Below are positions 1 through 64,000 of a stretch of DNA of 64,000 nucleotides, in pieces. The number at the start of each line of letters is the position of its first letter. Position 1 is the first letter of the stretch. The position numbers and the translations under genes are program-made. Source of the stretch: Bremerella volcania (GTDB lineage: Bacteria > Planctomycetota > Planctomycetia > Pirellulales > Pirellulaceae); the NCBI RefSeq assembly GCF_007748115.1, contig NZ_CP036289.1:5270001-5334000 (forward strand). The letters run 5' to 3'. A model generated the notes under the pieces. The model was not told the origin of the DNA and searched no databases. It worked only from the letters and a program-made list of their open reading frames with translations.

Positions 1-1
1 G

Positions 2-913
2 ACCGAAAGCTTCTCTTCAAGCCTCAACCGACTTCGAGCGACGGGTGCGGATATTACTCCCCAGGTGTCGGTCTACGCCGATCCGAGTATCTCGGTGCAG
101 CAAGATCTGGAGAACCACATTGCCATGGCCACCCCGCTGGTCGCTAAGGACGCGTCAGGCGTCGTCCATCGTTTGTGGCCAGTGACCGACCATAACCTGA
201 TTGGGACAATCCGCGAGAAGATGGCCCATCACCGGTTGTTGCAGGCAAACCAAGACGAGTACGCAGCGGCGACCCTCTATCGATATGAACTCGCTCAAGA
301 AGGCGAACTGACGCCGCAACACCCGGCCAATGTTGCGTTGACCGCATTCTTCGAGATGACTGAGCCTGGGTTTGAGGTCTTGCCTCGCTTTCCGCTGGCT
401 CACCAGGCACCGGCTGTTTCCAGTCAAGAGCTGATTGAGAAGCTAGGCATTCACTTCGACTGCCAGGTCTTCGGACAGGGCCCCAGCGCTTCATCATCCC
501 TCTGGGAAGAACTGCAAACCAGCAACGAGTTAGGACATCTTGGCATCTACTGCACTGCGGATGATACCTGGGTCCGTGCCCAACTGACGGCGGATGGTCA
601 GCTGCGGATGGAAGACGCGACTCCAGAACGGGACGACGTATGGCGCGAGCTGGATAACAACCTCTGGGAGTGGCTAATCCTGACCGAGCTGCTGGAGACG
701 GCCGATGCCAAGGAGTCTTTTGTACGGACAGTCGATCACCTGGTACAGGCTCTGGATCAAGACCAAGCAAAGACTATCCCCCTTGCCGCCCTACTCCGCC
801 CCGTCACGATGAGCCAATATCAGGATCTGATAGACCGCAAGGTTGACTTCTTTGAGGCGATTGCCATCGGACCACTACCACCGTGCGGCTTGGTCCTCCA
901 TCCGTTTTCTTAG
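2..913 (+). CDS. DUF1015 family protein, 5' part outside the window
   Basis: The frame is open from the window edge, so the true start lies upstream and only about 300 C-terminal residues are visible. The segment ANVALTAFFEMTEPGFEVLP and the end PCGLVLHPF fit the second half of DUF1015 proteins, a widespread family of unknown function of about 400 residues. The family's usual DGHHRY motif is not present; the matching stretch reads QANQDEYAAATLYRYE, so the signature looks degenerate. A GTG at 65 could in principle be a start but would give an unusually short member. The gene runs in the same direction as parA and is separated from it by the parS cluster. The family call is moderately sure; no function is claimed. 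Confidence 0.6.
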   Translation, partial: TESFSSSLNRLRATGADITPQVSVYADPSISVQQDLENHIAMATPLVAKDASGVVHRLWPVTDHNLIGTIREKMAHHRLLQANQDEYAAATLYRYELAQEGELTPQHPANVALTAFFEMTEPGFEVLPRFPLAHQAPAVSSQELIEKLGIHFDCQVFGQGPSASSSLWEELQTSNELGHLGIYCTADDTWVRAQLTADGQLRMEDATPERDDVWRELDNNLWEWLILTELLETADAKESFVRTVDHLVQALDQDQAKTIPLAALLRPVTMSQYQDLIDRKVDFFEAIAIGPLPPCGLVLHPFS

Positions 914-918
914 CTGGT

Positions 919-934
919 TGTTTCACGTGAAACC
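919..934. promoter_or_regulatory. parS centromere site 1
   Basis: The 14-bp palindrome GTTTCACGTGAAAC lies at 920-933, as in the bacterial parS consensus TGTTTCACGTGAAACA, with one mismatch at the last flanking base. It lies just after the stop of the DUF1015 gene and 208 bp before parA. ParB is expected to bind here. Confidence 0.93.
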
Positions 935-991
935 GGATCGATTACCACAGTTGGTTCGGATACTCTCCGTTTCACGATTCCGTAAATTGGG

Positions 992-1007
992 TGTTTCACG
1001 TGAAACA
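992..1007. promoter_or_regulatory. parS centromere site 2 (perfect consensus)
   Basis: All 16 bases match the parS consensus, and the symmetry extends to 18 bp (991-1008). A partial copy, GTTTCACG, stands at 969-976 and may be a decayed half-site. This is the best of three full sites upstream of parA. Confidence 0.95.
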
Positions 1008-1024
1008 CGCAATCTGCAAGTGAC

Positions 1025-1040
1025 TGTTTCACGTGAAACG
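1025..1040. promoter_or_regulatory. parS centromere site 3
   Basis: The core GTTTCACGTGAAAC is at 1026-1039, with one flank mismatch. It is about 100 bp upstream of the parA ATG, so ParB bound here could also affect parA transcription. Confidence 0.93.
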
Positions 1041-1141
1041 GGTCTCGGAATTAGCAAAGTGCCGTTTCCTCGTTTTTGCGTTCGTGTCTAAAATCCTCAC
1101 CTCGAAAACGGATTTTCGACTCGTAACTGCATTGAGGCATC

Positions 1142-1888
1142 ATGGCTCGTATCCTGTGCATCGCCAACCAGAAGGGCGGCGTCGGCAAGACCACCACGGC
1201 CATCAACCTGGCCGCCGGGTTGGCCATGGCCGAGATGCGCACGTTGCTGGTCGATCTCGACCCCCAATGCAACGCGACGACCGGTGTCGGCCAGAAGCCT
1301 ACCGAGCGTCATCCACTTGTCTCTCAGCAACCGCTGGGTGACTCGATCCTGGAGACCAGCATCGAGAACCTCTTCCTGGTTCCTGGCAGCCGCAGCTTCG
1401 AGGATGTGGAACGTTTGGCCGGGGGCGAGAAGTCGACCTCGGCCGTACTCACCCATCATCTCGAGTCAGGCATGAACCAGTTCGACTATGTCCTGATCGA
1501 CTGTCCCCCTTCGGTCGGTGCGATCACGCAGACGGCGCTCGCTGCCTCGACGGAAGTGCTCATGCCCATTCAGGCCGAGTATTTCGCCATGGAAGGTCTG
1601 ACCCAGATGATCAAGGTCATCCGGGACGTCATGCGGCGTCCGCCAGGCAAGCTCGAGTTCGGTGGAATCGTATTGACGATGTACGACCCAACCTTGGAAC
1701 TGACTCACGAGGTCGAACAGGAAGTTCGGGAGTTCTTTGGCGACATCGTTTTCGATACGGTGGTCCCACGGGATCACTGGGTTTCTGAAGCACCCAGCTT
1801 CGGGCAATCAGTTATTACCCACGCACCTCGCAGTCGCGGGGCACGTGCTCATATGGAATTGTGCATGGAGGTTTTAGACCGTGACTAG
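1142..1888 (+). CDS. parA: ParA/Soj chromosome partitioning ATPase
   Basis: ParA is the DNA-binding ATPase that, with ParB and parS, moves the replication origin region. The protein has 248 residues, the usual size for a chromosomal Soj-type ParA without an N-terminal helix-turn-helix. The deviant Walker A motif KGGVGKTT is at residues 11-18, the Walker A' segment LLVDLDPQ at 35-42, and the Walker B segment YVLIDCPPS near residue 115. The start ATG follows three parS sites. The stop overlaps the parB start by 8 bp, so the two are probably translated from one mRNA. The assignment is firm, and the nearby parS sites support a chromosomal role. Confidence 0.97.
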   Translation: MARILCIANQKGGVGKTTTAINLAAGLAMAEMRTLLVDLDPQCNATTGVGQKPTERHPLVSQQPLGDSILETSIENLFLVPGSRSFEDVERLAGGEKSTSAVLTHHLESGMNQFDYVLIDCPPSVGAITQTALAASTEVLMPIQAEYFAMEGLTQMIKVIRDVMRRPPGKLEFGGIVLTMYDPTLELTHEVEQEVREFFGDIVFDTVVPRDHWVSEAPSFGQSVITHAPRSRGARAHMELCMEVLDRD

Positions 1889-2861
1889 ACAAAAGCGATT
1901 GGGACGTGGCCTGGCCGCGCTGCTGGGAGATCCGACCGACGAAGCAGCGGAAGTGGAATTGCGAGAAGAAGCTTCTGAGACGGTTCCGTTCCGTCCTCGC
2001 CTGGCCGACTCCGACTTTACGGAGGAAGCCTCGCAGAAGTCGGACGCTTCGCGGATCGCACTCGACTTGATCGATCGAAACCCGTTCCAACCACGGCACA
2101 ACTTCGACGATGCCGAGATCGCGTCGCTAGCCGAGAGTTTGAAGGAGCATGACATCCTTCAGCCAATCGTCGTGCGGCAGATCGGTGATCGCTTCCAACT
2201 GATCAGCGGCGAGCGACGTCTGAGAGCGGCCGGCATCGCAGGTTGGGACTCGATCCCGGCATTGGTTCGCGAAGCGGACGACCGGTTGGTCGCCGAACTG
2301 GCCATCGTCGAGAACCTGCAGCGCCAGGACCTGAACCCACTGGAAAAAGCAATCAGCTTCCAGCGGTACCTGGAACAGCACGATGCCACCCAAAGCGAGC
2401 TGGCGGACCGGATCAAGGTCGACCGGAGCACGATCGCCAACCTGGTCCGACTGTTGGATCTGCCAGATGCCGTGAAGTCGGCCCTGCACAACGGCGAGAT
2501 CTCCCAAGGCCATGCCCGGGCTCTATTGCCGCTGGGGGAAGAACAGGTCCAAAGCGAATTCGCCAGCCGGATTGCCAAGGAAGGTTGGAGCGTCCGCGCC
2601 ACCGAACAGGCCGTGCAGGATTTCCTGAATGGAGAAGAACCGGCCCAGTCGACCACGCCAGCCAAGAAGGGTTCCCGTACCAAGTCGCAACAGGTTGTGT
2701 CCCTGGAAGAAGACCTGCGGATGGCCCTGGGTACCAAGGTCGACATCAAGCAGTCGACTAAGGGAGGCAAGATCGTTATCCACTTTAAAAACGCGGATGA
2801 ATTTGATCGGCTGAACGAGTACCTGCTAGCGGATGGCGACGAAGATCGCCGGGCCGCTTAG
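1881..2861 (+). CDS. parB: ParB/Spo0J partition protein
   Basis: ParB binds parS, spreads along DNA as a CTP-dependent clamp and stimulates ParA. The 326-residue protein has the N-terminal ParB/Srx domain with NPFQPR around residue 67 and the CTP-binding GERRLRAAG motif near 110, a helix-turn-helix around 170-192 (SELADRIKVDRSTIANL), a charged linker, and a C-terminal dimerisation segment around 280-317. Translation starts at a GTG at 1881 inside the end of parA. The three parS sites 840-960 bp upstream are the likely targets. A strong hairpin terminator follows. Confidence 0.97.
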   Translation: MTRQKRLGRGLAALLGDPTDEAAEVELREEASETVPFRPRLADSDFTEEASQKSDASRIALDLIDRNPFQPRHNFDDAEIASLAESLKEHDILQPIVVRQIGDRFQLISGERRLRAAGIAGWDSIPALVREADDRLVAELAIVENLQRQDLNPLEKAISFQRYLEQHDATQSELADRIKVDRSTIANLVRLLDLPDAVKSALHNGEISQGHARALLPLGEEQVQSEFASRIAKEGWSVRATEQAVQDFLNGEEPAQSTTPAKKGSRTKSQQVVSLEEDLRMALGTKVDIKQSTKGGKIVIHFKNADEFDRLNEYLLADGDEDRRAA

Positions 2862-2886
2862 CAGCACGGCATCGTCAGAGAAGCAC

Positions 2887-2913
2887 AAATGGGAGCCAAT
2901 GGCTCCCATTTTC
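2887..2913 (+). terminator. Intrinsic terminator after parB
   Basis: The arms AAATGGGAGCC (2887-2897) and GGCTCCCATTT (2901-2911) form a perfect 11-bp stem with an AAT loop, ending in a short T tract. It lies 25 bp past the parB stop. Confidence 0.85.
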
Positions 2914-2929
2914 TTTACGCACCTACAAA

Positions 2930-2968
2930 AAAAACAGCCCGTCGCAATTAATACGACGGGCTGTTTTT
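2930..2968. terminator. Bidirectional terminator between parB and tRNA-Pro
   Basis: The arms AAAAACAGCCCGTCG (2930-2944) and CGACGGGCTGTTTTT (2954-2968) pair perfectly around a 9-nt loop. T tracts follow on both strands, so it can stop parB read-through on the plus strand and end the tRNA-Pro transcript on the minus strand. Confidence 0.88.
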
Positions 2969-2976
2969 AGTTCTAG

Positions 2977-3051
2977 TCGGGATGATAGGATTCGAACCTA
3001 CGACCCTCTGCTCCCAAAGCAGATGCGCTAGCCAGACTGCGCTACATCCCG
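2977..3051 (-). tRNA. tRNA-Pro (anticodon TGG)
   Basis: Read on the minus strand, a 75-nt cloverleaf starts CGGGATG and ends CATCCCG plus discriminator A, giving a 7-bp acceptor stem. The anticodon stem is CTGCT/AGCAG with loop TTTGGGA, so the anticodon is TGG (3014-3016). The T loop is TTCGAAT. The CCA end is not encoded, so the CCA-adding enzyme at the right end of the window would be needed. Confidence 0.96.
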
Positions 3052-3163
3052 AGGACTTACGATCATACCCACATGGTCCAGAATTGACAATGCGGGGTAG
3101 TCGATGATTTCAGTATAAATCTAGTCACCATTTCGGGGCCGAGGTTCGCAATTATCCACAGAT

Positions 3164-4018
3164 TTACAGCGAGTCGTGGCTGACCACTAAACCGTCATCA
3201 ATCACGCACAGCCGACGGAACAACTCACCATCGACCGTGTAACTGATGAATCGCACCGAGCCGTCCACCAGAACCACGTTGATTCCGCTGGGGTGGGCCG
3301 ACCCGAACAAGTTGGAATTGGAATCGGTTCCGAGAACCGTCTCCGGGTGATTTCGGTCGTGGTCTGGCGGGGAAGTACCCAGCCGATAGATGTCCACTTC
3401 CCAGCCGGGATTGTAGGGATTCTCGTTATCGTCGCAGCATCCCGCATCGTAGGTTTTGTCGGTCTGTTTTTCTCCCACAAGCAAGGTGTTCGACGTGCCG
3501 TCGGTAATGTCCTGAAACGCAGTTCTCGACCGGTCCCTGCGGCGTACTACTCCATTATCTCCATTCCCGTTGGTTCCGGCGTTGGCGGCGCAGTCGATCC
3601 GAGCATGGTTCGAGCCCCCATAGCCTTGGGCCCTGCGGCGACTTGGACAGTAATAGATCTCGACCGCCGTTCTATAGACCTGGTTGTGGTCGGTTTCGTC
3701 GTACAGGTTGTTTTGCTCGATATACGGCAGGATCTGATAAGGCCAACTCCACTGCGTCCGATCGTCGTGTTCGCCTGAGCAACAGGGATCACCATCGGGA
3801 GCATTGATCCCGCCATGCGGAAAATTCTGCAGAATGTCGTGATGATTGTGAAAGGCCAGTCCAAGTTGCTTTAGGTGGTTCACGCATTGGGTCCGGCGGG
3901 CCGATTCTCGTGCCATTTGCACCGCCGGAAGCAATAAGGCAATTAGGATTCCAATGATGGCGATTACAACCAGGAGTTCGACAAGCGTGAACCCGAAACG
4001 ACACGAAGAACGTGACAT
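3164..4018 (-). CDS. DUF1559 protein with type IV pilin-like N-terminus
   Basis: This is a member of the planctomycete family of pseudopilin-like secreted proteins with a DUF1559 domain; the biological role of the family is not established. With the ATG at 4018, a basic leader is followed by GFTLVELLVV, where a prepilin peptidase would cut after Gly9 and leave Phe+1 and Glu+5. A hydrophobic helix follows, and the C-terminus carries the family's HP-(9)-DGSVRFI segment. The frame extends to 4132, but those 38 residues would put charged sequence ahead of the prepilin leader, so I prefer the internal start. It stands alone, facing tRNA-Pro. Confidence 0.9.
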   Translation of the reverse strand: MSRSSCRFGFTLVELLVVIAIIGILIALLLPAVQMARESARRTQCVNHLKQLGLAFHNHHDILQNFPHGGINAPDGDPCCSGEHDDRTQWSWPYQILPYIEQNNLYDETDHNQVYRTAVEIYYCPSRRRAQGYGGSNHARIDCAANAGTNGNGDNGVVRRRDRSRTAFQDITDGTSNTLLVGEKQTDKTYDAGCCDDNENPYNPGWEVDIYRLGTSPPDHDRNHPETVLGTDSNSNLFGSAHPSGINVVLVDGSVRFISYTVDGELFRRLCVIDDGLVVSHDSL

Positions 4019-4309
4019 AGTACGATTGCCTAACGAAGAAGTAGCTAGAAAGGAGGGATTAATAAATTTGATTCTACGATAAGCACACCTAGATACATAG
4101 AACAAAACACAATTTTCTTGATATTTAGACACACTTGCCGTTTCTTGATGTCACCCATGAAACTAGTCCTTTATTCCACCCTTTTGGTCTCTTAAACTTT
4201 TTCTGGCCTCAGTCGATTTTGCCCGTTTCTCTTCGACTAACTTGCAGGGGATGTTCTGTCCGTAGCGAACCCTCGTTTGCCCAAGTGTTTTTAGTTGGCT
4301 CTGCGCACT

Positions 4310-4585
4310 ATGTCCGTTTCCGTCCAAATTCCCTATGCACTCCGGTCCGAGTGTGGTGGGAAGTCTGAAGTGGAAGTTTCCGCCGGCTCGGTCCGGCAGG
4401 CGCTTACCGCCTTGAAAGACGAGCAACCGAAGCTGTATCGCAATGTATGTGACGAGACCGGGGCCGTTCGCAAACACATCAATCTGTTCGTGAACGAGTC
4501 GCTCATCCATCGAAACGACGGACTCGAAACCAAGCTTGGGCCTGGGGACCTACTTTTCATCATGACCGCTGTTTCAGGAGGTTGA
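4310..4585 (+). CDS. MoaD/ThiS-family ubiquitin-like sulfur carrier
   Basis: The 91-residue protein has the size and layout of the beta-grasp MoaD/ThiS family and ends in the diagnostic diglycine (TAVSGG), which is adenylated and thiocarboxylated by an E1-like enzyme. I see no moeB, moaE or thiG-like partner nearby, so the pathway is open. The downstream gene starts 2 bp after this stop, and its AGGAGG ribosome-binding site is formed by the last codons of this gene (GGA GGT), so the two are tightly linked. The family call is good; whether it serves molybdopterin, thiamine, siderophore or tungsten chemistry cannot be told. Confidence 0.82.
   Translation: MSVSVQIPYALRSECGGKSEVEVSAGSVRQALTALKDEQPKLYRNVCDETGAVRKHINLFVNESLIHRNDGLETKLGPGDLLFIMTAVSGG
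4576..4581 (+). promoter_or_regulatory. Ribosome-binding site inside the MoaD-like diglycine codons
   Basis: AGGAGG lies 6 nt before the ATG at 4588 and overlaps the GGA GGT codons for the C-terminal Gly-Gly of the upstream carrier protein. It fixes the start of the propeller gene. Confidence 0.85.
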
Positions 4586-4587
4586 AG

Positions 4588-5679
4588 ATGGCTGATCGCG
4601 TTGTGTTGTGCATAGGTACCAAGAAGGGTTTGTTCGTCGCCGAGGCCAGCAAGTCGCGGGGGAGGTTCTCATTGCGGGGTCCGTTCGGGTCAGGCGTTGC
4701 CGTCTACTCGGCTTTGATCGACACCCGGAAGTCGCCCCGAATTTATGCGTCCAGCTGCAATGCCTGGTTTGGCATGAAGGTGCTCACCTCAACCGATCTG
4801 GGGAAGAAGTTCAAAGAAACCAAGTCCGCGCCGACATTCCCGGAAGGGGATGGCCGAGCCCTGGCCAACATCTGGTCCCTCGAACCAGGCAGCGATAGCA
4901 AAGACCTATGGGCCGGCGTCGAGCCAGCCTCTCTTTTCCGAAGCGAAGATGGCGGCAACTCGTGGGAAATGGTCGCAGGCATTAGCAATCACAAACACTC
5001 AAAAGATTGGCATCCTGGCGCTGGCGGTTTGTGTTTGCATACGATTGTTCGTGACGGGGATCGAATTCACCTGGGAATCTCGACCGGTGGACACTACCTG
5101 AGTGAGGATGGCGGGCAAACGTTCAACGCCGCGAACAACGGCGTGGGAGCTGGCTTCGATCCTAATCCCTATCCCGAATTTGGCCAGTGCGTGCACAAAA
5201 TTGCCCGACATCCGGATGCTCCTGGGCGACTGTACATGCAAAACCATGGCGGTTGGCCCGAACGACCCGGTATCGGGGTGCTGCGCAGTGACGATTACGG
5301 TCATACATGGCAGTCGATCGCCGATGGGCTTCCGTCCGACTTTGGCTTTCCCATTGTCGTGCATCCCCACGACCCCGACACGATCTACGTCGTTCCCCTG
5401 GAACCGATGACGCGTACTTGTCCGGAAGGAAAGCCGGCCGTCTGGCGAAGCACGACCGGGGGAAAGAAATGGAAGAAGCTCTCGAAAGGGCTACCCAAGC
5501 ATGGTGGCTACTTCACGGTGCTGCGCGATGCCATGACGACTGACACGCTGACCAGCCCGGCTATCTATTTCGGCACCACCACGGGGCAACTTTGGATGGG
5601 GCACGATGGAGGCGAAGAGTGGAGTTGTCTCTTCGACTCGCTGCCACCGATCAACTGCGTCAAAGCCGCCGTAGTGTGA
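4588..5679 (+). CDS. BNR/Asp-box beta-propeller protein (sialidase-like fold)
   Basis: The 363-residue protein has repeated S-x-D-x-G-x-x-W/F Asp-box motifs (STDLGKKF, SEDGGNSW, SEDGGQTF, SDDYGHTW, STTGGKKW, HDGGEEW), typical of the six-bladed propellers of the sialidase/VPS10 superfamily. No signal peptide is seen, so it is probably cytoplasmic, unlike true sialidases. The catalytic residues of sialidases cannot be recognised. It is coupled to the MoaD-like gene, which suggests a joint function. Annotation as exo-alpha-sialidase would rest only on the fold. Confidence 0.8.
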   Translation: MADRVVLCIGTKKGLFVAEASKSRGRFSLRGPFGSGVAVYSALIDTRKSPRIYASSCNAWFGMKVLTSTDLGKKFKETKSAPTFPEGDGRALANIWSLEPGSDSKDLWAGVEPASLFRSEDGGNSWEMVAGISNHKHSKDWHPGAGGLCLHTIVRDGDRIHLGISTGGHYLSEDGGQTFNAANNGVGAGFDPNPYPEFGQCVHKIARHPDAPGRLYMQNHGGWPERPGIGVLRSDDYGHTWQSIADGLPSDFGFPIVVHPHDPDTIYVVPLEPMTRTCPEGKPAVWRSTTGGKKWKKLSKGLPKHGGYFTVLRDAMTTDTLTSPAIYFGTTTGQLWMGHDGGEEWSCLFDSLPPINCVKAAVV

Positions 5680-5697
5680 TCGTTTTTTCTGGTCGTC

Positions 5698-5724
5698 TGT
5701 CGAATTGGATGGCCCGACATCGAC
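5698..5724 (+). promoter_or_regulatory. Candidate ECF42-type promoter before the VOC gene pair
   Basis: A -35-like TGTCGA (5698-5703) is separated by 17 nt from a -10-like CGAC (5721-5724), 45 nt before the ATG at 5770. These elements match those I recall for ECF42 sigma factors. The same layout precedes the YciI gene of the ECF42 cluster at 54.9 kb. The sigma factor gene lies about 49 kb away. Confidence 0.65.
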
Positions 5725-5769
5725 TACTCTTCAAACAGGCAACCCTACCAACCTGGGAGATTCGATTTC

Positions 5770-6243
5770 ATGCCACGCATTACCCCTTTCCTCTGGTTTG
5801 ACGATCAGGCTCAAGAGGCTGTCAACTTCTACCTTTCGATCTTCGACGACTCGCGTATCTTGACCCAAACCAGATACGGCGAAGTGGGGCCAGGACCGGA
5901 AGGTTCGATCATGACAATCGAGTTTGAACTTCAAGGGCAAACATTTGTGGCCCTCAATGGCGGGCCTCACTTCACTTTCAACGAGTCGGTTTCTTTCGTC
6001 GTCAACTGCGAGACGGCCGAGGAGGTGGATCACTATTGGGAGAAGCTCTCGGAAGGGGGCGAGAAATCTCACTGCGGTTGGCTGAAAGATAAGTTCGGCG
6101 TTTCCTGGCAGGTTGTCCCAACCCTCTTACAAAGTCTGATCTCCGACGCCAACCAAACCAAAGCCCAAATGGTGATAGCCGCTATGTTGCAGATGCAGAA
6201 GCTAGACGTCGTTGCGTTGCAAACCGCATATGACGACGCGTAA
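5770..6243 (+). CDS. VOC family protein (PhnB-like glyoxalase fold)
   Basis: The 157-residue protein belongs to the PhnB/3-demethylubiquinone methyltransferase-like branch of the vicinal oxygen chelate superfamily: it opens with ITPFLWFDDQAQEAVNFY and has the central FVALNGGPHFTFNESVSF and the later FGVSWQVVP segments typical of these proteins. Such proteins are common companions of ECF sigma factors of the ECF41/42 type; the reaction is unknown. It starts 45 nt after a candidate ECF42 promoter and is followed 57 bp later by a second VOC gene, probably in the same transcript. Confidence 0.9.
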   Translation: MPRITPFLWFDDQAQEAVNFYLSIFDDSRILTQTRYGEVGPGPEGSIMTIEFELQGQTFVALNGGPHFTFNESVSFVVNCETAEEVDHYWEKLSEGGEKSHCGWLKDKFGVSWQVVPTLLQSLISDANQTKAQMVIAAMLQMQKLDVVALQTAYDDA

Positions 6244-6300
6244 CACCCGCCTCGATTCCTAAACCCAGCGAACCAACTACTAAAATTGGAAAGAGAAACC

Positions 6301-6771
6301 ATGGCTCATATCAGCCCCGCCTCAAGCCGTAGCGGTCTTATTCCTCACTTGGTATGCGATCCTTGCTCAGAAGCGATCGAATTCTACAAGAAGGCGTTCG
6401 ATGCCGAAGAGAAATTCCGATTGCCCACCGACTCAGGCGACAAATATATGCACGTCGAGATGACCATCGGCGGCTCAAGCATCTATATGGCCGACGACTT
6501 TCCGGAATACTGCGAAGGCAAGTCGCAATCTCCCAAGAGCTTGGGGGGCACGCCAGTCACGATCCATCGCTACGTGCCTGATTGCGACGCCGCGATTTCG
6601 CAAGCGGAAGCTGCCGGGGGCACCATTAAGATGCCGGCGTCCGATATGTTTTGGGGAGACCGTTACGGTGTGGTGGTCGATCCATTCGGACACACCTGGT
6701 CGTTTGCGACGCCTCAGCGCGATGTTGAAATGGATGAGCTAGAAGCAGCCGTTAAGTCAATGAGCGAGTAA
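6301..6771 (+). CDS. VOC family protein (PhnB-like)
   Basis: The 156-residue protein is a second PhnB-like VOC protein. It has the substrate-handling HLVCDPCSEAIEFYKKAF start, SIYMADDFPEY in the middle, and the characteristic GDRYGVVVDPFGHTWSFAT end. It is clearly different in sequence from the preceding VOC gene, so this is not a recent tandem duplication. The ATG at 6301 is chosen over a TTG 15 nt upstream. The pair ends at a hairpin terminator. The reaction is unknown. Confidence 0.9.
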   Translation: MAHISPASSRSGLIPHLVCDPCSEAIEFYKKAFDAEEKFRLPTDSGDKYMHVEMTIGGSSIYMADDFPEYCEGKSQSPKSLGGTPVTIHRYVPDCDAAISQAEAAGGTIKMPASDMFWGDRYGVVVDPFGHTWSFATPQRDVEMDELEAAVKSMSE

Positions 6772-6799
6772 TCGCCACAATACTTGTTCGACTTCGACG

Positions 6800-6833
6800 A
6801 ATGACCTCTAGATCTTATCTGGAGGTCATTTTT
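6800..6833 (+). terminator. Intrinsic terminator after the VOC pair
   Basis: AATGACCTC (6800-6808) pairs with GAGGTCATT (6822-6830) around a 13-nt loop and is followed by T residues. Confidence 0.8.
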
Positions 6834-6857
6834 CGTTTTCAACCAAGGAGGAATTAG

Positions 6858-7154
6858 GTGATCGCCTGGGATCGAGGGCGGATCGCAGCGTGTGCAGTGG
6901 CGAGCCTCTCACTTGTTGTTCATTTACTCTCAAGCCTGAACGTCGAGGCCATCGTCTCGCATGCCATTTTTCTGCTACTGCCTCTCTCGGTCATTTTCTG
7001 GCCAGAGTGCTGTGATCGCATGCTTCGTCTCTCCAGCGAGGGACGCCCCCACTCCACAGGAGAGCCAACACCTGCCTTCATGCTTCAAGTGGTGGGTTGG
7101 ATCTTGTTAGTTGTGGTTTGCAGTATCCCGCTCGTGGGGCCTATGGTGCTGTAG
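6858..7154 (+). CDS. Small integral membrane protein, unknown function
   Basis: The 98-residue protein starts at a GTG 6 nt after a perfect AAGGAGG (6845-6851), which is strong support for translation. Three hydrophobic segments are visible (about residues 10-27, 30-47 and 74-97), joined by a short polar stretch with ECCDRMLRLSSEGRPHSTGE. I recognise no family. It stands alone between a terminator and the pectate lyase gene. Confidence 0.6.
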   Translation: MIAWDRGRIAACAVASLSLVVHLLSSLNVEAIVSHAIFLLLPLSVIFWPECCDRMLRLSSEGRPHSTGEPTPAFMLQVVGWILLVVVCSIPLVGPMVL

Positions 7155-7245
7155 TCGCCTCGCTTGATAAACCCTTGCTTGTCGGCCTTATGGAGAGTAT
7201 TTTGGGGCTGAACTTCTCCCTCCTACTCTCGCTCGAGACTTGAAC

Positions 7246-8679
7246 ATGCGTTCCATCTACCGTGCCCCCGCGGCTCTTCTACTGTGCCTTTGCTACTTGC
7301 TGGCTCCTCTTTCGGCGGCCGATAACGATCCCGCTGCCGCGGAAGTCTTGGCGACCATGAAGAAAGCCGCTACGTACTATCACGATCAGGTCGCCGTTCA
7401 TGGGGGGTATGTCTACTTTTATAGCCCTGATCTTACGCAGCGTTTCGGGGAAGGAACCGCGTCGTCTGATCAGATCTGGGTCCAGCCCCCCGGCACACCG
7501 ACGGTCGGCATGGCCTACATTGAAGCCTATCACGCGACGACCGACGAGTACTACCTGAATGCCGCGACTGAGACCGCCGAAGCGCTCATTTATGGCCAAT
7601 TGGAATCGGGAGGATGGACCAACTGCATCGACTTCAATCCGAAAGGGGAACGCACGGCTCAATATAGAAACGGGAAAGGAAAAGGTAAAAACAATTCCTC
7701 GCTGGACGATGATCAAACTCAATCGGCCATTCGCTTTCTGGTAAGGCTCGACCAAGCCTATGAGTTCAAGAATGAAACGATTCACGGCGCCGCGATGACC
7801 GCACTGGACGCCTTGCTCGCGGCTCAGTTTGCCAACGGGGCATTTCCCCAGGTGTGGACCGGGCCCGTCGATCAGTCGCTACCCATCCAGCAGGCCAGCT
7901 TTCCCAAGTACGACTGGAGAACTGAAGGGCGCATAAAGAACTACTGGGACATGTACACCCTTAACGACGGCCTCGCAGGAAGTGTCTCCGCGGTACTCAT
8001 TGAAGCTCACGAAACCTACGGTGACGAGCGTTACCTGACGGCACTAAAGAAACTGGGGGACTTCTTGATCCTGGCGCAGTTGCCAAGCCCACAGCCAGCA
8101 TGGGCTCAGCAGTACAACTACGAGATGAATCCGATCTGGGCCCGCAGATTCGAGCCGGCCGCCGTTGCCGGCCGGGAATCACAAGACGCGATCGAAACGC
8201 TGCTGGCGATCTTTGAAGTGACACGTGACAAGAAATACCTGGAACCGATTCCCAAAGCCGTAAACTATCTCGAATCGTCGATCCTTCCCGATGGGCAATT
8301 GGCGCGTTACTACGAAATGCAAACGAACCGCCCCCTTTACATGAATCGCAGCGGCAAAGATTACTTTCTGACCTACGATGACAAAGACCTGCCCGATCAT
8401 TATGGCTGGAAGACCAGTCAAAAGTTGGAACAACTAAAGAACGAATACCGCAAGCTGGTTAGCTCTCCGAAGTCCGTTCGCGGCAGCCGCAAGGTCACGG
8501 CAGATCAGGTGAAGCCAATACTTGCGAGCCTGGATGACCAAGGACGGTGGATCAGCACGTTCGAGAATGAAAGACTTGTCGGCGATCAACGATTTCGCCC
8601 CGGCGATCAGTACATTTCGAGCGAAACGTTCGCCAAGAACATCGAAGCGCTAAGTGGGTATCTCAAGACGTCTCGCTAA
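7246..8679 (+). CDS. Secreted PL10-like pectate lyase
   Basis: The 477-residue protein begins with a signal peptide ending near PLSAA and then an alpha/alpha-barrel-type domain with LESGGWTNCIDFNP, SLDDDQTQSAIRFL, and the QPAWAQQYN segment typical of pectic acid lyase family PL10. These enzymes cleave polygalacturonate by beta-elimination. Substrate likely comes from algal or plant material, which fits the planctomycete lifestyle. The ATG at 7246 is used rather than the TTG at 7240. The last 4 bp overlap the convergent GNAT gene, both stops being in CTAA. Confidence 0.85.
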   Translation: MRSIYRAPAALLLCLCYLLAPLSAADNDPAAAEVLATMKKAATYYHDQVAVHGGYVYFYSPDLTQRFGEGTASSDQIWVQPPGTPTVGMAYIEAYHATTDEYYLNAATETAEALIYGQLESGGWTNCIDFNPKGERTAQYRNGKGKGKNNSSLDDDQTQSAIRFLVRLDQAYEFKNETIHGAAMTALDALLAAQFANGAFPQVWTGPVDQSLPIQQASFPKYDWRTEGRIKNYWDMYTLNDGLAGSVSAVLIEAHETYGDERYLTALKKLGDFLILAQLPSPQPAWAQQYNYEMNPIWARRFEPAAVAGRESQDAIETLLAIFEVTRDKKYLEPIPKAVNYLESSILPDGQLARYYEMQTNRPLYMNRSGKDYFLTYDDKDLPDHYGWKTSQKLEQLKNEYRKLVSSPKSVRGSRKVTADQVKPILASLDDQGRWISTFENERLVGDQRFRPGDQYISSETFAKNIEALSGYLKTSR

Positions 8680-9149
8680 ACGGAAAGCGGCTTCTTCATG
8701 AGGAAGTTCTTCAGCGTCACGCCATTGATGGTGACCTGCTGAGGGGTCACCACTTTGAATCCATGCGATTCAAAGAATGGACAGGCCGTGATGCTGACAT
8801 GCGAGTGAAGTTCATGCAACTTCATCTGCTCGGTTCTGCGATGAATTTCAGCGAAAAGTCGGCTGCCGACACCTTTACGCTGCCAACGGTGATGAACATA
8901 GAACATGTCGACCAGCCCGTCGGCCTGGACATCGGAGAACCCGACGATTTCGTCGCCGATGACCACTACCATCGGACCAACGCCCTCCATCCGAAGTGCC
9001 CAACGCGATAAGTCGACCTCATCAGGTGCCCATGCCGCCAATTGTTGCGACGTGTAGTCCTTTCGGTTGACGTGATGCACCGTGTCATGAAATAGCTGCC
9101 ACAATACCGGATACTCTTCCGGCTTGGCTTGGCGCACATCCATTCGCAT
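8676..9149 (-). CDS. GNAT family N-acetyltransferase
   Basis: The 157-residue protein has the GNAT layout: an N-terminal MDVRQAKPEEYPVLWQLF strand-helix, a central VVVIGDEIVGFSDVQADG beta segment, and the acetyl-CoA binding motif HRWQRKGVGSRLFAEI (Q/RxxGxG/A), followed by CPFFESHGFKVV. This resembles the YafP/ElaA-like branch, but the substrate cannot be predicted. It ends tail-to-tail with the pectate lyase gene. Confidence 0.9.
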   Translation of the reverse strand: MRMDVRQAKPEEYPVLWQLFHDTVHHVNRKDYTSQQLAAWAPDEVDLSRWALRMEGVGPMVVVIGDEIVGFSDVQADGLVDMFYVHHRWQRKGVGSRLFAEIHRRTEQMKLHELHSHVSITACPFFESHGFKVVTPQQVTINGVTLKNFLMKKPLSV

Positions 9150-9160
9150 TGCTTGCCTGC

Positions 9161-10387
9161 CTACGAATCGACCGTGACGCCGCGGTACGTGACCTTGCCA
9201 CGCGTGGCACAGAAGCGCTCGGCGAGTTGCGGGATGTCGTTGGAATGCCCCAGGACGATCACCACGTCACCGATCCCGAGTACCGTTTCCGCAGGCGGGT
9301 TGAGCAACGTCGAGCCATCTTTCCGACGAAGGCCAACAATCAGGAAGCCGTGGTTACTCCTCAGCTCGATACTGCCGATTGTTTTGTCGACCAATGAGGA
9401 GCCGCTGGCGACGATCAATTCATCGAACCGAAGCCCAATACGATCTAGCTCTTCGTTCATGTCACCTTGAGTTGTCAACTGTTCGAGCATGTTTTCCGCC
9501 GACGGCCGAATGATCATGTGGGCGAGCTTCTTGGCTCCGATGGCGGTTGGCAAGACGACTTTATTGGCCCCACATCCGATGAGCTTCTTTTCCGTCTTGG
9601 GGTTCTCACCGCGCGCAATGATCATCATGTCGGGATTCATCCCCCGAGCCGTGACCGACACGAAGACGTTGGTGGCGTCTTCGGACAACACGGAAGCGAG
9701 CACCGCAGCCCGCTTGATGCCAGCCTGCTCTAACACGTGCTCGTCGGTGGCGTCCCCGTTGATGAAGAGATAGCCCAATTCCTCCGCCGAATTCAAACGC
9801 CGTTCGTCCGTGTCGATGACGACAAACGGTTTGCCTTTGGCGGCTAGTTCTCGGGCCAGGATCGAACCCATTCGGCCCACGCCACAGATAATGGTGTGAT
9901 TGTTCAATCGATCGATTTCCATGCACATACGTCGAGCTCCCAAGGCCTTCTGAAGTTCTCCATCCACCACCATCTGCATGAACCCGCCGACAGTGTAAAT
10001 GACGGCCCCATAACCAGCGATAATCACCATGATGGTCAAAGCTCGGAGGGGCATCGATTCGACGGGTTGGACTTCACCATAGCCTACGCCGAAGATCGTG
10101 ATGATCACCATGTAGATGGCATCATCCAGCCGCCAACCATGCGCCACATAGCCGAATACGGCCACCACGCAAATGGCGACAAATAGAGCAGCACCCGTGG
10201 CCATCTTGCGGATTGGACCAGAAAGAGGCTGTTTGCGTTGGGGTGGCGGATGATCTGGATCGAGATGATGTGATACCACGTTCGCTGTTTCACGTTGCGC
10301 GTAGGCTTGACCGCTGAACCCCATCCGCCAAGCGTGATTCAGCATGTTGGATACCACCGGTGATTTGGCAAAACACCCCATTCTCAC
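9161..10387 (-). CDS. Potassium channel with C-terminal TrkA-N/RCK domain
   Basis: The 408-residue protein is a two-transmembrane-helix K+ channel of MthK type. Helices are at about 63-83 and 115-135, with the selectivity filter FGVGYGEV around 99-106 between them; GYG is kept, but the position after it is Glu instead of the usual Asp. The Rossmann RCK domain begins near 165 with ICGVGRMGS, and a TrkA-C domain follows from about 325. It would gate K+ flux in response to nucleotide or Ca2+ ligands. A GTG start at 10387 has AAGGA 6 nt upstream; an ATG two codons in is the alternative. Confidence 0.92.
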   Translation of the reverse strand: MRMGCFAKSPVVSNMLNHAWRMGFSGQAYAQRETANVVSHHLDPDHPPPQRKQPLSGPIRKMATGAALFVAICVVAVFGYVAHGWRLDDAIYMVIITIFGVGYGEVQPVESMPLRALTIMVIIAGYGAVIYTVGGFMQMVVDGELQKALGARRMCMEIDRLNNHTIICGVGRMGSILARELAAKGKPFVVIDTDERRLNSAEELGYLFINGDATDEHVLEQAGIKRAAVLASVLSEDATNVFVSVTARGMNPDMMIIARGENPKTEKKLIGCGANKVVLPTAIGAKKLAHMIIRPSAENMLEQLTTQGDMNEELDRIGLRFDELIVASGSSLVDKTIGSIELRSNHGFLIVGLRRKDGSTLLNPPAETVLGIGDVVIVLGHSNDIPQLAERFCATRGKVTYRGVTVDS

Positions 10388-10469
10388 GGCGATTCCTTGT
10401 AGATTGAGTCTAGCATCCTGCCCTAAACTCCGCCATTGCGAATCTCATGGTCGCCGATAAGACGCATAT

Positions 10470-10500
10470 ACTTGTCTTGACAAGTGTTGTTTCAACAAGT
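10470..10500. promoter_or_regulatory. Inverted repeats in the channel/transporter divergent region
   Basis: ACTTGT-CTTG-ACAAGT (10470-10485) is a perfect inverted repeat, and a further ACAAGT half-site sits at 10495-10500. It lies between the two divergent start codons, about 50-80 bp before the transporter gene, where an operator would be expected. No regulator can be named. Confidence 0.4.
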
Positions 10501-10549
10501 CAAATGTCCGATATTGGTTTTCCCTTTCGTTTACCTGGACTCGACCTTG

Positions 10550-11605
10550 ATGGGGCAACCTCCCGTCCGCAACTGGCCGCGCGCCTGGCCGTTTCTTGCT
10601 TGGCTGGCCGTCTTTTATGGTACTTGGCTGACGATCGTCACCGCCGGAGGCTATTGGCCAACCGTCCTCTCGCACTGGCCGATCGCTTTGACGATGTCTG
10701 TCGGTTCGTACGTTGCTGGTTCGACTCCGATGGGAGGCGGTACGGTGGCATTCCCGGTGTTGGTTTTGCTGTTCGATCTACCAGGCTCGCTTGGCAGAAA
10801 CTTCGGTCTCGCGATTCAGTCGATCGGCATGACCTCGGCAACCATCTACATCTTGTCTAGTCATCGCCCCATTGATTGGCGTCTCCTCCGCCCTGCCCTG
10901 TTGGGTACTCTGGTCGGAACCCCGTTGGGCGCGGCTCTGATTGCCCCGTACGTGCCAGACTTGTGGGTCAAGCTGATCTTTGGCGTAATCTGGGCGAGCT
11001 TTGGTATCCTGCACCTGGTGAAGTTGCGTGAGCTGATCTCGAACCAAGCCGTGGCAGATCACAAATCGCCGTACGACTTTTCAATTGGCATCGCCATTGG
11101 ACTGGTAGGAGGTGTCGCCTCGTCGATCACCGGCGTTGGCATCGACATGATGATCTATGCCACGCTGGTGCTGCTCTACCGCGAAGACTTGAAAACGGCC
11201 ATTCCGACGTCCGTGATCCTGATGGCGTTTACTTCGCTGGTTGGCATTGGATCGAATCTCGCCCTAGCTCGGATTCACCCAGAAACCTACGCGATCGATT
11301 CCGAGGTCTTCTCCAATTGGTTAGCCGCTGCTCCGATTGTCGCGTTGGGGGCTCCCTTCGGAGCCATCGTCGTTAACCTGATCAGCCGAACCCCCACGTT
11401 GATCGTGGTGTCGCTCCTATGCATAGGGCAGTTTGTGTGGACATTAATTCACGAGGAAGTCACGGGCATGGCATTGGTTGGTGCCCTCATCGGGGTCTTG
11501 CTGTGCAATGCGATGTTTCACGGCCTGTATCATCTGGGTAGAGGAGAGTCGCCGTTTCCCTCAAGCAGGAAGATCGACCTGACCAATGAGGAAGCCGACG
11601 CTTGA
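10550..11605 (+). CDS. TauE/SafE family sulfite exporter-like permease
   Basis: The 351-residue membrane protein has about eight to nine hydrophobic helices and the duplicated family motif with GSTPMGGGTVAFPVL in the first half and GGVASSITGVGIDMM in the second. The family exports sulfite, sulfoacetate or other organosulfur anions in known cases; the substrate here is unknown. The frame is open to 10484, but the added residues would overlap the inverted repeats, so I use the ATG at 10550. No clear ribosome-binding site is seen for either start. Confidence 0.88.
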   Translation: MGQPPVRNWPRAWPFLAWLAVFYGTWLTIVTAGGYWPTVLSHWPIALTMSVGSYVAGSTPMGGGTVAFPVLVLLFDLPGSLGRNFGLAIQSIGMTSATIYILSSHRPIDWRLLRPALLGTLVGTPLGAALIAPYVPDLWVKLIFGVIWASFGILHLVKLRELISNQAVADHKSPYDFSIGIAIGLVGGVASSITGVGIDMMIYATLVLLYREDLKTAIPTSVILMAFTSLVGIGSNLALARIHPETYAIDSEVFSNWLAAAPIVALGAPFGAIVVNLISRTPTLIVVSLLCIGQFVWTLIHEEVTGMALVGALIGVLLCNAMFHGLYHLGRGESPFPSSRKIDLTNEEADA

Positions 11606-11689
11606 TCGTTTCCTCTTTCAGAACGGGCGAATTCGAGTGACAATGCAAAACAACATCAACGAAAAACAGAGCCGACCAGGGGTATCACA

Positions 11690-12190
11690 ATGAAATCGCC
11701 AGAAACTGTATTTGAAGGGGTTCGCTTCAACATTGAACGCGTCTGGCAAGGGGAACGCCCCCGCGACGTCATGCGTCACCCAGGTGCCGCCGTCATTCTT
11801 CCCCTGGTCGATGATGACCACGTTTGCTTGATTAAGAACTATCGCATTGCCGTCGAGCAAACACTCTTGGAACTGCCGGCTGGGACGCTCGAGCCGAACG
11901 AACCCCCGGAAATCACCGCGGGCCGAGAGTTGGAGGAAGAAACAGGCTACCGCGCCGAGAAGATCGAACTACTAACTGCCTACTATCCTTCGCCTGGCGT
12001 GATGGATGAACGCATGTTCGTGTACGTGGCGACCAGCCTGACCATGCACGCTCCGGCACGGGAAGAAGGGGAAGAGATCGAGAATCACATCGTGACCCTC
12101 GACCAGGCCAAGGCCATGATTCAGGACGGCCGGATCGCCGATGGCAAGACGATCGCCGGCATGTTGTTTTACTTCCAGTTTCGCACTTAG
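11690..12190 (+). CDS. Nudix hydrolase (ADP-ribose pyrophosphatase-like)
   Basis: The 166-residue protein carries a complete Nudix box from GTLEPNE to REL-EEETG, following GX5EX7REUXEEXGU exactly, near residues 67-89. The downstream YPSPGVMDE segment is typical of ADP-ribose and nucleotide-sugar pyrophosphatases. It has no signal peptide and is likely cytoplasmic housekeeping. AGGGG lies 8 nt before the ATG. It ends in TTAG, sharing 4 bp with the convergent rhodanese gene. Confidence 0.92.
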   Translation: MKSPETVFEGVRFNIERVWQGERPRDVMRHPGAAVILPLVDDDHVCLIKNYRIAVEQTLLELPAGTLEPNEPPEITAGRELEEETGYRAEKIELLTAYYPSPGVMDERMFVYVATSLTMHAPAREEGEEIENHIVTLDQAKAMIQDGRIADGKTIAGMLFYFQFRT

Positions 12191-12618
12191 TTGGTATCGA
12201 TGGGCGGATCAAACTTTGGATCGGTGTCTTTCGTTTCTTTGAAGCCTGCATCGACCAGGTCTTGATACGACTGGGTGATTGCGATCACCTTGGCATCGAC
12301 GCGTTTGAACATGTCGGCAGCCAGAACCGAGCGACGACCCGAGCGGCAATATGTATAGACCTTTAAGTCGGGATCCTTGGTGTACTTCTCGATCGCACTT
12401 TTCGCATGCTTGTCGGTGGCAATCGTCGAAAGGGGAACCAACTCGGCTTTGCTGAGATGGGCCTTCTTCCATTCCACTTCCTCACGGACATCAAGCAGAA
12501 CAGCCTTGCCGTCTTTGACCTCTTTCTTTAGCTCATCGAGATCGACGGCCGAGCCCGACGAGGCAAATGAAAGCACCCCGACGGCACAGAGCGCGACAAA
12601 CATCAGGCGACGGATCAT
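12187..12618 (-). CDS. Exported rhodanese-like protein
   Basis: The 143-residue protein starts with a signal peptide (IRRLMFVALCAVGVLSFASS) and carries a single rhodanese domain with LLDVREEVEW and the active-site loop YCRSGRRS, so the catalytic Cys is present. Rhodaneses transfer sulfane sulfur through this Cys; in the periplasm the partner is unknown. The ATG at 12618 has AAGGA 9 nt upstream and fits the signal peptide better than the longer frame to 12654. It follows asnS by 44 bp and may be cotranscribed with it. Confidence 0.88.
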   Translation of the reverse strand: MIRRLMFVALCAVGVLSFASSGSAVDLDELKKEVKDGKAVLLDVREEVEWKKAHLSKAELVPLSTIATDKHAKSAIEKYTKDPDLKVYTYCRSGRRSVLAADMFKRVDAKVIAITQSYQDLVDAGFKETKDTDPKFDPPIDTN

Positions 12619-12662
12619 ATCTCGAATTCCTTGTTTGAAGAAGGCTTGCGTCAACAGACCGC

Positions 12663-14054
12663 TTAAAATTCAGCCCAGCCGGGTGTACGTGGGAAGGGAA
12701 TCACATCGCGAATATTCCCCATGCCCGTAATAAACTGTAGAACGCGTTCCAAGCCAAGTCCAAAACCGGAGTGCGGAACCGTCCCATATCGACGTAAGTC
12801 CAAATACCACCAGTACTCTTCGGCATTGAGCCCCTGTTCTTTCATGCGGCTTTCCAGCACATCAAGCCGTTCTTCACGCTGACTTCCACCAATGATCTCT
12901 CCGACCTGCGGTACGAGCACATCCATCGCGCGAACTGTCTTCCCGTCGTCATTGCAGCGCATGTAGAACGGCTTAATCGTGCGAGGATAGTCGTGCAGAA
13001 TGACAGGCCGCTGGAAGTGCTGTTCGGTCAGGAACCGCTCGTGCTCGGACTGCAGATCCATCCCCCAAGTAACGGGATACTCGAACGCCTGGCCCGATTT
13101 CTGGAGGATGTCGACAGCCTCGGTGTAACTGCACCGGAGGAACTCGCGGTCAACGATGGACTGTAGTGTGTCCAAGATTCCCGGTGCGATGCGCTCGTTG
13201 AAGAACGCCATGTCCTCGGCGCAGTCGTTCATCACGTCGGTGAAGATTCGCTTCAGGAAGGCCTCGGCAACTTCCATGTTCTCTTCCAGGTCGGCGAAGG
13301 CGATCTCCGGTTCGACCATCCAAAACTCGGCCAGGTGGCGACTGGTGTTCGAGTTCTCGGCACGGAACGTTGGGCCGAAGGTATACACCTTGCCCAGCGA
13401 CGTGGCGAAGATCTCCCCTTCCAACTGGCCACTCACTGTTAAGTAGGCCGGCCGAGCGAAGAAGTCTTTGCTGAAGTCGACCTTGCCGTTGACCTTAGGA
13501 GGCTGATCGAGGTCAAGCGTCGTGACGCGAAACATCTCGCCGGCCCCCTCGCAGTCGGAAGCGGTAATGATCGGCGTGTTGACGTAAAGGAAGCCCCGTT
13601 CCTGAAAGAACTGGTGAATCGAAAACGACACGCGGTTGCGTACCCGAAAGACGCTGCCAAAGGTATTCGATCGAGTCCGCAGATGGGCCCACTCTCGAAG
13701 CTTCTCAAACGTATGCCTCTTCTTCTGAAGAGGATACGTTTCCGCATCGGCCGTCCCATACAAAAAGACTTCGCTGGCCTGGACTTCGGTGGCCTGACCC
13801 TTGCCTTGCGACTGTTTGACTTCACCGGCAACGCGAATCGAACAACCGGGCGTGAGATGCTTGATTTCGCTTTCGTAGTTAGCGAGTTGGTTGTCGGCAA
13901 CGACCTGGATATTCGCCAGGCAGCTGCCGTCATTCAGCTCAATAAAGCTGAAGCCCCCTTTCGAGTCGCGCCGCGTGCGAACCCAACCTTCAAGGCAAAC
14001 CTGTTGTCCAATTGAATCTGCCGCACGTGCCTGTAAGACCGTTCGCTTTTCCAT
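12663..14054 (-). CDS. asnS: Asparaginyl-tRNA synthetase
   Basis: The 463-residue class IIb synthetase charges tRNA-Asn with asparagine. An N-terminal OB-fold anticodon-binding domain (about 15-100, with [20 protein letters not shown]) is followed by the catalytic core with motif 2 ([20 protein letters not shown]) and motif 3 ([13 protein letters not shown]). The length is normal for AsnRS. It lies between the Nramp-like and rhodanese genes on the same strand, with 78 bp and 44 bp gaps. Confidence 0.97.
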
Positions 14055-14132
14055 CGCACCGTCCCTGTTGTTGATATGCCTGAGGCGAGGCTCCTTCAGG
14101 ATTGACTGAAAGAGCCTGGCGAAGTTCCCATT

Positions 14133-15959
14133 CTAGGCTGTTTCAGTCGCAGCGGCATCGACGGGCTCATCGTCGTCCTTACCACTGCGGAGGAAGAATC
14201 CGCCTACGAATAGGATCAGGTACCCGATAACTACCGTCAAGACGACGGCCTTCTGGGCGAAAGGAGTCCCTGGGTTAGTTACCTTGTCGGTGATGGAAAC
14301 CACGGCAGCAGCGATCGCCCCGACGACGGAGATGATCATCAACACATTCCAGATGATCCAGCTAAGCCCTTTCGGCTTGTCATCACCGAGGATCTTCTTG
14401 CTGTTCATCATCATGAAGAAGGTGACGTAGGCGATGGGCAGGAACATCACCGCAAAACTGGATACCAGAATGGCCAGCCAGGTCTTCGCAGGACCGTCCC
14501 AAATGATAAACCACGATGCACCGGAAAGTCCGGCAACTAAGCACCCGATGACGTGGGCAGCACCGTTCGGCTTCGTGTTGAGCATCTCGGTGAACGCGTA
14601 GCCGTTAATCATCATCAAGATGATGATCGTCGAGAAACCCATGCCAAAGATACCGATCCCAAAAACCCAGCGGGCAAGATCACCGCCAAGAAGAGGAGCT
14701 AACGATTCAGACAATAGAAACTCACTACGCTTGACCAGCGACGCGGCAAGTTTCTTTTCGTCTTCGGGAAGTTCCGCCACGGCCTGTTTCAAAGGTTCAT
14801 ACTTTGCGGCCAGCAGAATCCCCGTAAGCTTGGCGTCATCGACATTGCCATCCTCGCCGGTCGCTTCGTCGAGATACTCCTGCGGGACTTCCAAGCCTTC
14901 CTTTTCATATTGGACGACACGCAGGGCCAGCGTCTTCTCGGCTCCGCCGTAGATAGGACTCTTGGCCATCGTCTCTGGCGAAGTCGAGAGAAAATCGGCA
15001 TCCACCTTGGCATGAAAGGCCGCGGCCGAAGCAATCACAACGCAGCTTGTCACCAGGATGTAAGGAATCGCCATCCCAGTCGAAAGGTCGAATCGGGCTA
15101 GTCCCCGGAATGTCTTGTCCCATCCACGGGCCAGCATCGAGTACGGCAGCAGGAAGGTCATATTGATCCCCACAGCCGTCGCCGCGGCACCGATCATGGC
15201 AGCACGCTGGTCGGCAACGATCCGATTGGTCCAGAAGTCGCGATAGGGTTCTTGCACCTCGGCGGCAATCTCGGCCACTTGTCCGGTAGGCTCGGTCGCT
15301 GCCGAGAAATCGGGAATGAACCCTCCGAACACTTCCGACCACGTAAACGCCTCGCCGGACATCCCCAACTTAATGACCACGCCAAAGAAGCAAATCACGA
15401 TCACGCCGATCATCGCCTTCAGCAGGACGTCGAAAATCTTCGTCGCAAGACCGGGCCGGGAATTCATATACACGAGCAACCCACCAGCTACCAGCAACAG
15501 CAGCGAAACGGTTGCCTTGGCTGGCATCGAATCACCAACCAGGCCAGGTGCCAGATTCTTATTGAGTGCGGCATAGCAAAGCCCGAACTGCGGCATGAGG
15601 AAAATCATATTCGCCGCGACGGTTGCCACGATCCATCCCCAGCCAAGCACTGGATTAATGTGCGCGTTGATCTGACGAAACGGACGCTTGCCGGTCGATA
15701 ACGTGACGTAGCTAATGGCTGAAAGCATTACCACGCCGCAGATGATGGCCACCAGTTGAAGCCACAAGAGGCTGTACCCGCCCAAGATCCCCATGAATAG
15801 CGCGCCGGACAACGAGCCGCCACCGAGCGTAATGGCACTTTGAAGCCAACCAGGTCCCGAAAGTCGAACCCAGGCACCCAGCGTGGCTCCGGCCCCTTTC
15901 GCTTGGGCTTCCTGGAGAATCTCTCGGTCCGTTTCGACTTTGCTTACGGTCTCAGACAT
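14133..15959 (-). CDS. Nramp-related transporter with non-canonical substrate site
   Basis: The 608-residue protein shows Nramp topology with about eleven helices, starting RLSGPGWLQSAI and continuing GGYSLLWLQLVAIICGVVML. However, the metal-binding DPGN of helix 1 is replaced by GGGS (residues 46-49), and the MPH of helix 6 by LPY (near 269-272). A long soluble insert of about 90 residues (about 350-440) separates later helices, making it well above the 400-450 residues of canonical Nramps. It should not be called a Mn2+/Fe2+ transporter; a Mg2+ or other substrate is possible. The start at 15959 avoids a signal-less 39-residue extension. Confidence 0.8.
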   Translation of the reverse strand: MSETVSKVETDREILQEAQAKGAGATLGAWVRLSGPGWLQSAITLGGGSLSGALFMGILGGYSLLWLQLVAIICGVVMLSAISYVTLSTGKRPFRQINAHINPVLGWGWIVATVAANMIFLMPQFGLCYAALNKNLAPGLVGDSMPAKATVSLLLLVAGGLLVYMNSRPGLATKIFDVLLKAMIGVIVICFFGVVIKLGMSGEAFTWSEVFGGFIPDFSAATEPTGQVAEIAAEVQEPYRDFWTNRIVADQRAAMIGAAATAVGINMTFLLPYSMLARGWDKTFRGLARFDLSTGMAIPYILVTSCVVIASAAAFHAKVDADFLSTSPETMAKSPIYGGAEKTLALRVVQYEKEGLEVPQEYLDEATGEDGNVDDAKLTGILLAAKYEPLKQAVAELPEDEKKLAASLVKRSEFLLSESLAPLLGGDLARWVFGIGIFGMGFSTIIILMMINGYAFTEMLNTKPNGAAHVIGCLVAGLSGASWFIIWDGPAKTWLAILVSSFAVMFLPIAYVTFFMMMNSKKILGDDKPKGLSWIIWNVLMIISVVGAIAAAVVSITDKVTNPGTPFAQKAVVLTVVIGYLILFVGGFFLRSGKDDDEPVDAAATETA

Positions 15960-16013
15960 AGCGAATCCTTCGCCTAGATTCGGCGTAGATAAGGGATGAT
16001 GGGGAGGGGTGTT

Positions 16014-16044
16014 AACAAAACAAGGGGAACGATCTTCGCTCCCC
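16014..16044 (-). terminator. Intrinsic terminator after trxB
   Basis: On the minus strand GGGGAGCGA pairs with TCGTTCCCC (one mismatch, 3-nt loop), followed by TTGTTTTGTT. It lies about 75 bp after the trxB stop and before the Nramp-like gene, so it probably separates the two transcripts. An attenuator in the Nramp leader is the alternative. Confidence 0.65.
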
Positions 16045-16117
16045 CTGCTGAGTATTTTCGTTGACACACGGAACAAGCAAGGTTCTCAGTGCATCTAATG
16101 ATGGTTGCATTTTTCGC

Positions 16118-17179
16118 TTAATGCAAGCCCTGCGAGGCTAACCATCTTTCCGCATCCAAAGCGGACATACAGCCGGTTCCCGCTGCCGTGATCGCTTGGC
16201 GATAGTAGTCGTCGGCTACGTCGCCAGCGGCAAAAACGCCGTCGACGCTCGTATTCGTGCGGAATGGAACGGTCCACTTGAGGTAACCAGCGTTGTTCAT
16301 TTCCAACTTCCCCTTCAGGAAGTCCGTGTTAGGCGTATGGCCAATCGCCAGGAAGAACCCACTGGCATCAAGTTGTTTAGTGGAGTCATCGACCGTGCTT
16401 TCGAGCATCGCACCGGTCACGCCGTTCTGGTCGTCTCCCAAGACTTCCGTCACGACATGATTCCAGACGACTTCGATCTTCTTGTTTTCCATCGCTCGGT
16501 CGACCATGGCCTGCGACGCGCGGAACTTGTCGCGACGATGCACGATGTAGACCACCGAACTGTACTTACTCAAATAGTCCGCTTCTTCGATGGCCGAGTC
16601 ACCGCCACCGACCACGATGCACGGCTTTTCGCGGAAGCGGGGCAACGCACCATCGCAAACCGCACAGGCACTCACGCCACGGTTCTTGAACTTGCCTTCC
16701 GATTCCAAGCCGAGGTAATTCGCCCGGGCACCGGTCGCAATGATCACCGAGCGAGCCTTGAGCCACTCTTCCCCTTCGCGCGGCTTGAGTCTGAACGGTT
16801 TTTGGCTGAAATCGACTTCGACGATGTCATCCGTCACGACACGCGTGCCGAAGTTCTTGGCCTGTTGACGCATCAGTTCCATCAGTTCAGGGCCGCTGAC
16901 ACCATGCTTCTGGTGCGGAGCCATGTATTGCCGCAGACTTTCGTCGATGGCGTTGTCCAAGTAGCCACTCAGGTCTCCGGAGGGAAATCCGGGGAAGTTT
17001 TCGACTTCGGTTGTCATCGCCAACTGGCCCAGCGGCCCTCGTCCGAGGTCGTAGTGCTCTTGAAGTGCGGCACCTTCATAAAGAAGAGGCTTCAAATTTG
17101 CCCGAGCCGCATAGATTGCGGCAGTCCATCCTGCAGGGCCACTTCCGACGATAATGACGTTTTCAATCTTTTCCGACAC
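16118..17179 (-). CDS. trxB: Thioredoxin reductase
   Basis: The enzyme reduces thioredoxin with NADPH through FAD and a redox-active disulfide. The 353-residue protein has the FAD-binding [17 protein letters not shown] near residue 11, the catalytic CAVC near 170, the NADPH-binding [13 protein letters not shown] near 190, and the C-terminal [16 protein letters not shown]. Between ENFPGFP and GPELMELM there is an insert of roughly 20 residues ([20 protein letters not shown]) not found in the E. coli enzyme, which explains the extra length. A terminator follows. Confidence 0.94.
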
Positions 17180-17379
17180 GATCGATCTAATCCTTGTGAA
17201 AGCGCTAAGCCGCGAAAAAAATTTATCTCAGTTGAATTGTGAGCTATTCACGTCGCCTGAAGAATCCATCATTATAGGGATAGGCGGGAAGGCTCACTAT
17301 CCCCGCGTACCGCCCACCATCAGGTTCACTCCTCCCTTGGATGCACGATGCCTCACATCGTGACACGCATTTTACGCTT

Positions 17380-19269
17380 ATGTCGACGCTAATTGTTGCG
17401 GTTCTGTCATTCGTTGGCTTTATTGTTGCCTATAACACCTATGGGCGTTGGCTATCGCACCGGCTGTTTGAACTCGATGACAACAACGAACCACCAAGCA
17501 AACAACTGCAAGACGACGTCGACTTCTGCCCAACCGATCGGCAAGTTGTCTTCGGCCACCATTTCACCAGCATCGCTGGCACCGGCCCGATTGTGGGACC
17601 GGCGATTGCTGTCTTTTGGGGATGGCTACCCGCTCTGCTGTGGGTCGTCTTCGGTTCGATCTTTGTCGGTGCGGTTCACGACCTGGGGGCATTGATTATC
17701 TCCCTTCGCAACCGTGGACAAACGGTCGGCGAAATTGCAGGCCGCATGATCAACAAGCGTGCCAAGTTCCTGTTTCTGATCGTGCTCGCCGCCGCGCTGA
17801 TGGTGGTTCTGGCGATCTTTGGTTTGGTTGTGGCGGTTATTTTCGCCGAGTATCCCCAAACCGTTTTGCCGGTTTGGATCAGCATGCCCATCGCGATTGC
17901 GTTGGGAATCTATGCTCGCCGGAAAGACGCTCACCTCCTGGTTCCATCGCTGGTAGCTCTCGTCATCGTTTACGCTTCGATCCTGGTGGGGGTCTACTAC
18001 CTACCGATCGACCTTGCTGCAATCCTGCCCAGTATCCTGGGGGCCGACCTTGCATCAAGTGACTACCTGAGCCCCTTAATGATTTGGACCGTCATTCTGC
18101 TGATCTACTGCTTTGTCGCTTCGGTGCTGCCCGTTTGGTTGTTGCTGCAACCTCGCGACTACGTGAATAGTCATCAGTTGATTGTCGCCTTGGTTCTGCT
18201 GTTTATTGGGCTTTTAGTGGCGAGTGCGACCGGTGCAGCAGACTTGGCCAAGTCAACGCCCGCAGTGGCAACGGAAATGCCGGCCGGGGCACCGCCGATC
18301 TTTCCGTTCCTGTTTATTACGATTGCCTGCGGTGCGTGCAGCGGCTTTCACTGCCTGGTCAGTAGCGGCACCTCGAGCAAGCAAGTTGAAAAAGAAACCG
18401 ACGCCCAGTACATCGGCTACGGGGCGATGCTTTTGGAAGGGGGCTTGGCCGTTATCGTGATCCTGGCTTGCTGCGCGGGTGTCGGCATGGGGATCTTTGA
18501 AGGGAGCAAAACAGCGGACGGATCGTACGTTTACACCGCCATGACCGATGCCGAGGGTGTTCCCTTGACCGGCCAAGCGGCCTGGGAAACGCGCTACGCG
18601 ATCTCCAAGAACTGGAGCGATTTCAAATTGCCGAATCTGGTAGCGGCTTTCGTCGAAGGGGGAGCCAACTTCCTCACTTCGCTAGGCATACCCTTGGAAA
18701 TCGGGATTAGCATCATCGCTGTGCTCGTTGCGAATTTCGCCGCCACGACACTCGATACGGCTACTCGTTTGCAGCGTTATGTACTGCAGGAATTGTTCGT
18801 ATCGACGCCAGTGACGAAGCCTCTTGCCGGCAAGTATGCCGCAACCGCCGTCGCGGTGCTTTCCGCACTCGCGATCGCCGTATTTGCCGACAAAGTACCC
18901 GGTAAAGGTGGGACGTTACTCTGGCCGCTATTTGGTGCCATGAACCAGTTGCTCGCCGGCCTGGCAATGATGGTCACGGCATTCTATCTCTGGCGCCGCA
19001 GCAAACCGATCTGGTTCGTTACGATTCCGATGATCGCGATGCTCATCTTGCCCGCCTTGGCAATGTACTACAACATCTTCAGCGAGTCAGGCTACTGGGC
19101 CAAACAGCAGTGGCTGCTGCTCGTGCTGGGCTTTGGCGTGCTCGTCTTACAAGCCTGGATGCTGTTCGAGGCCATCGTGATGTGGCCACGCGTGAAGGGA
19201 GTTTTGGAAGAAGCCCTTCCGCCGCTACCTGAGAAGAAGCCCACGGTAGCCGCCGACAACTTGCAATAA
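17380..19269 (+). CDS. cstA: CstA family carbon-starvation/pyruvate-peptide permease
   Basis: The 629-residue membrane protein has the CstA signature FGHHFTSIAGTGPIVGPAIA near residue 60, followed by many helices and FHCLVSSGTSSKQ around 330. CstA-type proteins import peptides or pyruvate in enterobacteria; the substrate here is not proven. The ATG at 17380 gives the usual membrane-proximal start; one 39 nt upstream is also open. A strong bidirectional terminator lies directly after the stop. Confidence 0.93.
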   Translation: MSTLIVAVLSFVGFIVAYNTYGRWLSHRLFELDDNNEPPSKQLQDDVDFCPTDRQVVFGHHFTSIAGTGPIVGPAIAVFWGWLPALLWVVFGSIFVGAVHDLGALIISLRNRGQTVGEIAGRMINKRAKFLFLIVLAAALMVVLAIFGLVVAVIFAEYPQTVLPVWISMPIAIALGIYARRKDAHLLVPSLVALVIVYASILVGVYYLPIDLAAILPSILGADLASSDYLSPLMIWTVILLIYCFVASVLPVWLLLQPRDYVNSHQLIVALVLLFIGLLVASATGAADLAKSTPAVATEMPAGAPPIFPFLFITIACGACSGFHCLVSSGTSSKQVEKETDAQYIGYGAMLLEGGLAVIVILACCAGVGMGIFEGSKTADGSYVYTAMTDAEGVPLTGQAAWETRYAISKNWSDFKLPNLVAAFVEGGANFLTSLGIPLEIGISIIAVLVANFAATTLDTATRLQRYVLQELFVSTPVTKPLAGKYAATAVAVLSALAIAVFADKVPGKGGTLLWPLFGAMNQLLAGLAMMVTAFYLWRRSKPIWFVTIPMIAMLILPALAMYYNIFSESGYWAKQQWLLLVLGFGVLVLQAWMLFEAIVMWPRVKGVLEEALPPLPEKKPTVAADNLQ

Positions 19270-19272
19270 AAA

Positions 19273-19304
19273 AAGGCCCCGATTCATGAGTGAGTCGGGG
19301 CCTT
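19273..19304. terminator. Bidirectional terminator between cstA and the DUF1573 gene
   Basis: AAGGCCCCGA (19273-19282) pairs perfectly with TCGGGGCCTT (19295-19304) around a 12-nt loop. A run of seven T follows on the minus strand and a weaker T-rich stretch on the plus strand. Confidence 0.88.
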
Positions 19305-19331
19305 ATTCTTTGGATTCAGAAACCTTGTTGA

Positions 19332-20333
19332 TTAGGTCTCGGTGTTGCCTTCTTTCACCACGACGGTCGCCACCGATTCACCACTGACACCTTCACCCAG
19401 GTCGGTCTCGATCGTAATCTTCTTAACGACCGTGCCACCTTTGCTTCCCGCAGTGAACGTCAGTGGAATGAAGTGAAGCTTCTTGGGTTCTTCAGGCAGG
19501 GCCGCAAACTGGAAGCAGTCGCTGTCACAGCTAATTCCGGTAACGCGAAATGGCTTCTTGGCTCGCACGATCAACTTGGCTTCGGTTTTCTGACCAGGCT
19601 TCAATTCGCCGAGCGACAAAGCACTTGGGCTCACGTTCAATGCCGACTCGACTTTGCCTTCGACCGGCAAGGAAACCGAAGGGCTGCGACTGTCGTTGGT
19701 AATCAACGCCAACTGGCTCGAGATGAAACCAACTGGCGCATTGTCTTTCAAGCGAACGACCAAATCATATCCAACACGGCCGCCACCACGGTTGGTTTCA
19801 CTCAATTCGACACCCAGGAAATCATCGTTGCTGCGGACGTCGGTAATTTTCCAGTCGCTGCGACCAGCTTGTGAAACGTGAACCTTCGCAACACCTCCTT
19901 CGCCCTGCTCGACGTTGCCAAACTGTACCGATCCTGGCTGGAAGACCAGATCACCACGAATATCGGTCGAGACGTTTAACTGAACTTCGGCATAAAAAGG
20001 CTTGTCGATCGTGACCGTGACGGTCGCACTCTTGTGACCGAGGAAGCTGTCGGTATTCAGCTTGGCGACAATAGCCCCTTTCTCCCACGTCTTCAACGTA
20101 TCGTTCTTGATCGAAGGGCTGGTACAACCGCAACTCGATCGAACACTGGCAATATGGACGGTCTCCTCGTAGATGTTCTGCAGTTCGAACTCGTAGTAGA
20201 CTTTGGCCCCTTTCGCGACGGCACCAAAATCATGCGTGCGAACTTGGAACATCTTGTTGGCCCATTCCTGGCCCATGCCTAAGGAAGCCAAGAGTGGTAA
20301 GAGACACAGAGCGAGCCATACTTTACGAAACAC
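19332..20333 (-). CDS. Exported DUF1573 domain protein
   Basis: The 333-residue protein has a signal peptide (KVWLALCLLPLLASLGMG) and begins its mature part with the DUF1573 pattern THDFGAVAKGAKVYYEFELQN followed by VRSSCGCTSP near residue 65. Further immunoglobulin-like repeats follow, with SALNVSPSALSLGELKPGQ marking a second ASH-like module. Such proteins are abundant in planctomycetes, and their role is unknown. The gene shares a terminator with cstA. Confidence 0.85.
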   Translation of the reverse strand: MFRKVWLALCLLPLLASLGMGQEWANKMFQVRTHDFGAVAKGAKVYYEFELQNIYEETVHIASVRSSCGCTSPSIKNDTLKTWEKGAIVAKLNTDSFLGHKSATVTVTIDKPFYAEVQLNVSTDIRGDLVFQPGSVQFGNVEQGEGGVAKVHVSQAGRSDWKITDVRSNDDFLGVELSETNRGGGRVGYDLVVRLKDNAPVGFISSQLALITNDSRSPSVSLPVEGKVESALNVSPSALSLGELKPGQKTEAKLIVRAKKPFRVTGISCDSDCFQFAALPEEPKKLHFIPLTFTAGSKGGTVVKKITIETDLGEGVSGESVATVVVKEGNTET

Positions 20334-20730
20334 GGTTTGATCCTCCGATATTTGGCGGGGTAGGTCCGTAAGGGTAGGATGTGGCGAAAGTCAACTCGAC
20401 TTCACCGCACATAGACCATTCCACCAAAGGTAGCACATTCCACGGTGCAAGTTCGACAATATCGTCTCCGGACGGATCCGGGATAATCGCTATAATCGTT
20501 ATAGATTGTCGGCAAAACTCCATGCTCGCCCCAGGAATTTTTTCAAGATGCTCGCTACACACCCCAAAAGTGTGGAAGATGCAAGCATGCCGGACACTAC
20601 GTGAAAAGAGTTACCCGGAACATCCTCAGCCGGTAAACTATTTGCTATTGTACGAATAAATACAGCCTTTCTCCCCTGAAATCGTTCCAATTTATTGGAA
20701 TCCTGCCCCCGAATACGGAAGGTCTAATCC
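20334..20730. other. Intergenic region between DUF1573 and thioredoxin-NHL genes
   Basis: This 397-bp divergent region holds no convincing coding frame. It contains an inverted repeat TTCCAA-TTTA-TTGGAA at 20685-20700, 31 bp before the ATG at 20731, and a tandem-like pair around 20487-20503 (ATAATCGCTATAATCGTTAT). Promoters for both flanking genes are expected here, but I cannot assign them with confidence. Confidence 0.5.
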
Positions 20731-22533
20731 ATGACTTGCCTGCATGTTTCTCCCTTACCACTTCTGCGCAAGCTAGCCCTGTTTGCTGCTGTATTGCTAC
20801 TGGTTGGCTGTGGTAGCTCGTCAACACATCCATTTGCGATGGCGGAAGAGCAACAACCAGCCGCATCCAAGGAAGTAGCAGCTGATGACGAGCCTGCTGC
20901 CAAGGAAAAGGAAGTCGAGCATCCCTTCCGCGCCCGCATACCAGCTCCTGAGTTCCCCAAAGACATGGAGTGGATGAACACCGAGGGTCCCCTGGAACTC
21001 AAGGACCTCAAAGGGAAGTACGTCCTGCTCGATTTCTGGACATACTGCTGCATTAACTGCATTCATATCCTCCCAGAGCTTAAGAAGTTAGAGCACGAAT
21101 TCCCGAACCAGTTGGTCGTGGTTGGCGTTCACTCGGCCAAGTTTGATACGGAAAAAGAAGCCAAAAACATCAGCGAAGCGATCCTGCGATACGAGATCGA
21201 ACACCCTGTCGTCAATGACGACGAGATGAAGATCTGGAACAGCTTCAGCGTCAGCAGTTGGCCTACCATGTACCTGATCGATCCCGAAGGTAATGTTGTC
21301 TACCTTCGTCGTGGAGAGTTCAAAGCGGACGACATTCGCGAGGTGCTCAATCGATCGATGCCCTACTATCGAAACAATGGCTCGCTCGACGAAACTCCGA
21401 TCCAGTTCGATCTATTGGCCTACAACCAGCAGCCCACCCAACTGCGTTTTCCGGGGAAGATTTTGGCGGACGAAAAGTCGAATCGGTTGTTCATCTCCGA
21501 CAGCAATCACAACCGAATCGTCGTCACTTCGCTCGATGGTCAACTTCAGGATGTGATTGGTAGCGGCGAGGTCGGCTCCGCCGACGGCGGCTACGCATCG
21601 GCACAGTTCGATCATCCTCAAGGGATGGCCCTCATACAGGACACTTTGTATGTCGCCGACACCGAAAACCACCTCATTCGCAAAGTTGATCTGAAAGAGA
21701 AGCAGGTTTCGACGATCGCAGGCGTGGGCGAGCAAGCCCGAAACAATTGGCCAGGCGTGGGGGAAAGCGCCACCATATCAAGCCTGCCGGATCGATTCGT
21801 AGGATTGCCCAAGACGACCGCAATCAACAGTCCCTGGGATCTTTGGTCGCATGGCGACAGCCTCTACATCGCCATGGCGGGTCCGCACCAGATCTGGAAA
21901 ATGACACTCGACGAGAAAGAAATCGGCCCCTACGCAGGCAACGGTCGCGAAGACATCGTCGACGGTTCGCTACTCCCACCGGTACCATATCAGCAAGGAT
22001 ACTCGTCCTTCGCACAACCCTCTGGCCTCACCTCGGATGGAAAGTCGTTATTCGTGGCCGATAGCGAAGGAAGCTCGATCCGTGCCGTACCATTCGATCC
22101 TGAAGGAAGCGTGCGAACCGTGATCGGCACCGCCCATTTGCCTTACGGCCGCTTGTTCAGCTTCGGCGATGTGGACGGCCCTCCCAAAACTGCAAAACTA
22201 CAACATGCTCTGGGCGTCTGTTACGTTGACGGCGTCATCTACACGGCCGACACCTACAACAACAAGATTAAAGCCGTCGATGCGACGACTGGCGACGTCA
22301 AGACAATCGCCGGGACAGGCGAGCCAGGCATTGCCAACGATCCGGCTCAATTCGACGAACCAGCCGGTATTTCGCACGCCGCAGGCAAGCTTTACATCGC
22401 CGATACGAATAACCATATGATTCGCGTCATGGATCTTGAGACCAAAGAGACTTCCACCCTGGAGATCAAAGGGTTGAAGCCAATGCCGGTGAAGAAGCGT
22501 CCCGAAGTACCGGAGGGGGCGATTCAGAAGTGA
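20731..22533 (+). CDS. Thioredoxin-like/NHL-repeat lipoprotein (NHLRC2-like)
   Basis: The 600-residue protein has a lipoprotein signal with lipobox LLVGC, an acidic linker, a thioredoxin-like domain at about 75-210 with the active site FWTYCCINCIHILPEL (CxxC preceded by an extra Cys), and then a six-bladed NHL propeller at about 225-590 (repeated LFISDSNHNRIV, LYVADTENHLIRKVD, LYIADTNNHMIRVMD). The same order and the CCINC site are found in animal NHLRC2. It should face the periplasm and handle disulfides of an unknown partner. It ends 9 bp before the M-domain gene. Confidence 0.92.
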   Translation: MTCLHVSPLPLLRKLALFAAVLLLVGCGSSSTHPFAMAEEQQPAASKEVAADDEPAAKEKEVEHPFRARIPAPEFPKDMEWMNTEGPLELKDLKGKYVLLDFWTYCCINCIHILPELKKLEHEFPNQLVVVGVHSAKFDTEKEAKNISEAILRYEIEHPVVNDDEMKIWNSFSVSSWPTMYLIDPEGNVVYLRRGEFKADDIREVLNRSMPYYRNNGSLDETPIQFDLLAYNQQPTQLRFPGKILADEKSNRLFISDSNHNRIVVTSLDGQLQDVIGSGEVGSADGGYASAQFDHPQGMALIQDTLYVADTENHLIRKVDLKEKQVSTIAGVGEQARNNWPGVGESATISSLPDRFVGLPKTTAINSPWDLWSHGDSLYIAMAGPHQIWKMTLDEKEIGPYAGNGREDIVDGSLLPPVPYQQGYSSFAQPSGLTSDGKSLFVADSEGSSIRAVPFDPEGSVRTVIGTAHLPYGRLFSFGDVDGPPKTAKLQHALGVCYVDGVIYTADTYNNKIKAVDATTGDVKTIAGTGEPGIANDPAQFDEPAGISHAAGKLYIADTNNHMIRVMDLETKETSTLEIKGLKPMPVKKRPEVPEGAIQK

Positions 22534-22542
22534 GGTAGCTAA

Positions 22543-22980
22543 GTGGCATATACCTTTACACTGGACGATTTCAGAAAACAGCTTGAACAGATGGCTCGCC
22601 CCGGGCTATTGGAGAGGATGCTGGGGCTCATGCCGGGAATGGGCGAGATGACCAAGACCCTACAAAGCGGCGAGCACCAAAGGGAAATGCGCCGCCTGGG
22701 CGGCATGATCGACTCAATGACTCCAAGCGAACGCAGCAAACCTCAATCGATCGACGAAAGTCGACGGAGCCGGATCGCGAACGGCGCTGGAGTTTCTTTA
22801 CGAGAGGTAAATGATCTGCTCAAGCAGTTCGCCAGTATGGCTTCGCTAATGGAGTCGATGACAGAGGGTGGCACACGCAGCGCCATCGACAAAATGCGAG
22901 AGCTTCGTCGCGGAGAGATTGTCGATGGCTGGGATGATGACGATGAACCCTGGGATGACGACGACATCCTAGGCAGATAA
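22543..22980 (+). CDS. Free-standing SRP54 M-domain protein
   Basis: The 145-residue protein consists of an SRP54/Ffh M domain without the N and G (GTPase) domains. Residues 5-125 align without gaps to residues 327-447 of the ffh product encoded 243 bp downstream; I count 87 identities in 121 positions. The finger-loop PGMG and the RNA-binding helix region (SRRSRIANGAGVS, against SRRQRIAKGSGVS in Ffh) are kept. The tail differs: Ffh ends in a Lys/Arg-rich stretch, while this protein ends in WDDDDEPWDDDD. GTG start, with GAGGT 6 nt upstream. It could bind 4.5S RNA or signal peptides, or compete with Ffh; function is unproven. Confidence 0.85.
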   Translation: MAYTFTLDDFRKQLEQMARPGLLERMLGLMPGMGEMTKTLQSGEHQREMRRLGGMIDSMTPSERSKPQSIDESRRSRIANGAGVSLREVNDLLKQFASMASLMESMTEGGTRSAIDKMRELRRGEIVDGWDDDDEPWDDDDILGR

Positions 22981-23222
22981 GATCGCCCATAGCGGGCCAT
23001 GGCAATACAAACCACCTATCGTGGGGCCATGTCCTGGCGAAAAACCCTCTTTCCGCCCCGCTTTACCAATTGCCAACCTGCCGTGGGGTTCGCTAGAATA
23101 CGCGTTTCGACCCATCTCTCGGGAGTTGGCCGTAGGGTTGTTTTGTCTTTTTACAGGCAAGATCTTGGCCCTCGGAGCGAACTCCCAGCGACGTGATATT
23201 CGACCCCTAGGCAAAACTTCCG

Positions 23223-24683
23223 ATGTTGGAATCGTTACAAGACGGCTTGCAATCAGCGTTTAGGACGCTGCGCGGACAAGGCCGACTGACCGAATCGAAC
23301 ATGCGGGATGGCCTGAAACTGGTCGAAAACGCCCTGCTCGAAGCGGACGTAAGTTATGACGTCGTCAAGGCTTTCATGCAGGAGGTCTCTGAAAAAGCGG
23401 TCGGCCAGGACGTTCTCAAGTCGCTCAAGCCTGAGCAGCAGCTTGTTGGTATCGTCAACGAGGCCCTGATCGAACTTTTGGGGGGCGATTCCGACCCAAC
23501 CCTGCACCTGAAACAAGACGTCACCGTGCTGATGATGTGCGGTTTGCAGGGTGCCGGTAAGACGACCACGTGCGGGAAGCTGGCACGACTGATCAGCAAA
23601 GAGGGCAAAAAAGCCCTGCTCTGTGCCGCCGACCTTCAGCGCCCAGCCGCCGTCCAACAGCTTCATATCGTCGGCAAAAGCGTCGACACGCCCGTCTATA
23701 GTGAGCAGGGGGCCACCGACCCGATCGCCGTCTGCCAAAATGCCGTCAAGCATGCCAAAGACAATGGCATCGATGTCGTGATTCTCGACACGGCCGGCCG
23801 TTTGGCAATCGACGAAGAGCTGATGCAGCAGCTCAAAACGATCGACCTGAAGGTTCAGCCTGATAAGGCTTTCCTGGTGGTCGACGGTATGACCGGACAA
23901 GACGCAGTCAACAGTGCCAAGGCGTTTAACGACGCTTTGGACCTGGACGGCGTGATCATGACCAAGCTCGATGGCGATGCCCGAGGCGGTGCATTGCTGT
24001 CGGTCAAACATGTGACGGGCGTGCCGATCAAGTTTATCGGTACCAGCGAACACATGGACGGCCTCGATCCCTTCCATCCGGACCGCTTTGCGAGCCGGAT
24101 CCTTGGAATGGGCGACATCCAGTCGATGTTCGAGATGGCCCAACGTGAGTTCGACCAGGAACAAGTCCAGAAGACGCAGGAACGGCTTCAAAAGGGGCAG
24201 TTCACGCTGGACGACTTCCGCAAGCAGCTCAACCAGATCGCTCGCCCCGGCCTGATGCAAAAGATGCTCGGCCTGATGCCTGGCATGGGCGAAATGACCA
24301 AGATGCTGCAAGGTGGCGACCACGAAAAAGAAATGCGCCGGTTAGGCGGGATGATCGATTCGATGACCCCGGCCGAACGCAGCGATCCCAAGCTGATCGA
24401 CAACAGCCGTCGCCAGCGGATCGCCAAAGGCTCTGGAGTTTCCCCGCAAGAGGTCAACGAACTGATCAAGCAGTTCGACAGCATGGCCTCGCTGATGAAG
24501 GGAATGGCCGGTGGCGGCGTGGGCGGCGCAATGGACATGATGCGGAAGCTTCGCAGTGGCGAGCTGATGGATCCGACTGGTAAGATGAAAAAATCCAAGC
24601 AAAGCACCGGCAAACGGATGACCGCCAAGGATGTCCAGAACCAGAAGAAACTCAAGAAGAAGCTCAAAAAGCGGCGTCGTTAA
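23223..24683 (+). CDS. ffh: Signal recognition particle protein Ffh
   Basis: Ffh with 4.5S RNA recognises signal sequences and delivers ribosomes to FtsY. The 486-residue protein has the N domain (1-95), G domain with GLQGAGKTTTCG from residue 107, DTAGR near 189 and TKLDGDARGG near 247, and the methionine-rich M domain from 327 with the RNA-binding SRRQRIAKGSGV. The tail is a basic Lys/Arg run. It heads ffh-rpsP-trmD-rplS, with only 51 bp to rpsP. A partial M-domain paralogue lies just upstream. I found no 4.5S RNA gene in the window. Confidence 0.97.
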   Translation: MLESLQDGLQSAFRTLRGQGRLTESNMRDGLKLVENALLEADVSYDVVKAFMQEVSEKAVGQDVLKSLKPEQQLVGIVNEALIELLGGDSDPTLHLKQDVTVLMMCGLQGAGKTTTCGKLARLISKEGKKALLCAADLQRPAAVQQLHIVGKSVDTPVYSEQGATDPIAVCQNAVKHAKDNGIDVVILDTAGRLAIDEELMQQLKTIDLKVQPDKAFLVVDGMTGQDAVNSAKAFNDALDLDGVIMTKLDGDARGGALLSVKHVTGVPIKFIGTSEHMDGLDPFHPDRFASRILGMGDIQSMFEMAQREFDQEQVQKTQERLQKGQFTLDDFRKQLNQIARPGLMQKMLGLMPGMGEMTKMLQGGDHEKEMRRLGGMIDSMTPAERSDPKLIDNSRRQRIAKGSGVSPQEVNELIKQFDSMASLMKGMAGGGVGGAMDMMRKLRSGELMDPTGKMKKSKQSTGKRMTAKDVQNQKKLKKKLKKRRR

Positions 24684-24734
24684 CCTCGTCGTTGAGCGTG
24701 TTTAGACAGAAAGTTTACTTAGGAGTAACGTTAC

Positions 24735-25223
24735 GTGGCAGTTCGCATTCGCATGAAGAAGATGGGTCGGGCACACCGTCCGTTCTATCGTATTTGCGCC
24801 ATGGATTCTCGTACCCCACGAGATGGCAAGGCAATCGAGTATCTCGGTACCTACGATCCGTTCGTCAAGGAAAAGGACGCTCGGGTTAACCTGAAGTCCG
24901 ATCGCGTCGACTACTGGCTCGGCGTCGGTGCTCAGCCTTCGCCGAAGGTTGCTGTTTTGATCCGTAAGTACGGCACCAATGGCAGCCACGTGGCAGCTCG
25001 CGAAGAAGCCTTGGCTCGCATGGCGACCAAGACTGCCTACGTTCCTCCTAAAGTTGAAATCAAAGAGCCTGAGCCGGAAGCTCCTGCCGCTGCTGAAGGC
25101 GAAAACGCCGAAACCCCAGCCGAAGAAGGCGCTGAAGCTGCTGCTCCTGCTGAAGGTGAAGCAGTGGAAGCCGCGGCTGAAGCAACCGAAGGCGGCGAAG
25201 AGCAGCCCAAGGCCGAAGGCTAA
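24735..25223 (+). CDS. rpsP: Ribosomal protein bS16 with Ala/Glu-rich tail
   Basis: Residues 1-100 are a normal bS16 (MAVRIRMKKMGRAHRPFYRI, and WLGVGAQPSPKVAVLIRK). From about residue 108 to 162 there is an extension built almost only of Ala, Glu, Pro and Gly, doubling the usual size of about 80-90. It is strongly acidic and probably unstructured, and could be exposed on the ribosome surface. GTG start at 24735 after TTAGGAG. It is followed 15 bp later by trmD, with no rimM between. Confidence 0.95.
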   Translation: MAVRIRMKKMGRAHRPFYRICAMDSRTPRDGKAIEYLGTYDPFVKEKDARVNLKSDRVDYWLGVGAQPSPKVAVLIRKYGTNGSHVAAREEALARMATKTAYVPPKVEIKEPEPEAPAAAEGENAETPAEEGAEAAAPAEGEAVEAAAEATEGGEEQPKAEG

Positions 25224-25238
25224 GCAGGCAGACGTGCC

Positions 25239-25955
25239 ATGCGGTTCGATGTCCTCACGTTGTTTCCAGAGATCTTCACCGGCTATCTCGGTGAAAGCCT
25301 GCTCAACAAGGCCATCGACAAACAGTTAGTCGAGGCCCACGTCCACAACCTGAGGGACTGGGCAAACGACAAACACAATCGAGTCGACGACCGCCCCTTT
25401 GGCGGCGGACCAGGAATGGTCATCCGCGTACAGCCAGTCGTCGAGGCGATCGAACAAATCCAGCCACTGGGCGAGATGCCAGGCCGGTTGATTTTGCTGA
25501 GCCCCCAAGGGCGAACGCTCAATCAACCACTGGTCGAGGAGCTTGCCCAGCAGCAACGGCTGACCATGATATGCGGCCGCTACGAAGGTTTCGATCAACG
25601 CGTGATCGACCTTCTGCAGCCGGAAGAGATTTCGCTGGGAGATTTCGTCCTCAACGGAGGCGAAGTCGCCGCGATGGCAATCATCGACTCGGTGATTCGC
25701 CTGATCCCTGGCGTGCTCGGCGACGAGCAAAGTGCCGTGGACGATTCCTTCAGCGAAGGCAATCGTCTGCTCGAGTTTCCGCAGTACACGCGGCCTCGAG
25801 AATATCGCGGCTTGAATGTTCCGGAGGTTCTTCTCGGTGGCAATCATCAGGAGATCCTTGCCTGGAGAAAGCAACAGTCGCTGGAAAAGACCAAGATGCG
25901 GCGAGCCGACCTGCTGGACCAGCACTCGGACGACGCCCATGACAATAAACGTTAA
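25239..25955 (+). CDS. trmD: tRNA (guanine37-N1)-methyltransferase
   Basis: TrmD methylates G37 of tRNAs reading CNN codons, including tRNA-Pro, and so prevents +1 frameshifts. The 238-residue protein has the SPOUT knot segments [25 protein letters not shown] and [19 protein letters not shown], and the C-terminal [20 protein letters not shown]. Its size is normal. It sits between rpsP and rplS as in most bacteria. The window also carries a tRNA-Pro(TGG), a natural substrate. Confidence 0.97.
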
Positions 25956-25981
25956 ATCGCTGTAGCAGAAGGAAACTGGCA

Positions 25982-26332
25982 ATGAGCCAAGATTTGATGA
26001 ACAAGGTCGAAGCGGCCTACCAGAAGTCTGACGTCGATTTCTTCGAGATCGGCGATACCGTCGAGGTCCACACCAAGATCCTCGAAGGTCAGAAGGAACG
26101 TATCCAGAAATTCATCGGTACCGTCATCGCCAAGAGTGGCAGCGGCACCCGTGAAATGTTCACCGTTCGCCGCATCGTGGCTGGCGAAGGTGTTGAAAAG
26201 AAGTTCCCACTCCACAGCCCGCAGATTGCCAAGGTGGAAGTCACGCGTCGCAGCGTCGTCCGCCGAGCCAAGCTGTACTACCTCCGCGATCGCGTTGGTA
26301 AGGCAACCCGCCTGCGAGAACGCCGCGTCTAA
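25982..26332 (+). CDS. rplS: Ribosomal protein bL19
   Basis: The 116-residue protein matches bL19: [16 protein letters not shown] at 20-35, [36 protein letters not shown] and the C-terminal [16 protein letters not shown]. bL19 sits at the 30S-50S interface. It is the last gene of the ffh operon and is followed by a strong terminator. Confidence 0.97.
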
Positions 26333-26370
26333 GGCGCCGATCGCGACTTCGCCTACAGCGAGACGAACTC

Positions 26371-26407
26371 AAAACACCGCGCGTCCAATGCGGCGCGCGG
26401 TGTTTTT
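26371..26407 (+). terminator. Intrinsic terminator of the ffh-rpsP-trmD-rplS operon
   Basis: AAAACACCGCGCG (26371-26383) pairs perfectly with CGCGCGGTGTTTT (26394-26406) around a 10-nt loop, with a T tract. The A-rich left side also allows termination of the convergent GNAT gene. Confidence 0.9.
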
Positions 26408-26414
26408 GTATGCG

Positions 26415-27215
26415 CTAGTGAGGCATCCAAGCGTAGCAATTCAGTTCTCCGTAGCGGCGAAAGCCGATCTGACGATACAACGACTCGGCCTTCCGTGACG
26501 CGCAGAGCGTTGCCAAGTCGACACCTCGTTCATCGATCAATGAAAGCAATGAGATCGTCAATGTCGAGGCAACCCCCTGCCCTCGAAACTCAGGCAAAAC
26601 GGCGATGTTGTAGATTCCCGCGGCCTGGATTCCATAGAAAATGGATCCCACGCCAGCGACTTCTCCGTCCACAATCGCCATGAAATGCTGCAGTTTCTTC
26701 CGGCTGCCTAGCCCTGCCTGCTTGAGAATCCGGAACCAAGGTTCTTGGGTGAATTCTGGCAAACCGTACACGCCGGTCATGATTTCCACCCAAGTACGCA
26801 GGTCCGTTATCGAGGTAACGGCTTGAACCTCGACCTCCTCGCTGGCACGTTCGTAGTCCGCATCGAACGGACGGATTGCCATCGCTGCTTCACAAGCCAC
26901 GTGTTCAAATCCATGGCCGACTAGCATCTGACCAAGACTTGCCGGCTGCGACTTGGGGCCCACCCACCACGCCATCGGCAGACTTCTTTCGCGGAATGGA
27001 GCGATTGCTTCATCGATCGCTTCGGTAAGTTGCTCAGGCGGGATGTTCGCCTCAAACACGCTGTTGAAATAGGGATGTGCTATCCCACTGGTCAATCGAT
27101 ACCAGTGTTTCTCCTTGGCGAGTTCCACCTCAGACGACTGTGCCCAGTGACTACAGAACTCGGTATCGTTTGACTCAATCGTCTCGGCAATTTGTAAGGG
27201 ATTCAGACCTGCCAA
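26415..27215 (-). CDS. GNAT family N-acetyltransferase
   Basis: The protein has a C-terminal GNAT domain with IYNIAVLPEFRGQGVASTLT (the acetyl-CoA binding Q/RxxGxG/A region) and ESLYRQIGFRRYG; the N-terminal half (SGIAHPYFNSVFEANIPPEQ) resembles that of larger two-domain GNAT proteins. The frame is open to a GTG at 27368, but that codon lies inside a palindrome, and the first 50 residues look unlike protein. A TTG at 27215 has GGGAG exactly 6 nt upstream, and I take it as the start (266 residues). The gene diverges from the Y-family polymerase. Confidence 0.8.
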   Translation of the reverse strand: MAGLNPLQIAETIESNDTEFCSHWAQSSEVELAKEKHWYRLTSGIAHPYFNSVFEANIPPEQLTEAIDEAIAPFRERSLPMAWWVGPKSQPASLGQMLVGHGFEHVACEAAMAIRPFDADYERASEEVEVQAVTSITDLRTWVEIMTGVYGLPEFTQEPWFRILKQAGLGSRKKLQHFMAIVDGEVAGVGSIFYGIQAAGIYNIAVLPEFRGQGVASTLTISLLSLIDERGVDLATLCASRKAESLYRQIGFRRYGELNCYAWMPH

Positions 27216-27351
27216 TCGATTCTCCCAATGCTTTAGGTCGCATAGAAAACTGACCGACTGACACTGGCCAGTTGTAAAGGTTCGATCTAATTTCCGTGCC
27301 CCCCAAGCAGAAGGTTTCCACCAAAGATTTCTCTTGCGGCAGCCGAAAAAT

Positions 27352-27369
27352 AGTGTACATTTATACACT
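27352..27369. promoter_or_regulatory. 18-bp palindrome before the Y-family polymerase, candidate SOS operator
   Basis: AGTGTA-CATTTA-TACACT has perfect 6-bp arms and lies 32 bp before the ATG at 27402, overlapping a TATACA-like -10. Y-family polymerase genes are commonly under LexA control, so this could be a LexA box of this lineage, but the motif is unlike the enterobacterial and Bacillus boxes. I see no second copy in the window. Confidence 0.5.
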
Positions 27370-27401
27370 TATCGCACCGCATCTCCCAAGGGGCCGCCGC
27401 A

Positions 27402-28643
27402 ATGACTTATGTGAACTGGATGATGCAGGACATGAACTCGTTTTTTGCTTCGGCAGAGCAGTTCTTGCGGCCAGAGTTGCGAAAACGAGCGGTCGGGGTC
27501 GTACCACTCGAGTCGGACGCGACGTGCATCATTGCGGCCAGCTACGAGGCCAAACGCTGTGGCGTGCGAACAGGTACCAAAGTCTATGAGGCCAAGCGGC
27601 TCTGCCCTCACATTCAACTCGTCAGGGCTCGACCGAACGTCTACGTTGAGATTCACCACGATCTACTCAAAAGCGTCGACCAGTGCGCCGAGGTCCATCA
27701 CGTTTACTCAATTGATGAGTGGACCATCAGACTGTGCGGCCGCTATCGACAGATCGAACAGGCCGTTCAACTTGCCGGCGCGATCAAGCGCCAACTTCGA
27801 CGAGACTTTGGTCCCTGGCTGACGAGTTCAATCGGAATTGCTCCGACGCGGTTGCTGGCCAAGACCGCAAGCAACTTGAAGAAGCCAGACGGCTTAACCG
27901 TTCTTCCGATGGAGGAATTACCCGCTCGGCTCTCTCACCTATCGCTGGAGGACCTGCCTGGGCTGGGACGCGGCATGGTATCGCGTCTCAATGGAATCGG
28001 GGTCTATACGCTTGAGGAACTCTGGAAACTCGATCGCCGGCAGGCTTTACAGATTTGGGGCTCCGTTTCGGGTGCCCGCTGGTGGGATGGGCTGCACGGC
28101 ATTGATGAACCGGAACCTCCTACCCAGCGTCATTCCATGAGCCACGGTCGCGTGCTGGATCCTCGATTCCGGAACGAAGCCGGGGCACACTGCATTCTGG
28201 TGTTGCTGCTCTGCAAACTTGCACGACGCCTACGACAAACCGGCTACTATGCTCGCAGTCTACAATTGACGCTGTCCGGGCAACGCGGAGCCTTGCTCAA
28301 CGAGAAAATCGACCTGCCGTGCGTACAAGACACGCTGTCGATCCTGCATCAATTTGAACGCCTTTGGCTTCGGCGCCCACAGAGTCTGGGGGGCCTGAAA
28401 AAGGTGGACGTCACGGTAAGCAAACTTGAGCGCCGAAGCGAAGTATCCGGGTACCTTTTCGACGAGATCTCGGAGTCTCAGCGATTATCTCATGCCCTGG
28501 ATGAAATCAGCGATCGCTGGGGACCGAATTCGATCTATTTCGCGAATACGCACGCCTACCGTGACGTTTTGGAAGACAAAATCGCTTTTGGGCGAATACC
28601 CGAGTTGGTCACCAAGAGAAGTGGTTTTCACACGGTTACCTGA
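27402..28643 (+). CDS. Y-family DNA polymerase (DinB/UmuC-like)
   Basis: The 413-residue protein is a translesion polymerase. Catalytic acidic residues are visible: Asp10 in QDMNSFFASAEQ and Asp105/Glu106 in YSIDE. The fingers motif AASYEAKRCGVRTG is at 45-58, and the thumb helix-hairpin-helix follows (DLPGLGRGMVSRLNGIGVYT). The little-finger domain is C-terminal. The start residues MTYVNWMMQDMN differ from the usual DinB opening. It is neither clearly DinB, UmuC nor ImuB, and no imuA or dnaE2 lies nearby. A palindromic site precedes it. It overlaps the convergent DHFR gene by 16 bp. Confidence 0.9.
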   Translation: MTYVNWMMQDMNSFFASAEQFLRPELRKRAVGVVPLESDATCIIAASYEAKRCGVRTGTKVYEAKRLCPHIQLVRARPNVYVEIHHDLLKSVDQCAEVHHVYSIDEWTIRLCGRYRQIEQAVQLAGAIKRQLRRDFGPWLTSSIGIAPTRLLAKTASNLKKPDGLTVLPMEELPARLSHLSLEDLPGLGRGMVSRLNGIGVYTLEELWKLDRRQALQIWGSVSGARWWDGLHGIDEPEPPTQRHSMSHGRVLDPRFRNEAGAHCILVLLLCKLARRLRQTGYYARSLQLTLSGQRGALLNEKIDLPCVQDTLSILHQFERLWLRRPQSLGGLKKVDVTVSKLERRSEVSGYLFDEISESQRLSHALDEISDRWGPNSIYFANTHAYRDVLEDKIAFGRIPELVTKRSGFHTVT

Positions 28644-29128
28644 TTGACTCGCCTCCACTCGCGATAAATGAATTTCGCGTGCTCATCTTCGCGGGCAACT
28701 TCCCACTGGCTCGGATCGAACTCGGGGAAGTACTTGTCCCCGTCGTAGTCTTGCTTGATCTCGCTTAAGAACATCCAGTCGGTATGCGGCATCGCCAAAT
28801 CATAGATTTGCGATCCACCAGCGACGAAGATCTTCACTCCGAAAGAGCGAGCCAATTCGAGTGCCTTCTCAATACTGTCGACAACCGGTACGCGAACATC
28901 GGGGCTGCCTCGCGAGACAACGATTGCGTGCGCACTGGTGAGATCCGGGCCGAACACCTCGTACGACTTACGCCCCATGATGACCGTTTGCCCGCGAATG
29001 TTATCGATGAACGTCTGATATTCTTCGGGGATGTCCCAGGGCATACCGTCCCCCTTCCCGATAACGCGGTCCTTGGTCATCGCTCCTACGAGGATCACGG
29101 GAGCTTGCATATCGTCTGGTCGAGTCAT
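28628..29128 (-). CDS. folA: Dihydrofolate reductase
   Basis: The enzyme reduces dihydrofolate to tetrahydrofolate with NADPH. The 166-residue protein has the N-terminal VIGKGDGMPWDIPEEY loop, where the catalytic acid is Glu as in vertebrate enzymes rather than Asp as in E. coli, then TVIMGRKSYEVFG and VAGGSQIYDLAMP for cofactor binding. I use the ATG at 29128, with AGGAG about 11 nt upstream; a GTG 12 nt earlier abuts that site. No thymidylate synthase gene adjoins it. Its last 16 bp overlap the end of the polymerase gene. Confidence 0.93.
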   Translation of the reverse strand: MTRPDDMQAPVILVGAMTKDRVIGKGDGMPWDIPEEYQTFIDNIRGQTVIMGRKSYEVFGPDLTSAHAIVVSRGSPDVRVPVVDSIEKALELARSFGVKIFVAGGSQIYDLAMPHTDWMFLSEIKQDYDGDKYFPEFDPSQWEVAREDEHAKFIYREWRRVNQVTV

Positions 29129-29156
29129 TTCTCGGCACACTCCTAAATCAAGAAAT

Positions 29157-29191
29157 AAAAAAAGCGGCTCAAGACCGAAGTCTCAAGCCGC
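29157..29191 (-). terminator. Intrinsic terminator after the YTV protein gene
   Basis: On the minus strand GCGGCT-TG-AGAC pairs with GTCT-TG-AGCCGC across a TTCG tetraloop, with a symmetric 2-nt internal loop, followed by seven T. It lies about 65 bp past the stop at 29257. Confidence 0.85.
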
Positions 29192-29256
29192 CTCATTCTA
29201 CCAGGCCAGTGCCTTAGACTCTCCGGCAGAGAGTCCAAGGAGCCGGTTTTGCATCG

Positions 29257-30819
29257 TTACGCACCGCAACCGCAATCGCTGGCAGCAGCTTCGCCACCGC
29301 AGCATGGGTCACAGCAAGGGGCCGGGCAGCAAACCGTGACCGGGACCGTCTTGCAGATGGTCTTTGGAACGCAGCGAGTAACCGTGTAAGCAACCTTCTT
29401 CGGCACGCACTTAGCAACCTTAACGGTCTTGGTGGTGTGAACAGGCTTCTTCACGCAGTAAGGAACCTGCTTGGTGTGGGTCTCTTGGACCATCTTGCAC
29501 ACCTTGTAAGGAACTTCCTTCGTGTGGCACTCTTGGACCATCTTGCAAACCTTGTAGGTGCAAGTCTTGGTACGCTGCTCAGGAACCATCTTGCAAACCT
29601 TGTAGGTGCAGGTCTTGGTACGCTGTTCAGGAACCATCTTGCAAACCTGGTAGGTGCAAGTCTTGGTCTTGTTTTCCTTCACCATGTGGCAGACCTTGTA
29701 GGTGCAGGTCTTCACACGCTGTTCAGGAACCATCTTGCAAACCTTGTAGGTGCAAGTCTTGGTACGCTGTTCAGGAACCATGTGGCAAACCTTGTAGGTG
29801 CAGGTCTTCACACGTTGTTCCTTCTCCATGCGGCACACTTTGTAAGGAACTTGTTCGGTGATGGTTTCGTGTTCGTAACGAACGCAATCAACGGTCTTTT
29901 CAGTGACTTCTGGAACCCAGACCTTCTTGCAGCAGGTCTTTGGTGGGCACTGAACTTCAACAACCTTGGTTTCGCCTGGGCAGTAGACGCACTTGCACTT
30001 GCAAGGGTCCCAAGTCCAGCAACCTGGCTCTTGAATGCACTTCTTCACGACAGGACCGGGGATCGTTTCGGTCTTGGTTTCCCAGTGACCGCCACAGACC
30101 TTAACCGTCTTGGTGTAGTGAACTGGCTTGCAGATCGTCTTACAAACGTCACGGTACTTCGTTTCGTAGACCGGCTTGCAAACGGTGTAGCAGATGTCCT
30201 TGGTCTTGGTTTCCCAGACAGGCTTGCAGACCGTGTAGCAGATCTCTTTGGTCTTCGTTTCCCAAACTGGCTTGCAGACGGTGTAGCAGATGTCCTTGGT
30301 CTTGGTTTCCCAGACAGGCTTGCAAACCGTGTAGCAGATTTCCTTGGTTCGGGTCTCGTAGACTGGCTTGCACACGGTGTAGCAAATTTCCTTGGTCTTG
30401 GTTTCCCAGACAGGCTTGCACACGGTGTAGCAGATGTCCTTGGTTCGGGTTTCCCAGACCGGCTTGCAGGTGGTGTAGTTCACCGTGCGGTACTTGGTTT
30501 CCCAAACTGGCTTGCACGTGGTGTACGTGCAATCTTTGTAGCGCGTTTCCGTTTCGTAGGTAACGCAATCCACAGTCTTGTCTTCATAGACCGTTTCATA
30601 GACGGTCTTGTAGCAGGTTTGTTCCTGCTGTTCGTAAACAGTCTCTTTGCAGGTCTTGTTTACGGTGTAGCACTGCTGCTTGCAGCACTCGTAAGTTGCT
30701 GGCTCGCAACAACCAGCATTCCGGAAGCTGAACAGACCGCCATAAGCGGCTTCAGCCGAGTTCGCCGAAAAAGCAGCCAACATGACCGCTAGGATCGGCA
30801 ATCCCAATACAGCTCGCAT
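29257..30819 (-). CDS. Secreted cysteine-rich YTV-repeat protein (planctomycete wall protein)
   Basis: The 520-residue protein begins with a signal peptide (residues 1-25) and contains about 63 cysteines by my count. It is built from 16-residue repeats: nine units around CYTVCKPVWETKTK (97-236), a spacer with CWTWDPCKCKCVYC (261-282), eight units around YKVCKMVPEQRTKTC (325-455), and a CCPAPCCDPCCGG end. This matches the YTV-domain proteins I recall being found in the detergent-insoluble wall fraction of Rhodopirellula baltica, so a disulfide-linked envelope role is likely. The ATG at 30819 has GAAGGAG upstream and fits the signal peptide. The repeats make a long empty frame on the other strand. 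Confidence 0.9.
   Translation of the reverse strand: MRAVLGLPILAVMLAAFSANSAEAAYGGLFSFRNAGCCEPATYECCKQQCYTVNKTCKETVYEQQEQTCYKTVYETVYEDKTVDCVTYETETRYKDCTYTTCKPVWETKYRTVNYTTCKPVWETRTKDICYTVCKPVWETKTKEICYTVCKPVYETRTKEICYTVCKPVWETKTKDICYTVCKPVWETKTKEICYTVCKPVWETKTKDICYTVCKPVYETKYRDVCKTICKPVHYTKTVKVCGGHWETKTETIPGPVVKKCIQEPGCWTWDPCKCKCVYCPGETKVVEVQCPPKTCCKKVWVPEVTEKTVDCVRYEHETITEQVPYKVCRMEKEQRVKTCTYKVCHMVPEQRTKTCTYKVCKMVPEQRVKTCTYKVCHMVKENKTKTCTYQVCKMVPEQRTKTCTYKVCKMVPEQRTKTCTYKVCKMVQECHTKEVPYKVCKMVQETHTKQVPYCVKKPVHTTKTVKVAKCVPKKVAYTVTRCVPKTICKTVPVTVCCPAPCCDPCCGGEAAASDCGCGA
29455..29847 (-). repeat. 48-bp coding repeats, C-terminal block of the YTV protein
   Basis: Eight imperfect 48-bp units encode 16-residue repeats of the YKVC(K/H)MVPEQRTKTC type. 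The second to sixth are nearly alike, consistent with recent expansion or gene conversion. Confidence 0.88.
30112..30531 (-). repeat. 48-bp coding repeats, N-terminal block of the YTV protein
   Basis: Nine imperfect 48-bp units encode CKPV(W/Y)ET(K/R) repeats with Cys spaced 4 and 12 residues apart in alternation. Units alternate between KTKD and KTKE endings, suggesting duplication of a two-unit block. Confidence 0.88.
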
Positions 30820-31495
30820 TTTCCTTCTCCTTCGTTGACAAAACGCCGTACGACTAAGGGCCTGGCCTGGTTTGGGCAAATCCTTGCCGTGTCCTGTGCC
30901 CTCAAACATTGAATCGTGCAATATCTCCTGCTATCGCCCGTTTATCCAAAGCACCTACTCAGGGCGTCTTTCACGTCATGCAATGACAACCCAAGTCGCC
31001 TATTCAGCGCTCAGATGTCCTTCTGTATCGTCAATTTGGGTCAGATGCTTGAGATCGAACAAATAGGTGCTTTTCAAAAGATGAGAAGACACGCATATAT
31101 GGGAAGAGTGCAAGCATCGAATCGAATGCAACGGTTAAGAGACTCTTCTTCAGATGTGAGGGTTGTAAGAGAAATTGCGCGAGTAGCTTTTACACGGGTT
31201 TTTCAGGGGGTATAGCGAATCCACCTATCAGGATTGGTGCCGGATACGACTCAATCTTCGACTACCTCGAAGCCAGCGTGCCGAGAGGAACCCCTGCTTA
31301 TGGATGGCATGCATGCGTTTTGAGGAAAATCTTCTTGACCCAGCTTTCGCATGACGTATCTACCTTCAGAAAGCAAATACATCACTGCTTTCAGGTAATC
31401 CACCCACGCAAATAAAACACGATCCTTGCTGATTGATCAGAGGCGGGAAATCTCCCTAAACGAATCAGCAGAATTCGACTTGGAGTGTCAAGACA
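30820..31495. other. Long intergenic region, no gene seen
   Basis: These 676 bp lie between the divergent YTV and pseudopilin genes. Short frames of up to 99 residues exist but have no start signals or protein-like composition. Near the pseudopilin start there is an inverted repeat TGCTGATT (31428-31435) / AATCAGCA (31463-31470), and GGGAAATCTCCC at 31445-31456, which could form a leader hairpin. Promoters for both genes must lie here. Confidence 0.5.
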
Positions 31496-31927
31496 ATGTC
31501 GCAATCGAAAAAAGCTGGTTTCACGCTTATTGAAGTCCTGATTGTTGTGGTTATTCTCGCTGTTCTGGCAGCTACAGTGATCCCACAATTCACCGACTCA
31601 ACAACGGATGCCAAGAAGAGTAGCGTGCTGTTTAATCTGCATACCCTGCGATCGCAGATTCAGCTTTATCGCGCCCATCACGATGGTGATGTCCCAGGCA
31701 GTGATCTGAATGAATTGACCATTGCAACCAAGGCCGATGGCACGGCTGGGGGTCCGTTTGGTCCGTATTTATCGAAGATTCCTGTTAACAACTTCACCAA
31801 CAGCAGCACGATTAAGGTCGTGACAGCGGACCCGGTTTCGGCCGATTTTAACGATACAGACGGCTGGCTGTACAATGCCACCACCGGCGAGATCTGGATC
31901 AACTACGAAGATCTGGGCAAGGAATAA
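31496..31927 (+). CDS. Type II secretion-like major pseudopilin (GspG-like)
   Basis: The 143-residue protein has a short basic leader MSQSKKAG and then FTLIEVLIVVVILAVLAA, so prepilin peptidase would cut after Gly8 and leave Glu at +5. The rest (LHTLRSQIQLYRAHHDG, PFGPYLSKIPVN, GWLYNATTGEIWIN) follows the layout of GspG/PulG pseudopilins with the C-terminal loop. No other secretion genes are close by; such isolated pseudopilins are frequent in planctomycetes. GGAG lies 10 nt before the ATG. Confidence 0.88.
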   Translation: MSQSKKAGFTLIEVLIVVVILAVLAATVIPQFTDSTTDAKKSSVLFNLHTLRSQIQLYRAHHDGDVPGSDLNELTIATKADGTAGGPFGPYLSKIPVNNFTNSSTIKVVTADPVSADFNDTDGWLYNATTGEIWINYEDLGKE

Positions 31928-32128
31928 TTGCCGAAGCAAGATTGCCTGAAAGTATCGCCGTGAGCCTGGCCTGAGTGTTGCCAGGCTCACGCTATTTCTT
32001 GTCGAATACCGCGTCCAGGAACCACCCTTGTTGGGCAGTCTGCTAACAGGTTAGAGTTGATGGTGTTTTAAGCACCAACTCTCGTGATTCTTCGATGGCG
32101 CCTTGGCGTCAATCTGATAGCGCACGTC

Positions 32129-32791
32129 ATGGCGAAAAGCAAAGACAATAAAAAGGGTACCAGCGACCAGCGTGTCTCCAAGGCCGTGGTCAGCCGACTT
32201 AGCCTGTACCTGCGCGAACTTTCTCGCTTGGAGCGAGCTGGAATCGAAACTACCAGCAGCACCAAGTTGGGAGAGATGTTGGGGTTTTCGGATGCTCAAG
32301 TCCGAAAAGATCTGGCTAACTTCGGCCAATTCGGCTACCCAGGCGTCGGCTATCGTTGCTCCGAACTGATTTCCACGATTCGCCAAATTATGGGGACTGA
32401 TCAGAAATGGCCGGTCGCACTGGTAGGTGTCGGTAACTTGGGTCGTGCATTGCTGGGATATCGAGGCTTTTCTAATCAAGGCTTCAATACCGTCGCCGCG
32501 TTCGATCTCGACCCTAAGATTGTTGGTACTGAGATCGAAGGGATTCCGGTCTTCAGCTTGGATAACGTGGACAAGATCGTAAAAGAGAAGTCGATTCAGC
32601 TCGCGATCCTTGCCGTGCCAGCTACCGCCGCCCAGGAAGTCGCCGAGCGACTTGTTGAGGCAGGCATTCGTGGTTTCCTGAACTTTGCTGCGGTTACCCT
32701 AAGACTTCCGGAAGATGTCACCGTGATTGGAGTCGATCTGGCCATTGAAATGGAACAACTTTCGTTCGCGATGACCTCCCGAATCCCGTAG
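32129..32791 (+). CDS. rex: Redox-sensing transcriptional repressor Rex
   Basis: Rex represses fermentative and respiratory genes and is released from DNA by NADH. The 220-residue protein has an N-terminal winged helix (SRLSLYLRELSRLERAG; LGEMLGFSDAQVRKDLANFG), a Rossmann fold starting with VALVGVGNLGRALLGY near residue 93, and the C-terminal swapped helix LAIEMEQLSF. The ATG at 32129 is preferred to an earlier ATG in the same frame. I searched by eye for the known Rex operator TTGTGAA-N6-TTCACAA and found no full copy in the window. Confidence 0.95.
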   Translation: MAKSKDNKKGTSDQRVSKAVVSRLSLYLRELSRLERAGIETTSSTKLGEMLGFSDAQVRKDLANFGQFGYPGVGYRCSELISTIRQIMGTDQKWPVALVGVGNLGRALLGYRGFSNQGFNTVAAFDLDPKIVGTEIEGIPVFSLDNVDKIVKEKSIQLAILAVPATAAQEVAERLVEAGIRGFLNFAAVTLRLPEDVTVIGVDLAIEMEQLSFAMTSRIP

Positions 32792-32828
32792 TTTCCGAAG
32801 CGAACCGGAGGTTTGTTCCTGGGTCCTC

Positions 32829-32858
32829 TTGTCGGAACCTCAAGGTTTCCGGTACTAT
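32829..32858 (+). promoter_or_regulatory. Candidate promoter of tRNA-Gln
   Basis: TTGTCG (32829-32834) and TACTAT (32853-32858) are spaced by 18 nt, and the tRNA starts 22 nt further on. The match to a sigma-70 promoter is fair. Confidence 0.4.
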
Positions 32859-32880
32859 CTATATTCCCTTGAATGGGAAT

Positions 32881-32951
32881 TACCCCCTAGTGTAATGGTA
32901 GCACTACAGATTTTGGCTCTGTCGGTCGAGGTTCAAATCCTCGGGGGGTAG
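32881..32951 (+). tRNA. tRNA-Gln (anticodon TTG)
   Basis: The 71-nt cloverleaf has the acceptor stem TACCCCC/GGGGGTA with discriminator G, a short D arm, anticodon stem ACAGA/TCTGT with loop TTTTGGC giving anticodon TTG (32913-32915), and T arm CGAGG-TTCAAAT-CCTCG. No CCA is encoded. Confidence 0.96.
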
Positions 32952-32954
32952 CTA

Positions 32955-32982
32955 AGCACGCAGAATTAGGCGTGCTTTTTTT
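32955..32982 (+). terminator. Intrinsic terminator after tRNA-Gln
   Basis: AGCACGC (32955-32961) and GCGTGCT (32970-32976) form a 7-bp stem with an 8-nt loop followed by seven T, 4 bp after the tRNA. Confidence 0.88.
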
Positions 32983-33154
32983 GTGCATGTGCTCTCGCGA
33001 CTCTGGTATTTTCCCTCGCAATTCCCTTAATTTGGCACGAACTATCCCTCGCTCTGTAACGGAGAAGACGAATCAGCATCGAACTCGTTGAGCACAACCA
33101 CAAATCACAGTGCGCGATGATCGGGGCAAGGCATCGCCAACCAAAGGATCACCC

Positions 33155-33916
33155 ATGGCGGGACAAATCTGGTATCTCAAGTCGTGCCGGCTCTTTGAGA
33201 ACTGTACTCCTCCGCAAATCGCACGGCTTGAGTCAGCCAGCCGTGCCAAGTCGATCGCTAAAGGTGAGCCGATCTATCTGCCGGCTGACGATGCGAATTC
33301 CGTCCTGGTCCTAGCGAGTGGTCGCGTCAAAATCTGCCATTTAACCAGTGATGGTAAACAGTCGATTTTAGCGTTCATTGAGCCTGGAGAGATCTTCGGT
33401 GAACTGGCATTATTAGACATGGGCAATCGCGACGAATACGCCGAAGCCATCGAAAACTCGCGCGTGATTGCCATTCCCGGGGAAACGCTGCGAGAATTGA
33501 TGGAAGAACACGCGGACCTTTGCCTCGGCGTGACCAAGATTATCGGGTTGCGACGACGAAGAATCGAACGTCGAGTCAAAAACCTGCTTTACTTGCCCAA
33601 TCGTGAAAGAATTATCCATCTTCTGCTGGAGTTGGCGGAGCAATACGGCCTCGAAACCAATCGAGGTATCGAACTATCGATTCGCCTTTCGCATCAAGAT
33701 TTGGCGAGTCTGGTTGGCAGCACGCGCGAGACCGTGACGGTTGTTCTGGGGACCATGCAGAATGAAGGACTGATTGAACTAGGGCGAAGAAAGGTTATTC
33801 TCAAAGCACCTGATCAACTGGCTCATCAAGTGGGTGTCGCTCCGCTACGGATGAGCGAACAGTCCCCATCCAATTCCCCTGCCGGTTTCTACTTTCGCCA
33901 TTCGCTTGGCACGTGA
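33155..33916 (+). CDS. Crp/Fnr family transcriptional regulator
   Basis: The 253-residue protein has an N-terminal cyclic-nucleotide-binding fold (about 5-120; FIEPGEIFGELALLD corresponds to the GE-E-L ligand region of Crp) and a C-terminal winged helix with LSHQDLASLVGSTRETVTVVL as the recognition motif. Cysteines at the N-terminus do not follow the FNR iron-sulfur spacing, so it is more likely a nucleotide sensor or ligand-free regulator. AAAGGA is 6 nt before the ATG at 33155. A proline/serine tail follows the winged helix. Confidence 0.9.
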   Translation: MAGQIWYLKSCRLFENCTPPQIARLESASRAKSIAKGEPIYLPADDANSVLVLASGRVKICHLTSDGKQSILAFIEPGEIFGELALLDMGNRDEYAEAIENSRVIAIPGETLRELMEEHADLCLGVTKIIGLRRRRIERRVKNLLYLPNRERIIHLLLELAEQYGLETNRGIELSIRLSHQDLASLVGSTRETVTVVLGTMQNEGLIELGRRKVILKAPDQLAHQVGVAPLRMSEQSPSNSPAGFYFRHSLGT

Positions 33917-33987
33917 ACCTCTCCTCCTTGCCCGAAATGAGGAGTTCGCCTCCCTTTTCGTGATAGCGAGGGCGTTCTCTGGAAATC

Positions 33988-34323
33988 ATGATCATGCCCC
34001 CCAACGAACCTTGGTCCGAATGCCCTGCTGGAGAGCTTGCCGAGCTTCAGCGGTCGCTAAAAGAGCAAGAGTCTCGCTTGCATGGGCGTCGCAAGCTGAT
34101 GATCACCGCCGGAAGCGTAACATTGGGAATTGCCAGTGCAGGCATTGGCATTATCTTAAGCCGAAACGAACCCCACATAGCGATACTCTCGTGCCAGGAG
34201 ACGGTTGAACTCCTTCCCAAGTACGCCGATCGTTCGCTAAGTAGCCCAGCTAAGCGAAAAGCCGTCGAAATGCATCTCAACCACTGCCGGAAGTGCCGCG
34301 AATACTACGAGGCAACTTACTAG
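33988..34323 (+). CDS. Zinc-finger (zf-HC2-like) single-span membrane protein
   Basis: The 111-residue protein has a charged N-terminal helix (about 15-35), a hydrophobic span MITAGSVTLGIASAGIGIIL around 38-57, and a C-terminal segment with SCQETVELLPKYAD and HLNHCRKCREYY, which has the H-x3-C-x2-C pattern of anti-sigma zinc fingers. In typical anti-sigma factors the finger precedes the membrane span; here it follows. No sigma factor gene is next to it. It lies 71 bp after the Crp/Fnr gene, so joint expression is possible. Confidence 0.65.
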   Translation: MIMPPNEPWSECPAGELAELQRSLKEQESRLHGRRKLMITAGSVTLGIASAGIGIILSRNEPHIAILSCQETVELLPKYADRSLSSPAKRKAVEMHLNHCRKCREYYEATY

Positions 34324-34633
34324 CGTTCATGGCTTTTCCAGGGTCGTTGACGATTCTGGAAGAATCGGCTATCCTCATCAGCTTCCCTCCCCCTCATTTT
34401 GTTGCCCTGGGGGGAGCACCAAGAAATAGGGAGGCTCCCAGCAACTGGGAAGCCAGCCACGACTTGGTCGTTCGACCGCGACGAATTCTCCGAAAACTGT
34501 GTGGGAAGTGAGGTTTTCGGAACCAAGAATCGTCGCGGCATAGGTATCGCTTCCACTAATTGGTATGGCGCCAATCTAGAGCCTGAAACGCCCGAGGATC
34601 GCTGCAATCCCTTACTAGAAAGGAATTTGCGCC
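34324..34633 (+). other. rpsB leader region with hairpin
   Basis: No gene is seen in these 310 bp. A bulged hairpin can form at 34401-34446: GTTGC with GCAAC outside, and GGGAGC with GCTCCC inside. It sits about 190 bp before the rpsB start, in the position of ribosomal-protein autoregulatory leaders, but it does not let me name a known leader class. Confidence 0.35.
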
Positions 34634-35353
34634 ATGTCGAGCGGACAGCAATTTGTCCAGGAACTTGTCGAATGCGGCATTCACTTCGGTCACCGCACCA
34701 GCCGGTGGAACCCGAAGATGGCCCCGTATATCTACGCCAAGAAGAATCAAATTCACATTATTGACGTCCGCGAAACGATTCGTGGGCTTCTGCGAGCCAA
34801 GAAGTATCTGGCTCAGGTTTCCGAAGGGGGCAGCTTGGTGCTGTTCGTGGGAACCAAGCGTCAAGCCGGTGCCGCGATCGAACGTGAAGCCGAACGCTGC
34901 GGCATGCCTTTCATCAACGAGCGTTGGCTCGGTGGCACGCTGACCAACTTCCGCACCATTCGTAGCCGCTTGAGCCGCCTGGAAGAGCTGGAACGAATCA
35001 TCGAAGGTGACGAACTGGCGAAGTACTCGAAGAAGATGCAGTCTTCTTTGAATCGTGAATATCGCAAGATGTATCGCAACTTGAACGGTCTGCGAACGAT
35101 GAACCGCCTGCCAGAAGCCTTGGTAATCGTCGACCCCAAGAAGGAAAAGAACGCCATCAAGGAAGCTCAATCGCTGGGCATCACGACCGTGGCTTTGACC
35201 GATACCGACTGCGATCCAGATCAAGTCGACCTACCGATCCCAGGCAACGACGACGGTATCCGTTCGATCGAAATGTTTCTGAAGCTGATGGCCGACGCTG
35301 CCATTGATGGCAAGCATCACGCTGCTCAGCAAACGGAACAAGCGGCCAAGTAG
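34634..35353 (+). CDS. rpsB: Ribosomal protein uS2
   Basis: The 239-residue protein is a normal uS2: [20 protein letters not shown] near the start, [29 protein letters not shown] in the middle, and [20 protein letters not shown] with [10 protein letters not shown] near the end. uS2 is needed for 30S assembly at the neck. It starts the rpsB-tsf-pyrH-frr order common in bacteria. Confidence 0.97.
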
Positions 35354-35519
35354 GCTTTTTTCGGCTAAGGGTCAGTCGGTGAACCTGGAAGGAAGATGCA
35401 ATCTCCTTCAAATGTTAACCGAATCGGTCTTCGCCGAGGGAAACCCGCAGCGGTAAAATTTTCCACGTATAGCTCTCAGATTTTTTGAGCGACCAGTTTC
35501 GAGCATTGGAGATAAGACA

Positions 35520-36383
35520 ATGACGGCAATCACCGCCGGAGCAGTTAAGGCACTTCGCGAAAAGACCGGCCTTCCCATGATGGAATGCAAAAAGGCCCTG
35601 ACTGAGTCGAGTGGCGACGAAGAAAAGGCAATCTTGTGGCTTCGTGAAAACGGCAAGGTCAAGCAGTTGAACCGCACCGATCGTACCACGGAATTCGGTC
35701 GCGTTGGCATCTACACCGACGGTGAAAAGGGTGCCATGGTCGAGTTCAAGTGCGAAAGCGCTCCAGTCACCCAACTGGAAGAGTTCATCGCTTTGGCCGA
35801 TGATCTGGCCAAAGTTTATGCCGAAACTCCAAGCGTTACCAGTGCCGAAGAGCTCTTGGCTCAACCTTCCACCATCAAGCCAGGCAGCACGCTGGGCGAC
35901 TTGAAGGACGACATGTTCAACCGTATCCGCGAAGTCTTCAACGTCGGCCGCATGGTTCGCGTCGAAGGTGCTACCGGCGGTTACAGCCACAACTCGAGCA
36001 CCGTGAGTGGCGTTCTGGTTGAAGTCGAAGGCAACAATGCGGAAGCCGTCAAGGACGTTGCGATGCACATTGCTGCGATGAGCCCTTCGGTTTTGAGTAA
36101 GGATGATATCGATGCTGCCTTGGTCGAAAAGGAACGATCGATCCTCAAGGCAGCTGCCATGAACGAAGATTCGAGCAAGCCTGAAAACATCATCGACAAG
36201 ATGGTCGAAGGCCGACTGCGTAACTTCTACGCCCAGGTCGCCCTGCTCGAACAGCCATTCGTCAAAGAACCTAAGCAGACCGTCAGCAAATACGCTGAAG
36301 AAAACGGCGTGAAGATCAAGAGCTTCACCCACTGGGTCATCGGCGACGACGCTGCTCCTTCGGAAGAAGCCAGCGAAGGCTAG
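35520..36383 (+). CDS. tsf: Elongation factor Ts
   Basis: EF-Ts regenerates EF-Tu-GTP. The 287-residue protein has the N-terminal UBA-like helix bundle with LREKTGLPMMECKKAL at 11-26, and the core with VELKCESAPV-like VEFKCESAPV, and MHIAAMSPSVLSKDDID. The C-terminal PKQTVSKYAEENG motif and a short acidic tail close the protein. It follows rpsB by 166 bp and is followed by a strong terminator, which separates it from pyrH. Confidence 0.97.
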   Translation: MTAITAGAVKALREKTGLPMMECKKALTESSGDEEKAILWLRENGKVKQLNRTDRTTEFGRVGIYTDGEKGAMVEFKCESAPVTQLEEFIALADDLAKVYAETPSVTSAEELLAQPSTIKPGSTLGDLKDDMFNRIREVFNVGRMVRVEGATGGYSHNSSTVSGVLVEVEGNNAEAVKDVAMHIAAMSPSVLSKDDIDAALVEKERSILKAAAMNEDSSKPENIIDKMVEGRLRNFYAQVALLEQPFVKEPKQTVSKYAEENGVKIKSFTHWVIGDDAAPSEEASEG

Positions 36384-36417
36384 TCCTGAGGACTTAGCTT
36401 GAACGCGTAAGCATTGA

Positions 36418-36451
36418 GATCCCTCGGCAATTTTCGCCGAGGGATTTTTTT
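36418..36451 (+). terminator. Intrinsic terminator after tsf
   Basis: ATCCCTCGGC (36419-36428) and GCCGAGGGAT (36436-36445) form a perfect 10-bp stem with a 7-nt loop and a tract of seven T. Confidence 0.9.
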
Positions 36452-36544
36452 ATGCGCGACGTTCTCCTGCACACCGTCGGCAATCTCGGTTAGAATCTCC
36501 CCAATCCTAAAACTTGCCACGCTTGCCCTGAGGAAGGCTCCACC

Positions 36545-37291
36545 ATGTCGGAAACGCCTGAGAACAATACCACTAAGTATAAACGGATCATCCTCAAACT
36601 TTCTGGCGAAAGCTTTTCCAGGGCCGGCGAACGCGGCATCGCCATGGACGAAGTGGTCAGTATCTCGCAGCAAATCCAGCAAGCGGCAGCACTTGGTTGC
36701 CAAATTGCCGTCGTCATTGGTGGGGGCAACATTCTTCGCGGCGGTCAGTTCAAGAACGAAAGTGCTTCAATCCAAGAGGCCACGGCCCACTACATGGGTA
36801 TGCTGGCTACGGTGATCAATGGCCTCGCCCTGCAAGACGCGCTGGAAAGCCTCGGCATGTCGACGCGATTGATGACGGCCATTCATATGCACGGCGTTGC
36901 CGAACCGTACATCCGCCGCAAGGCATCACGTCATTTGGAAAAGGGGCGTATCGTGATCCTGGCCGCCGGAACCGGCAGCCCGTTTGTCACGACCGATACG
37001 GCCGCCGCCCAACGCGCCCTGGAACTGGAAGCCGACATCCTCATGAAGGCCACGCGTGTTGACGGCGTTTACAGTGACGACCCCGAGAAGAATCCTCACG
37101 CCGTATTCTACCGCACACTCGGCTTCGATAAGGTCGTCTCGGAAAACCTCCGTGTGATGGACGGTACAGCGATCAGCCAATGCCGTGAGCACGGTATGCC
37201 GATCCTCGTATTCAACTTTAAAATGGATGGCAACATCCAAAAGGCAGTTCTGGGTGAGCAGGTCGGAACGCTGATTGATCCAAATCTGTAA
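36545..37291 (+). CDS. pyrH: Uridylate kinase
   Basis: PyrH phosphorylates UMP to UDP in pyrimidine synthesis. The 248-residue protein belongs to the amino-acid kinase fold: [10 protein letters not shown] near residue 16, [14 protein letters not shown] near 58, [15 protein letters not shown], and [19 protein letters not shown] near 145, all characteristic of bacterial UMP kinases. It follows tsf after a terminator and so has its own promoter. The carA gene elsewhere in the window serves the same pathway. Confidence 0.97.
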
Positions 37292-37378
37292 AAACAAAAC
37301 GCACTAAGATTGCCGCGTTGCCACCGAATAACACTTATCCAGGGGCATTTCCCAATAACGTGTTAGGGGGCTTGTGCG

Positions 37379-37879
37379 ATGAACCGCTCCATTTATCCCG
37401 CCAGAATCGACTGGGGAATCTCGCTTCTGTTTGCCGGACTGGCCATTCTCAGCTTTGGAATGGGCATCGTTTGTTTCTTTCTCACCCCGCCAACCTACAT
37501 TGGTGGAACGCTACTTCTTTTGACCGGTGCACTTCTGCAATCGATTTGGATGGGCACCTATTACAAAATTGACGAGCACTACGTCCGAATTCAGTGCGGT
37601 CCTATTTGGTGGACGGTTCCTCTAGAGCATATCTTTTCGGTGGAGAAGACCTCGAGCGTCTGGCTGATGATGGGAGGTCCTCACGTGCGTTTAGCCCTCT
37701 CGAAAGACGGCCTCATGATCCGCTATCGAAGCCACCCCAAGCAAAAGTGGTTTGGGCTGTTCGATCCCTCCGTCCTCATTTCGCCGGTCGATCGAGATCA
37801 ATTCCTCGAGGCCATCAAGTCAGCACGGCCCGATCTGACGTTCACTCCGGATGGGAATTTAAGGCTCAAAGAGTCATAG
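37379..37879 (+). CDS. Membrane-anchored bacterial PH-domain protein
   Basis: The 166-residue protein has two hydrophobic helices (about 14-36 and 40-60) followed by a YyaB-like PH domain (YKIDEHYVRIQCGPIWWTVPLEHIFSVEKTSS, then LSKDGLMIRYR and FLEAIKSARPD). Bacterial PH domains of this type are of unknown function, sometimes linked to envelope stress. It is inserted between pyrH and frr, which normally adjoin. The ATG follows the pyrH stop by 87 bp. Confidence 0.78.
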   Translation: MNRSIYPARIDWGISLLFAGLAILSFGMGIVCFFLTPPTYIGGTLLLLTGALLQSIWMGTYYKIDEHYVRIQCGPIWWTVPLEHIFSVEKTSSVWLMMGGPHVRLALSKDGLMIRYRSHPKQKWFGLFDPSVLISPVDRDQFLEAIKSARPDLTFTPDGNLRLKES

Positions 37880-37997
37880 CCCCTATTGGTCGTTATCTTT
37901 TCATGCTCCGATCCGTGGTGTAGGTTATTCTCGGAGGCAGACCCACGCCTCAAACGTCAGTTAGCGAGGATCATTCCTGCGATAAAGGTTACCAAAG

Positions 37998-38558
37998 ATG
38001 AACGCGGATCAAATTACGGAAGACGCTACGCAGCGTATGGAAAAGGCGATCGACGTCCTGAAGAACGGCCTCAGTGGCGTTCGCACTGGTCGCGCGACCC
38101 CAGGTCTGGTCGACTCACTGCGAGTCGAAGTGTATGGATCGCTTCAACCCATCAAACAGATCGCTTCGGTGAGTGTCCCCGAGCCCAGCCAGCTTTTGAT
38201 CCGTCCTTACGATACCGGCGCCATCAAAGACATTGAAAAAGCAATCGTTGCCAGCGATCTCGGCATGGCCCCGCAAAGCGACGGCCGCGTGATCCGCTTG
38301 AACGTGCCGCCACTATCGACCGAAGTTCGTAAGAAGCTTGTTTCACGCATCAAGGAACTCGCCGAAGAATCGCGCGTCTCGATTCGCAATATCCGCCGCG
38401 ATGCCAACAAGGCTGCTGACACCGCGGAAAAGGACAAAACGATTAGCGAAGACATTCGCGATGACATCAAGGACAGCGTTCAGGAATTGACCAAGAAGTA
38501 CGAAGACCAGGTCAACGAGTTGGCCAAGACCAAAGAAAAAGATGTGATGGAAGACTAA
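37998..38558 (+). CDS. frr: Ribosome recycling factor
   Basis: RRF splits the post-termination ribosome together with EF-G. The 186-residue protein matches the family throughout: RTGRATPGLVDSLRVEVYGS at 32-51, PEPSQLLIRPYD near 71, and the C-terminal three-helix part with RVSIRNIRRDANKAAD and DQVNELAKTKEKDVMED. It is followed by a hairpin terminator. Confidence 0.97.
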   Translation: MNADQITEDATQRMEKAIDVLKNGLSGVRTGRATPGLVDSLRVEVYGSLQPIKQIASVSVPEPSQLLIRPYDTGAIKDIEKAIVASDLGMAPQSDGRVIRLNVPPLSTEVRKKLVSRIKELAEESRVSIRNIRRDANKAADTAEKDKTISEDIRDDIKDSVQELTKKYEDQVNELAKTKEKDVMED

Positions 38559-38594
38559 GACTGATGACGGTTGCAAGTTTTCAGCAGTAAGAAC

Positions 38595-38630
38595 AGCGGC
38601 GGCGCGGCAGTGGATGTCACGCCGCTTTTT
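38595..38630 (+). terminator. Intrinsic terminator after frr
   Basis: AGCGGCG (38595-38601) pairs with CGCCGCT (38620-38626), followed by a T tract, about 40 bp past the stop. Confidence 0.75.
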
Positions 38631-38814
38631 CTTGCTAGCACCTCTCTTCCACATCATTCGGGCTTTAATCTCATCGAGCCTGCTTCGCTATGTGAATCGA
38701 TCTTGACCCGCTTCTAGCATTCTTCTTATATTCCGCTGCCCGAACCTTATGGTATCGGTACTTCGAACACCTCTCCTTGAGAAAATCTTGCAAGAAATTT
38801 TTGGAGCAAGCGGA

Positions 38815-40749
38815 ATGACTGGCAAGGATGCTACTCGCCGACTTCCCCTGGGTAAGTCCTGGGTTCTGGCAGCTGTCGGATTTGTTGTTTTGATCGGTGG
38901 AGTCGTCGCCTGGCGACAAATCACCGGTGGCCCGCAAACTGCGGAAGCCCAAGCCCCTGTCCCACAACGGCAGGCCGCCCCGCAGCGTCAAACGGCTTCC
39001 GGGCCTTTGGCAGCTCCGGCCGAAGAAGTGGCTGCCCCAACGCGAACCGCCCAGAAGATTCAAACGGTCGCGGTCGTGAATCGCGAACCTATCTCGCGCG
39101 AAACGCTGGCAGACGAAGCACTTCGTCGTCACGGCGAAGACGTTTTGGAAAGCCTGCTTAATCGCCACCTGATCTCGATGGCTTGCCAGCAGAAAGGCAT
39201 CCAGATCACTGAGGCAGACATCGACAACGAAATCGCGAACATCGCCAAAAAGTTTGGCCTGTCGGTCGATCGTTGGCTCGGTCTCCTCCGGGAAGAACGC
39301 AACGTAACGCCTGGTCAGTACCGCCGAGAAATCATCTGGCCAACGCTTGCCCTTCGCAAGTTGGCCGAGAACCAACTCGCTGTGACCGACGCCGAAATTC
39401 AAGTGGAATACGAAAAGAACTACGGCCCGAAGGTCAAAGTTCGCATGATCTCGCTCAGCGAGCGTGGTCTGGCCGAAGAACTACGGGCCAAGGCCGCTGC
39501 GAATCCAGACTCGTTCGCCGACATGGCCAAGGACCACTCGCAAGACGTCAACAGTGCCGCCGCCCGCGGTTTGATCCCACCGATTCGTAAGCACATCGGT
39601 AATCAGGAAATTGAAGACACCGTCTTCGCTATGCAGCCAGGCGAAGTCTCGCCGGTCCTGTTTGTTCAAGGTCAGTACTTGATCTTCAAGTGCGAAGAAC
39701 ACCTGGCACCCGATCAGATCCCGGCCAACAGCCTACCAGCAATTCGCCAACGCCTGGCGGACATCGTTCGCGAAAGCAAGATGCGTGACGCCGCTGGCGA
39801 CATTTATCAGCAACTTCAATCGAACGCTCAAATCGTGAATGTGTTCAACGATCCTAGCAAGTCGGCCCAAATGCCTGGCGTGGCCGCGACGCTGAATGGC
39901 CAGCCTGTTAGCATTCAGGAACTGAAGGAAGAATGCATCAGCCGCCACGGGGTGGAAGTTTTGGATGGAGAAATCAATCGCAAGATTCTTCAGCAGGAAC
40001 TGACCCGTCGCCAACTAGCCGTTTCCGAAGCCGATCTCGAAGCGGAGATCATTCGGGCAGCCGACGCGTTTGGTTTCCTCACCAAGGAAGGTACGCCTGA
40101 CATGGAAGCCTGGCTGAAGCAGGTCACCGAAGAGCAAGGTGTTTCGGTCGAACTCTACGTTCGCGATGCTGTCTGGCCGACCGTTGCTTTGAAGAAGCTG
40201 GTCGACAACAAGGTCCAGATCACTGAAGAAGACATCACCAAGGGTTTTGCTGCCAACTACGGCGAGCGAGCCCAGGTTCTGGCGGTCGTGCTCGATAGCC
40301 AACGCCGTGCTCAGGAAGTCTGGGAAATGGCTCGTCGTAACCCAACCGAAAAGTTCTTCGGCGAACTTGCCCGGCAGTACTCGATCGAGCCGGTATCAAA
40401 GAATAACGATGGGCAGGTTCCACCGATTCGCAAGCACGGTGGCCAGCCAACCATCGAAAATGAAGCCTTCAAGCTGCAGCCTGGTGAAATCTCCGGGATC
40501 ATCGCCACCGGCAATCAGTACGTCATCTTGTACAGCCTTGGTCTCACCAAGCCGCTGATTCATGACGTCGAAGACGTCCGCGACGAGTTGGTCAAAGAGC
40601 TTCACGAAAAGAAGCTGCGACTGGCGATGGCGGAAGAATTTGAACGGCTGCGTGAAAACGCCCAGATCGACAACTTTCTGGCCAATACCACCCAGGCCGG
40701 CAAAGCCTACGAATCGGCCGTACGTGAGCAGATGCAGCAGCGCAAATAG
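38815..40749 (+). CDS. Membrane-anchored SurA/PpiC-like chaperone with duplicated modules
   Basis: The 644-residue protein has a short cytoplasmic start, one hydrophobic anchor (about 17-34), a Pro/Gln-rich linker, and two similar halves (about 81-350 and 355-640). Each half begins with a SurA-N-like helix region (VNREPISRETLADEALRRHG; LNGQPVSIQELKEECISRHG) and ends with a parvulin-like stretch (IPPIRKHIG...MQPGEVSPVLF; VPPIRKHGG...LQPGEISGIIA). Parvulins are peptidyl-prolyl isomerases; whether the active-site residues are intact is unclear. It probably assists folding of exported proteins. The ATG at 38815 is chosen over 38749, as GGAG lies 10 nt upstream. Confidence 0.85.
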   Translation: MTGKDATRRLPLGKSWVLAAVGFVVLIGGVVAWRQITGGPQTAEAQAPVPQRQAAPQRQTASGPLAAPAEEVAAPTRTAQKIQTVAVVNREPISRETLADEALRRHGEDVLESLLNRHLISMACQQKGIQITEADIDNEIANIAKKFGLSVDRWLGLLREERNVTPGQYRREIIWPTLALRKLAENQLAVTDAEIQVEYEKNYGPKVKVRMISLSERGLAEELRAKAAANPDSFADMAKDHSQDVNSAAARGLIPPIRKHIGNQEIEDTVFAMQPGEVSPVLFVQGQYLIFKCEEHLAPDQIPANSLPAIRQRLADIVRESKMRDAAGDIYQQLQSNAQIVNVFNDPSKSAQMPGVAATLNGQPVSIQELKEECISRHGVEVLDGEINRKILQQELTRRQLAVSEADLEAEIIRAADAFGFLTKEGTPDMEAWLKQVTEEQGVSVELYVRDAVWPTVALKKLVDNKVQITEEDITKGFAANYGERAQVLAVVLDSQRRAQEVWEMARRNPTEKFFGELARQYSIEPVSKNNDGQVPPIRKHGGQPTIENEAFKLQPGEISGIIATGNQYVILYSLGLTKPLIHDVEDVRDELVKELHEKKLRLAMAEEFERLRENAQIDNFLANTTQAGKAYESAVREQMQQRK

Positions 40750-40800
40750 TGCTGAGGTGCACACGCCGGATCTCAACGATCAGGATGGTTTTAAACAATC

Positions 40801-40832
40801 AAAAGGACCGTACATCTGTACGGTCCTTTTTT
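40801..40832 (+). terminator. Intrinsic terminator after the parvulin-like gene
   Basis: AAAAGGACCGTAC and GTACGGTCCTTTT form a near-perfect stem with a short loop and six T at the end, 52 bp past the stop. Confidence 0.9.
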
Positions 40833-40941
40833 GTTGCGGCCGTTAACGCGATGTTTTTGAATGATTTTTCTGGCAAACTGTCGTAGAGTTAGACAACCGG
40901 CCCCACCCAGGGCATGTGATTACCATCCTACTCTCGCTTGT

Positions 40942-42156
40942 ATGGCAAGAATGCCGATCATGCAATTTTCTTTCTACTTCGCATCCTTGAAGAAATCTCA
41001 CCAACGTAGCGACCTGACAAGCTTATTCTTGTTCGTCGCCCTAGCTTTGCCGCTAGTTCACCCAGTAAATCACTGCTGGGGACAAGATTCTCAACAGGGT
41101 CAGCCACTTCTGAACATGGTCCTTTTCGTTCCTTCTGATGTCGAACCACCTCCGGGAGTTCAACGCCGCTTCGCTCAGATTGCTGCGATCACCGAAGAGT
41201 TCCTGGTAAAGGAGATGACCAAGGATGGCTACCCGCCGGCGGTGACCACCCCCTTCCCTCGCGACAAACGCGGAAACTATAAATTCCTTTTCATCCGGGG
41301 CGAACATCCTGTTGATAGCGGCAAATACGACAAACCCGGCTTTCAACATGTCGTCATCGACGCGGCCGTGCAAAAGTACAACCTGTCCCGTGATCGCCAC
41401 GTCTGGTGGGTTTGGGTTTACCTGGGAGATCCACCGAAGCGATTTTCTGACTATCGCGGTGGAGGCAACTCGATCGACGGTGGCTGGGCGATGTGCAACT
41501 ACACCAACATTCCTGGCGAGCTTGACCCTAAGCTTCCCCTGGCCGGAGGGCTGAATCAGGACTTAACGCTGAAAGCGTGCATCCACGAACTGGGACACGG
41601 CTTTGGCCTGCCACATTTAGGGCCGATGTCTCGCGATCGGCGTGGCAACACGCTGATGGGGCCACAAACGAAAGTCTATCACGACAAGGTCGATGCCCGC
41701 GAAAAAGAGGTCTACCTGTGCGACGCCACGGCGGCCATGCTTTGGCGACATCCAATCTTCTCAGACAGCATCGCCAAGCGACTGCAAATGCCAAAGTTCG
41801 CGATGACCTCGTGCCAGGGAGAGTTCAATCGCAGCGGTCGCTATCTGGAAATCACCGGAGAAATCGACTCGGATATCCCCGCGCACAGCGTCATCGTCGT
41901 CGAGGATGCTCCTGAAGGAGGATCCGATTACTTTCGCAAATCGTTCGCCGGAAAGGTGGATGAAGATGGAAGATTTCGCGTCAAAGTGACCGAACTCGAT
42001 CGAGAAGAAGGAAATCTACGAATATTCTTCTGCTTTGAAAACGGCGTGAACACCGGAAATGGAAAAGAACAAGGCATCAAAAGCGGAATCACCCAACAAT
42101 ATCGCGTCACACGACGCGGCGTGGAACTCGTCCAGCCAGCAGGCACTGGGAGTTAG
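40942..42156 (+). CDS. Secreted metzincin-like zinc metalloprotease
   Basis: The 404-residue protein has an N-terminal hydrophobic stretch (LTSLFLFVALALPLVHPV) with likely signal cleavage before the Gln of WGQ, and the zinc site HELGHGFGLPH, exactly HExxHxxGxxH as in metzincins. A possible Met-turn, NTLMGP, follows about 15 residues later. The C-terminal 120 residues look like a beta-sandwich (GRYLEITGEIDSDIPAHSVI). No close family can be named. The exact start is uncertain: ATGs at 40942, 40951 and 40960 are all possible, without a good ribosome-binding site. The stop overlaps OsmC by 4 bp. Confidence 0.78.
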   Translation: MARMPIMQFSFYFASLKKSHQRSDLTSLFLFVALALPLVHPVNHCWGQDSQQGQPLLNMVLFVPSDVEPPPGVQRRFAQIAAITEEFLVKEMTKDGYPPAVTTPFPRDKRGNYKFLFIRGEHPVDSGKYDKPGFQHVVIDAAVQKYNLSRDRHVWWVWVYLGDPPKRFSDYRGGGNSIDGGWAMCNYTNIPGELDPKLPLAGGLNQDLTLKACIHELGHGFGLPHLGPMSRDRRGNTLMGPQTKVYHDKVDAREKEVYLCDATAAMLWRHPIFSDSIAKRLQMPKFAMTSCQGEFNRSGRYLEITGEIDSDIPAHSVIVVEDAPEGGSDYFRKSFAGKVDEDGRFRVKVTELDREEGNLRIFFCFENGVNTGNGKEQGIKSGITQQYRVTRRGVELVQPAGTGS

Positions 42157-42617
42157 GCTCTGGGCTCGATTCGTACCTCAGATCTTACGGAATTGGCAAT
42201 AAAACACAGTTCGTGGGCTTGGTGGTGCAACGTGCTGATTTCGTCGGAAGTTGGCTGGCTCTCCCCACCAAAGACGACTTTGGGACGCAAAGTTACCAAC
42301 GACACGGCCGTTCTGCCATCACTGTTTTTGTCCATTTTTCCGGTCGGTTGGTCATCATAACTATCGACCAACCAGTGATGCTTGGCTGCCATCGCCAAAA
42401 ACCAAAGCATGTGACAGCTGGAAACGGCAGCCACAAAAGCCTCTTCCGGATCGACGCCACTTGGGTCGGACATCGGTGGGGGCAACACGTTCGGCGAAGA
42501 AGATGCGGTGATGACCGCTCCTCCATCGAACTTCCACGAATGAGAGCGACTATATTTCTTGTCGAGAAAATTCTGATCGCCACGCTCCCAATGAATGGTT
42601 GCCGAGTAGTTTTCCAT
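42153..42617 (-). CDS. OsmC family peroxidase-like protein
   Basis: The 154-residue protein is an OsmC/Ohr-type protein, which reduces organic hydroperoxides by a Cys pair. Both cysteines are visible: SSCHMLWFLAMAAK near residue 68 and ELCFIANSVRSEV near 138. The start SATIHWERGDQNFLDKKYSR and PEEAFVAAVSSCH fit the family. It ends tail-to-tail with the metalloprotease gene in TTAG. Confidence 0.93.
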   Translation of the reverse strand: MENYSATIHWERGDQNFLDKKYSRSHSWKFDGGAVITASSSPNVLPPPMSDPSGVDPEEAFVAAVSSCHMLWFLAMAAKHHWLVDSYDDQPTGKMDKNSDGRTAVSLVTLRPKVVFGGESQPTSDEISTLHHQAHELCFIANSVRSEVRIEPRA

Positions 42618-42818
42618 CGTTAAATCCTGCAGGCTTAGATTCTGACCTCAAACGGTGAACACTTCTGACTTTCGGTTGTCCAATGTGGGCATCTGGGGCT
42701 GGTGCGAGTGCGTCTCGCCTTGGCTTCCGTGCTTGACGATTTTAGAATATGCATGCCAGTTCCCATTGCGAATTCTGGCAAATTTAACCTTCCACCACTT
42801 TGCCGAAACACGACATCC

Positions 42819-44069
42819 ATGTCCGATTCCGCTCATTCCCATGGCGACCAACAAGATCCTCCGTTCGAGGTTCAATTTGCGCAGCGTGTTTATCGCCTGC
42901 CTCCGTACATGTTTGGGCGAATCAATGCCCTGTTGTACGAAAAGCGAGTCGCCGGGAACGACGTCATCGATATGGGGATGGGCAATCCGTCGGACCCGCC
43001 CGCCGATTACGTCATGGAAAAGATGTGCGAAGCGGTTAAGGACGTTCGCAACCATGGATACAGCAAGTCCAATGGTATCCGTAACTTGCGCAGAGAGGTT
43101 GCCGCCAAATACCTTAAAAAATATGGCGTTCGGCTGGACCCAGAATCGGAAGTCATGGTTTGCCTGGGTTCTAAGGAAGGCTTCTCACACATGTGTCTGG
43201 CCATGATGGGCCCTGGCGATACGGCAATTGTCCCAGCCCCTTACTTTCCCGTGCATACGTATGCGGTCGCATTGGCCTCTGGAAATGTGATTTCCCTGGA
43301 CGTTGCCAACAGCGAGAAGTTCCTATCGAACATCGCTTACACGTGCGAACACCTCTACCCCAAGCCTAAGCTTTTGATCATTTGCTATCCACACAACCCC
43401 TCGACCGTGACCGTCGAGCCGGAGTTCTTTGTGGACGTTGTGAAAATTGCCAAGAAGTACGGCCTGATGGTAATCAGCGACTTCGCCTACGCCGACGTCG
43501 CGTTCGATGGCTATAAACCCCCCAGTTTTCTTTCAGCCCCAGGTGCCAGCGACGTCGGTGTCGAGTTCACCACCATGAGCAAAGGCTACAACATGGCCGG
43601 CTGGCGAGTTGGGTTCTGTGCTGGCAACAAAGAGATGATCCGCGGCTTGGGCACGATTAAAGGCTACTACGATTACGGCATGTTCCAGGCTATCCAAATT
43701 GCCTCGATCATTGCCCTACGTGAAGGGGACGCCGCAGTCGAAGCTCAAAGCCTGATTTACCAGAGCCGTCGTGACGCTCTCGTCGATGGCTTGGTTCGCC
43801 TTGGCTGGGACGTCACACCGCCCCGTGCTGGCATGTTTGTTTGGGCAAAGATCCCCGAAGAATGGCAGAAACGCATGAGCACCATGGACTTTGCCATGAT
43901 GCTGCTTGAAAAAGGTGACGTTGCTGTCAGTCCTGGAAGTGGCTTCGGACCAAGCGGCGAAGGCTACCTGAGACTTAGCCTGGTCGAAAACGAAAATCGA
44001 CTTCGTCAGGCGGTCCGTCAAATCAAGGGTTGCCTGAAAGAGGCCGAAGCTGAGTCGATCACGGCTTAA
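42819..44069 (+). CDS. PLP-dependent aminotransferase (AlaC-like alanine aminotransferase)
   Basis: The 416-residue fold-type I aminotransferase has the PLP-lysine in [16 protein letters not shown] near residue 252, [15 protein letters not shown] (the N-P-T-like region) near 190, and an [14 protein letters not shown] segment with the PLP-ring Asp and Tyr. The start [15 protein letters not shown] and [10 protein letters not shown] match AlaC/YfdZ-type alanine:2-oxoglutarate aminotransferases. The ATG at 42819 removes an unlikely 39-residue extension. The next gene follows after 9 bp. Confidence 0.9.
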
Positions 44070-44078
44070 GTAGTTGCC

Positions 44079-44498
44079 GTGGGAGATAACCAGGAATTCG
44101 AGATCGAACTTGTCCACCAAACGCAAATAACGTGCGCGGGCAAGTTTCGACTTACCTCAGGCGATGACGATCCGCGTCGCTGCGTTCTTACGCTTGAATG
44201 TCCCTTGGGTGAATTTCAGGCCAACGACTGGAATTACTTCGATGCCCTTTGCCAGATCCGCGAGGAATTAGAGCCCAAGGGATGGCGACCTCGGTGCTAC
44301 GGCGCTTGCGAGGATGTTTACCCATCTAATATGTGCCGCGACATGGGTCGAGGCATGGTCGCCTACCGTAATGAAATTGGCCGTCCGGCGGAGCAGGAAC
44401 ATCTGGTAGAGACGTTTGCAACGAGTTCTGAGATCAGGCCCGCCTCAGTCGACCAGCAGCGGGCCTTTTTCCAGCGTTGGCTGCGTTCGCCAAGATAA
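44079..44498 (+). CDS. Conserved-looking hypothetical protein
   Basis: The 139-residue soluble protein starts with a GTG 9 bp after the aminotransferase stop, so it is probably cotranscribed. It has a beta-rich N-terminal half (FEIELVHQTQITCAGKFRLTS) and a C-terminal part with EPKGWRPRCYGACEDVYPSNMCRDMGRG, with three cysteines that might bind metal. I do not recognise the family. The codon use and coupling to the upstream gene support that it is real. Confidence 0.6.
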   Translation: MGDNQEFEIELVHQTQITCAGKFRLTSGDDDPRRCVLTLECPLGEFQANDWNYFDALCQIREELEPKGWRPRCYGACEDVYPSNMCRDMGRGMVAYRNEIGRPAEQEHLVETFATSSEIRPASVDQQRAFFQRWLRSPR

Positions 44499-44568
44499 AT
44501 CGCCCGTAGCAAACTACGGAATCCCCTAGAGACCCACTCTAGCCCCTATACGCAAGAGTTTCTGGGCC

Positions 44569-44574
44569 TATAAT
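44569..44574 (+). promoter_or_regulatory. Perfect -10 element before carA
   Basis: TATAAT lies about 240 bp before the carA ATG; the spacing-matched -35 (around 44546) is poor. If used, it gives a leader of about 235 nt that contains the hairpin at 44620-44653. Confidence 0.4.
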
Positions 44575-44619
44575 AGCGGAAATTTGCCCACAGCCAGGGT
44601 CTACATCTACGTAAAAAAA

Positions 44620-44653
44620 GGAAAGCACCTGCTCGCCGAAACAAGTGCTTTCC
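44620..44653. other. Hairpin in the carA leader, terminator-like on the minus strand
   Basis: GGAAAGCAC (44620-44628) and GTGCTTTCC (44645-44653) pair perfectly around 16 nt. Seven A precede it on the plus strand, so on the minus strand it reads as a hairpin followed by seven T, the form of an intrinsic terminator. No gene is on the minus strand here. It could limit antisense transcription of carA or shape its leader. Confidence 0.6.
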
Positions 44654-44816
44654 CAAAGGCTGTCCAAACTTTCGCTTGGAGACCCACAGCCGTACTCCTT
44701 GGTATCGGGCTCATCTTCGGGAAGACTTTAGTCGCGTCAAACAGCGACTTGGTTTCCTTCTCGAAAATGTCCATGGTCGTCACCCGCGAACCTAAGATAA
44801 AAGAAAACGAAACGAC

Positions 44817-45971
44817 ATGACTCAGCCCGCCAAACTTGCTCTGGAAGATGGAACCGTTTTCACTGGCACCGCGTTCGGAGCCATCGGCGAAGTCGCTGGG
44901 GAAGCCTGTTTCAACACCTCGATGACGGGCTATCAAGAGATCCTGACCGACCCCAGCTATCGTGGCCAGATCTTGACCATGACTTATCCACAAATTGGCA
45001 ACTACGGTGTCAATGTCGAGGATATGGAAAGCGCGAAAATTCACATGGCGGGCTTTATCGTTCGCGAGGTCAGCCGTACGGTCAGCAACTTCCGCTCGGA
45101 AGGGTCGCTCGACGAGTTCCTGAAGAAGAACAATGTCGTGGGCATGACAGGCATCGATACACGTGCCCTCGTACGACGTCTGCGGTCCCATGGTTCGATG
45201 AAAGCAGTGCTTTCGAGCGTCGACCTGGATGACGCTTCGCTCGTGGAAAAAGCAAGAGCAAGCGATGGGCTTGTGGGGCGTAACCTCGTCCAGGAAGTTC
45301 TCCCCGAACAGCAAAAGATGTGGGAGGAAGATCTCAGCCCCTGGATCAAGATGGGGGACTATAAACGTGCCCTGACCAGCCGAAAAGAACAAGACCTGCA
45401 CGTCGTGGCATTAGACTACGGCATGAAGTGGAACATTCCCCGACACTTGCGTGATCTGGGCTGTAAGGTGACTGTGCTTCCCGGAACGGCATCGGCTGAA
45501 GAGGTCCTGAGTCACAATCCCGACGGCATCTTTCTTTCCAACGGACCTGGCGACCCTGAACCGTTGACTGGGCCAGTCGAAACGATTCAGGGACTGCTGG
45601 GTAAGAAACCTATTTTCGGTATCTGCCTGGGACATCAACTGCTGTCACTGGCTTGCGGCGCGAAGACGTTCAAATTGAAGTTTGGACACCGGGGTGCGAA
45701 CCAGCCGGTGCTTGACCTGGAAACGGATAAGGTCGAGATCACCTCACAGAATCACGGTTTCGCCGTCGAGGAGAACACGCTTCCCGATTGCCTGGAAATC
45801 ACCCACCGTAATCTGAACGACAATACCGTCGCCGGGGTGAAGCACAAAGAACTGCCAGCATTCAGCGTGCAATATCATCCAGAAGCCTCAGCCGGTCCGC
45901 ATGATAGCGAATACCTGTTTCTCCGATTTCGCGAAGCCATGGACGAACGCAAGAGTGCCGCTTCTGCTTAA
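44817..45971 (+). CDS. carA: Carbamoyl-phosphate synthase small subunit
   Basis: CarA is the glutamine amidotransferase subunit that passes ammonia to CarB in pyrimidine and arginine synthesis. The 384-residue protein has the N-terminal CPSase domain (FNTSMTGYQEILTDPSYRGQ) and a class I GATase with the nucleophilic Cys in PIFGICLGHQLLSLACG near residue 265 and His/Glu in QYHPEAS near 350. No ribosome-binding site is seen before the ATG. A 78-codon TTG-started frame ends in an ATGA overlap with it. carB is not in the window. Confidence 0.96.
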   Translation: MTQPAKLALEDGTVFTGTAFGAIGEVAGEACFNTSMTGYQEILTDPSYRGQILTMTYPQIGNYGVNVEDMESAKIHMAGFIVREVSRTVSNFRSEGSLDEFLKKNNVVGMTGIDTRALVRRLRSHGSMKAVLSSVDLDDASLVEKARASDGLVGRNLVQEVLPEQQKMWEEDLSPWIKMGDYKRALTSRKEQDLHVVALDYGMKWNIPRHLRDLGCKVTVLPGTASAEEVLSHNPDGIFLSNGPGDPEPLTGPVETIQGLLGKKPIFGICLGHQLLSLACGAKTFKLKFGHRGANQPVLDLETDKVEITSQNHGFAVEENTLPDCLEITHRNLNDNTVAGVKHKELPAFSVQYHPEASAGPHDSEYLFLRFREAMDERKSAASA

Positions 45972-46654
45972 CCAGTTTTTGAGGAATCGGCGTCATCCAA
46001 CTCTGGCGCATACTTTTTCATATAGGCCAGGGCAAACCAGTCATATAGCGTATGGATGACGATGGGAACGATGATATCCCCAGTGTAATAGAACCAGAGC
46101 CCGAGATAGGCCCCCATCACGGCACTGATGATGAAGTATTCCCGTGTCACGTAGTGCACCAGTCCGAACAAAAGGCTGGTCAACAGAATCGGCACGGCCG
46201 GTCCGGCATCTGGCCCCATCAGTTGATGAAGGTAGGTCTGAATTACGCCGCGGAAAAGAGCTTCTTCACCAAGCCCTGCTGCCAGGCTAATCATACCCAG
46301 CTCAAGCAGCGTCGCTTCGCGGAAGAGTGGAACGATCTGACGATCCATATAGTCTTGAAGATCGTTTAGCGACTGGATGTTGCAGTATTGCAAGGCCATA
46401 AATGCAGCCAACAGGGGCAACGTCCCAAGTGCGCCCAACCCAATGGCACCAAGCACGCCCAGAGCATGACCAGTCTCCCAGCTGGCGCTGATCCAGGGGG
46501 CTACGTCGATGAGCCATCCCAACCCGACCGCGACAAACGCCAGGGCCGACTCAAAAAGCACTGCCGTGCGAATGAACCCTTCGGCTCGCTCCCGAGCGGT
46601 CATTTCCGGGCCAAAAGGATCTTCGTAGTCGTAGTCGTCTTCGTCGTCAAACAC
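45968..46654 (-). CDS. CPBP family intramembrane metalloprotease (CAAX protease-like)
   Basis: The 228-residue protein begins with an acidic cytoplasmic stretch (FDDEDDYDYEDPFGPE) and has about six hydrophobic helices. The family's motifs are present: EEALFRG (EExxxR) near 135, FGLVHY (FxxxH) near 165, and HTLYDWF near 205. Such proteins include bacterial CAAX-type proteases and bacteriocin-immunity proteins; the substrate is unknown. GTG start at 46654. It ends tail-to-tail with carA in TTAA. Confidence 0.87.
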   Translation of the reverse strand: MFDDEDDYDYEDPFGPEMTARERAEGFIRTAVLFESALAFVAVGLGWLIDVAPWISASWETGHALGVLGAIGLGALGTLPLLAAFMALQYCNIQSLNDLQDYMDRQIVPLFREATLLELGMISLAAGLGEEALFRGVIQTYLHQLMGPDAGPAVPILLTSLLFGLVHYVTREYFIISAVMGAYLGLWFYYTGDIIVPIVIHTLYDWFALAYMKKYAPELDDADSSKTG

Positions 46655-47002
46655 AGGGTTTCGTTGTCGCTTTCAGTTCAATTCAAGCTAATTCGGAAAA
46701 GCATCTTAACAGGATCGTAATGCGCTTCCCTCTGGGATACATTGTCTTGTTTCTACCCCGATGCGCCAAACGGCTTACGAGGCCAAATCGGGATGAATCC
46801 GAAAATCCCGATTTGCTAAATGGCGTAAGATGAGGGCTGGTTGACGCTTGCTTGCATTCTCAAGTAAACTTTCCTGCTTATATTCGCATGAAATGCGGCC
46901 CTTCTGTACATAGCTGGCGGGATGTCCCGTCGAGTTGCCGCCGAAGGGACACCCCTTACCGAACAACACTCCAGCGTTTGCGACATTCAAAGGTTTCCAA
47001 AC
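46655..47002. other. Regulatory region between the CPBP and ppdK genes
   Basis: No gene is seen in these 348 bp. Three elements stand out: a perfect 11-bp hairpin, CAAATCGGGAT (46784-46794) with ATCCCGATTTG (46805-46815); a sigma-70-like promoter TTGACG (46841-46846) with TAAACT (46865-46870), spacing 18; and a leader hairpin GGGATGTCCC (46919-46928) with GGGACACCCC (46946-46955), 9 of 10 pairs, ending 47 bp before the ppdK start. Confidence 0.5.
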
Positions 47003-49672
<2,670 letters not shown>

Positions 49673-49714
49673 GCCTGAAGGCGAACACGCCTTGCGTAAC
49701 GAATAATCGCAAAG

Positions 49715-49748
49715 CGCCGGTCTGAGAATTCAGATCGGCGTTTTTTTT
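49715..49748 (+). terminator. Intrinsic terminator after ppdK
   Basis: CGCCGGTCTGA and TCAGATCGGCG pair with one mismatch around a 4-nt loop and are followed by eight T. Confidence 0.88.
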
Positions 49749-49834
49749 GTTTCCATCCAGTTCACGAATTGTTTAGCCTTACGCTATCTCTCCCTGCCTG
49801 AATCCCCCTGCTCTCCTCGTGATTGGAATCTTTC

Positions 49835-50833
49835 ATGCCTCAACTTGTCTTGCCGTTGCCATTTGTCTTACTGCTAGTTTTCACCACATCAGTATTCGGC
49901 ACAGAATCCGCCGAGGTCGAAATCATCGATGTAAAGATGATATCCGATACGGCACCTCATTCTGCATTCACCGACCTGATACGCTTCCAAGACAACTGGT
50001 TCTGCGTATTCCGAGAAGGAAAAGCCCACGTCTCGCGCGACGGGGCGCTTCAGGTGTTAAAGTCACATGATGGAAACGTATGGCAATCCGTTGCTCGGCT
50101 GACATCCCCGGATGCTGATCTTCGGGATGCCAAAATCACGATCACACCGACGGGGCAACTAATGCTCTGTGGTGCAGCTGCCTTACACCAACCAGCTGAA
50201 GCGCGTCATCAATCGATGATCTGGTATTCAGACAATGGCACCGCCTGGAGCGATGCCATCGCCATTGGACCGCCCGACTACTGGATCTGGCGAATCAGCT
50301 GGCACGATGGCAAAGCGTATGGAGTTGGCTATCACACCATTGAACCTCGCGAAACGCAGCTTTTCGTGAGTGGAGATGGACATCGTTTCGAGAAACTTGG
50401 CGAGCCATTTTCGGTTGATGGGTTCTCGAACGAAGCAAGTCTTATCTTTCACACCGATGGGACCGCGTTATGCGTTGTGCGCCGCGATGGCACTCCCGAC
50501 GACGCCCAACTCGGGAAGTCGGTTCCACCCTACACCGATTGGAAGTGGCAATCACTGGGGCAGTATATCGGCGGCCCTGCCCTAAAGCAGATGCCCGACG
50601 GTCGACATATCATCGCTGGACGCCGCAAGACGGGTCCTGCCAAGACGGTTCTCTGGCAGCTCGATCCCACCACCGCGAAGCTTAGCGAGTTGGCCGTTTT
50701 GCCTTCGGGAGGTGACACGAGCTACCCAGGCTTGGTGCTGCATGACGATATCCTTTGGATGAGCTACTACTCTTCCCATGAAGGAAAAACACGCATCTAC
50801 CTGGCAAAAATAAAGCTGCCCACATCGAAATGA
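49835..50833 (+). CDS. Secreted sialidase-like beta-propeller protein
   Basis: The 332-residue protein has a signal peptide (PLPFVLLLVFTTSVFG) and propeller repeats around VLKSHDGNVWQSVARL, WYSDNGTAWSDAIAIG and FVSGDGHRFEKLG, typical of exo-alpha-sialidase/BNR-like folds. The FREGKAHVSRDG segment and YWIWRISWHDGKAYGVGYH are found in planctomycete proteins annotated as exo-sialidase. The catalytic triad of true sialidases cannot be confirmed. ATG at 49835 rather than TTG at 49823. Confidence 0.78.
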   Translation: MPQLVLPLPFVLLLVFTTSVFGTESAEVEIIDVKMISDTAPHSAFTDLIRFQDNWFCVFREGKAHVSRDGALQVLKSHDGNVWQSVARLTSPDADLRDAKITITPTGQLMLCGAAALHQPAEARHQSMIWYSDNGTAWSDAIAIGPPDYWIWRISWHDGKAYGVGYHTIEPRETQLFVSGDGHRFEKLGEPFSVDGFSNEASLIFHTDGTALCVVRRDGTPDDAQLGKSVPPYTDWKWQSLGQYIGGPALKQMPDGRHIIAGRRKTGPAKTVLWQLDPTTAKLSELAVLPSGGDTSYPGLVLHDDILWMSYYSSHEGKTRIYLAKIKLPTSK

Positions 50834-50845
50834 TGCAGGCAGCTT

Positions 50846-52060
50846 CTACTCATCCAGACACATCGCCAAGCCTTCTCGTGTAGCCCAACGCTCGAGGATT
50901 TCCTTCGCTGCTGGGCTGGGGTCCTCGTTGCTCTTGGCATTCGCCTGAACGATCGTTTTCCTTTCCGGATCGATTTCGATCGTCACCATGCGTTTGGGAC
51001 AACCCTTGGCATGGATCCGTAGCGACCAGATCGATGACTTCCGTTCGGCACACTGCTCGACATAGTCGCCGACGCAGTGATCCATGGCGGCTCCTTCCAG
51101 CATCAACGCGCGGTCGTTCAACAGCTCGAAGATGAGCCATTTCACGTCGCCGTCTTGATGCACCATTGGCTTGACCTCGATCGCTTCCCAGTGGAAGTTT
51201 CGCTTGGCCAGCGATGGTCGTTTGAGCAAAAGCTCCTGCCGCCAGCTAACCATGTGCCGCAGAAGCGATCGAAGCGTTCGCCCTTTCACCGAGAACTCTG
51301 GCTGCAGCGGCAGTGGACCACCACCACGTCCCCAGACTTTTTCAGCGGGTTGAAACTTTTGATCAAAAATGAATTCAACAAGCATCGACGCTTGAGGAAT
51401 ATAACTCAGCTTCTCACGAATCAGAAAACGGATTACCGTTTCCCAAAAGCGTTCGTCACGAGTCGGTTCCTTAAGGATCGTGTTGCGAACCAGTTCCGCT
51501 GCCAAAGCTTTGCTACCACCAAACCCTCGAATTTGAGCCCATCGCATCGCTTCCACAGGCGCCAAATGATCGGGTGCCTTGAGGAAGAACTTAGCTGCCG
51601 TGGGCGTCAACGGAATGCCAGGCTTCCCTTTGAATTGCCGCACACCACGACCAGCGGCCATGTGTACATACAATTCGTGAATCCATCGCTTGGCCTGTGG
51701 ACGCATCCAGGCAAACGCCAAAAAGTTAGGCACCGGATAACGTTCGAACAGGTGTTTCAATAGTGATCGAAACGCGACTCGATTGCTGGTCGGCTCGGCC
51801 TGGGCCTTCGGCGGCTGCCACGATTCGGGCTGGTGAATACACTTGGTGCGGTACCTGGCCACGTAGGCGAGCGCCCGGATGTAAACGCGAAGATGTTCCG
51901 GCTTACGGATGGCCGGATCAAATCCGACACTCAAAATCTCGGACTTGGCGCGTACCTCACGAATCAAGTTCCAATACGCTCGACGATGCCGCGCGCAAGG
52001 CTGATGGCAGACAAGCATTTCGTCTACATATTGTTTCATTTGCTGCTTACGAGAACTCAT
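50846..52060 (-). CDS. PcfJ-like domain protein
   Basis: The 404-residue protein is rich in Arg, Trp and Leu and ends with the PcfJ-like segment LMLEGAAMDHCVGDYVEQCA...SSIWSLRI followed by KRMVTIEIDPERKTIVQANAKSN. PcfJ-like proteins are mostly found on conjugative plasmids and phages, with unknown function. Here there are no mobility genes next to it. A start at 52060 (SSRKQQMKQYVDEMLV) is chosen; an extension to 52111 is open. It may be a remnant of an integrated element. Confidence 0.72.
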   Translation of the reverse strand: MSSRKQQMKQYVDEMLVCHQPCARHRRAYWNLIREVRAKSEILSVGFDPAIRKPEHLRVYIRALAYVARYRTKCIHQPESWQPPKAQAEPTSNRVAFRSLLKHLFERYPVPNFLAFAWMRPQAKRWIHELYVHMAAGRGVRQFKGKPGIPLTPTAAKFFLKAPDHLAPVEAMRWAQIRGFGGSKALAAELVRNTILKEPTRDERFWETVIRFLIREKLSYIPQASMLVEFIFDQKFQPAEKVWGRGGGPLPLQPEFSVKGRTLRSLLRHMVSWRQELLLKRPSLAKRNFHWEAIEVKPMVHQDGDVKWLIFELLNDRALMLEGAAMDHCVGDYVEQCAERKSSIWSLRIHAKGCPKRMVTIEIDPERKTIVQANAKSNEDPSPAAKEILERWATREGLAMCLDE

Positions 52061-52248
52061 AGCAACCCATGCCTTCTTAGAAATTACGGACATAAGGGAA
52101 GCGATACACACGCTTCGCGAGTGATTTCAGGTCAAACCGATATTCGGTTGACCAAACACGTCAATGTCCGAGATCCAAGAGCATGGGTACTAACTTTCAG
52201 GCCGCGGCCTTTGTCAGCGCGCGGTCTTATCGCAAAGAGAAAGAAATG

Positions 52249-52271
52249 CCAGGCATTCACGCGATGCCTGG
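52249..52271 (-). terminator. Candidate terminator of the ECF42 cargo operon
   Basis: CCAGGCAT and ATGCCTGG form a perfect 8-bp stem with a 7-nt loop; on the minus strand a T-rich but broken tail (CATTTCTTTCTC) follows. It lies 82 bp past the DoxX stop. Confidence 0.45.
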
Positions 52272-52353
52272 CCGCTGGCAAGAGAGATGCTTGCCGCCAG
52301 AAAAAGGTTCGCTGAATTTCATTTCAGCCGCATGCGCCACCACTCTCGCCCAT

Positions 52354-52770
52354 TCAAGAACGTAGCGGCATAAGCGCCCAAAGCCGTCGATCACGGAGAA
52401 AGACGCCCAGCCAGATCAGCACGCCGATAATGATCTGCACGACAAACAAGTCGCCAACTCGCCAGTGCGTGCAGATGGCACCACCGATGTACCCGGTCAG
52501 AAGAATGGCTCCGAGTACGGCCGTTTGCGGTACCAGGTAAATGATGGCGATGACCAGTTCCAGGATGGCCAGGGGATACTGTATTTCCATCGGCAGTCCC
52601 AGATGCGCGAAACCTTCTTCCAGGCCTGCTCCACCGACAAATTTCCCGACGGCACTCGCCAGAAAGGCCAAGCCAACGAGGCCTGACAGGACTCGTCCTG
52701 TCCATTTAGCTGCGGCTGGCGTAGATTTAGCTTGATCGGTAGAAGGCGTGGTTTCTGTCTCGTTCATCAT
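52354..52770 (-). CDS. DoxX family membrane protein
   Basis: The 138-residue protein has four hydrophobic helices, with VLSGLVGLAFLASAVGKFVG near residue 25 and an IYLVPQTAVLGAILLTGYIGG segment in the middle, and fits the DoxX-like family found in the cargo of ECF sigma operons. Function is not established, though some DoxX proteins are quinone-linked. It is the last gene of the operon. The ATG at 52770 has AGGGA 4 nt upstream. Confidence 0.82.
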   Translation of the reverse strand: MMNETETTPSTDQAKSTPAAAKWTGRVLSGLVGLAFLASAVGKFVGGAGLEEGFAHLGLPMEIQYPLAILELVIAIIYLVPQTAVLGAILLTGYIGGAICTHWRVGDLFVVQIIIGVLIWLGVFLRDRRLWALMPLRS

Positions 52771-52821
52771 CTGTTCCCTGGAAAACGTGAGTGCGGTCAC
52801 CATTGTCGATTTCGGATGGTT

Positions 52822-53253
52822 CTATTCGTTCGACGAGCCGGCCTGGACTTGGGCAAAACCGGCAGGATCCATCCAGAAGACCTCCCAGATATGACCATCC
52901 AAATCTTCGAAACCATGTTGAATCATGAAACCATGATCTTTTGGCTCGGCATAGGTCTTGCCGCCAGCGGCAACCGCTTTCGCGATGAACTCGGTCACCT
53001 TTTCCCGCGATTCCAACTGCAAAGCATTGAGCACTTCGGTGCTCTTGTGGCTATCGCAAATCGCCTTGGGGGTGAACTCCTTAAAGCGACTTTCTACCAA
53101 GAGCATCACCATGATGTTATCCGACACGATCATACATGTGGCGGTATCGTCGGTGAATTGCGGGTTGAACGTAAAGCCTAAGGCCGCAAAGAACTCAACC
53201 GATCTGGTCAGATCTTTCACCGGCAGATTCACAAATAGCTGCTGGATCATCAT
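52822..53253 (-). CDS. VOC family protein (glyoxalase/bleomycin-resistance fold)
   Basis: The 143-residue protein starts IQQLFVNLPVKDLTRSVEFF and has GFTFNPQFTDDTATCMIVSD and the late DLDGHIWEVFWMD motif, typical of the VOC lactoylglutathione-lyase-like family that often accompanies ECF sigma factors. The reaction is unknown. It is the fifth gene after the sigma factor, 35 bp after the SRPBCC gene. It is distinct in sequence from the VOC pair at 5.8 kb. Confidence 0.88.
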   Translation of the reverse strand: MMIQQLFVNLPVKDLTRSVEFFAALGFTFNPQFTDDTATCMIVSDNIMVMLLVESRFKEFTPKAICDSHKSTEVLNALQLESREKVTEFIAKAVAAGGKTYAEPKDHGFMIQHGFEDLDGHIWEVFWMDPAGFAQVQAGSSNE

Positions 53254-53288
53254 CGTCTCTTTCTTAGCATTAGATGGGAAATGCATGG

Positions 53289-53873
53289 CTATGAGGTAGC
53301 CGCGGCTGCTTGTTTCTCGCTGATCTCTTTCAGTTTCGTGAGGCCTTCGGTGAACTGGTCACCGCACATTTTGTCGATATCAAAAATGAGATGGAAGAAC
53401 TTGGCCATAAAACCGACTTTTCCACTCATGCTCCAGGTCACCACCGTGCTGTTGCCTTCTGGCTGAAAAGTGAACAGGACGTCGTTGCGACAAGCCATGG
53501 GCTCGGTAATTTCCAGGTCAATCTGAATCGCCTCGTTCGGTTCGCTCTGAACAATCGTCGTGCTGCCGGCACCTGCGTTACCATTGCCTGACCACCGCAT
53601 GATGGCCCCCTGCCCTGCTGCTGGTCCATCCAGTGATTTCGACATATTTGGGTCCAGTTTTTCGTAGGGAGACCAGGCCTCCCAGGCAGAGAACTGATTG
53701 ACATGGGGGAAAACCACCTCCGGCGGCGCATCCATCTTCATCGATCGCGTAACCTGAAATTCATTCGGCTGAAAGGCCACTGCAACCGCCAGGGCCACAA
53801 TCAAGAAGACCAGCCCTACCAATAGGATTAAAACTACGTTCAACATCCGACGCTTCCCAAGCGAAAGTGCCAT
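53289..53873 (-). CDS. SRPBCC family protein with N-terminal membrane anchor
   Basis: The 194-residue protein has one hydrophobic helix (about 12-34) and then an SRPBCC/polyketide-cyclase-like domain: VTRSMKMDAPPEVVFPHVNQFSAWEAWSPYEKLDP is the start of the helix-grip fold, and TVVTWSMSGKVGF occurs near the end. Such proteins bind small hydrophobic molecules. AAGGA is 9 nt before the ATG. It is 31 bp after the DUF1579 gene. Confidence 0.86.
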   Translation of the reverse strand: MALSLGKRRMLNVVLILLVGLVFLIVALAVAVAFQPNEFQVTRSMKMDAPPEVVFPHVNQFSAWEAWSPYEKLDPNMSKSLDGPAAGQGAIMRWSGNGNAGAGSTTIVQSEPNEAIQIDLEITEPMACRNDVLFTFQPEGNSTVVTWSMSGKVGFMAKFFHLIFDIDKMCGDQFTEGLTKLKEISEKQAAAATS

Positions 53874-53904
53874 CGTATTTGTTCCTTCTTTAAGGACAAT
53901 TGAT

Positions 53905-54387
53905 TTATTTTTTGCGGGTGTATCTGGTCGTCATGAACTCTTGCCATACTTCATTTTCATCCAGCAACCTCGCATGCAGGATCCGATGATCCTCGTCCAC
54001 AATCTCGATGACGTCCTGATATTGCGACATTCCTTCTCCGCTAAAGCTGGGTCCGGTCGCGTCGAGTGTCAGAACCTTGCCTGCATCATCGAGCGTGCCG
54101 CTGGAATAAATCCAAAGATGACACATGCACGAAGAAATGAACGATCCGACAAACGACTTCGCTTGCGGATCGTAGCCGAGTGTCATCTGTGACTTTGCCG
54201 TATCGCCCCCAGGCATTTCCAATTCCATCTCGCAAAGCACCCACACATCGCCGAGTTTCCGGACAAGTTCTATCCCGACCGATGTCTGCTTTGGCATGTC
54301 GGGGCTCATGTCTGCTTCTGATTCCAGGGTCCATTCACCTAACAGGTTCTCTAGCCAGTTGTGTTCGACTTGGGGCTCAACGTGCAT
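53905..54387 (-). CDS. DUF1579 family protein
   Basis: The 160-residue protein fits the DUF1579 pattern: HNWLENLLGEWTLESEADMSP, then GDVWVLCEMELEMPGG, and MTLGYDPQAKSFVGSFISS with an MSQYQDVIEIVDEDHRIL end. Function is unknown, but the family recurs in ECF42-type operons. AAGGA is 8 nt before the ATG. It is the second gene of the cargo operon. Confidence 0.84.
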   Translation of the reverse strand: MHVEPQVEHNWLENLLGEWTLESEADMSPDMPKQTSVGIELVRKLGDVWVLCEMELEMPGGDTAKSQMTLGYDPQAKSFVGSFISSCMCHLWIYSSGTLDDAGKVLTLDATGPSFSGEGMSQYQDVIEIVDEDHRILHARLLDENEVWQEFMTTRYTRKK

Positions 54388-54446
54388 GAGAGTTTTCCTT
54401 GCGATAGGGACAACGGTATTAGCTTCGTATTCGGCGATTCGTGCGG

Positions 54447-54851
54447 CTAAGTAGCGCTGGCTTCCTTTGCTAATCGCTCAGAGATTTCCAAAATCTGCAG
54501 ATTCATGGCTTCGTCCGCGGGCCGGATTTCAAATGGTCCCATGCGAACACCAGGATGCTTCGACATGAGTTGAATGGCATGATTCAAGTCGCGCGCCTCC
54601 AACAGCAGAATACCGCCGATCTGCTCCTTCGTTTCGATAAAAGGACCATCCGTCACGCGAACCTGGCCGTTTTGATGGCGAAGTGTCACACCATTTTGAG
54701 GAGCAGCGAGCGCACCTCCGCCTGCGAAATGCCCCCCTTTGCGCAGTTCGTTATCGTAGGCCATACAGTCTTCCATCGCCTTTTCGGCTTCTTCCTTGGG
54801 AAGACTCTCCCACATCGACGCGTCGATATATCCCAAACAGACAAACTTCAT
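54447..54851 (-). CDS. YciI-like (DGPF domain) protein
   Basis: The 134-residue protein opens [18 protein letters not shown] and contains the DGPF motif ([17 protein letters not shown] near residue 66) of the YciI-related family. These DGPF proteins are the hallmark neighbours of ECF42 sigma factors, whose activity may depend on them. It starts 46 nt downstream of the candidate ECF42 promoter, and AGGAG lies 7 nt before the ATG. It is the first gene of the cargo operon. Confidence 0.92.
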
Positions 54852-54897
54852 CAGGGCTCTCCTAAAACTGAGGCAAGTGTTGTTCCTTTACCCCATG

Positions 54898-54924
54898 GTC
54901 GATTCAGTTACTGCGAAATCGACA
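54898..54924 (-). promoter_or_regulatory. Candidate ECF42 promoter of the YciI operon
   Basis: On the minus strand TGTCGA (54924-54919) is followed by 17 nt and CGAC (54901-54898), 46 nt before the YciI start. The -35/-10 pair agrees with the ECF42 motif I recall from Streptomyces venezuelae. An identical layout precedes the VOC pair at 5.8 kb. Confidence 0.7.
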
Positions 54925-54952
54925 GGCCCCTGGAAAAAAATGGGAATCGAGA

Positions 54953-56203
54953 CTAACTCAACTGCTTGAGCCGTCCCTCAAGAAAACGGCGTTCCGGTTC
55001 CTGTTTCGCTAATTCCAGGGCGCGTCGATACGCATTCACGGCATCAACGGTATTGCCCATCCGTCGACACAGGTCAGCTCGCGCGGCGTGGGCTAGGTGA
55101 TACTCGGACAGAGTCCCCTCGGCAAGAATGTCATCAATCAAGGTCAAGCCAGCCTCGGGCCCATCACGCATCGCAATGGCGACCGCTCGATTCAAGTCGA
55201 CCACCGGCGACGGCTCGATCCTCGACAAAACATCATACAGAGCAATGATTTGCGCCCAATCGGTGTCCTCGGGGGTTTGGGCTTCGGCATGCACGGCAGC
55301 GATTGCTGCCTGGATGGTATACACGCCAAATCGACGTGTCTTCAAGGCTTGCTGGACAAGCTCAGCTCCCTCGGCGATGTACGGTAGAACCCACAACGAC
55401 CGGTCCTGATCTTCCAAGAGAATAATATCGCCAGAGGCCGATGTACGGGCCAGCCGGCGTGACTCCTGGATCAGCATCAGGGCCAAAAGACCGATTGCTT
55501 CGGTGTCAGGAAGCAGTTGGACCAGCAGCCTACCCAGGCGGATGGCTTCCTCCGACAGATCGTGGCGTGTGACCGTTTCTCCAGACGAGGCGGAGTACCC
55601 TTCGTTGAAAACGAGATAGATGACCGACAACACGGAATCGAGCCGTTGCGGCATCTGGGGGATGGTCGGTACCTCGAACGGAATCCCCGCGTCTCGGATC
55701 TTCTGCTTGCCCCGTACAATCCGCTGAGCAATGGTCGGCGGCGTGGTCAAAAATGCACTGGCGATTTCTTCGGTGCGAAGCCCGCAAACTTCGCGCAAAG
55801 TCAAAGCCACTTGGGCATTGGGAGGAATCGCCGGATGACAGCACGTAAAAATTAGTCGCAGGCGGTCGTCTTCGATGTTCTCCTCATCGATCGCGGCGAA
55901 CTGGTCTTTTTCATCGTCCAGTCGCCTGGCAATCTCCCCTAACGATTCGTCGAATCGCACACGCCGACGAATCGTATCAATCGCCTTGAAACGCCCTGTC
56001 GATACCAACCATGCACGGGGATTCTGCGGGATCCCCTCCTCCTGCCATTTCACAAAAGCAGAAGTGAACGCCTCGTGCATGGCCTCTTCCGCAAGATCGA
56101 AATCGCTGAGTAGACGCACCAGCGTCGCAAAGACTCGGCGGGATTCCGTGCGGTAAAGTTCATCAACAAATTGACGAATGTCTGGCCGGTCCTCGTCCAC
56201 CAT
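54953..56203 (-). CDS. ECF42-type RNA polymerase sigma factor with C-terminal TPR-like extension
   Basis: The 416-residue protein has sigma-70 region 2 at about 18-75 (LVRLLSDFDLAEEAMHEAF; AWLVSTGRFKAIDTIRRR) and region 4 at about 110-160 (ALTLREVCGLRTEEIASAFL). The long C-terminal part, with YLVFNEGYSASSG and then TPR-like helices (PVVDLNRAVAIAMRDGPEAG), is the known extension of the ECF42 group. No anti-sigma factor is encoded nearby; the extension is thought to control activity. The next gene on the strand is a DGPF protein, the family's standard partner. Confidence 0.92.
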   Translation of the reverse strand: MVDEDRPDIRQFVDELYRTESRRVFATLVRLLSDFDLAEEAMHEAFTSAFVKWQEEGIPQNPRAWLVSTGRFKAIDTIRRRVRFDESLGEIARRLDDEKDQFAAIDEENIEDDRLRLIFTCCHPAIPPNAQVALTLREVCGLRTEEIASAFLTTPPTIAQRIVRGKQKIRDAGIPFEVPTIPQMPQRLDSVLSVIYLVFNEGYSASSGETVTRHDLSEEAIRLGRLLVQLLPDTEAIGLLALMLIQESRRLARTSASGDIILLEDQDRSLWVLPYIAEGAELVQQALKTRRFGVYTIQAAIAAVHAEAQTPEDTDWAQIIALYDVLSRIEPSPVVDLNRAVAIAMRDGPEAGLTLIDDILAEGTLSEYHLAHAARADLCRRMGNTVDAVNAYRRALELAKQEPERRFLEGRLKQLS

Positions 56204-56259
56204 TGGGGAGAGATCCTGAAACGGTGTAGCTTCAAGGCAGTGGGACGAACGCGGAGGAT

Positions 56260-56625
56260 TTACTCTTCCTCAACCAGCCACTTCTTGGCTTCTTCCAACT
56301 TCGTATGGTCGAAATACTTTACGCTTGCGGAAGTAAATGGCTTGCAGAAGACTGCCATGCCTGATTCCCACTTCGTTTCTCCCACGATTGCCAGACGCTT
56401 GATGTCGCTCCAATGCTTAGCGTCAAACTTGACGTCGTCCCACAAAGCTCCCATGGTCCAGCCGTGGAAGTCGTGCAGTTCGACAAGTAGACGAAGCTTA
56501 CCGAATTCCGCGATCTGCTTTTCGATTTCCGGTACAAAGTGCTCGTAATCAGCCGCGGTCAGTTTGCCGCTCAGGCGAACAATGGTCAGATCCTTCAGAT
56601 GCACAACTTCTACGTTTTCACTCAT
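56260..56625 (-). CDS. SpoIIAA-like STAS-fold protein
   Basis: The 121-residue protein has the SpoIIAA-like pattern VVHLKDLTIVRLSGKLTAADYEHFV, then LRLLVELHDFHGWTMGALWDD, and FDAKHWSDIKRLAIVGETKWE near 85. Such proteins share the STAS fold with anti-anti-sigma factors but usually lack the phosphorylatable Ser; no clear one is seen here. It is 56 bp upstream of the ECF42 gene on the same strand. The ATG at 56625 has GGGAG 9 nt upstream. Confidence 0.85.
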   Translation of the reverse strand: MSENVEVVHLKDLTIVRLSGKLTAADYEHFVPEIEKQIAEFGKLRLLVELHDFHGWTMGALWDDVKFDAKHWSDIKRLAIVGETKWESGMAVFCKPFTSASVKYFDHTKLEEAKKWLVEEE

Positions 56626-56818
56626 TGCTTGTGGCTCCCTTGAAAGCAAACTGGACGGAGGGTGTTGGTTTCGCCCCGATGGGGTTAGCCTTCATTCTAA
56701 AGGTCTCGGCGCGCTAAACAAATCCTGGACGGAGTTTTCTGAATGGCTTACGCTTAATCATTCATAACGCTTTGCGCATTATGCCTTATGGTCAAACTTT
56801 TCCCATCCAGGCTCCGTC

Positions 56819-57982
56819 ATGCCCCTCCTTTTGGCCCTGCCGCTGTTGTTGTTGATCGTCGCCTCCGCCGCCGCTGGCGACGATATCGAAGTGACCTCGA
56901 AAGCCGAACTGCTCCGGGCAGTTTCCCGAGCAAAGCCGGGCAGCGTGATCACGATCACGGCTGAGTCCATGCCGGGAGGCATCTCCATCAAGGATCTTCG
57001 AGGAACGGCGGAAAAGCCGATCGTGATTCGTGGCAAAACAACGACGCAGCGCTGCGTTATCGAAGGCGGAAACTTCGGTATGCAGATCTCTGACCCGGCT
57101 CATGTGGTCCTAGAGAATCTAGAGATTCGAGGCGTTTCCCAAAACGGATTGAATATCGACGACGCGGGCACCTACGACTCCCCTGCCTTGCACGTGACCC
57201 TTCGAAATCTCTACGTCCATGACATAGGACCGAATGGAAACTGCGATGGCATCAAGCTCTCTGGCGTGGACCACCTCACCATTGAGAGTTGTCGTGTCGA
57301 ACGTTGGGGCAAGGGAGGTTCGGCAATCGACATGGTTGGCTGTCACTCAGGAATCGTTCGCGATTGTACGATGAAATTCGACACAATGAACTCTGCCAGC
57401 GGGGTTCAGCTCAAGGGTGGAACGAGCGAGATGATCGTTTCCCATTGCGTTTTTGTCGAGTGCGGCCACCGAGGGGTGAACATTGGCGGAAGCACCGGGC
57501 TCGCATTTTTCCGACCGCAGGGCGCGACCTACGAAGCCAAAGATATTACGGTCGAAGACTGCACCTTCATCGGCGGAATGGCCGCGATGGCCTTTGTGGG
57601 AGTCGACGGGGCGGTCGTCCAACACAATACGATCGTTGATCCAGCCAAGTGGGTGACCCGGATTCTCCAGGAAACCACCGAACCTGGATTCGTACCGTGC
57701 CGCAATGGCATCTTCCGAAATAACGTGATCCAATTCAAAGCGGAGCAGGCATTTCGCAGTGTGAACGTAGGCCCGCACACCTCCCCCGATACGTTCCAAT
57801 TCGAGGGCAACGTCTGGTACGTGACCGATGGAAAAATCTCTGAACGCGACCTGCGGTTGCCGGTCAAGGAAAAGGACGGAATCCACAACATCGATCCACA
57901 ACTGAAGCAGGCCAAGGGCGGAATGAAGGTAGCAACCTCACGCCAGCTACCCAGAAACGTTGGTGTGCGCCAACACGATTAG
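56819..57982 (+). CDS. Secreted right-handed beta-helix protein
   Basis: The 387-residue protein has a signal peptide ending near ASAAAG and repeated parallel beta-helix coils (VVLENLEIRGVSQNGLNIDDAG, LTIESCRVERWGKGGSAIDM, MIVSHCVFVECGHRGVNIGG). The fold is that of pectate lyases and other polysaccharide-active enzymes. No catalytic signature is clear, so the substrate is unknown. The ATG at 56819 follows a gap of 194 bp after the SpoIIAA-like gene, on the opposite strand. Confidence 0.85.
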   Translation: MPLLLALPLLLLIVASAAAGDDIEVTSKAELLRAVSRAKPGSVITITAESMPGGISIKDLRGTAEKPIVIRGKTTTQRCVIEGGNFGMQISDPAHVVLENLEIRGVSQNGLNIDDAGTYDSPALHVTLRNLYVHDIGPNGNCDGIKLSGVDHLTIESCRVERWGKGGSAIDMVGCHSGIVRDCTMKFDTMNSASGVQLKGGTSEMIVSHCVFVECGHRGVNIGGSTGLAFFRPQGATYEAKDITVEDCTFIGGMAAMAFVGVDGAVVQHNTIVDPAKWVTRILQETTEPGFVPCRNGIFRNNVIQFKAEQAFRSVNVGPHTSPDTFQFEGNVWYVTDGKISERDLRLPVKEKDGIHNIDPQLKQAKGGMKVATSRQLPRNVGVRQHD

Positions 57983-58092
57983 CCCGATCGATATTCTCAA
58001 TTTCAGGCCAAAATCACAAATCTTGCTAATCTAAGGGTTCGTCTCTCTATCAGACAAATAAATGTCGTCACCACATTTACGGGATCGATGTC

Positions 58093-58800
58093 ATGGCTCG
58101 CTGGAAGACGTATCGATTTCACTTAGGTTCTCCCCTGGCCGGATTCTCGGTACGGATGGCCTTGCCGGTTCTGAGTTGGAGCTGGTTTCAGCTGCGAATC
58201 AGCACCTTGCTGTTGCTCGTTCTTCTGGCGAGTGTGATCATTGGCTGGCAACGGGATCGAAACGACCTATCGGATCAGATTATCGATCTGGAAGTCGAAC
58301 TCGCTCAGGTTCGTGGCATGAAATCCTCCTGGAGCATCGAACAGTTGTATGGACCGCCCGACACGTTGGCTTTTGGCGATTATGGCACCGCCTGGGCTTC
58401 CGCATCGGCCGATGGACAGGATGAGTGGGTCATTGCTCAATTCGAGAATGAAGTGAGTCCGGCAGAATTGCAAATTTACGAAACCTACAACCCAGGCGCG
58501 GTCTACAAGGTGTCGGTCTTCACTCCAATCGGCAACGAGGTAACCGTCTGGCAAGGTCCCGACCCGACACCGCAAGGTTCAGGTGGAGGGGTCTCGAAGA
58601 TTCCACTGGAAACCATCTGGCGTACGAAGAAAGTGAAGGTCTATCTCGCGTCCAAAAAGGTTAGGGGGTGGAACGAGATCGACGCGATTGGATTGGTGGA
58701 TCAAAGCGGGGACGTTCAATGGACCCGGCATGCCGAAGCGTCTTCCTCCTATGGAGCGCAATATAGCCGAGGAGTATTCATTTCCCGTTCCTTTTTTTGA
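58093..58800 (+). CDS. Single-span membrane protein with discoidin-like C-terminal domain
   Basis: The 235-residue protein has one hydrophobic helix (about 35-55), a helical coiled segment (DLSDQIIDLEVELAQVRG), and a beta-rich C-terminal part with AQFENEVSPAELQIYETYNPGAVYKVSVF and KKVRGWNEIDAIGLV that resembles galactose-binding (F5/8 type C-like) domains. It is probably an extracytoplasmic carbohydrate-binding or adhesion module. Function is unknown. It converges with the esterase gene after a 10-bp gap. Confidence 0.72.
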   Translation: MARWKTYRFHLGSPLAGFSVRMALPVLSWSWFQLRISTLLLLVLLASVIIGWQRDRNDLSDQIIDLEVELAQVRGMKSSWSIEQLYGPPDTLAFGDYGTAWASASADGQDEWVIAQFENEVSPAELQIYETYNPGAVYKVSVFTPIGNEVTVWQGPDPTPQGSGGGVSKIPLETIWRTKKVKVYLASKKVRGWNEIDAIGLVDQSGDVQWTRHAEASSSYGAQYSRGVFISRSFF

Positions 58801-58810
58801 AAAGTGACGG

Positions 58811-61024
58811 CTACTGAGTAGCTACAGCACTCAATTGATTCATGATCCAATCGACCGGCGATACGTCCGAATCCATATCGGTTAGCATCGCTTGCTTCCC
58901 TTCTCGCTGGTATGCCAATCGAACTGGCTTTTCACTCTCCTCGTCTTCACCCAACACGCGCAAAAGCATCGGCGAGGCCATCGCCAAGAAGCCTGGCACG
59001 TCTCCATACTTCGCCCCACCAGGCAGCAGATCTGGGGAACGGATGGAATCAACGTGACCGAACCTAAAGCCATTAGTCTTAAGGACACCAAAGTCGAACG
59101 CGTCGGCCTGTAGGGCGATCGCGACACTGCCCAGTGCAGCCATATTGGGATCAAGCGCGACCAAACCAATCGACTTCGGTTTTCGATCGTGATTTCGCAT
59201 GAAAGCCGCCATGGACAGTATGTCTTGAATGCGCTGGGCCGCTACCGAGTGGTTATAGCCCAGCGTATATGCCGCGGCTTCTCGTTCGTTTTCAACGCTG
59301 GGAGTTTGCTTTAGCGGCTGTCCGTCCGGCCGAAACTCGCCCTGATAGATCATATCCACTGCGGCCACCGAGATACCCGACGACACCAACTTGGCGACCT
59401 CGGACTTGAGCCGCCCTCCTTCGTCGAACACGCCAGATTTGCCATCGTTGGATAGCCAAAGAACGGTATGACCGTTCCAGTTTCCGCTGGGGTAAAGAAA
59501 CAAAGCTGGCAATTGAGACTTGTTCTGATCGTTATGCAGCAGCCCGGCAATCAGCAAGAAGTCTTCCTGCTGCTGCTTGTTCTTCACATCGAAATCAAGC
59601 TGATCCACAGCCGGTTCTTCCCAGCCAACGATGACCTCCAATGCCTGATCCACCATCTGACGGTACTTGCCGAACGAATCCGAGTTGCCTACTAGCAATG
59701 GCTGGATCTGCTGATCAGACTGCTTCGTGAGCGCCTGAAGCAGATCGCGTTCAAACTCCGGTTTATACGAGGGACGATTCTCATCGGTCCAGACAGAAAG
59801 CTCTTCGATTCCGAGTCGCTGGAACGGCTTTTCCTCGATCGACGCGTTTAAACCAAATTCTTTGTTAAACAACTCGTACATCGCCTTGCGAGCAATGGCG
59901 TTATAATTGTGTCCAAATTCCGTTCGCGCGGTCAGTTGCACGCGCTGCTCGGCATCCAACAAACCATACAACTTCTTCAAGTCCGGAAAACCCTTGGTTT
60001 CAAATTCAACAGTCCAGTCATCTGCGGACGTGAGTCCCTGAGGCTTGGGGGCAAATAACGCGGCGAATTCAACGTTGCCAGTTCCAACTCGAAGCAGCGA
60101 ACAGTTCTCACAGGTACAACCTCCTTGCATGGCCGTGGAAACCATGACCGCGGGAAAGCAGGCGGCGACGCGAGGATCGATGGCAGAAACCAACATCGTT
60201 TGCGTGGCTCCACCACTGGCACCCGTGACGCCCAAGCGCGTCTTGTCTACGCTTGATAGACTTTCGAGCACGTCGAGCGAACGAATGCAGTTCCAGATCT
60301 GGAGCCCCATGACCGATTGCAAGTGCGACTCAGCTTGAGGGCTGAAGAAGCCCCAGCGCTCGATCGTATTCATGGCAGGCCGCTGTTTGGCAAATTTGTG
60401 AACCAGATCGAATGACAACTGCTGGCTATCCGCGTACCCAAGCATGTCGACTTGCAACACCACACATCCCATACGTGCCAAATGCACTGAGCGAGCCTGA
60501 ATCGGATTCTCAGCCGCGACGACGTCGGTCTCCCCGCCACTTTCAAGTTGCTCTTTAAGGGCCTTTTCGTCGGCAACGTAGTACCGCCCGTTTGCCCAAT
60601 GTCCGTGCGGACAAAGAACCCCCGGAAATGGGGCCTCTTTGCCGATTGGTTCGTATAGATTGCCTGTAACGAACAGTCCGGGAACACTCTCGAATCGAAC
60701 GTTGGAGACCGCGTAGTCCTCGAACTCACGCCTCCCGACGACCTCATAATTGAGGGGCGTTTTGGGAGGCATCGGCCAAAGCCCGAGGGCGACCTTCAGT
60801 TGAGTACGCACGGCTTCCGCTCGGACATTCCACTCGGCGACACTCGCCGGTGGCGTGAAGGGAAAGTAGCCGTTCAGATCTTTAGGTGGAGCCAAGCGAG
60901 CATCGTCCGGAGTCTGCCCTGCAGGGAGTACCCGCGTGGCGTCCTGGGCATGGGCTAGTGAAACAGCCATGCAGGCAAGCACAAGGAGTGTGCCTGCCCT
61001 TGAGAAGAATCGAGTTCGTCGCAT
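58811..61024 (-). CDS. Secreted alpha/beta-hydrolase (acetylxylan esterase-like)
   Basis: The 737-residue protein has a signal peptide (RAGTLLVLACMAVSLAHA) and two related hydrolase-like parts. The first contains FPGVLCPHGHWANGRYY and the nucleophile elbow GVTGASGGATQTM (GxSGG) near residue 265; a C-terminal half has weaker similarity and an AALGSVAIALQADAF segment. The overall arrangement is that of planctomycete acetylxylan esterase or prolyl oligopeptidase-type proteins; the substrate is not certain. Confidence 0.82.
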   Translation of the reverse strand: MRRTRFFSRAGTLLVLACMAVSLAHAQDATRVLPAGQTPDDARLAPPKDLNGYFPFTPPASVAEWNVRAEAVRTQLKVALGLWPMPPKTPLNYEVVGRREFEDYAVSNVRFESVPGLFVTGNLYEPIGKEAPFPGVLCPHGHWANGRYYVADEKALKEQLESGGETDVVAAENPIQARSVHLARMGCVVLQVDMLGYADSQQLSFDLVHKFAKQRPAMNTIERWGFFSPQAESHLQSVMGLQIWNCIRSLDVLESLSSVDKTRLGVTGASGGATQTMLVSAIDPRVAACFPAVMVSTAMQGGCTCENCSLLRVGTGNVEFAALFAPKPQGLTSADDWTVEFETKGFPDLKKLYGLLDAEQRVQLTARTEFGHNYNAIARKAMYELFNKEFGLNASIEEKPFQRLGIEELSVWTDENRPSYKPEFERDLLQALTKQSDQQIQPLLVGNSDSFGKYRQMVDQALEVIVGWEEPAVDQLDFDVKNKQQQEDFLLIAGLLHNDQNKSQLPALFLYPSGNWNGHTVLWLSNDGKSGVFDEGGRLKSEVAKLVSSGISVAAVDMIYQGEFRPDGQPLKQTPSVENEREAAAYTLGYNHSVAAQRIQDILSMAAFMRNHDRKPKSIGLVALDPNMAALGSVAIALQADAFDFGVLKTNGFRFGHVDSIRSPDLLPGGAKYGDVPGFLAMASPMLLRVLGEDEESEKPVRLAYQREGKQAMLTDMDSDVSPVDWIMNQLSAVATQ

Positions 61025-61109
61025 CGCAGTAGTCGTCCAAAAGGTGGGGAATGGAGGGACGAGAGATGACTAGCAGTTTAAGCAACCGCTGCGCGAGATG
61101 CGAATCATT

Positions 61110-61280
61110 TTAGGAAGCTTTGATCTTTTCGATCTCTTCCCGTGTCTTGGCAATTTCCTGCTCGACCGCTTCCACCTCACCAGGCTCGTCGGCTTGTTCC
61201 TTGACGCCGGCCAGCTTCTGATTCAACGTTTGCATCTTTTTTTGCAGAATATCAAGACGCTTCTTTTGCTTCTTATCCAT
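61110..61280 (-). CDS. Small coiled-coil protein, unknown function
   Basis: The 56-residue protein (MDKKQKKRLDILQKKMQT...) is almost entirely a charged amphipathic helix. The ATG at 61280 has GGGAG 6 nt upstream, while longer frames reach 61403 but lack a start signal. It lies 41 bp after a gene of unknown function on the same strand, probably in one transcript. I recognise no family, and its function is unknown. Confidence 0.65.
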   Translation of the reverse strand: MDKKQKKRLDILQKKMQTLNQKLAGVKEQADEPGEVEAVEQEIAKTREEIEKIKAS

Positions 61281-61321
61281 GAAGACTCCCATAATTCGTT
61301 TGTTGAAAAGGATGTGTTGTA

Positions 61322-62014
61322 CTAGCTGTTCGAAGGAGCGGCAATGATCTCGCGCATCTTTTGCAGGGCGATCATCGCTTCGATTCCTTGAAGCCCAAAA
61401 CACTCGTGCATCAGCATCAAGGCATCATTAAAACGTTTCTGTGTAAGCTCCTGACGAATGCGCATCGCTTTGACGACGACAGCCGTATCGGTTTCGTATC
61501 GAGCAGCGAAGGTCTCGGCGCACTTCATGCCACTGAACGGGGAAAGTCCAAAAATCTGAGCGATGACGTCCCCAGCCTGATCGGTTTCGCCTTGTTCAAT
61601 GTGGGCAACAAAGCGAGCAAATGCAGGGGCCTTCGGCAGACTCACGCCGGGAGCCGGCAGTCCGATCAAGTCATCACGTTGGACGCGTGGTGGCAGTTCA
61701 ACTTCCGATTTTGATGCGATCGGAAAATGAGGTAACCGAGCCGTTGGCTGTTCTTCCGGTTGATCTTCCCGGTCGAATGGAAAGGTATCGTCCTGCGGTT
61801 CTGCCTCGGCCGGCAAATTGGAAATCATCTGGTTTAGATGAGCCAGCTTGTTTCCCATCTGGTCGTACAGCGTTTCGATCTCGCTGAGAAACGACTCTCC
61901 CTGCGCATCGGCAACGATCTCCTCGGCCTGTTCGAGGATCGCTTCGGTCATGCGAGCCAGCAGGGCATCGCGAGCTTGCTTCAAAACGGCCAAGGCCTCG
62001 TTTCGGTCGGACAT
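61322..62014 (-). CDS. Hypothetical protein, helical
   Basis: The 230-residue protein has a long helical N-terminal half (ALAVLKQARDALLARMTEAI...EEIVADAQGESFLSEIETL), a Pro/Glu-rich linker around 80-115, and a helical C-terminal part (KAPAFARFVAHIEQGETDQAG; IFGLSPFSGMKCAETFAARY). I do not recognise it. The ATG at 62014 is the best choice; a longer frame to 62077 has no protein-like start. Neighbours are the small coiled-coil gene and a membrane protein. Confidence 0.6.
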   Translation of the reverse strand: MSDRNEALAVLKQARDALLARMTEAILEQAEEIVADAQGESFLSEIETLYDQMGNKLAHLNQMISNLPAEAEPQDDTFPFDREDQPEEQPTARLPHFPIASKSEVELPPRVQRDDLIGLPAPGVSLPKAPAFARFVAHIEQGETDQAGDVIAQIFGLSPFSGMKCAETFAARYETDTAVVVKAMRIRQELTQKRFNDALMLMHECFGLQGIEAMIALQKMREIIAAPSNS

Positions 62015-62114
62015 GGCAGATATACCTATCGTCGAAGGGGGAAATTCGTCGCCAAGAGCAACCAAGAGGACTGCCACCGGCGTGACTCCATCTTAGTCGC
62101 TTTCCCCCCGAACG

Positions 62115-62636
62115 TTAAGAATTCTCGCTGCTCGTCTGCTCCAGGGAAGTGGCTGGGGCCTCAGAATCAGCAGAATCGGCACTTTTAGGCACACGATCGG
62201 CCACTCGTAGCGTTCCGGCCATCAGAACCAGGATGACCGCGAGGGTGGCGTTGAGCTTCAACCAGAAGGCCTCTTTCTCGCGAAACTTCTCCGCGTTCTT
62301 ACTTCGTCCCGTCAACAAACTGGCAATGTAGAGGATGACCAACGCCAGAAGGAACTTCATGCCGGCCACGGGGTGATAATACTTTTGAGGAAACGTGTAG
62401 GTGGTTGCCTGGAGCACTAAAGATGCAATTCCACTCAGGAGCACGATACCCGCGCAGATCATCACTACCTTGGCCCAACGTGCCCGGACCGCGGCCTTCA
62501 ATTCTGCCTTTTCGGCGAACTCGGTTGCCTGCATCGCAGGGTGCAGGGCGAAAACCATGTAAAGCGTTCCGCCAACCAGAATGATGGCAGGGATGATATG
62601 GGCCCAGCGAATGACTAATTCCAGCAGCAAGTCCAT
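62115..62636 (-). CDS. Four-helix membrane protein (CopD-like)
   Basis: The 173-residue protein has four hydrophobic helices (about 4-30, 55-78, 92-108 and 125-145) and starts LELVIRWAHIIPAIILVGGTLYM, similar to the CopD/YchO-like and DUF-type heme- or copper-associated membrane families; His residues in helices 1 and 3 could be ligands. The call is tentative. AAGGA lies 7 nt before the ATG. A Ser/Ala-rich tail ends the protein. It follows the CCA-adding enzyme gene after 50 bp. Confidence 0.65.
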   Translation of the reverse strand: MDLLLELVIRWAHIIPAIILVGGTLYMVFALHPAMQATEFAEKAELKAAVRARWAKVVMICAGIVLLSGIASLVLQATTYTFPQKYYHPVAGMKFLLALVILYIASLLTGRSKNAEKFREKEAFWLKLNATLAVILVLMAGTLRVADRVPKSADSADSEAPATSLEQTSSENS

Positions 62637-62686
62637 TGAGTCGTCCTTTGGTTGTCTGTTCGGCGTGTCGTTGGTGCGTTTCGGTC

Positions 62687-63967
62687 TTATTCCCAATTGG
62701 CCTTGGCGAAAGCCAATGCTTCGTCCGTGGTGTGCAGGCGCTTCTCGAGTTGCTCATCGCGAACCGCTTCAAGCACACGTTGAAACCGCGGACCGGGTTT
62801 GAATCCGGCTTGAATCAAGTCGCTACCGGAAAGAAGCGGATCAGGATTCAACTCTTCCTCCGGCAGGCTCAGGCATGATTCGGCATACTCCACTCCGACC
62901 GTTGAATTGTCGCTGGCTCGCTGCACAGCGTACCCCATGGCGATCAATAGTGGCGCAGCGTCTGTAATGAGTAACCGCTGGAGCTTAGGCCAGGCAACCT
63001 GATCCGCGTGACGAATGGTGCGCTCGTGCCGAAGCAGCCATTGGATGGTCTTGGTCTCGTCGTTGGTCAATTTCCAGCGACTACACACATTGTCAGCCGG
63101 CTGAAGGGGCTTGAGCGGGTTACCGTTGAGCAGGCTGTTCTGACAGGCATATCGTAGTAGTAGCGCCATTGCCACCCGAAAGTCACTTGCGGGCAAACGT
63201 TCAAGGGAACGGTACGTCTCGCTCCACCGCAGTGCATGGCCAACCGTGGATTCGACTTCGGGCAGAATCTCATTGAGCAAAGTAAGGTCACGTAGCATCC
63301 GCACGGCAATCATACGATGACCGTCCGTCAGCATCCGCCGCATTTCAGCAGCGATGCGTTCCGCACTGACGACATGAATATGGCTGGCATACTCGCGAAT
63401 GGCGCGCTGGGTCTGTAGCTCCAGATCAAAGGCGAACGTCGAACTAAATCGAACTGCCCGAAGCATTCGCAGTTTGTCTTCCTCGAATCGCTGGAAAGGG
63501 TTGCCGATACTGCGGACAAGGTGATTCTTCAGATCTCGCTGACCGCCGACATAATCGAGGACTTTCTCTTGGATTGGATCGTAAAACATCCCATTGATGG
63601 TGAAGTCGCGCCGCTGGGCATCTTCTTCGGCGCTACTGAAACGGACGTCATCAGGCCGACGACCATCGGAGTATCCCAGATCGGTCCGAAACGTCGCAAC
63701 TTCCACCTGGCCGCGACGCTTGCCCCCCTGAACCGTGATCACGCCAAAAGACGCACCGATTGGTAGGGTTCGATCGTGACCGAAGATATCGCGAACCTCG
63801 TCAGGGGTCGCATTGGTGGCGACGTCAAAGTCCTTCGACGGCTTTCCCAGTAGCAAGTCCCGTACACACCCCCCTGCCCACAGAGCCTGAAAACCGGCTG
63901 CCTGAAGCGTTTGGATGACTTCGATCGAAAATGTTCGGGTTGCTTCGAGATTCATGCTCATCGGCAT
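62687..63967 (-). CDS. CCA tRNA nucleotidyltransferase/poly(A) polymerase family protein
   Basis: The 426-residue protein has the class II nucleotidyltransferase head with GGCVRDLLLGKPSKDFDVATN near residue 32 (the DxD metal site), QRRDFTINGMFYD near 118, and a helical body with RMLRAVRFSSTF near 168. It would add or repair the 3' CCA of tRNAs; both tRNA genes in this window lack an encoded CCA. Poly(A) polymerase or A-adding enzyme activity cannot be excluded. The start at 63967 or 63955 is open. Confidence 0.9.
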   Translation of the reverse strand: MPMSMNLEATRTFSIEVIQTLQAAGFQALWAGGCVRDLLLGKPSKDFDVATNATPDEVRDIFGHDRTLPIGASFGVITVQGGKRRGQVEVATFRTDLGYSDGRRPDDVRFSSAEEDAQRRDFTINGMFYDPIQEKVLDYVGGQRDLKNHLVRSIGNPFQRFEEDKLRMLRAVRFSSTFAFDLELQTQRAIREYASHIHVVSAERIAAEMRRMLTDGHRMIAVRMLRDLTLLNEILPEVESTVGHALRWSETYRSLERLPASDFRVAMALLLRYACQNSLLNGNPLKPLQPADNVCSRWKLTNDETKTIQWLLRHERTIRHADQVAWPKLQRLLITDAAPLLIAMGYAVQRASDNSTVGVEYAESCLSLPEEELNPDPLLSGSDLIQAGFKPGPRFQRVLEAVRDEQLEKRLHTTDEALAFAKANWE

Positions 63968-64000
63968 ACCGGTCGAATAAGTCGTGCGTCCTGGAAACCA

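Follow-up and report, generated by a model that had tools for sequence, protein, structure and literature searches.

A stand-alone SRP54 M-domain gene with an acidic tail upstream of ffh in Bremerella volcania

Introduction

The M domain is familiar as one domain of an essential GTPase. An excerpt of PMC4737761 describes it as binding SRP RNA with picomolar affinity and, on the ribosome, as touching almost only 23S rRNA while the C terminus enters the tunnel. For the chloroplast SRP54, the parts of PMC11427828 and PMC4660199 at hand describe a basic tail motif that docks on the ribosome and on cpSRP43. Among the PMC titles and abstract openings listed by our searches, which cover few subscription papers, we found no description of natural genes encoding an M domain only. 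Such genes would separate RNA and signal-peptide binding from targeting, and they might modulate one of the cell's most conserved pathways.

Herein, we describe a gene of this kind in a 64,000-nucleotide stretch of the Bremerella volcania genome (the window). It is a real, selected and dispensable partial paralogue of ffh. An initial annotation made from the letters of the window had proposed such a gene, and our analysis follows its claims into related genomes, labelled G000 (the window genome) onward.

Results

The gene in front of ffh encodes an M domain and no other recognizable domain (Table 1). SRP_SPB (PF02978) matched residues 4-103 over profile positions 1-91 with 98.8 bits against a cut-off of 27 (E 2.4e-28), a full-length match above the gathering score, and no other Pfam family, the GTPase domain included, was found in the 145-residue protein at E up to 0.001. 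With PF02978 alone, the protein does not have the N and G domains and P-loop of an SRP54/Ffh GTPase, and its score against the TIGR00959 equivalog was 94.9 bits, the cut-off being 473.2. Pairwise alignment of residues 5-125 with residues 327-447 of the Ffh of the same genome gave 87 of 121 identical positions without a gap. In a whole-genome protein search, the two proteins matched at E 4.8e-53; their likeness is not due to chance. The genome searched is one contig of 6,496,182 bases, and the protein query and PF02978 each found two M-domain places in it, the M gene and ffh.

Table 1. Positions of the M-domain gene, its neighbours and the SRP RNA pair. Coordinates are those of the window except in the last line.
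Feature	Position	Strand	Basis
Stand-alone M-domain gene, 145 aa, GTG start	22543-22980	+	PF02978 E 2.4e-28; 87/121 identity; AlphaFold/PDB match
Acidic tail DGWDDDDEPWDDDDILGR in place of the basic Ffh tail, predicted disordered	22924-22977	+	sequence; pLDDT ~50
GAGG, ribosome-binding-site-like, 7 bases 5' of GTG, overlapping the upstream TGA	22532-22535	+	sequence
Thioredoxin-like and NHL-repeat gene, upstream neighbour	20731-22533	+	Pfam NHL 1e-24, Thioredoxin_8 5.4e-18
ffh, full-length SRP protein, 486 aa, basic tail	23223-24683	+	PF02881, PF00448, PF02978
Part of ffh homologous to the M gene (residues 327-447)	24201-24563	+	alignment
ffh promoter-like site TTGCCA-18-TAGAAT, then conserved leader	23070-23099	+	scan; block kept in genus
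Tandem SRP RNA pair, outside the window	G000:C1 2869286-2869381 and 2869158-2869243	-	43.7 and 32.4 bits

The charge of the tail is reversed. The last 27 residues of the M protein carry a net charge of -8, and the last 45 residues of Ffh carry +16. All three close orthologue genomes (G000, G001 and G004) encode the acidic tail. These results agree with the initial annotation, which had reported an M-domain-only gene next to ffh without a GTPase domain, an acidic tail instead of the basic one and the same gap-free count of 87 of 121. Its statement that most matching codons differ was overstated: the codon differs at 38 of the 87 identical residues, or at 38 of 76 without Met and Trp, which is half. 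That the gene is not a fresh copy nevertheless stands, as it is a genuine selected paralogue with a charge-reversed tail carried by close relatives. A frameshift or pseudogene of ffh was ruled out; the M gene has its own start and ribosome-binding site and is stop-free, and the adjoining ffh is intact.

An AlphaFold model built with 21 sequences had a mean pLDDT of 74 and a pTM of 0.55. The RNA-binding half (residues 51-100) reached a pLDDT of 89-93, the groove half 64-79 and the tail about 50. A Foldseek search of the PDB gave five hits at E up to 0.001, all of them SRP54/Ffh with TM scores of 0.49-0.55 of the query, the best being 5aka_5 (E 2e-4, TM 0.53 of the query). AlphaFold and Foldseek together thus predict an M-domain fold.

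Residue retention was counted at 81 positions invariant in nine Ffh proteins of the genus, with region limits of our own and region names that we took, by assumption, from general M-domain anatomy. The window copy keeps 10/11 of these positions in helix 1, 6/8 in residues 18-27, 11/12 in the finger loop, 9/11 in residues 44-57, 17/20 in the RNA motif and 13/19 in the last helix, which upholds the earlier claim that the finger loop and RNA-binding helix are kept. All three orthologues retain 10/11 positions of helix 1 and 9/11 of residues 44-57. For G000, G001 and G004, respectively, the finger loop keeps 11/12, 9/12 and 7/12 positions and the RNA motif 17/20, 15/20 and 19/20; through these residues, the proteins may bind signal peptides and SRP RNA. 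The G001 motif reads GRRLQIAKGTG versus SRRQRIAKGSG, residues of which we take to contact RNA in E. coli Ffh. Because this motif is changed in G001 and the G006 copy described below is only 37% identical, RNA binding may not be a conserved trait. The M proteins have 9-11 Met, versus 12 and 14 in two Ffh proteins. The G003 Ffh was included in the tree and in this retention count, and left out of the dN/dS alignment and the codon and charge comparisons.

The genus sample consisted of nine genomes, G000 to G008, all searched with the M protein; the PF02978 profile was run on seven at E up to 1 and on G006 and G000 at 0.001. A gene with the acidic tail lies between the NHL gene and ffh in three of the nine, G000, G001 and G004. 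The same slot in G006 holds a 117-residue M-like protein, 37% identical to the window copy, with the tail GWPPTGDNPPPI. Only 256-281 bases fill it in G002, G003 and G005, without an M gene; although the G005 assembly is only 68% complete, it includes the slot region. An unrelated gene, nucleoside-hydrolase-like by eye, occupies the slot in G007 and G008 (L054 and L055). By protein and PF02978 searches, the M gene is therefore missing from five of nine genus genomes (G002, G003, G005, G007 and G008). Nine sub-threshold PF02978 matches (12.7-17.5 bits) fell in other ORFs of six of the seven genomes searched at E up to 1. Because five genomes lack it, the M gene is dispensable. Absence from close relatives had been named beforehand as a result that would speak against the gene; it is found in these five, but G001 and G004 carry the gene.

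In the window, as in all eight genus relatives, the thioredoxin-NHL gene precedes ffh. Its protein has a lipobox-like LVGC near the N terminus, recognized by eye, and nine bases separate its end at 22533 from the GTG of the M gene. Downstream, the promoter-like scan found two sites where 2.0 were expected in shuffled sequence, so the scan alone proves nothing. A block TTACCAATTGCCA...TAGAAT...CGACCCATCTCTCGG, about 100-160 bases 5' of ffh, is kept in nine of nine genus genomes. It is because of this conservation, and not because of the scan, that ffh probably has its own promoter; the M gene, if transcribed, would therefore share a transcript with the lipoprotein gene. The nine-base spacing reported in the initial annotation is correct. 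The link it drew to an exported protein is weak because two sister genomes hold the nucleoside-hydrolase-like gene in the same slot and because the conserved promoter-like block separates the M gene from ffh. Elsewhere in the window (29257-30921, - strand), a Cys-rich protein made of repeated YTVCKPVWETKTKE-like units is encoded.

The M gene is under purifying selection among the three species. By the Nei-Gojobori method, its dN/dS was 0.19 for G000-G004 (bootstrap 0.11-0.32), 0.24 for G000-G001 (0.15-0.37) and 0.29 for G004-G001 (0.17-0.48), at a dS of 0.64-0.76. This check had been proposed earlier, and all upper bounds lie below 0.5, not near 1. A conversion tract in G004 could distort both pairs with that genome, and does not touch G000-G001. 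For the same genome pairs, dN/dS was 0.04-0.06 for the Ffh M domain and 0.06 for the NHL gene, and the M gene exceeded the Ffh M domain in dN by a factor of about 6-11.

The M-domain tree placed the M genes of G000, G001 and G004 inside the Ffh clade of the genus, with their group supported at 92/99; on this placement, the M gene is derived from the ffh of its own genus. Silent divergence among the three M genes (pS 0.43-0.48) is below or close to that between each M gene and its own ffh (0.63, 0.62 and 0.47, the last lowered by conversion), which fits one duplication before the species split. The G004 M gene shares 71 nt with one mismatch with its own ffh, a run that none of 5000 codon permutations equalled. 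Runs of this kind reached 19 nt at most in both G000 and G001 (p 0.85 and 0.72, respectively). Therefore, the M gene and ffh exchanged sequence in at least one genome.

The G006 copy is saturated at silent sites relative to the carriers (pS 0.78-0.83, from an alignment that is uncertain at 37% identity); the NHL gene has a pS of 0.52 between G000 and G006. The full Ffh tree joins G000, G001, G004 and G006 in one clade (96/95). In the NHL tree, G006 groups with G000 and G004 (99/96) and G001 falls outside, and the four-genome clade was not rejected (p 0.236). The short M-domain tree groups the G006 gene with G142 and G036 (95/88, on long branches); a clade of it with the three M genes was not rejected (p 0.327), and neither was a control clade (p 0.376). 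The join of the G137 M domain with its own Ffh is unsure as well (p 0.637). Given the position of G006 within the group of carriers, its gene either descends from the M gene of the others and has diverged freely, or has taken the place of that gene.

Beyond the genus, M-only or M-fused genes are sporadic. PF02978 found them in 11 of 149 family genomes, and the A2 profile of diverged M-like proteins found eight more in 297 class genomes. The two sets share 33 genomes by our own count, about 413 in total. The count of at least 19 of about 413 related genomes is a lower bound because 15 candidates per genome were scored in the class search. Five genomes were left out of it: G061 has a piece of Ffh at the end of a contig, G077 has one ffh that appears on two contigs, the matches in G301 and G329 lie at contig edges, and G351 has a full but degenerate Ffh. 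The weak members G071, G174 and G284 are included. The gene adjoins ffh in 7 of the 19, upstream in G000, G001, G004, G006, G340 and G230 and as two copies downstream in G242. The other M-like genes lie on a different contig from ffh or far off, in drafts whose fragmentation cannot exclude nearness. An M gene as a general upstream neighbour of ffh was rejected, since a search of 80 further ffh-upstream regions found no M-like ORF at E below 1. Among named sequences, the window protein matched best to three from Planctomycetota-type MAGs. A contig search gave 34 loci; of 26 inspected, 25 had a P-loop in a full Ffh-like ORF, and the remaining one (L024) was cut by the contig end.

The M-like proteins encoded next to ffh have tails with Trp and Asp/Pro, a pattern noticed after the fact. 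In G242 (L195, ~1166-2280, - strand), two M-like stretches directly 3' of ffh each end with or near WDFTLD. Two closely similar M-like genes lie about 6 kb apart in G238 (L196:3543-3890 and 9869-10279, + strand), off the ffh contig. G137 (L136:5439-7028, + strand) encodes an ADP-ribosylglycohydrolase (PF03747) fused to an M domain, with a hydrophobic stretch at the C terminus. The M-like proteins of two distant genomes, G069 (L134:6905-7330, + strand) and G321 (L197), end in a zinc-ribbon-like CPWCG.

G351 (L194:1402-2799, + strand) carries a second Ffh in tandem before ffh. Its P-loop reads GQPGSGTTTT versus GLQGSGKTTT, with the lysine lost; its M domain differs little from that of the adjoining Ffh, and it ends in the acidic tail EIEPEFDDDVENEKDDE. 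The combination of a lost or broken GTPase and an acidic tail has thus also arisen in a different lineage, along a different path.

Carriage of the M gene by a mobile element or phage was thought unlikely from viral, phage and plasmid searches. No relative was found in viral contigs at the sensitivity of that search. Phage records gave 18 matches, all below 60% identity, of which 4 were annotated, as SRP protein, and 14 were unannotated. Plasmid records gave 56 matches, all below 60% identity (20 of the 56 listed).

The genome also encodes, far from the window, a tandem pair of SRP RNAs (Table 1), the second copy (b, 32.4 bits) scoring below the cut-off of 40 bits. Both cores are present in seven of the eight genus genomes with a match, and G003 has a broken-looking copy b; the incomplete assembly of G005 gave no SRP RNA match. 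Outside the genus, 1 of 86 genomes in a 90-genome family sample had two SRP RNAs (G126, on two contigs), under a strict filter that may miss weak copies. The core of copy b is canonical, GUCAGG...GGAGCAGCC, in G000, G001, G004 and G006, whose slot holds an M or M-like gene. It has an extra A (GUCAAGG) in G002, G003, G007 and G008, which are without the M gene. As the four carriers form one clade in the Ffh tree, this co-occurrence may be a single event, and we treat it as a lead and not as a sign that the two act together. Copy b occurs throughout the genus, which rules out a second SRP RNA present only where the M gene is. One reading that these cores suggest, though an improbable one, is that the M-only protein and copy b would form a GTPase-less SRP-like RNP that senses or stores hydrophobic segments without targeting.

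Discussion

We tentatively favour a reading in which the M-only protein moderates SRP from off the ribosome, by buffering SRP RNA and hydrophobic peptides or acting as a decoy for them; we hold this to be possible and somewhat short of an even chance. The initial annotation had put forward a competitor, a chaperone or a regulator of SRP as possible roles. It starts from computed results, namely the homology, the place of the gene, purifying selection, conversion in G004 and the charge reversal of the tail. A partial tandem duplication of ffh would have left a 3' M-domain copy upstream of the ffh promoter and behind the lipoprotein gene. If expressed, and if folded in vivo as an M domain, the protein may hold SRP RNA, hydrophobic (signal or membrane) segments or both. 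It lacks the GTPase that docks on FtsY, and its acidic tail would fit poorly into the exit tunnel, which is lined with rRNA and receives the C terminus of Ffh. Without a GTPase and with a strongly acidic tail, binding of RNA or peptide would be kept and docking on ribosome and receptor would be poor, and this is why a role off the ribosome as a buffer or decoy is favoured. The acidic, Trp-containing tail could possibly pair with the basic tail of Ffh. Expression, RNA and peptide binding and the effect on SRP are steps that we infer.

The ffh origin, the dN/dS bounds, the conversion tract, the predicted fold and the retention of most of the groove and of the RNA motif by the window copy support the buffer or decoy, with a parallel in the tandem Ffh of G351, which lost its P-loop lysine and has an acidic tail. 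Against it, the RNA motif is changed in G001 and the G006 copy has diverged to 37% identity, finger-loop retention falls to 9/12 in G001 and 7/12 in G004, five of nine genus genomes do without the gene, and evolution is fast. The last two points would suit a functionless partial ffh copy drifting slowly to loss, as would the sporadic occurrence elsewhere (19 of about 413 genomes) and the strong divergence of the G006 copy, nested among carriers in the NHL tree. We nevertheless regard such decay as unlikely, given dN/dS values of 0.19-0.29 with upper bounds below 0.5 together with a stop-free frame, a ribosome-binding site and, in three species at a dS of 0.64-0.76, an acidic tail.

A holdase for hydrophobic segments only, a cytosolic chaperone of lipoprotein or membrane precursors that has lost the use of SRP RNA, would explain why the Met content is nearly kept and why G001 has changes in its RNA motif when all three proteins retain helix 1 and residues 44-57, and the gene does lie behind a lipoprotein-like gene. 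However, the RNA motif is nearly intact in G000 and G004, the finger loop is less kept than helix 1, and G007 and G008 have an unrelated gene at this place; we regard this role as doubtful. Still less probable is an autoregulator that sets the level of ffh or of SRP RNA by binding RNA. An M-like gene adjoins ffh in 7 of 19 genomes and a conserved leader precedes ffh; yet that leader is equally conserved in genomes without the M gene, has no Rfam match at E up to 1, and the adjacency follows from tandem birth.

Comparison with known systems

The isolated M-domain chains in the PDB (1dul, 5aka chain 5 and 4ue4 chain C) have nearly the same domain boundaries as the M protein; we take them to be pieces or visible parts of full-length proteins and not natural genes. 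In the chloroplast, as the excerpts cited above describe it, the basic SRP54 tail is recognized by a partner protein, the cpSRP43 chromodomain. That case differs in having no homology to ours, and a pairing of the acidic M tail with the Ffh tail would be our own analogy. Closer are the diverged M-like proteins of G006, G036, G142, G230, G340 and others, which are derived from M domains, do not have an Ffh-like basic tail and in some cases are encoded beside ffh. They are 20-31% identical to the G006 protein, and in several the PF02978 match covers only the C-terminal half. The closest system is Ffh/SRP54 itself (TIGR00959; PF02881, PF00448 and PF02978). Its M domain is homologous, at about 70% identity to the Ffh of the same genome, and the predicted fold of the M protein matches the M domains of Ffh structures in the PDB. 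The M protein differs from Ffh/SRP54 in being without the N and G domains and in having a tail that is acidic, not basic.
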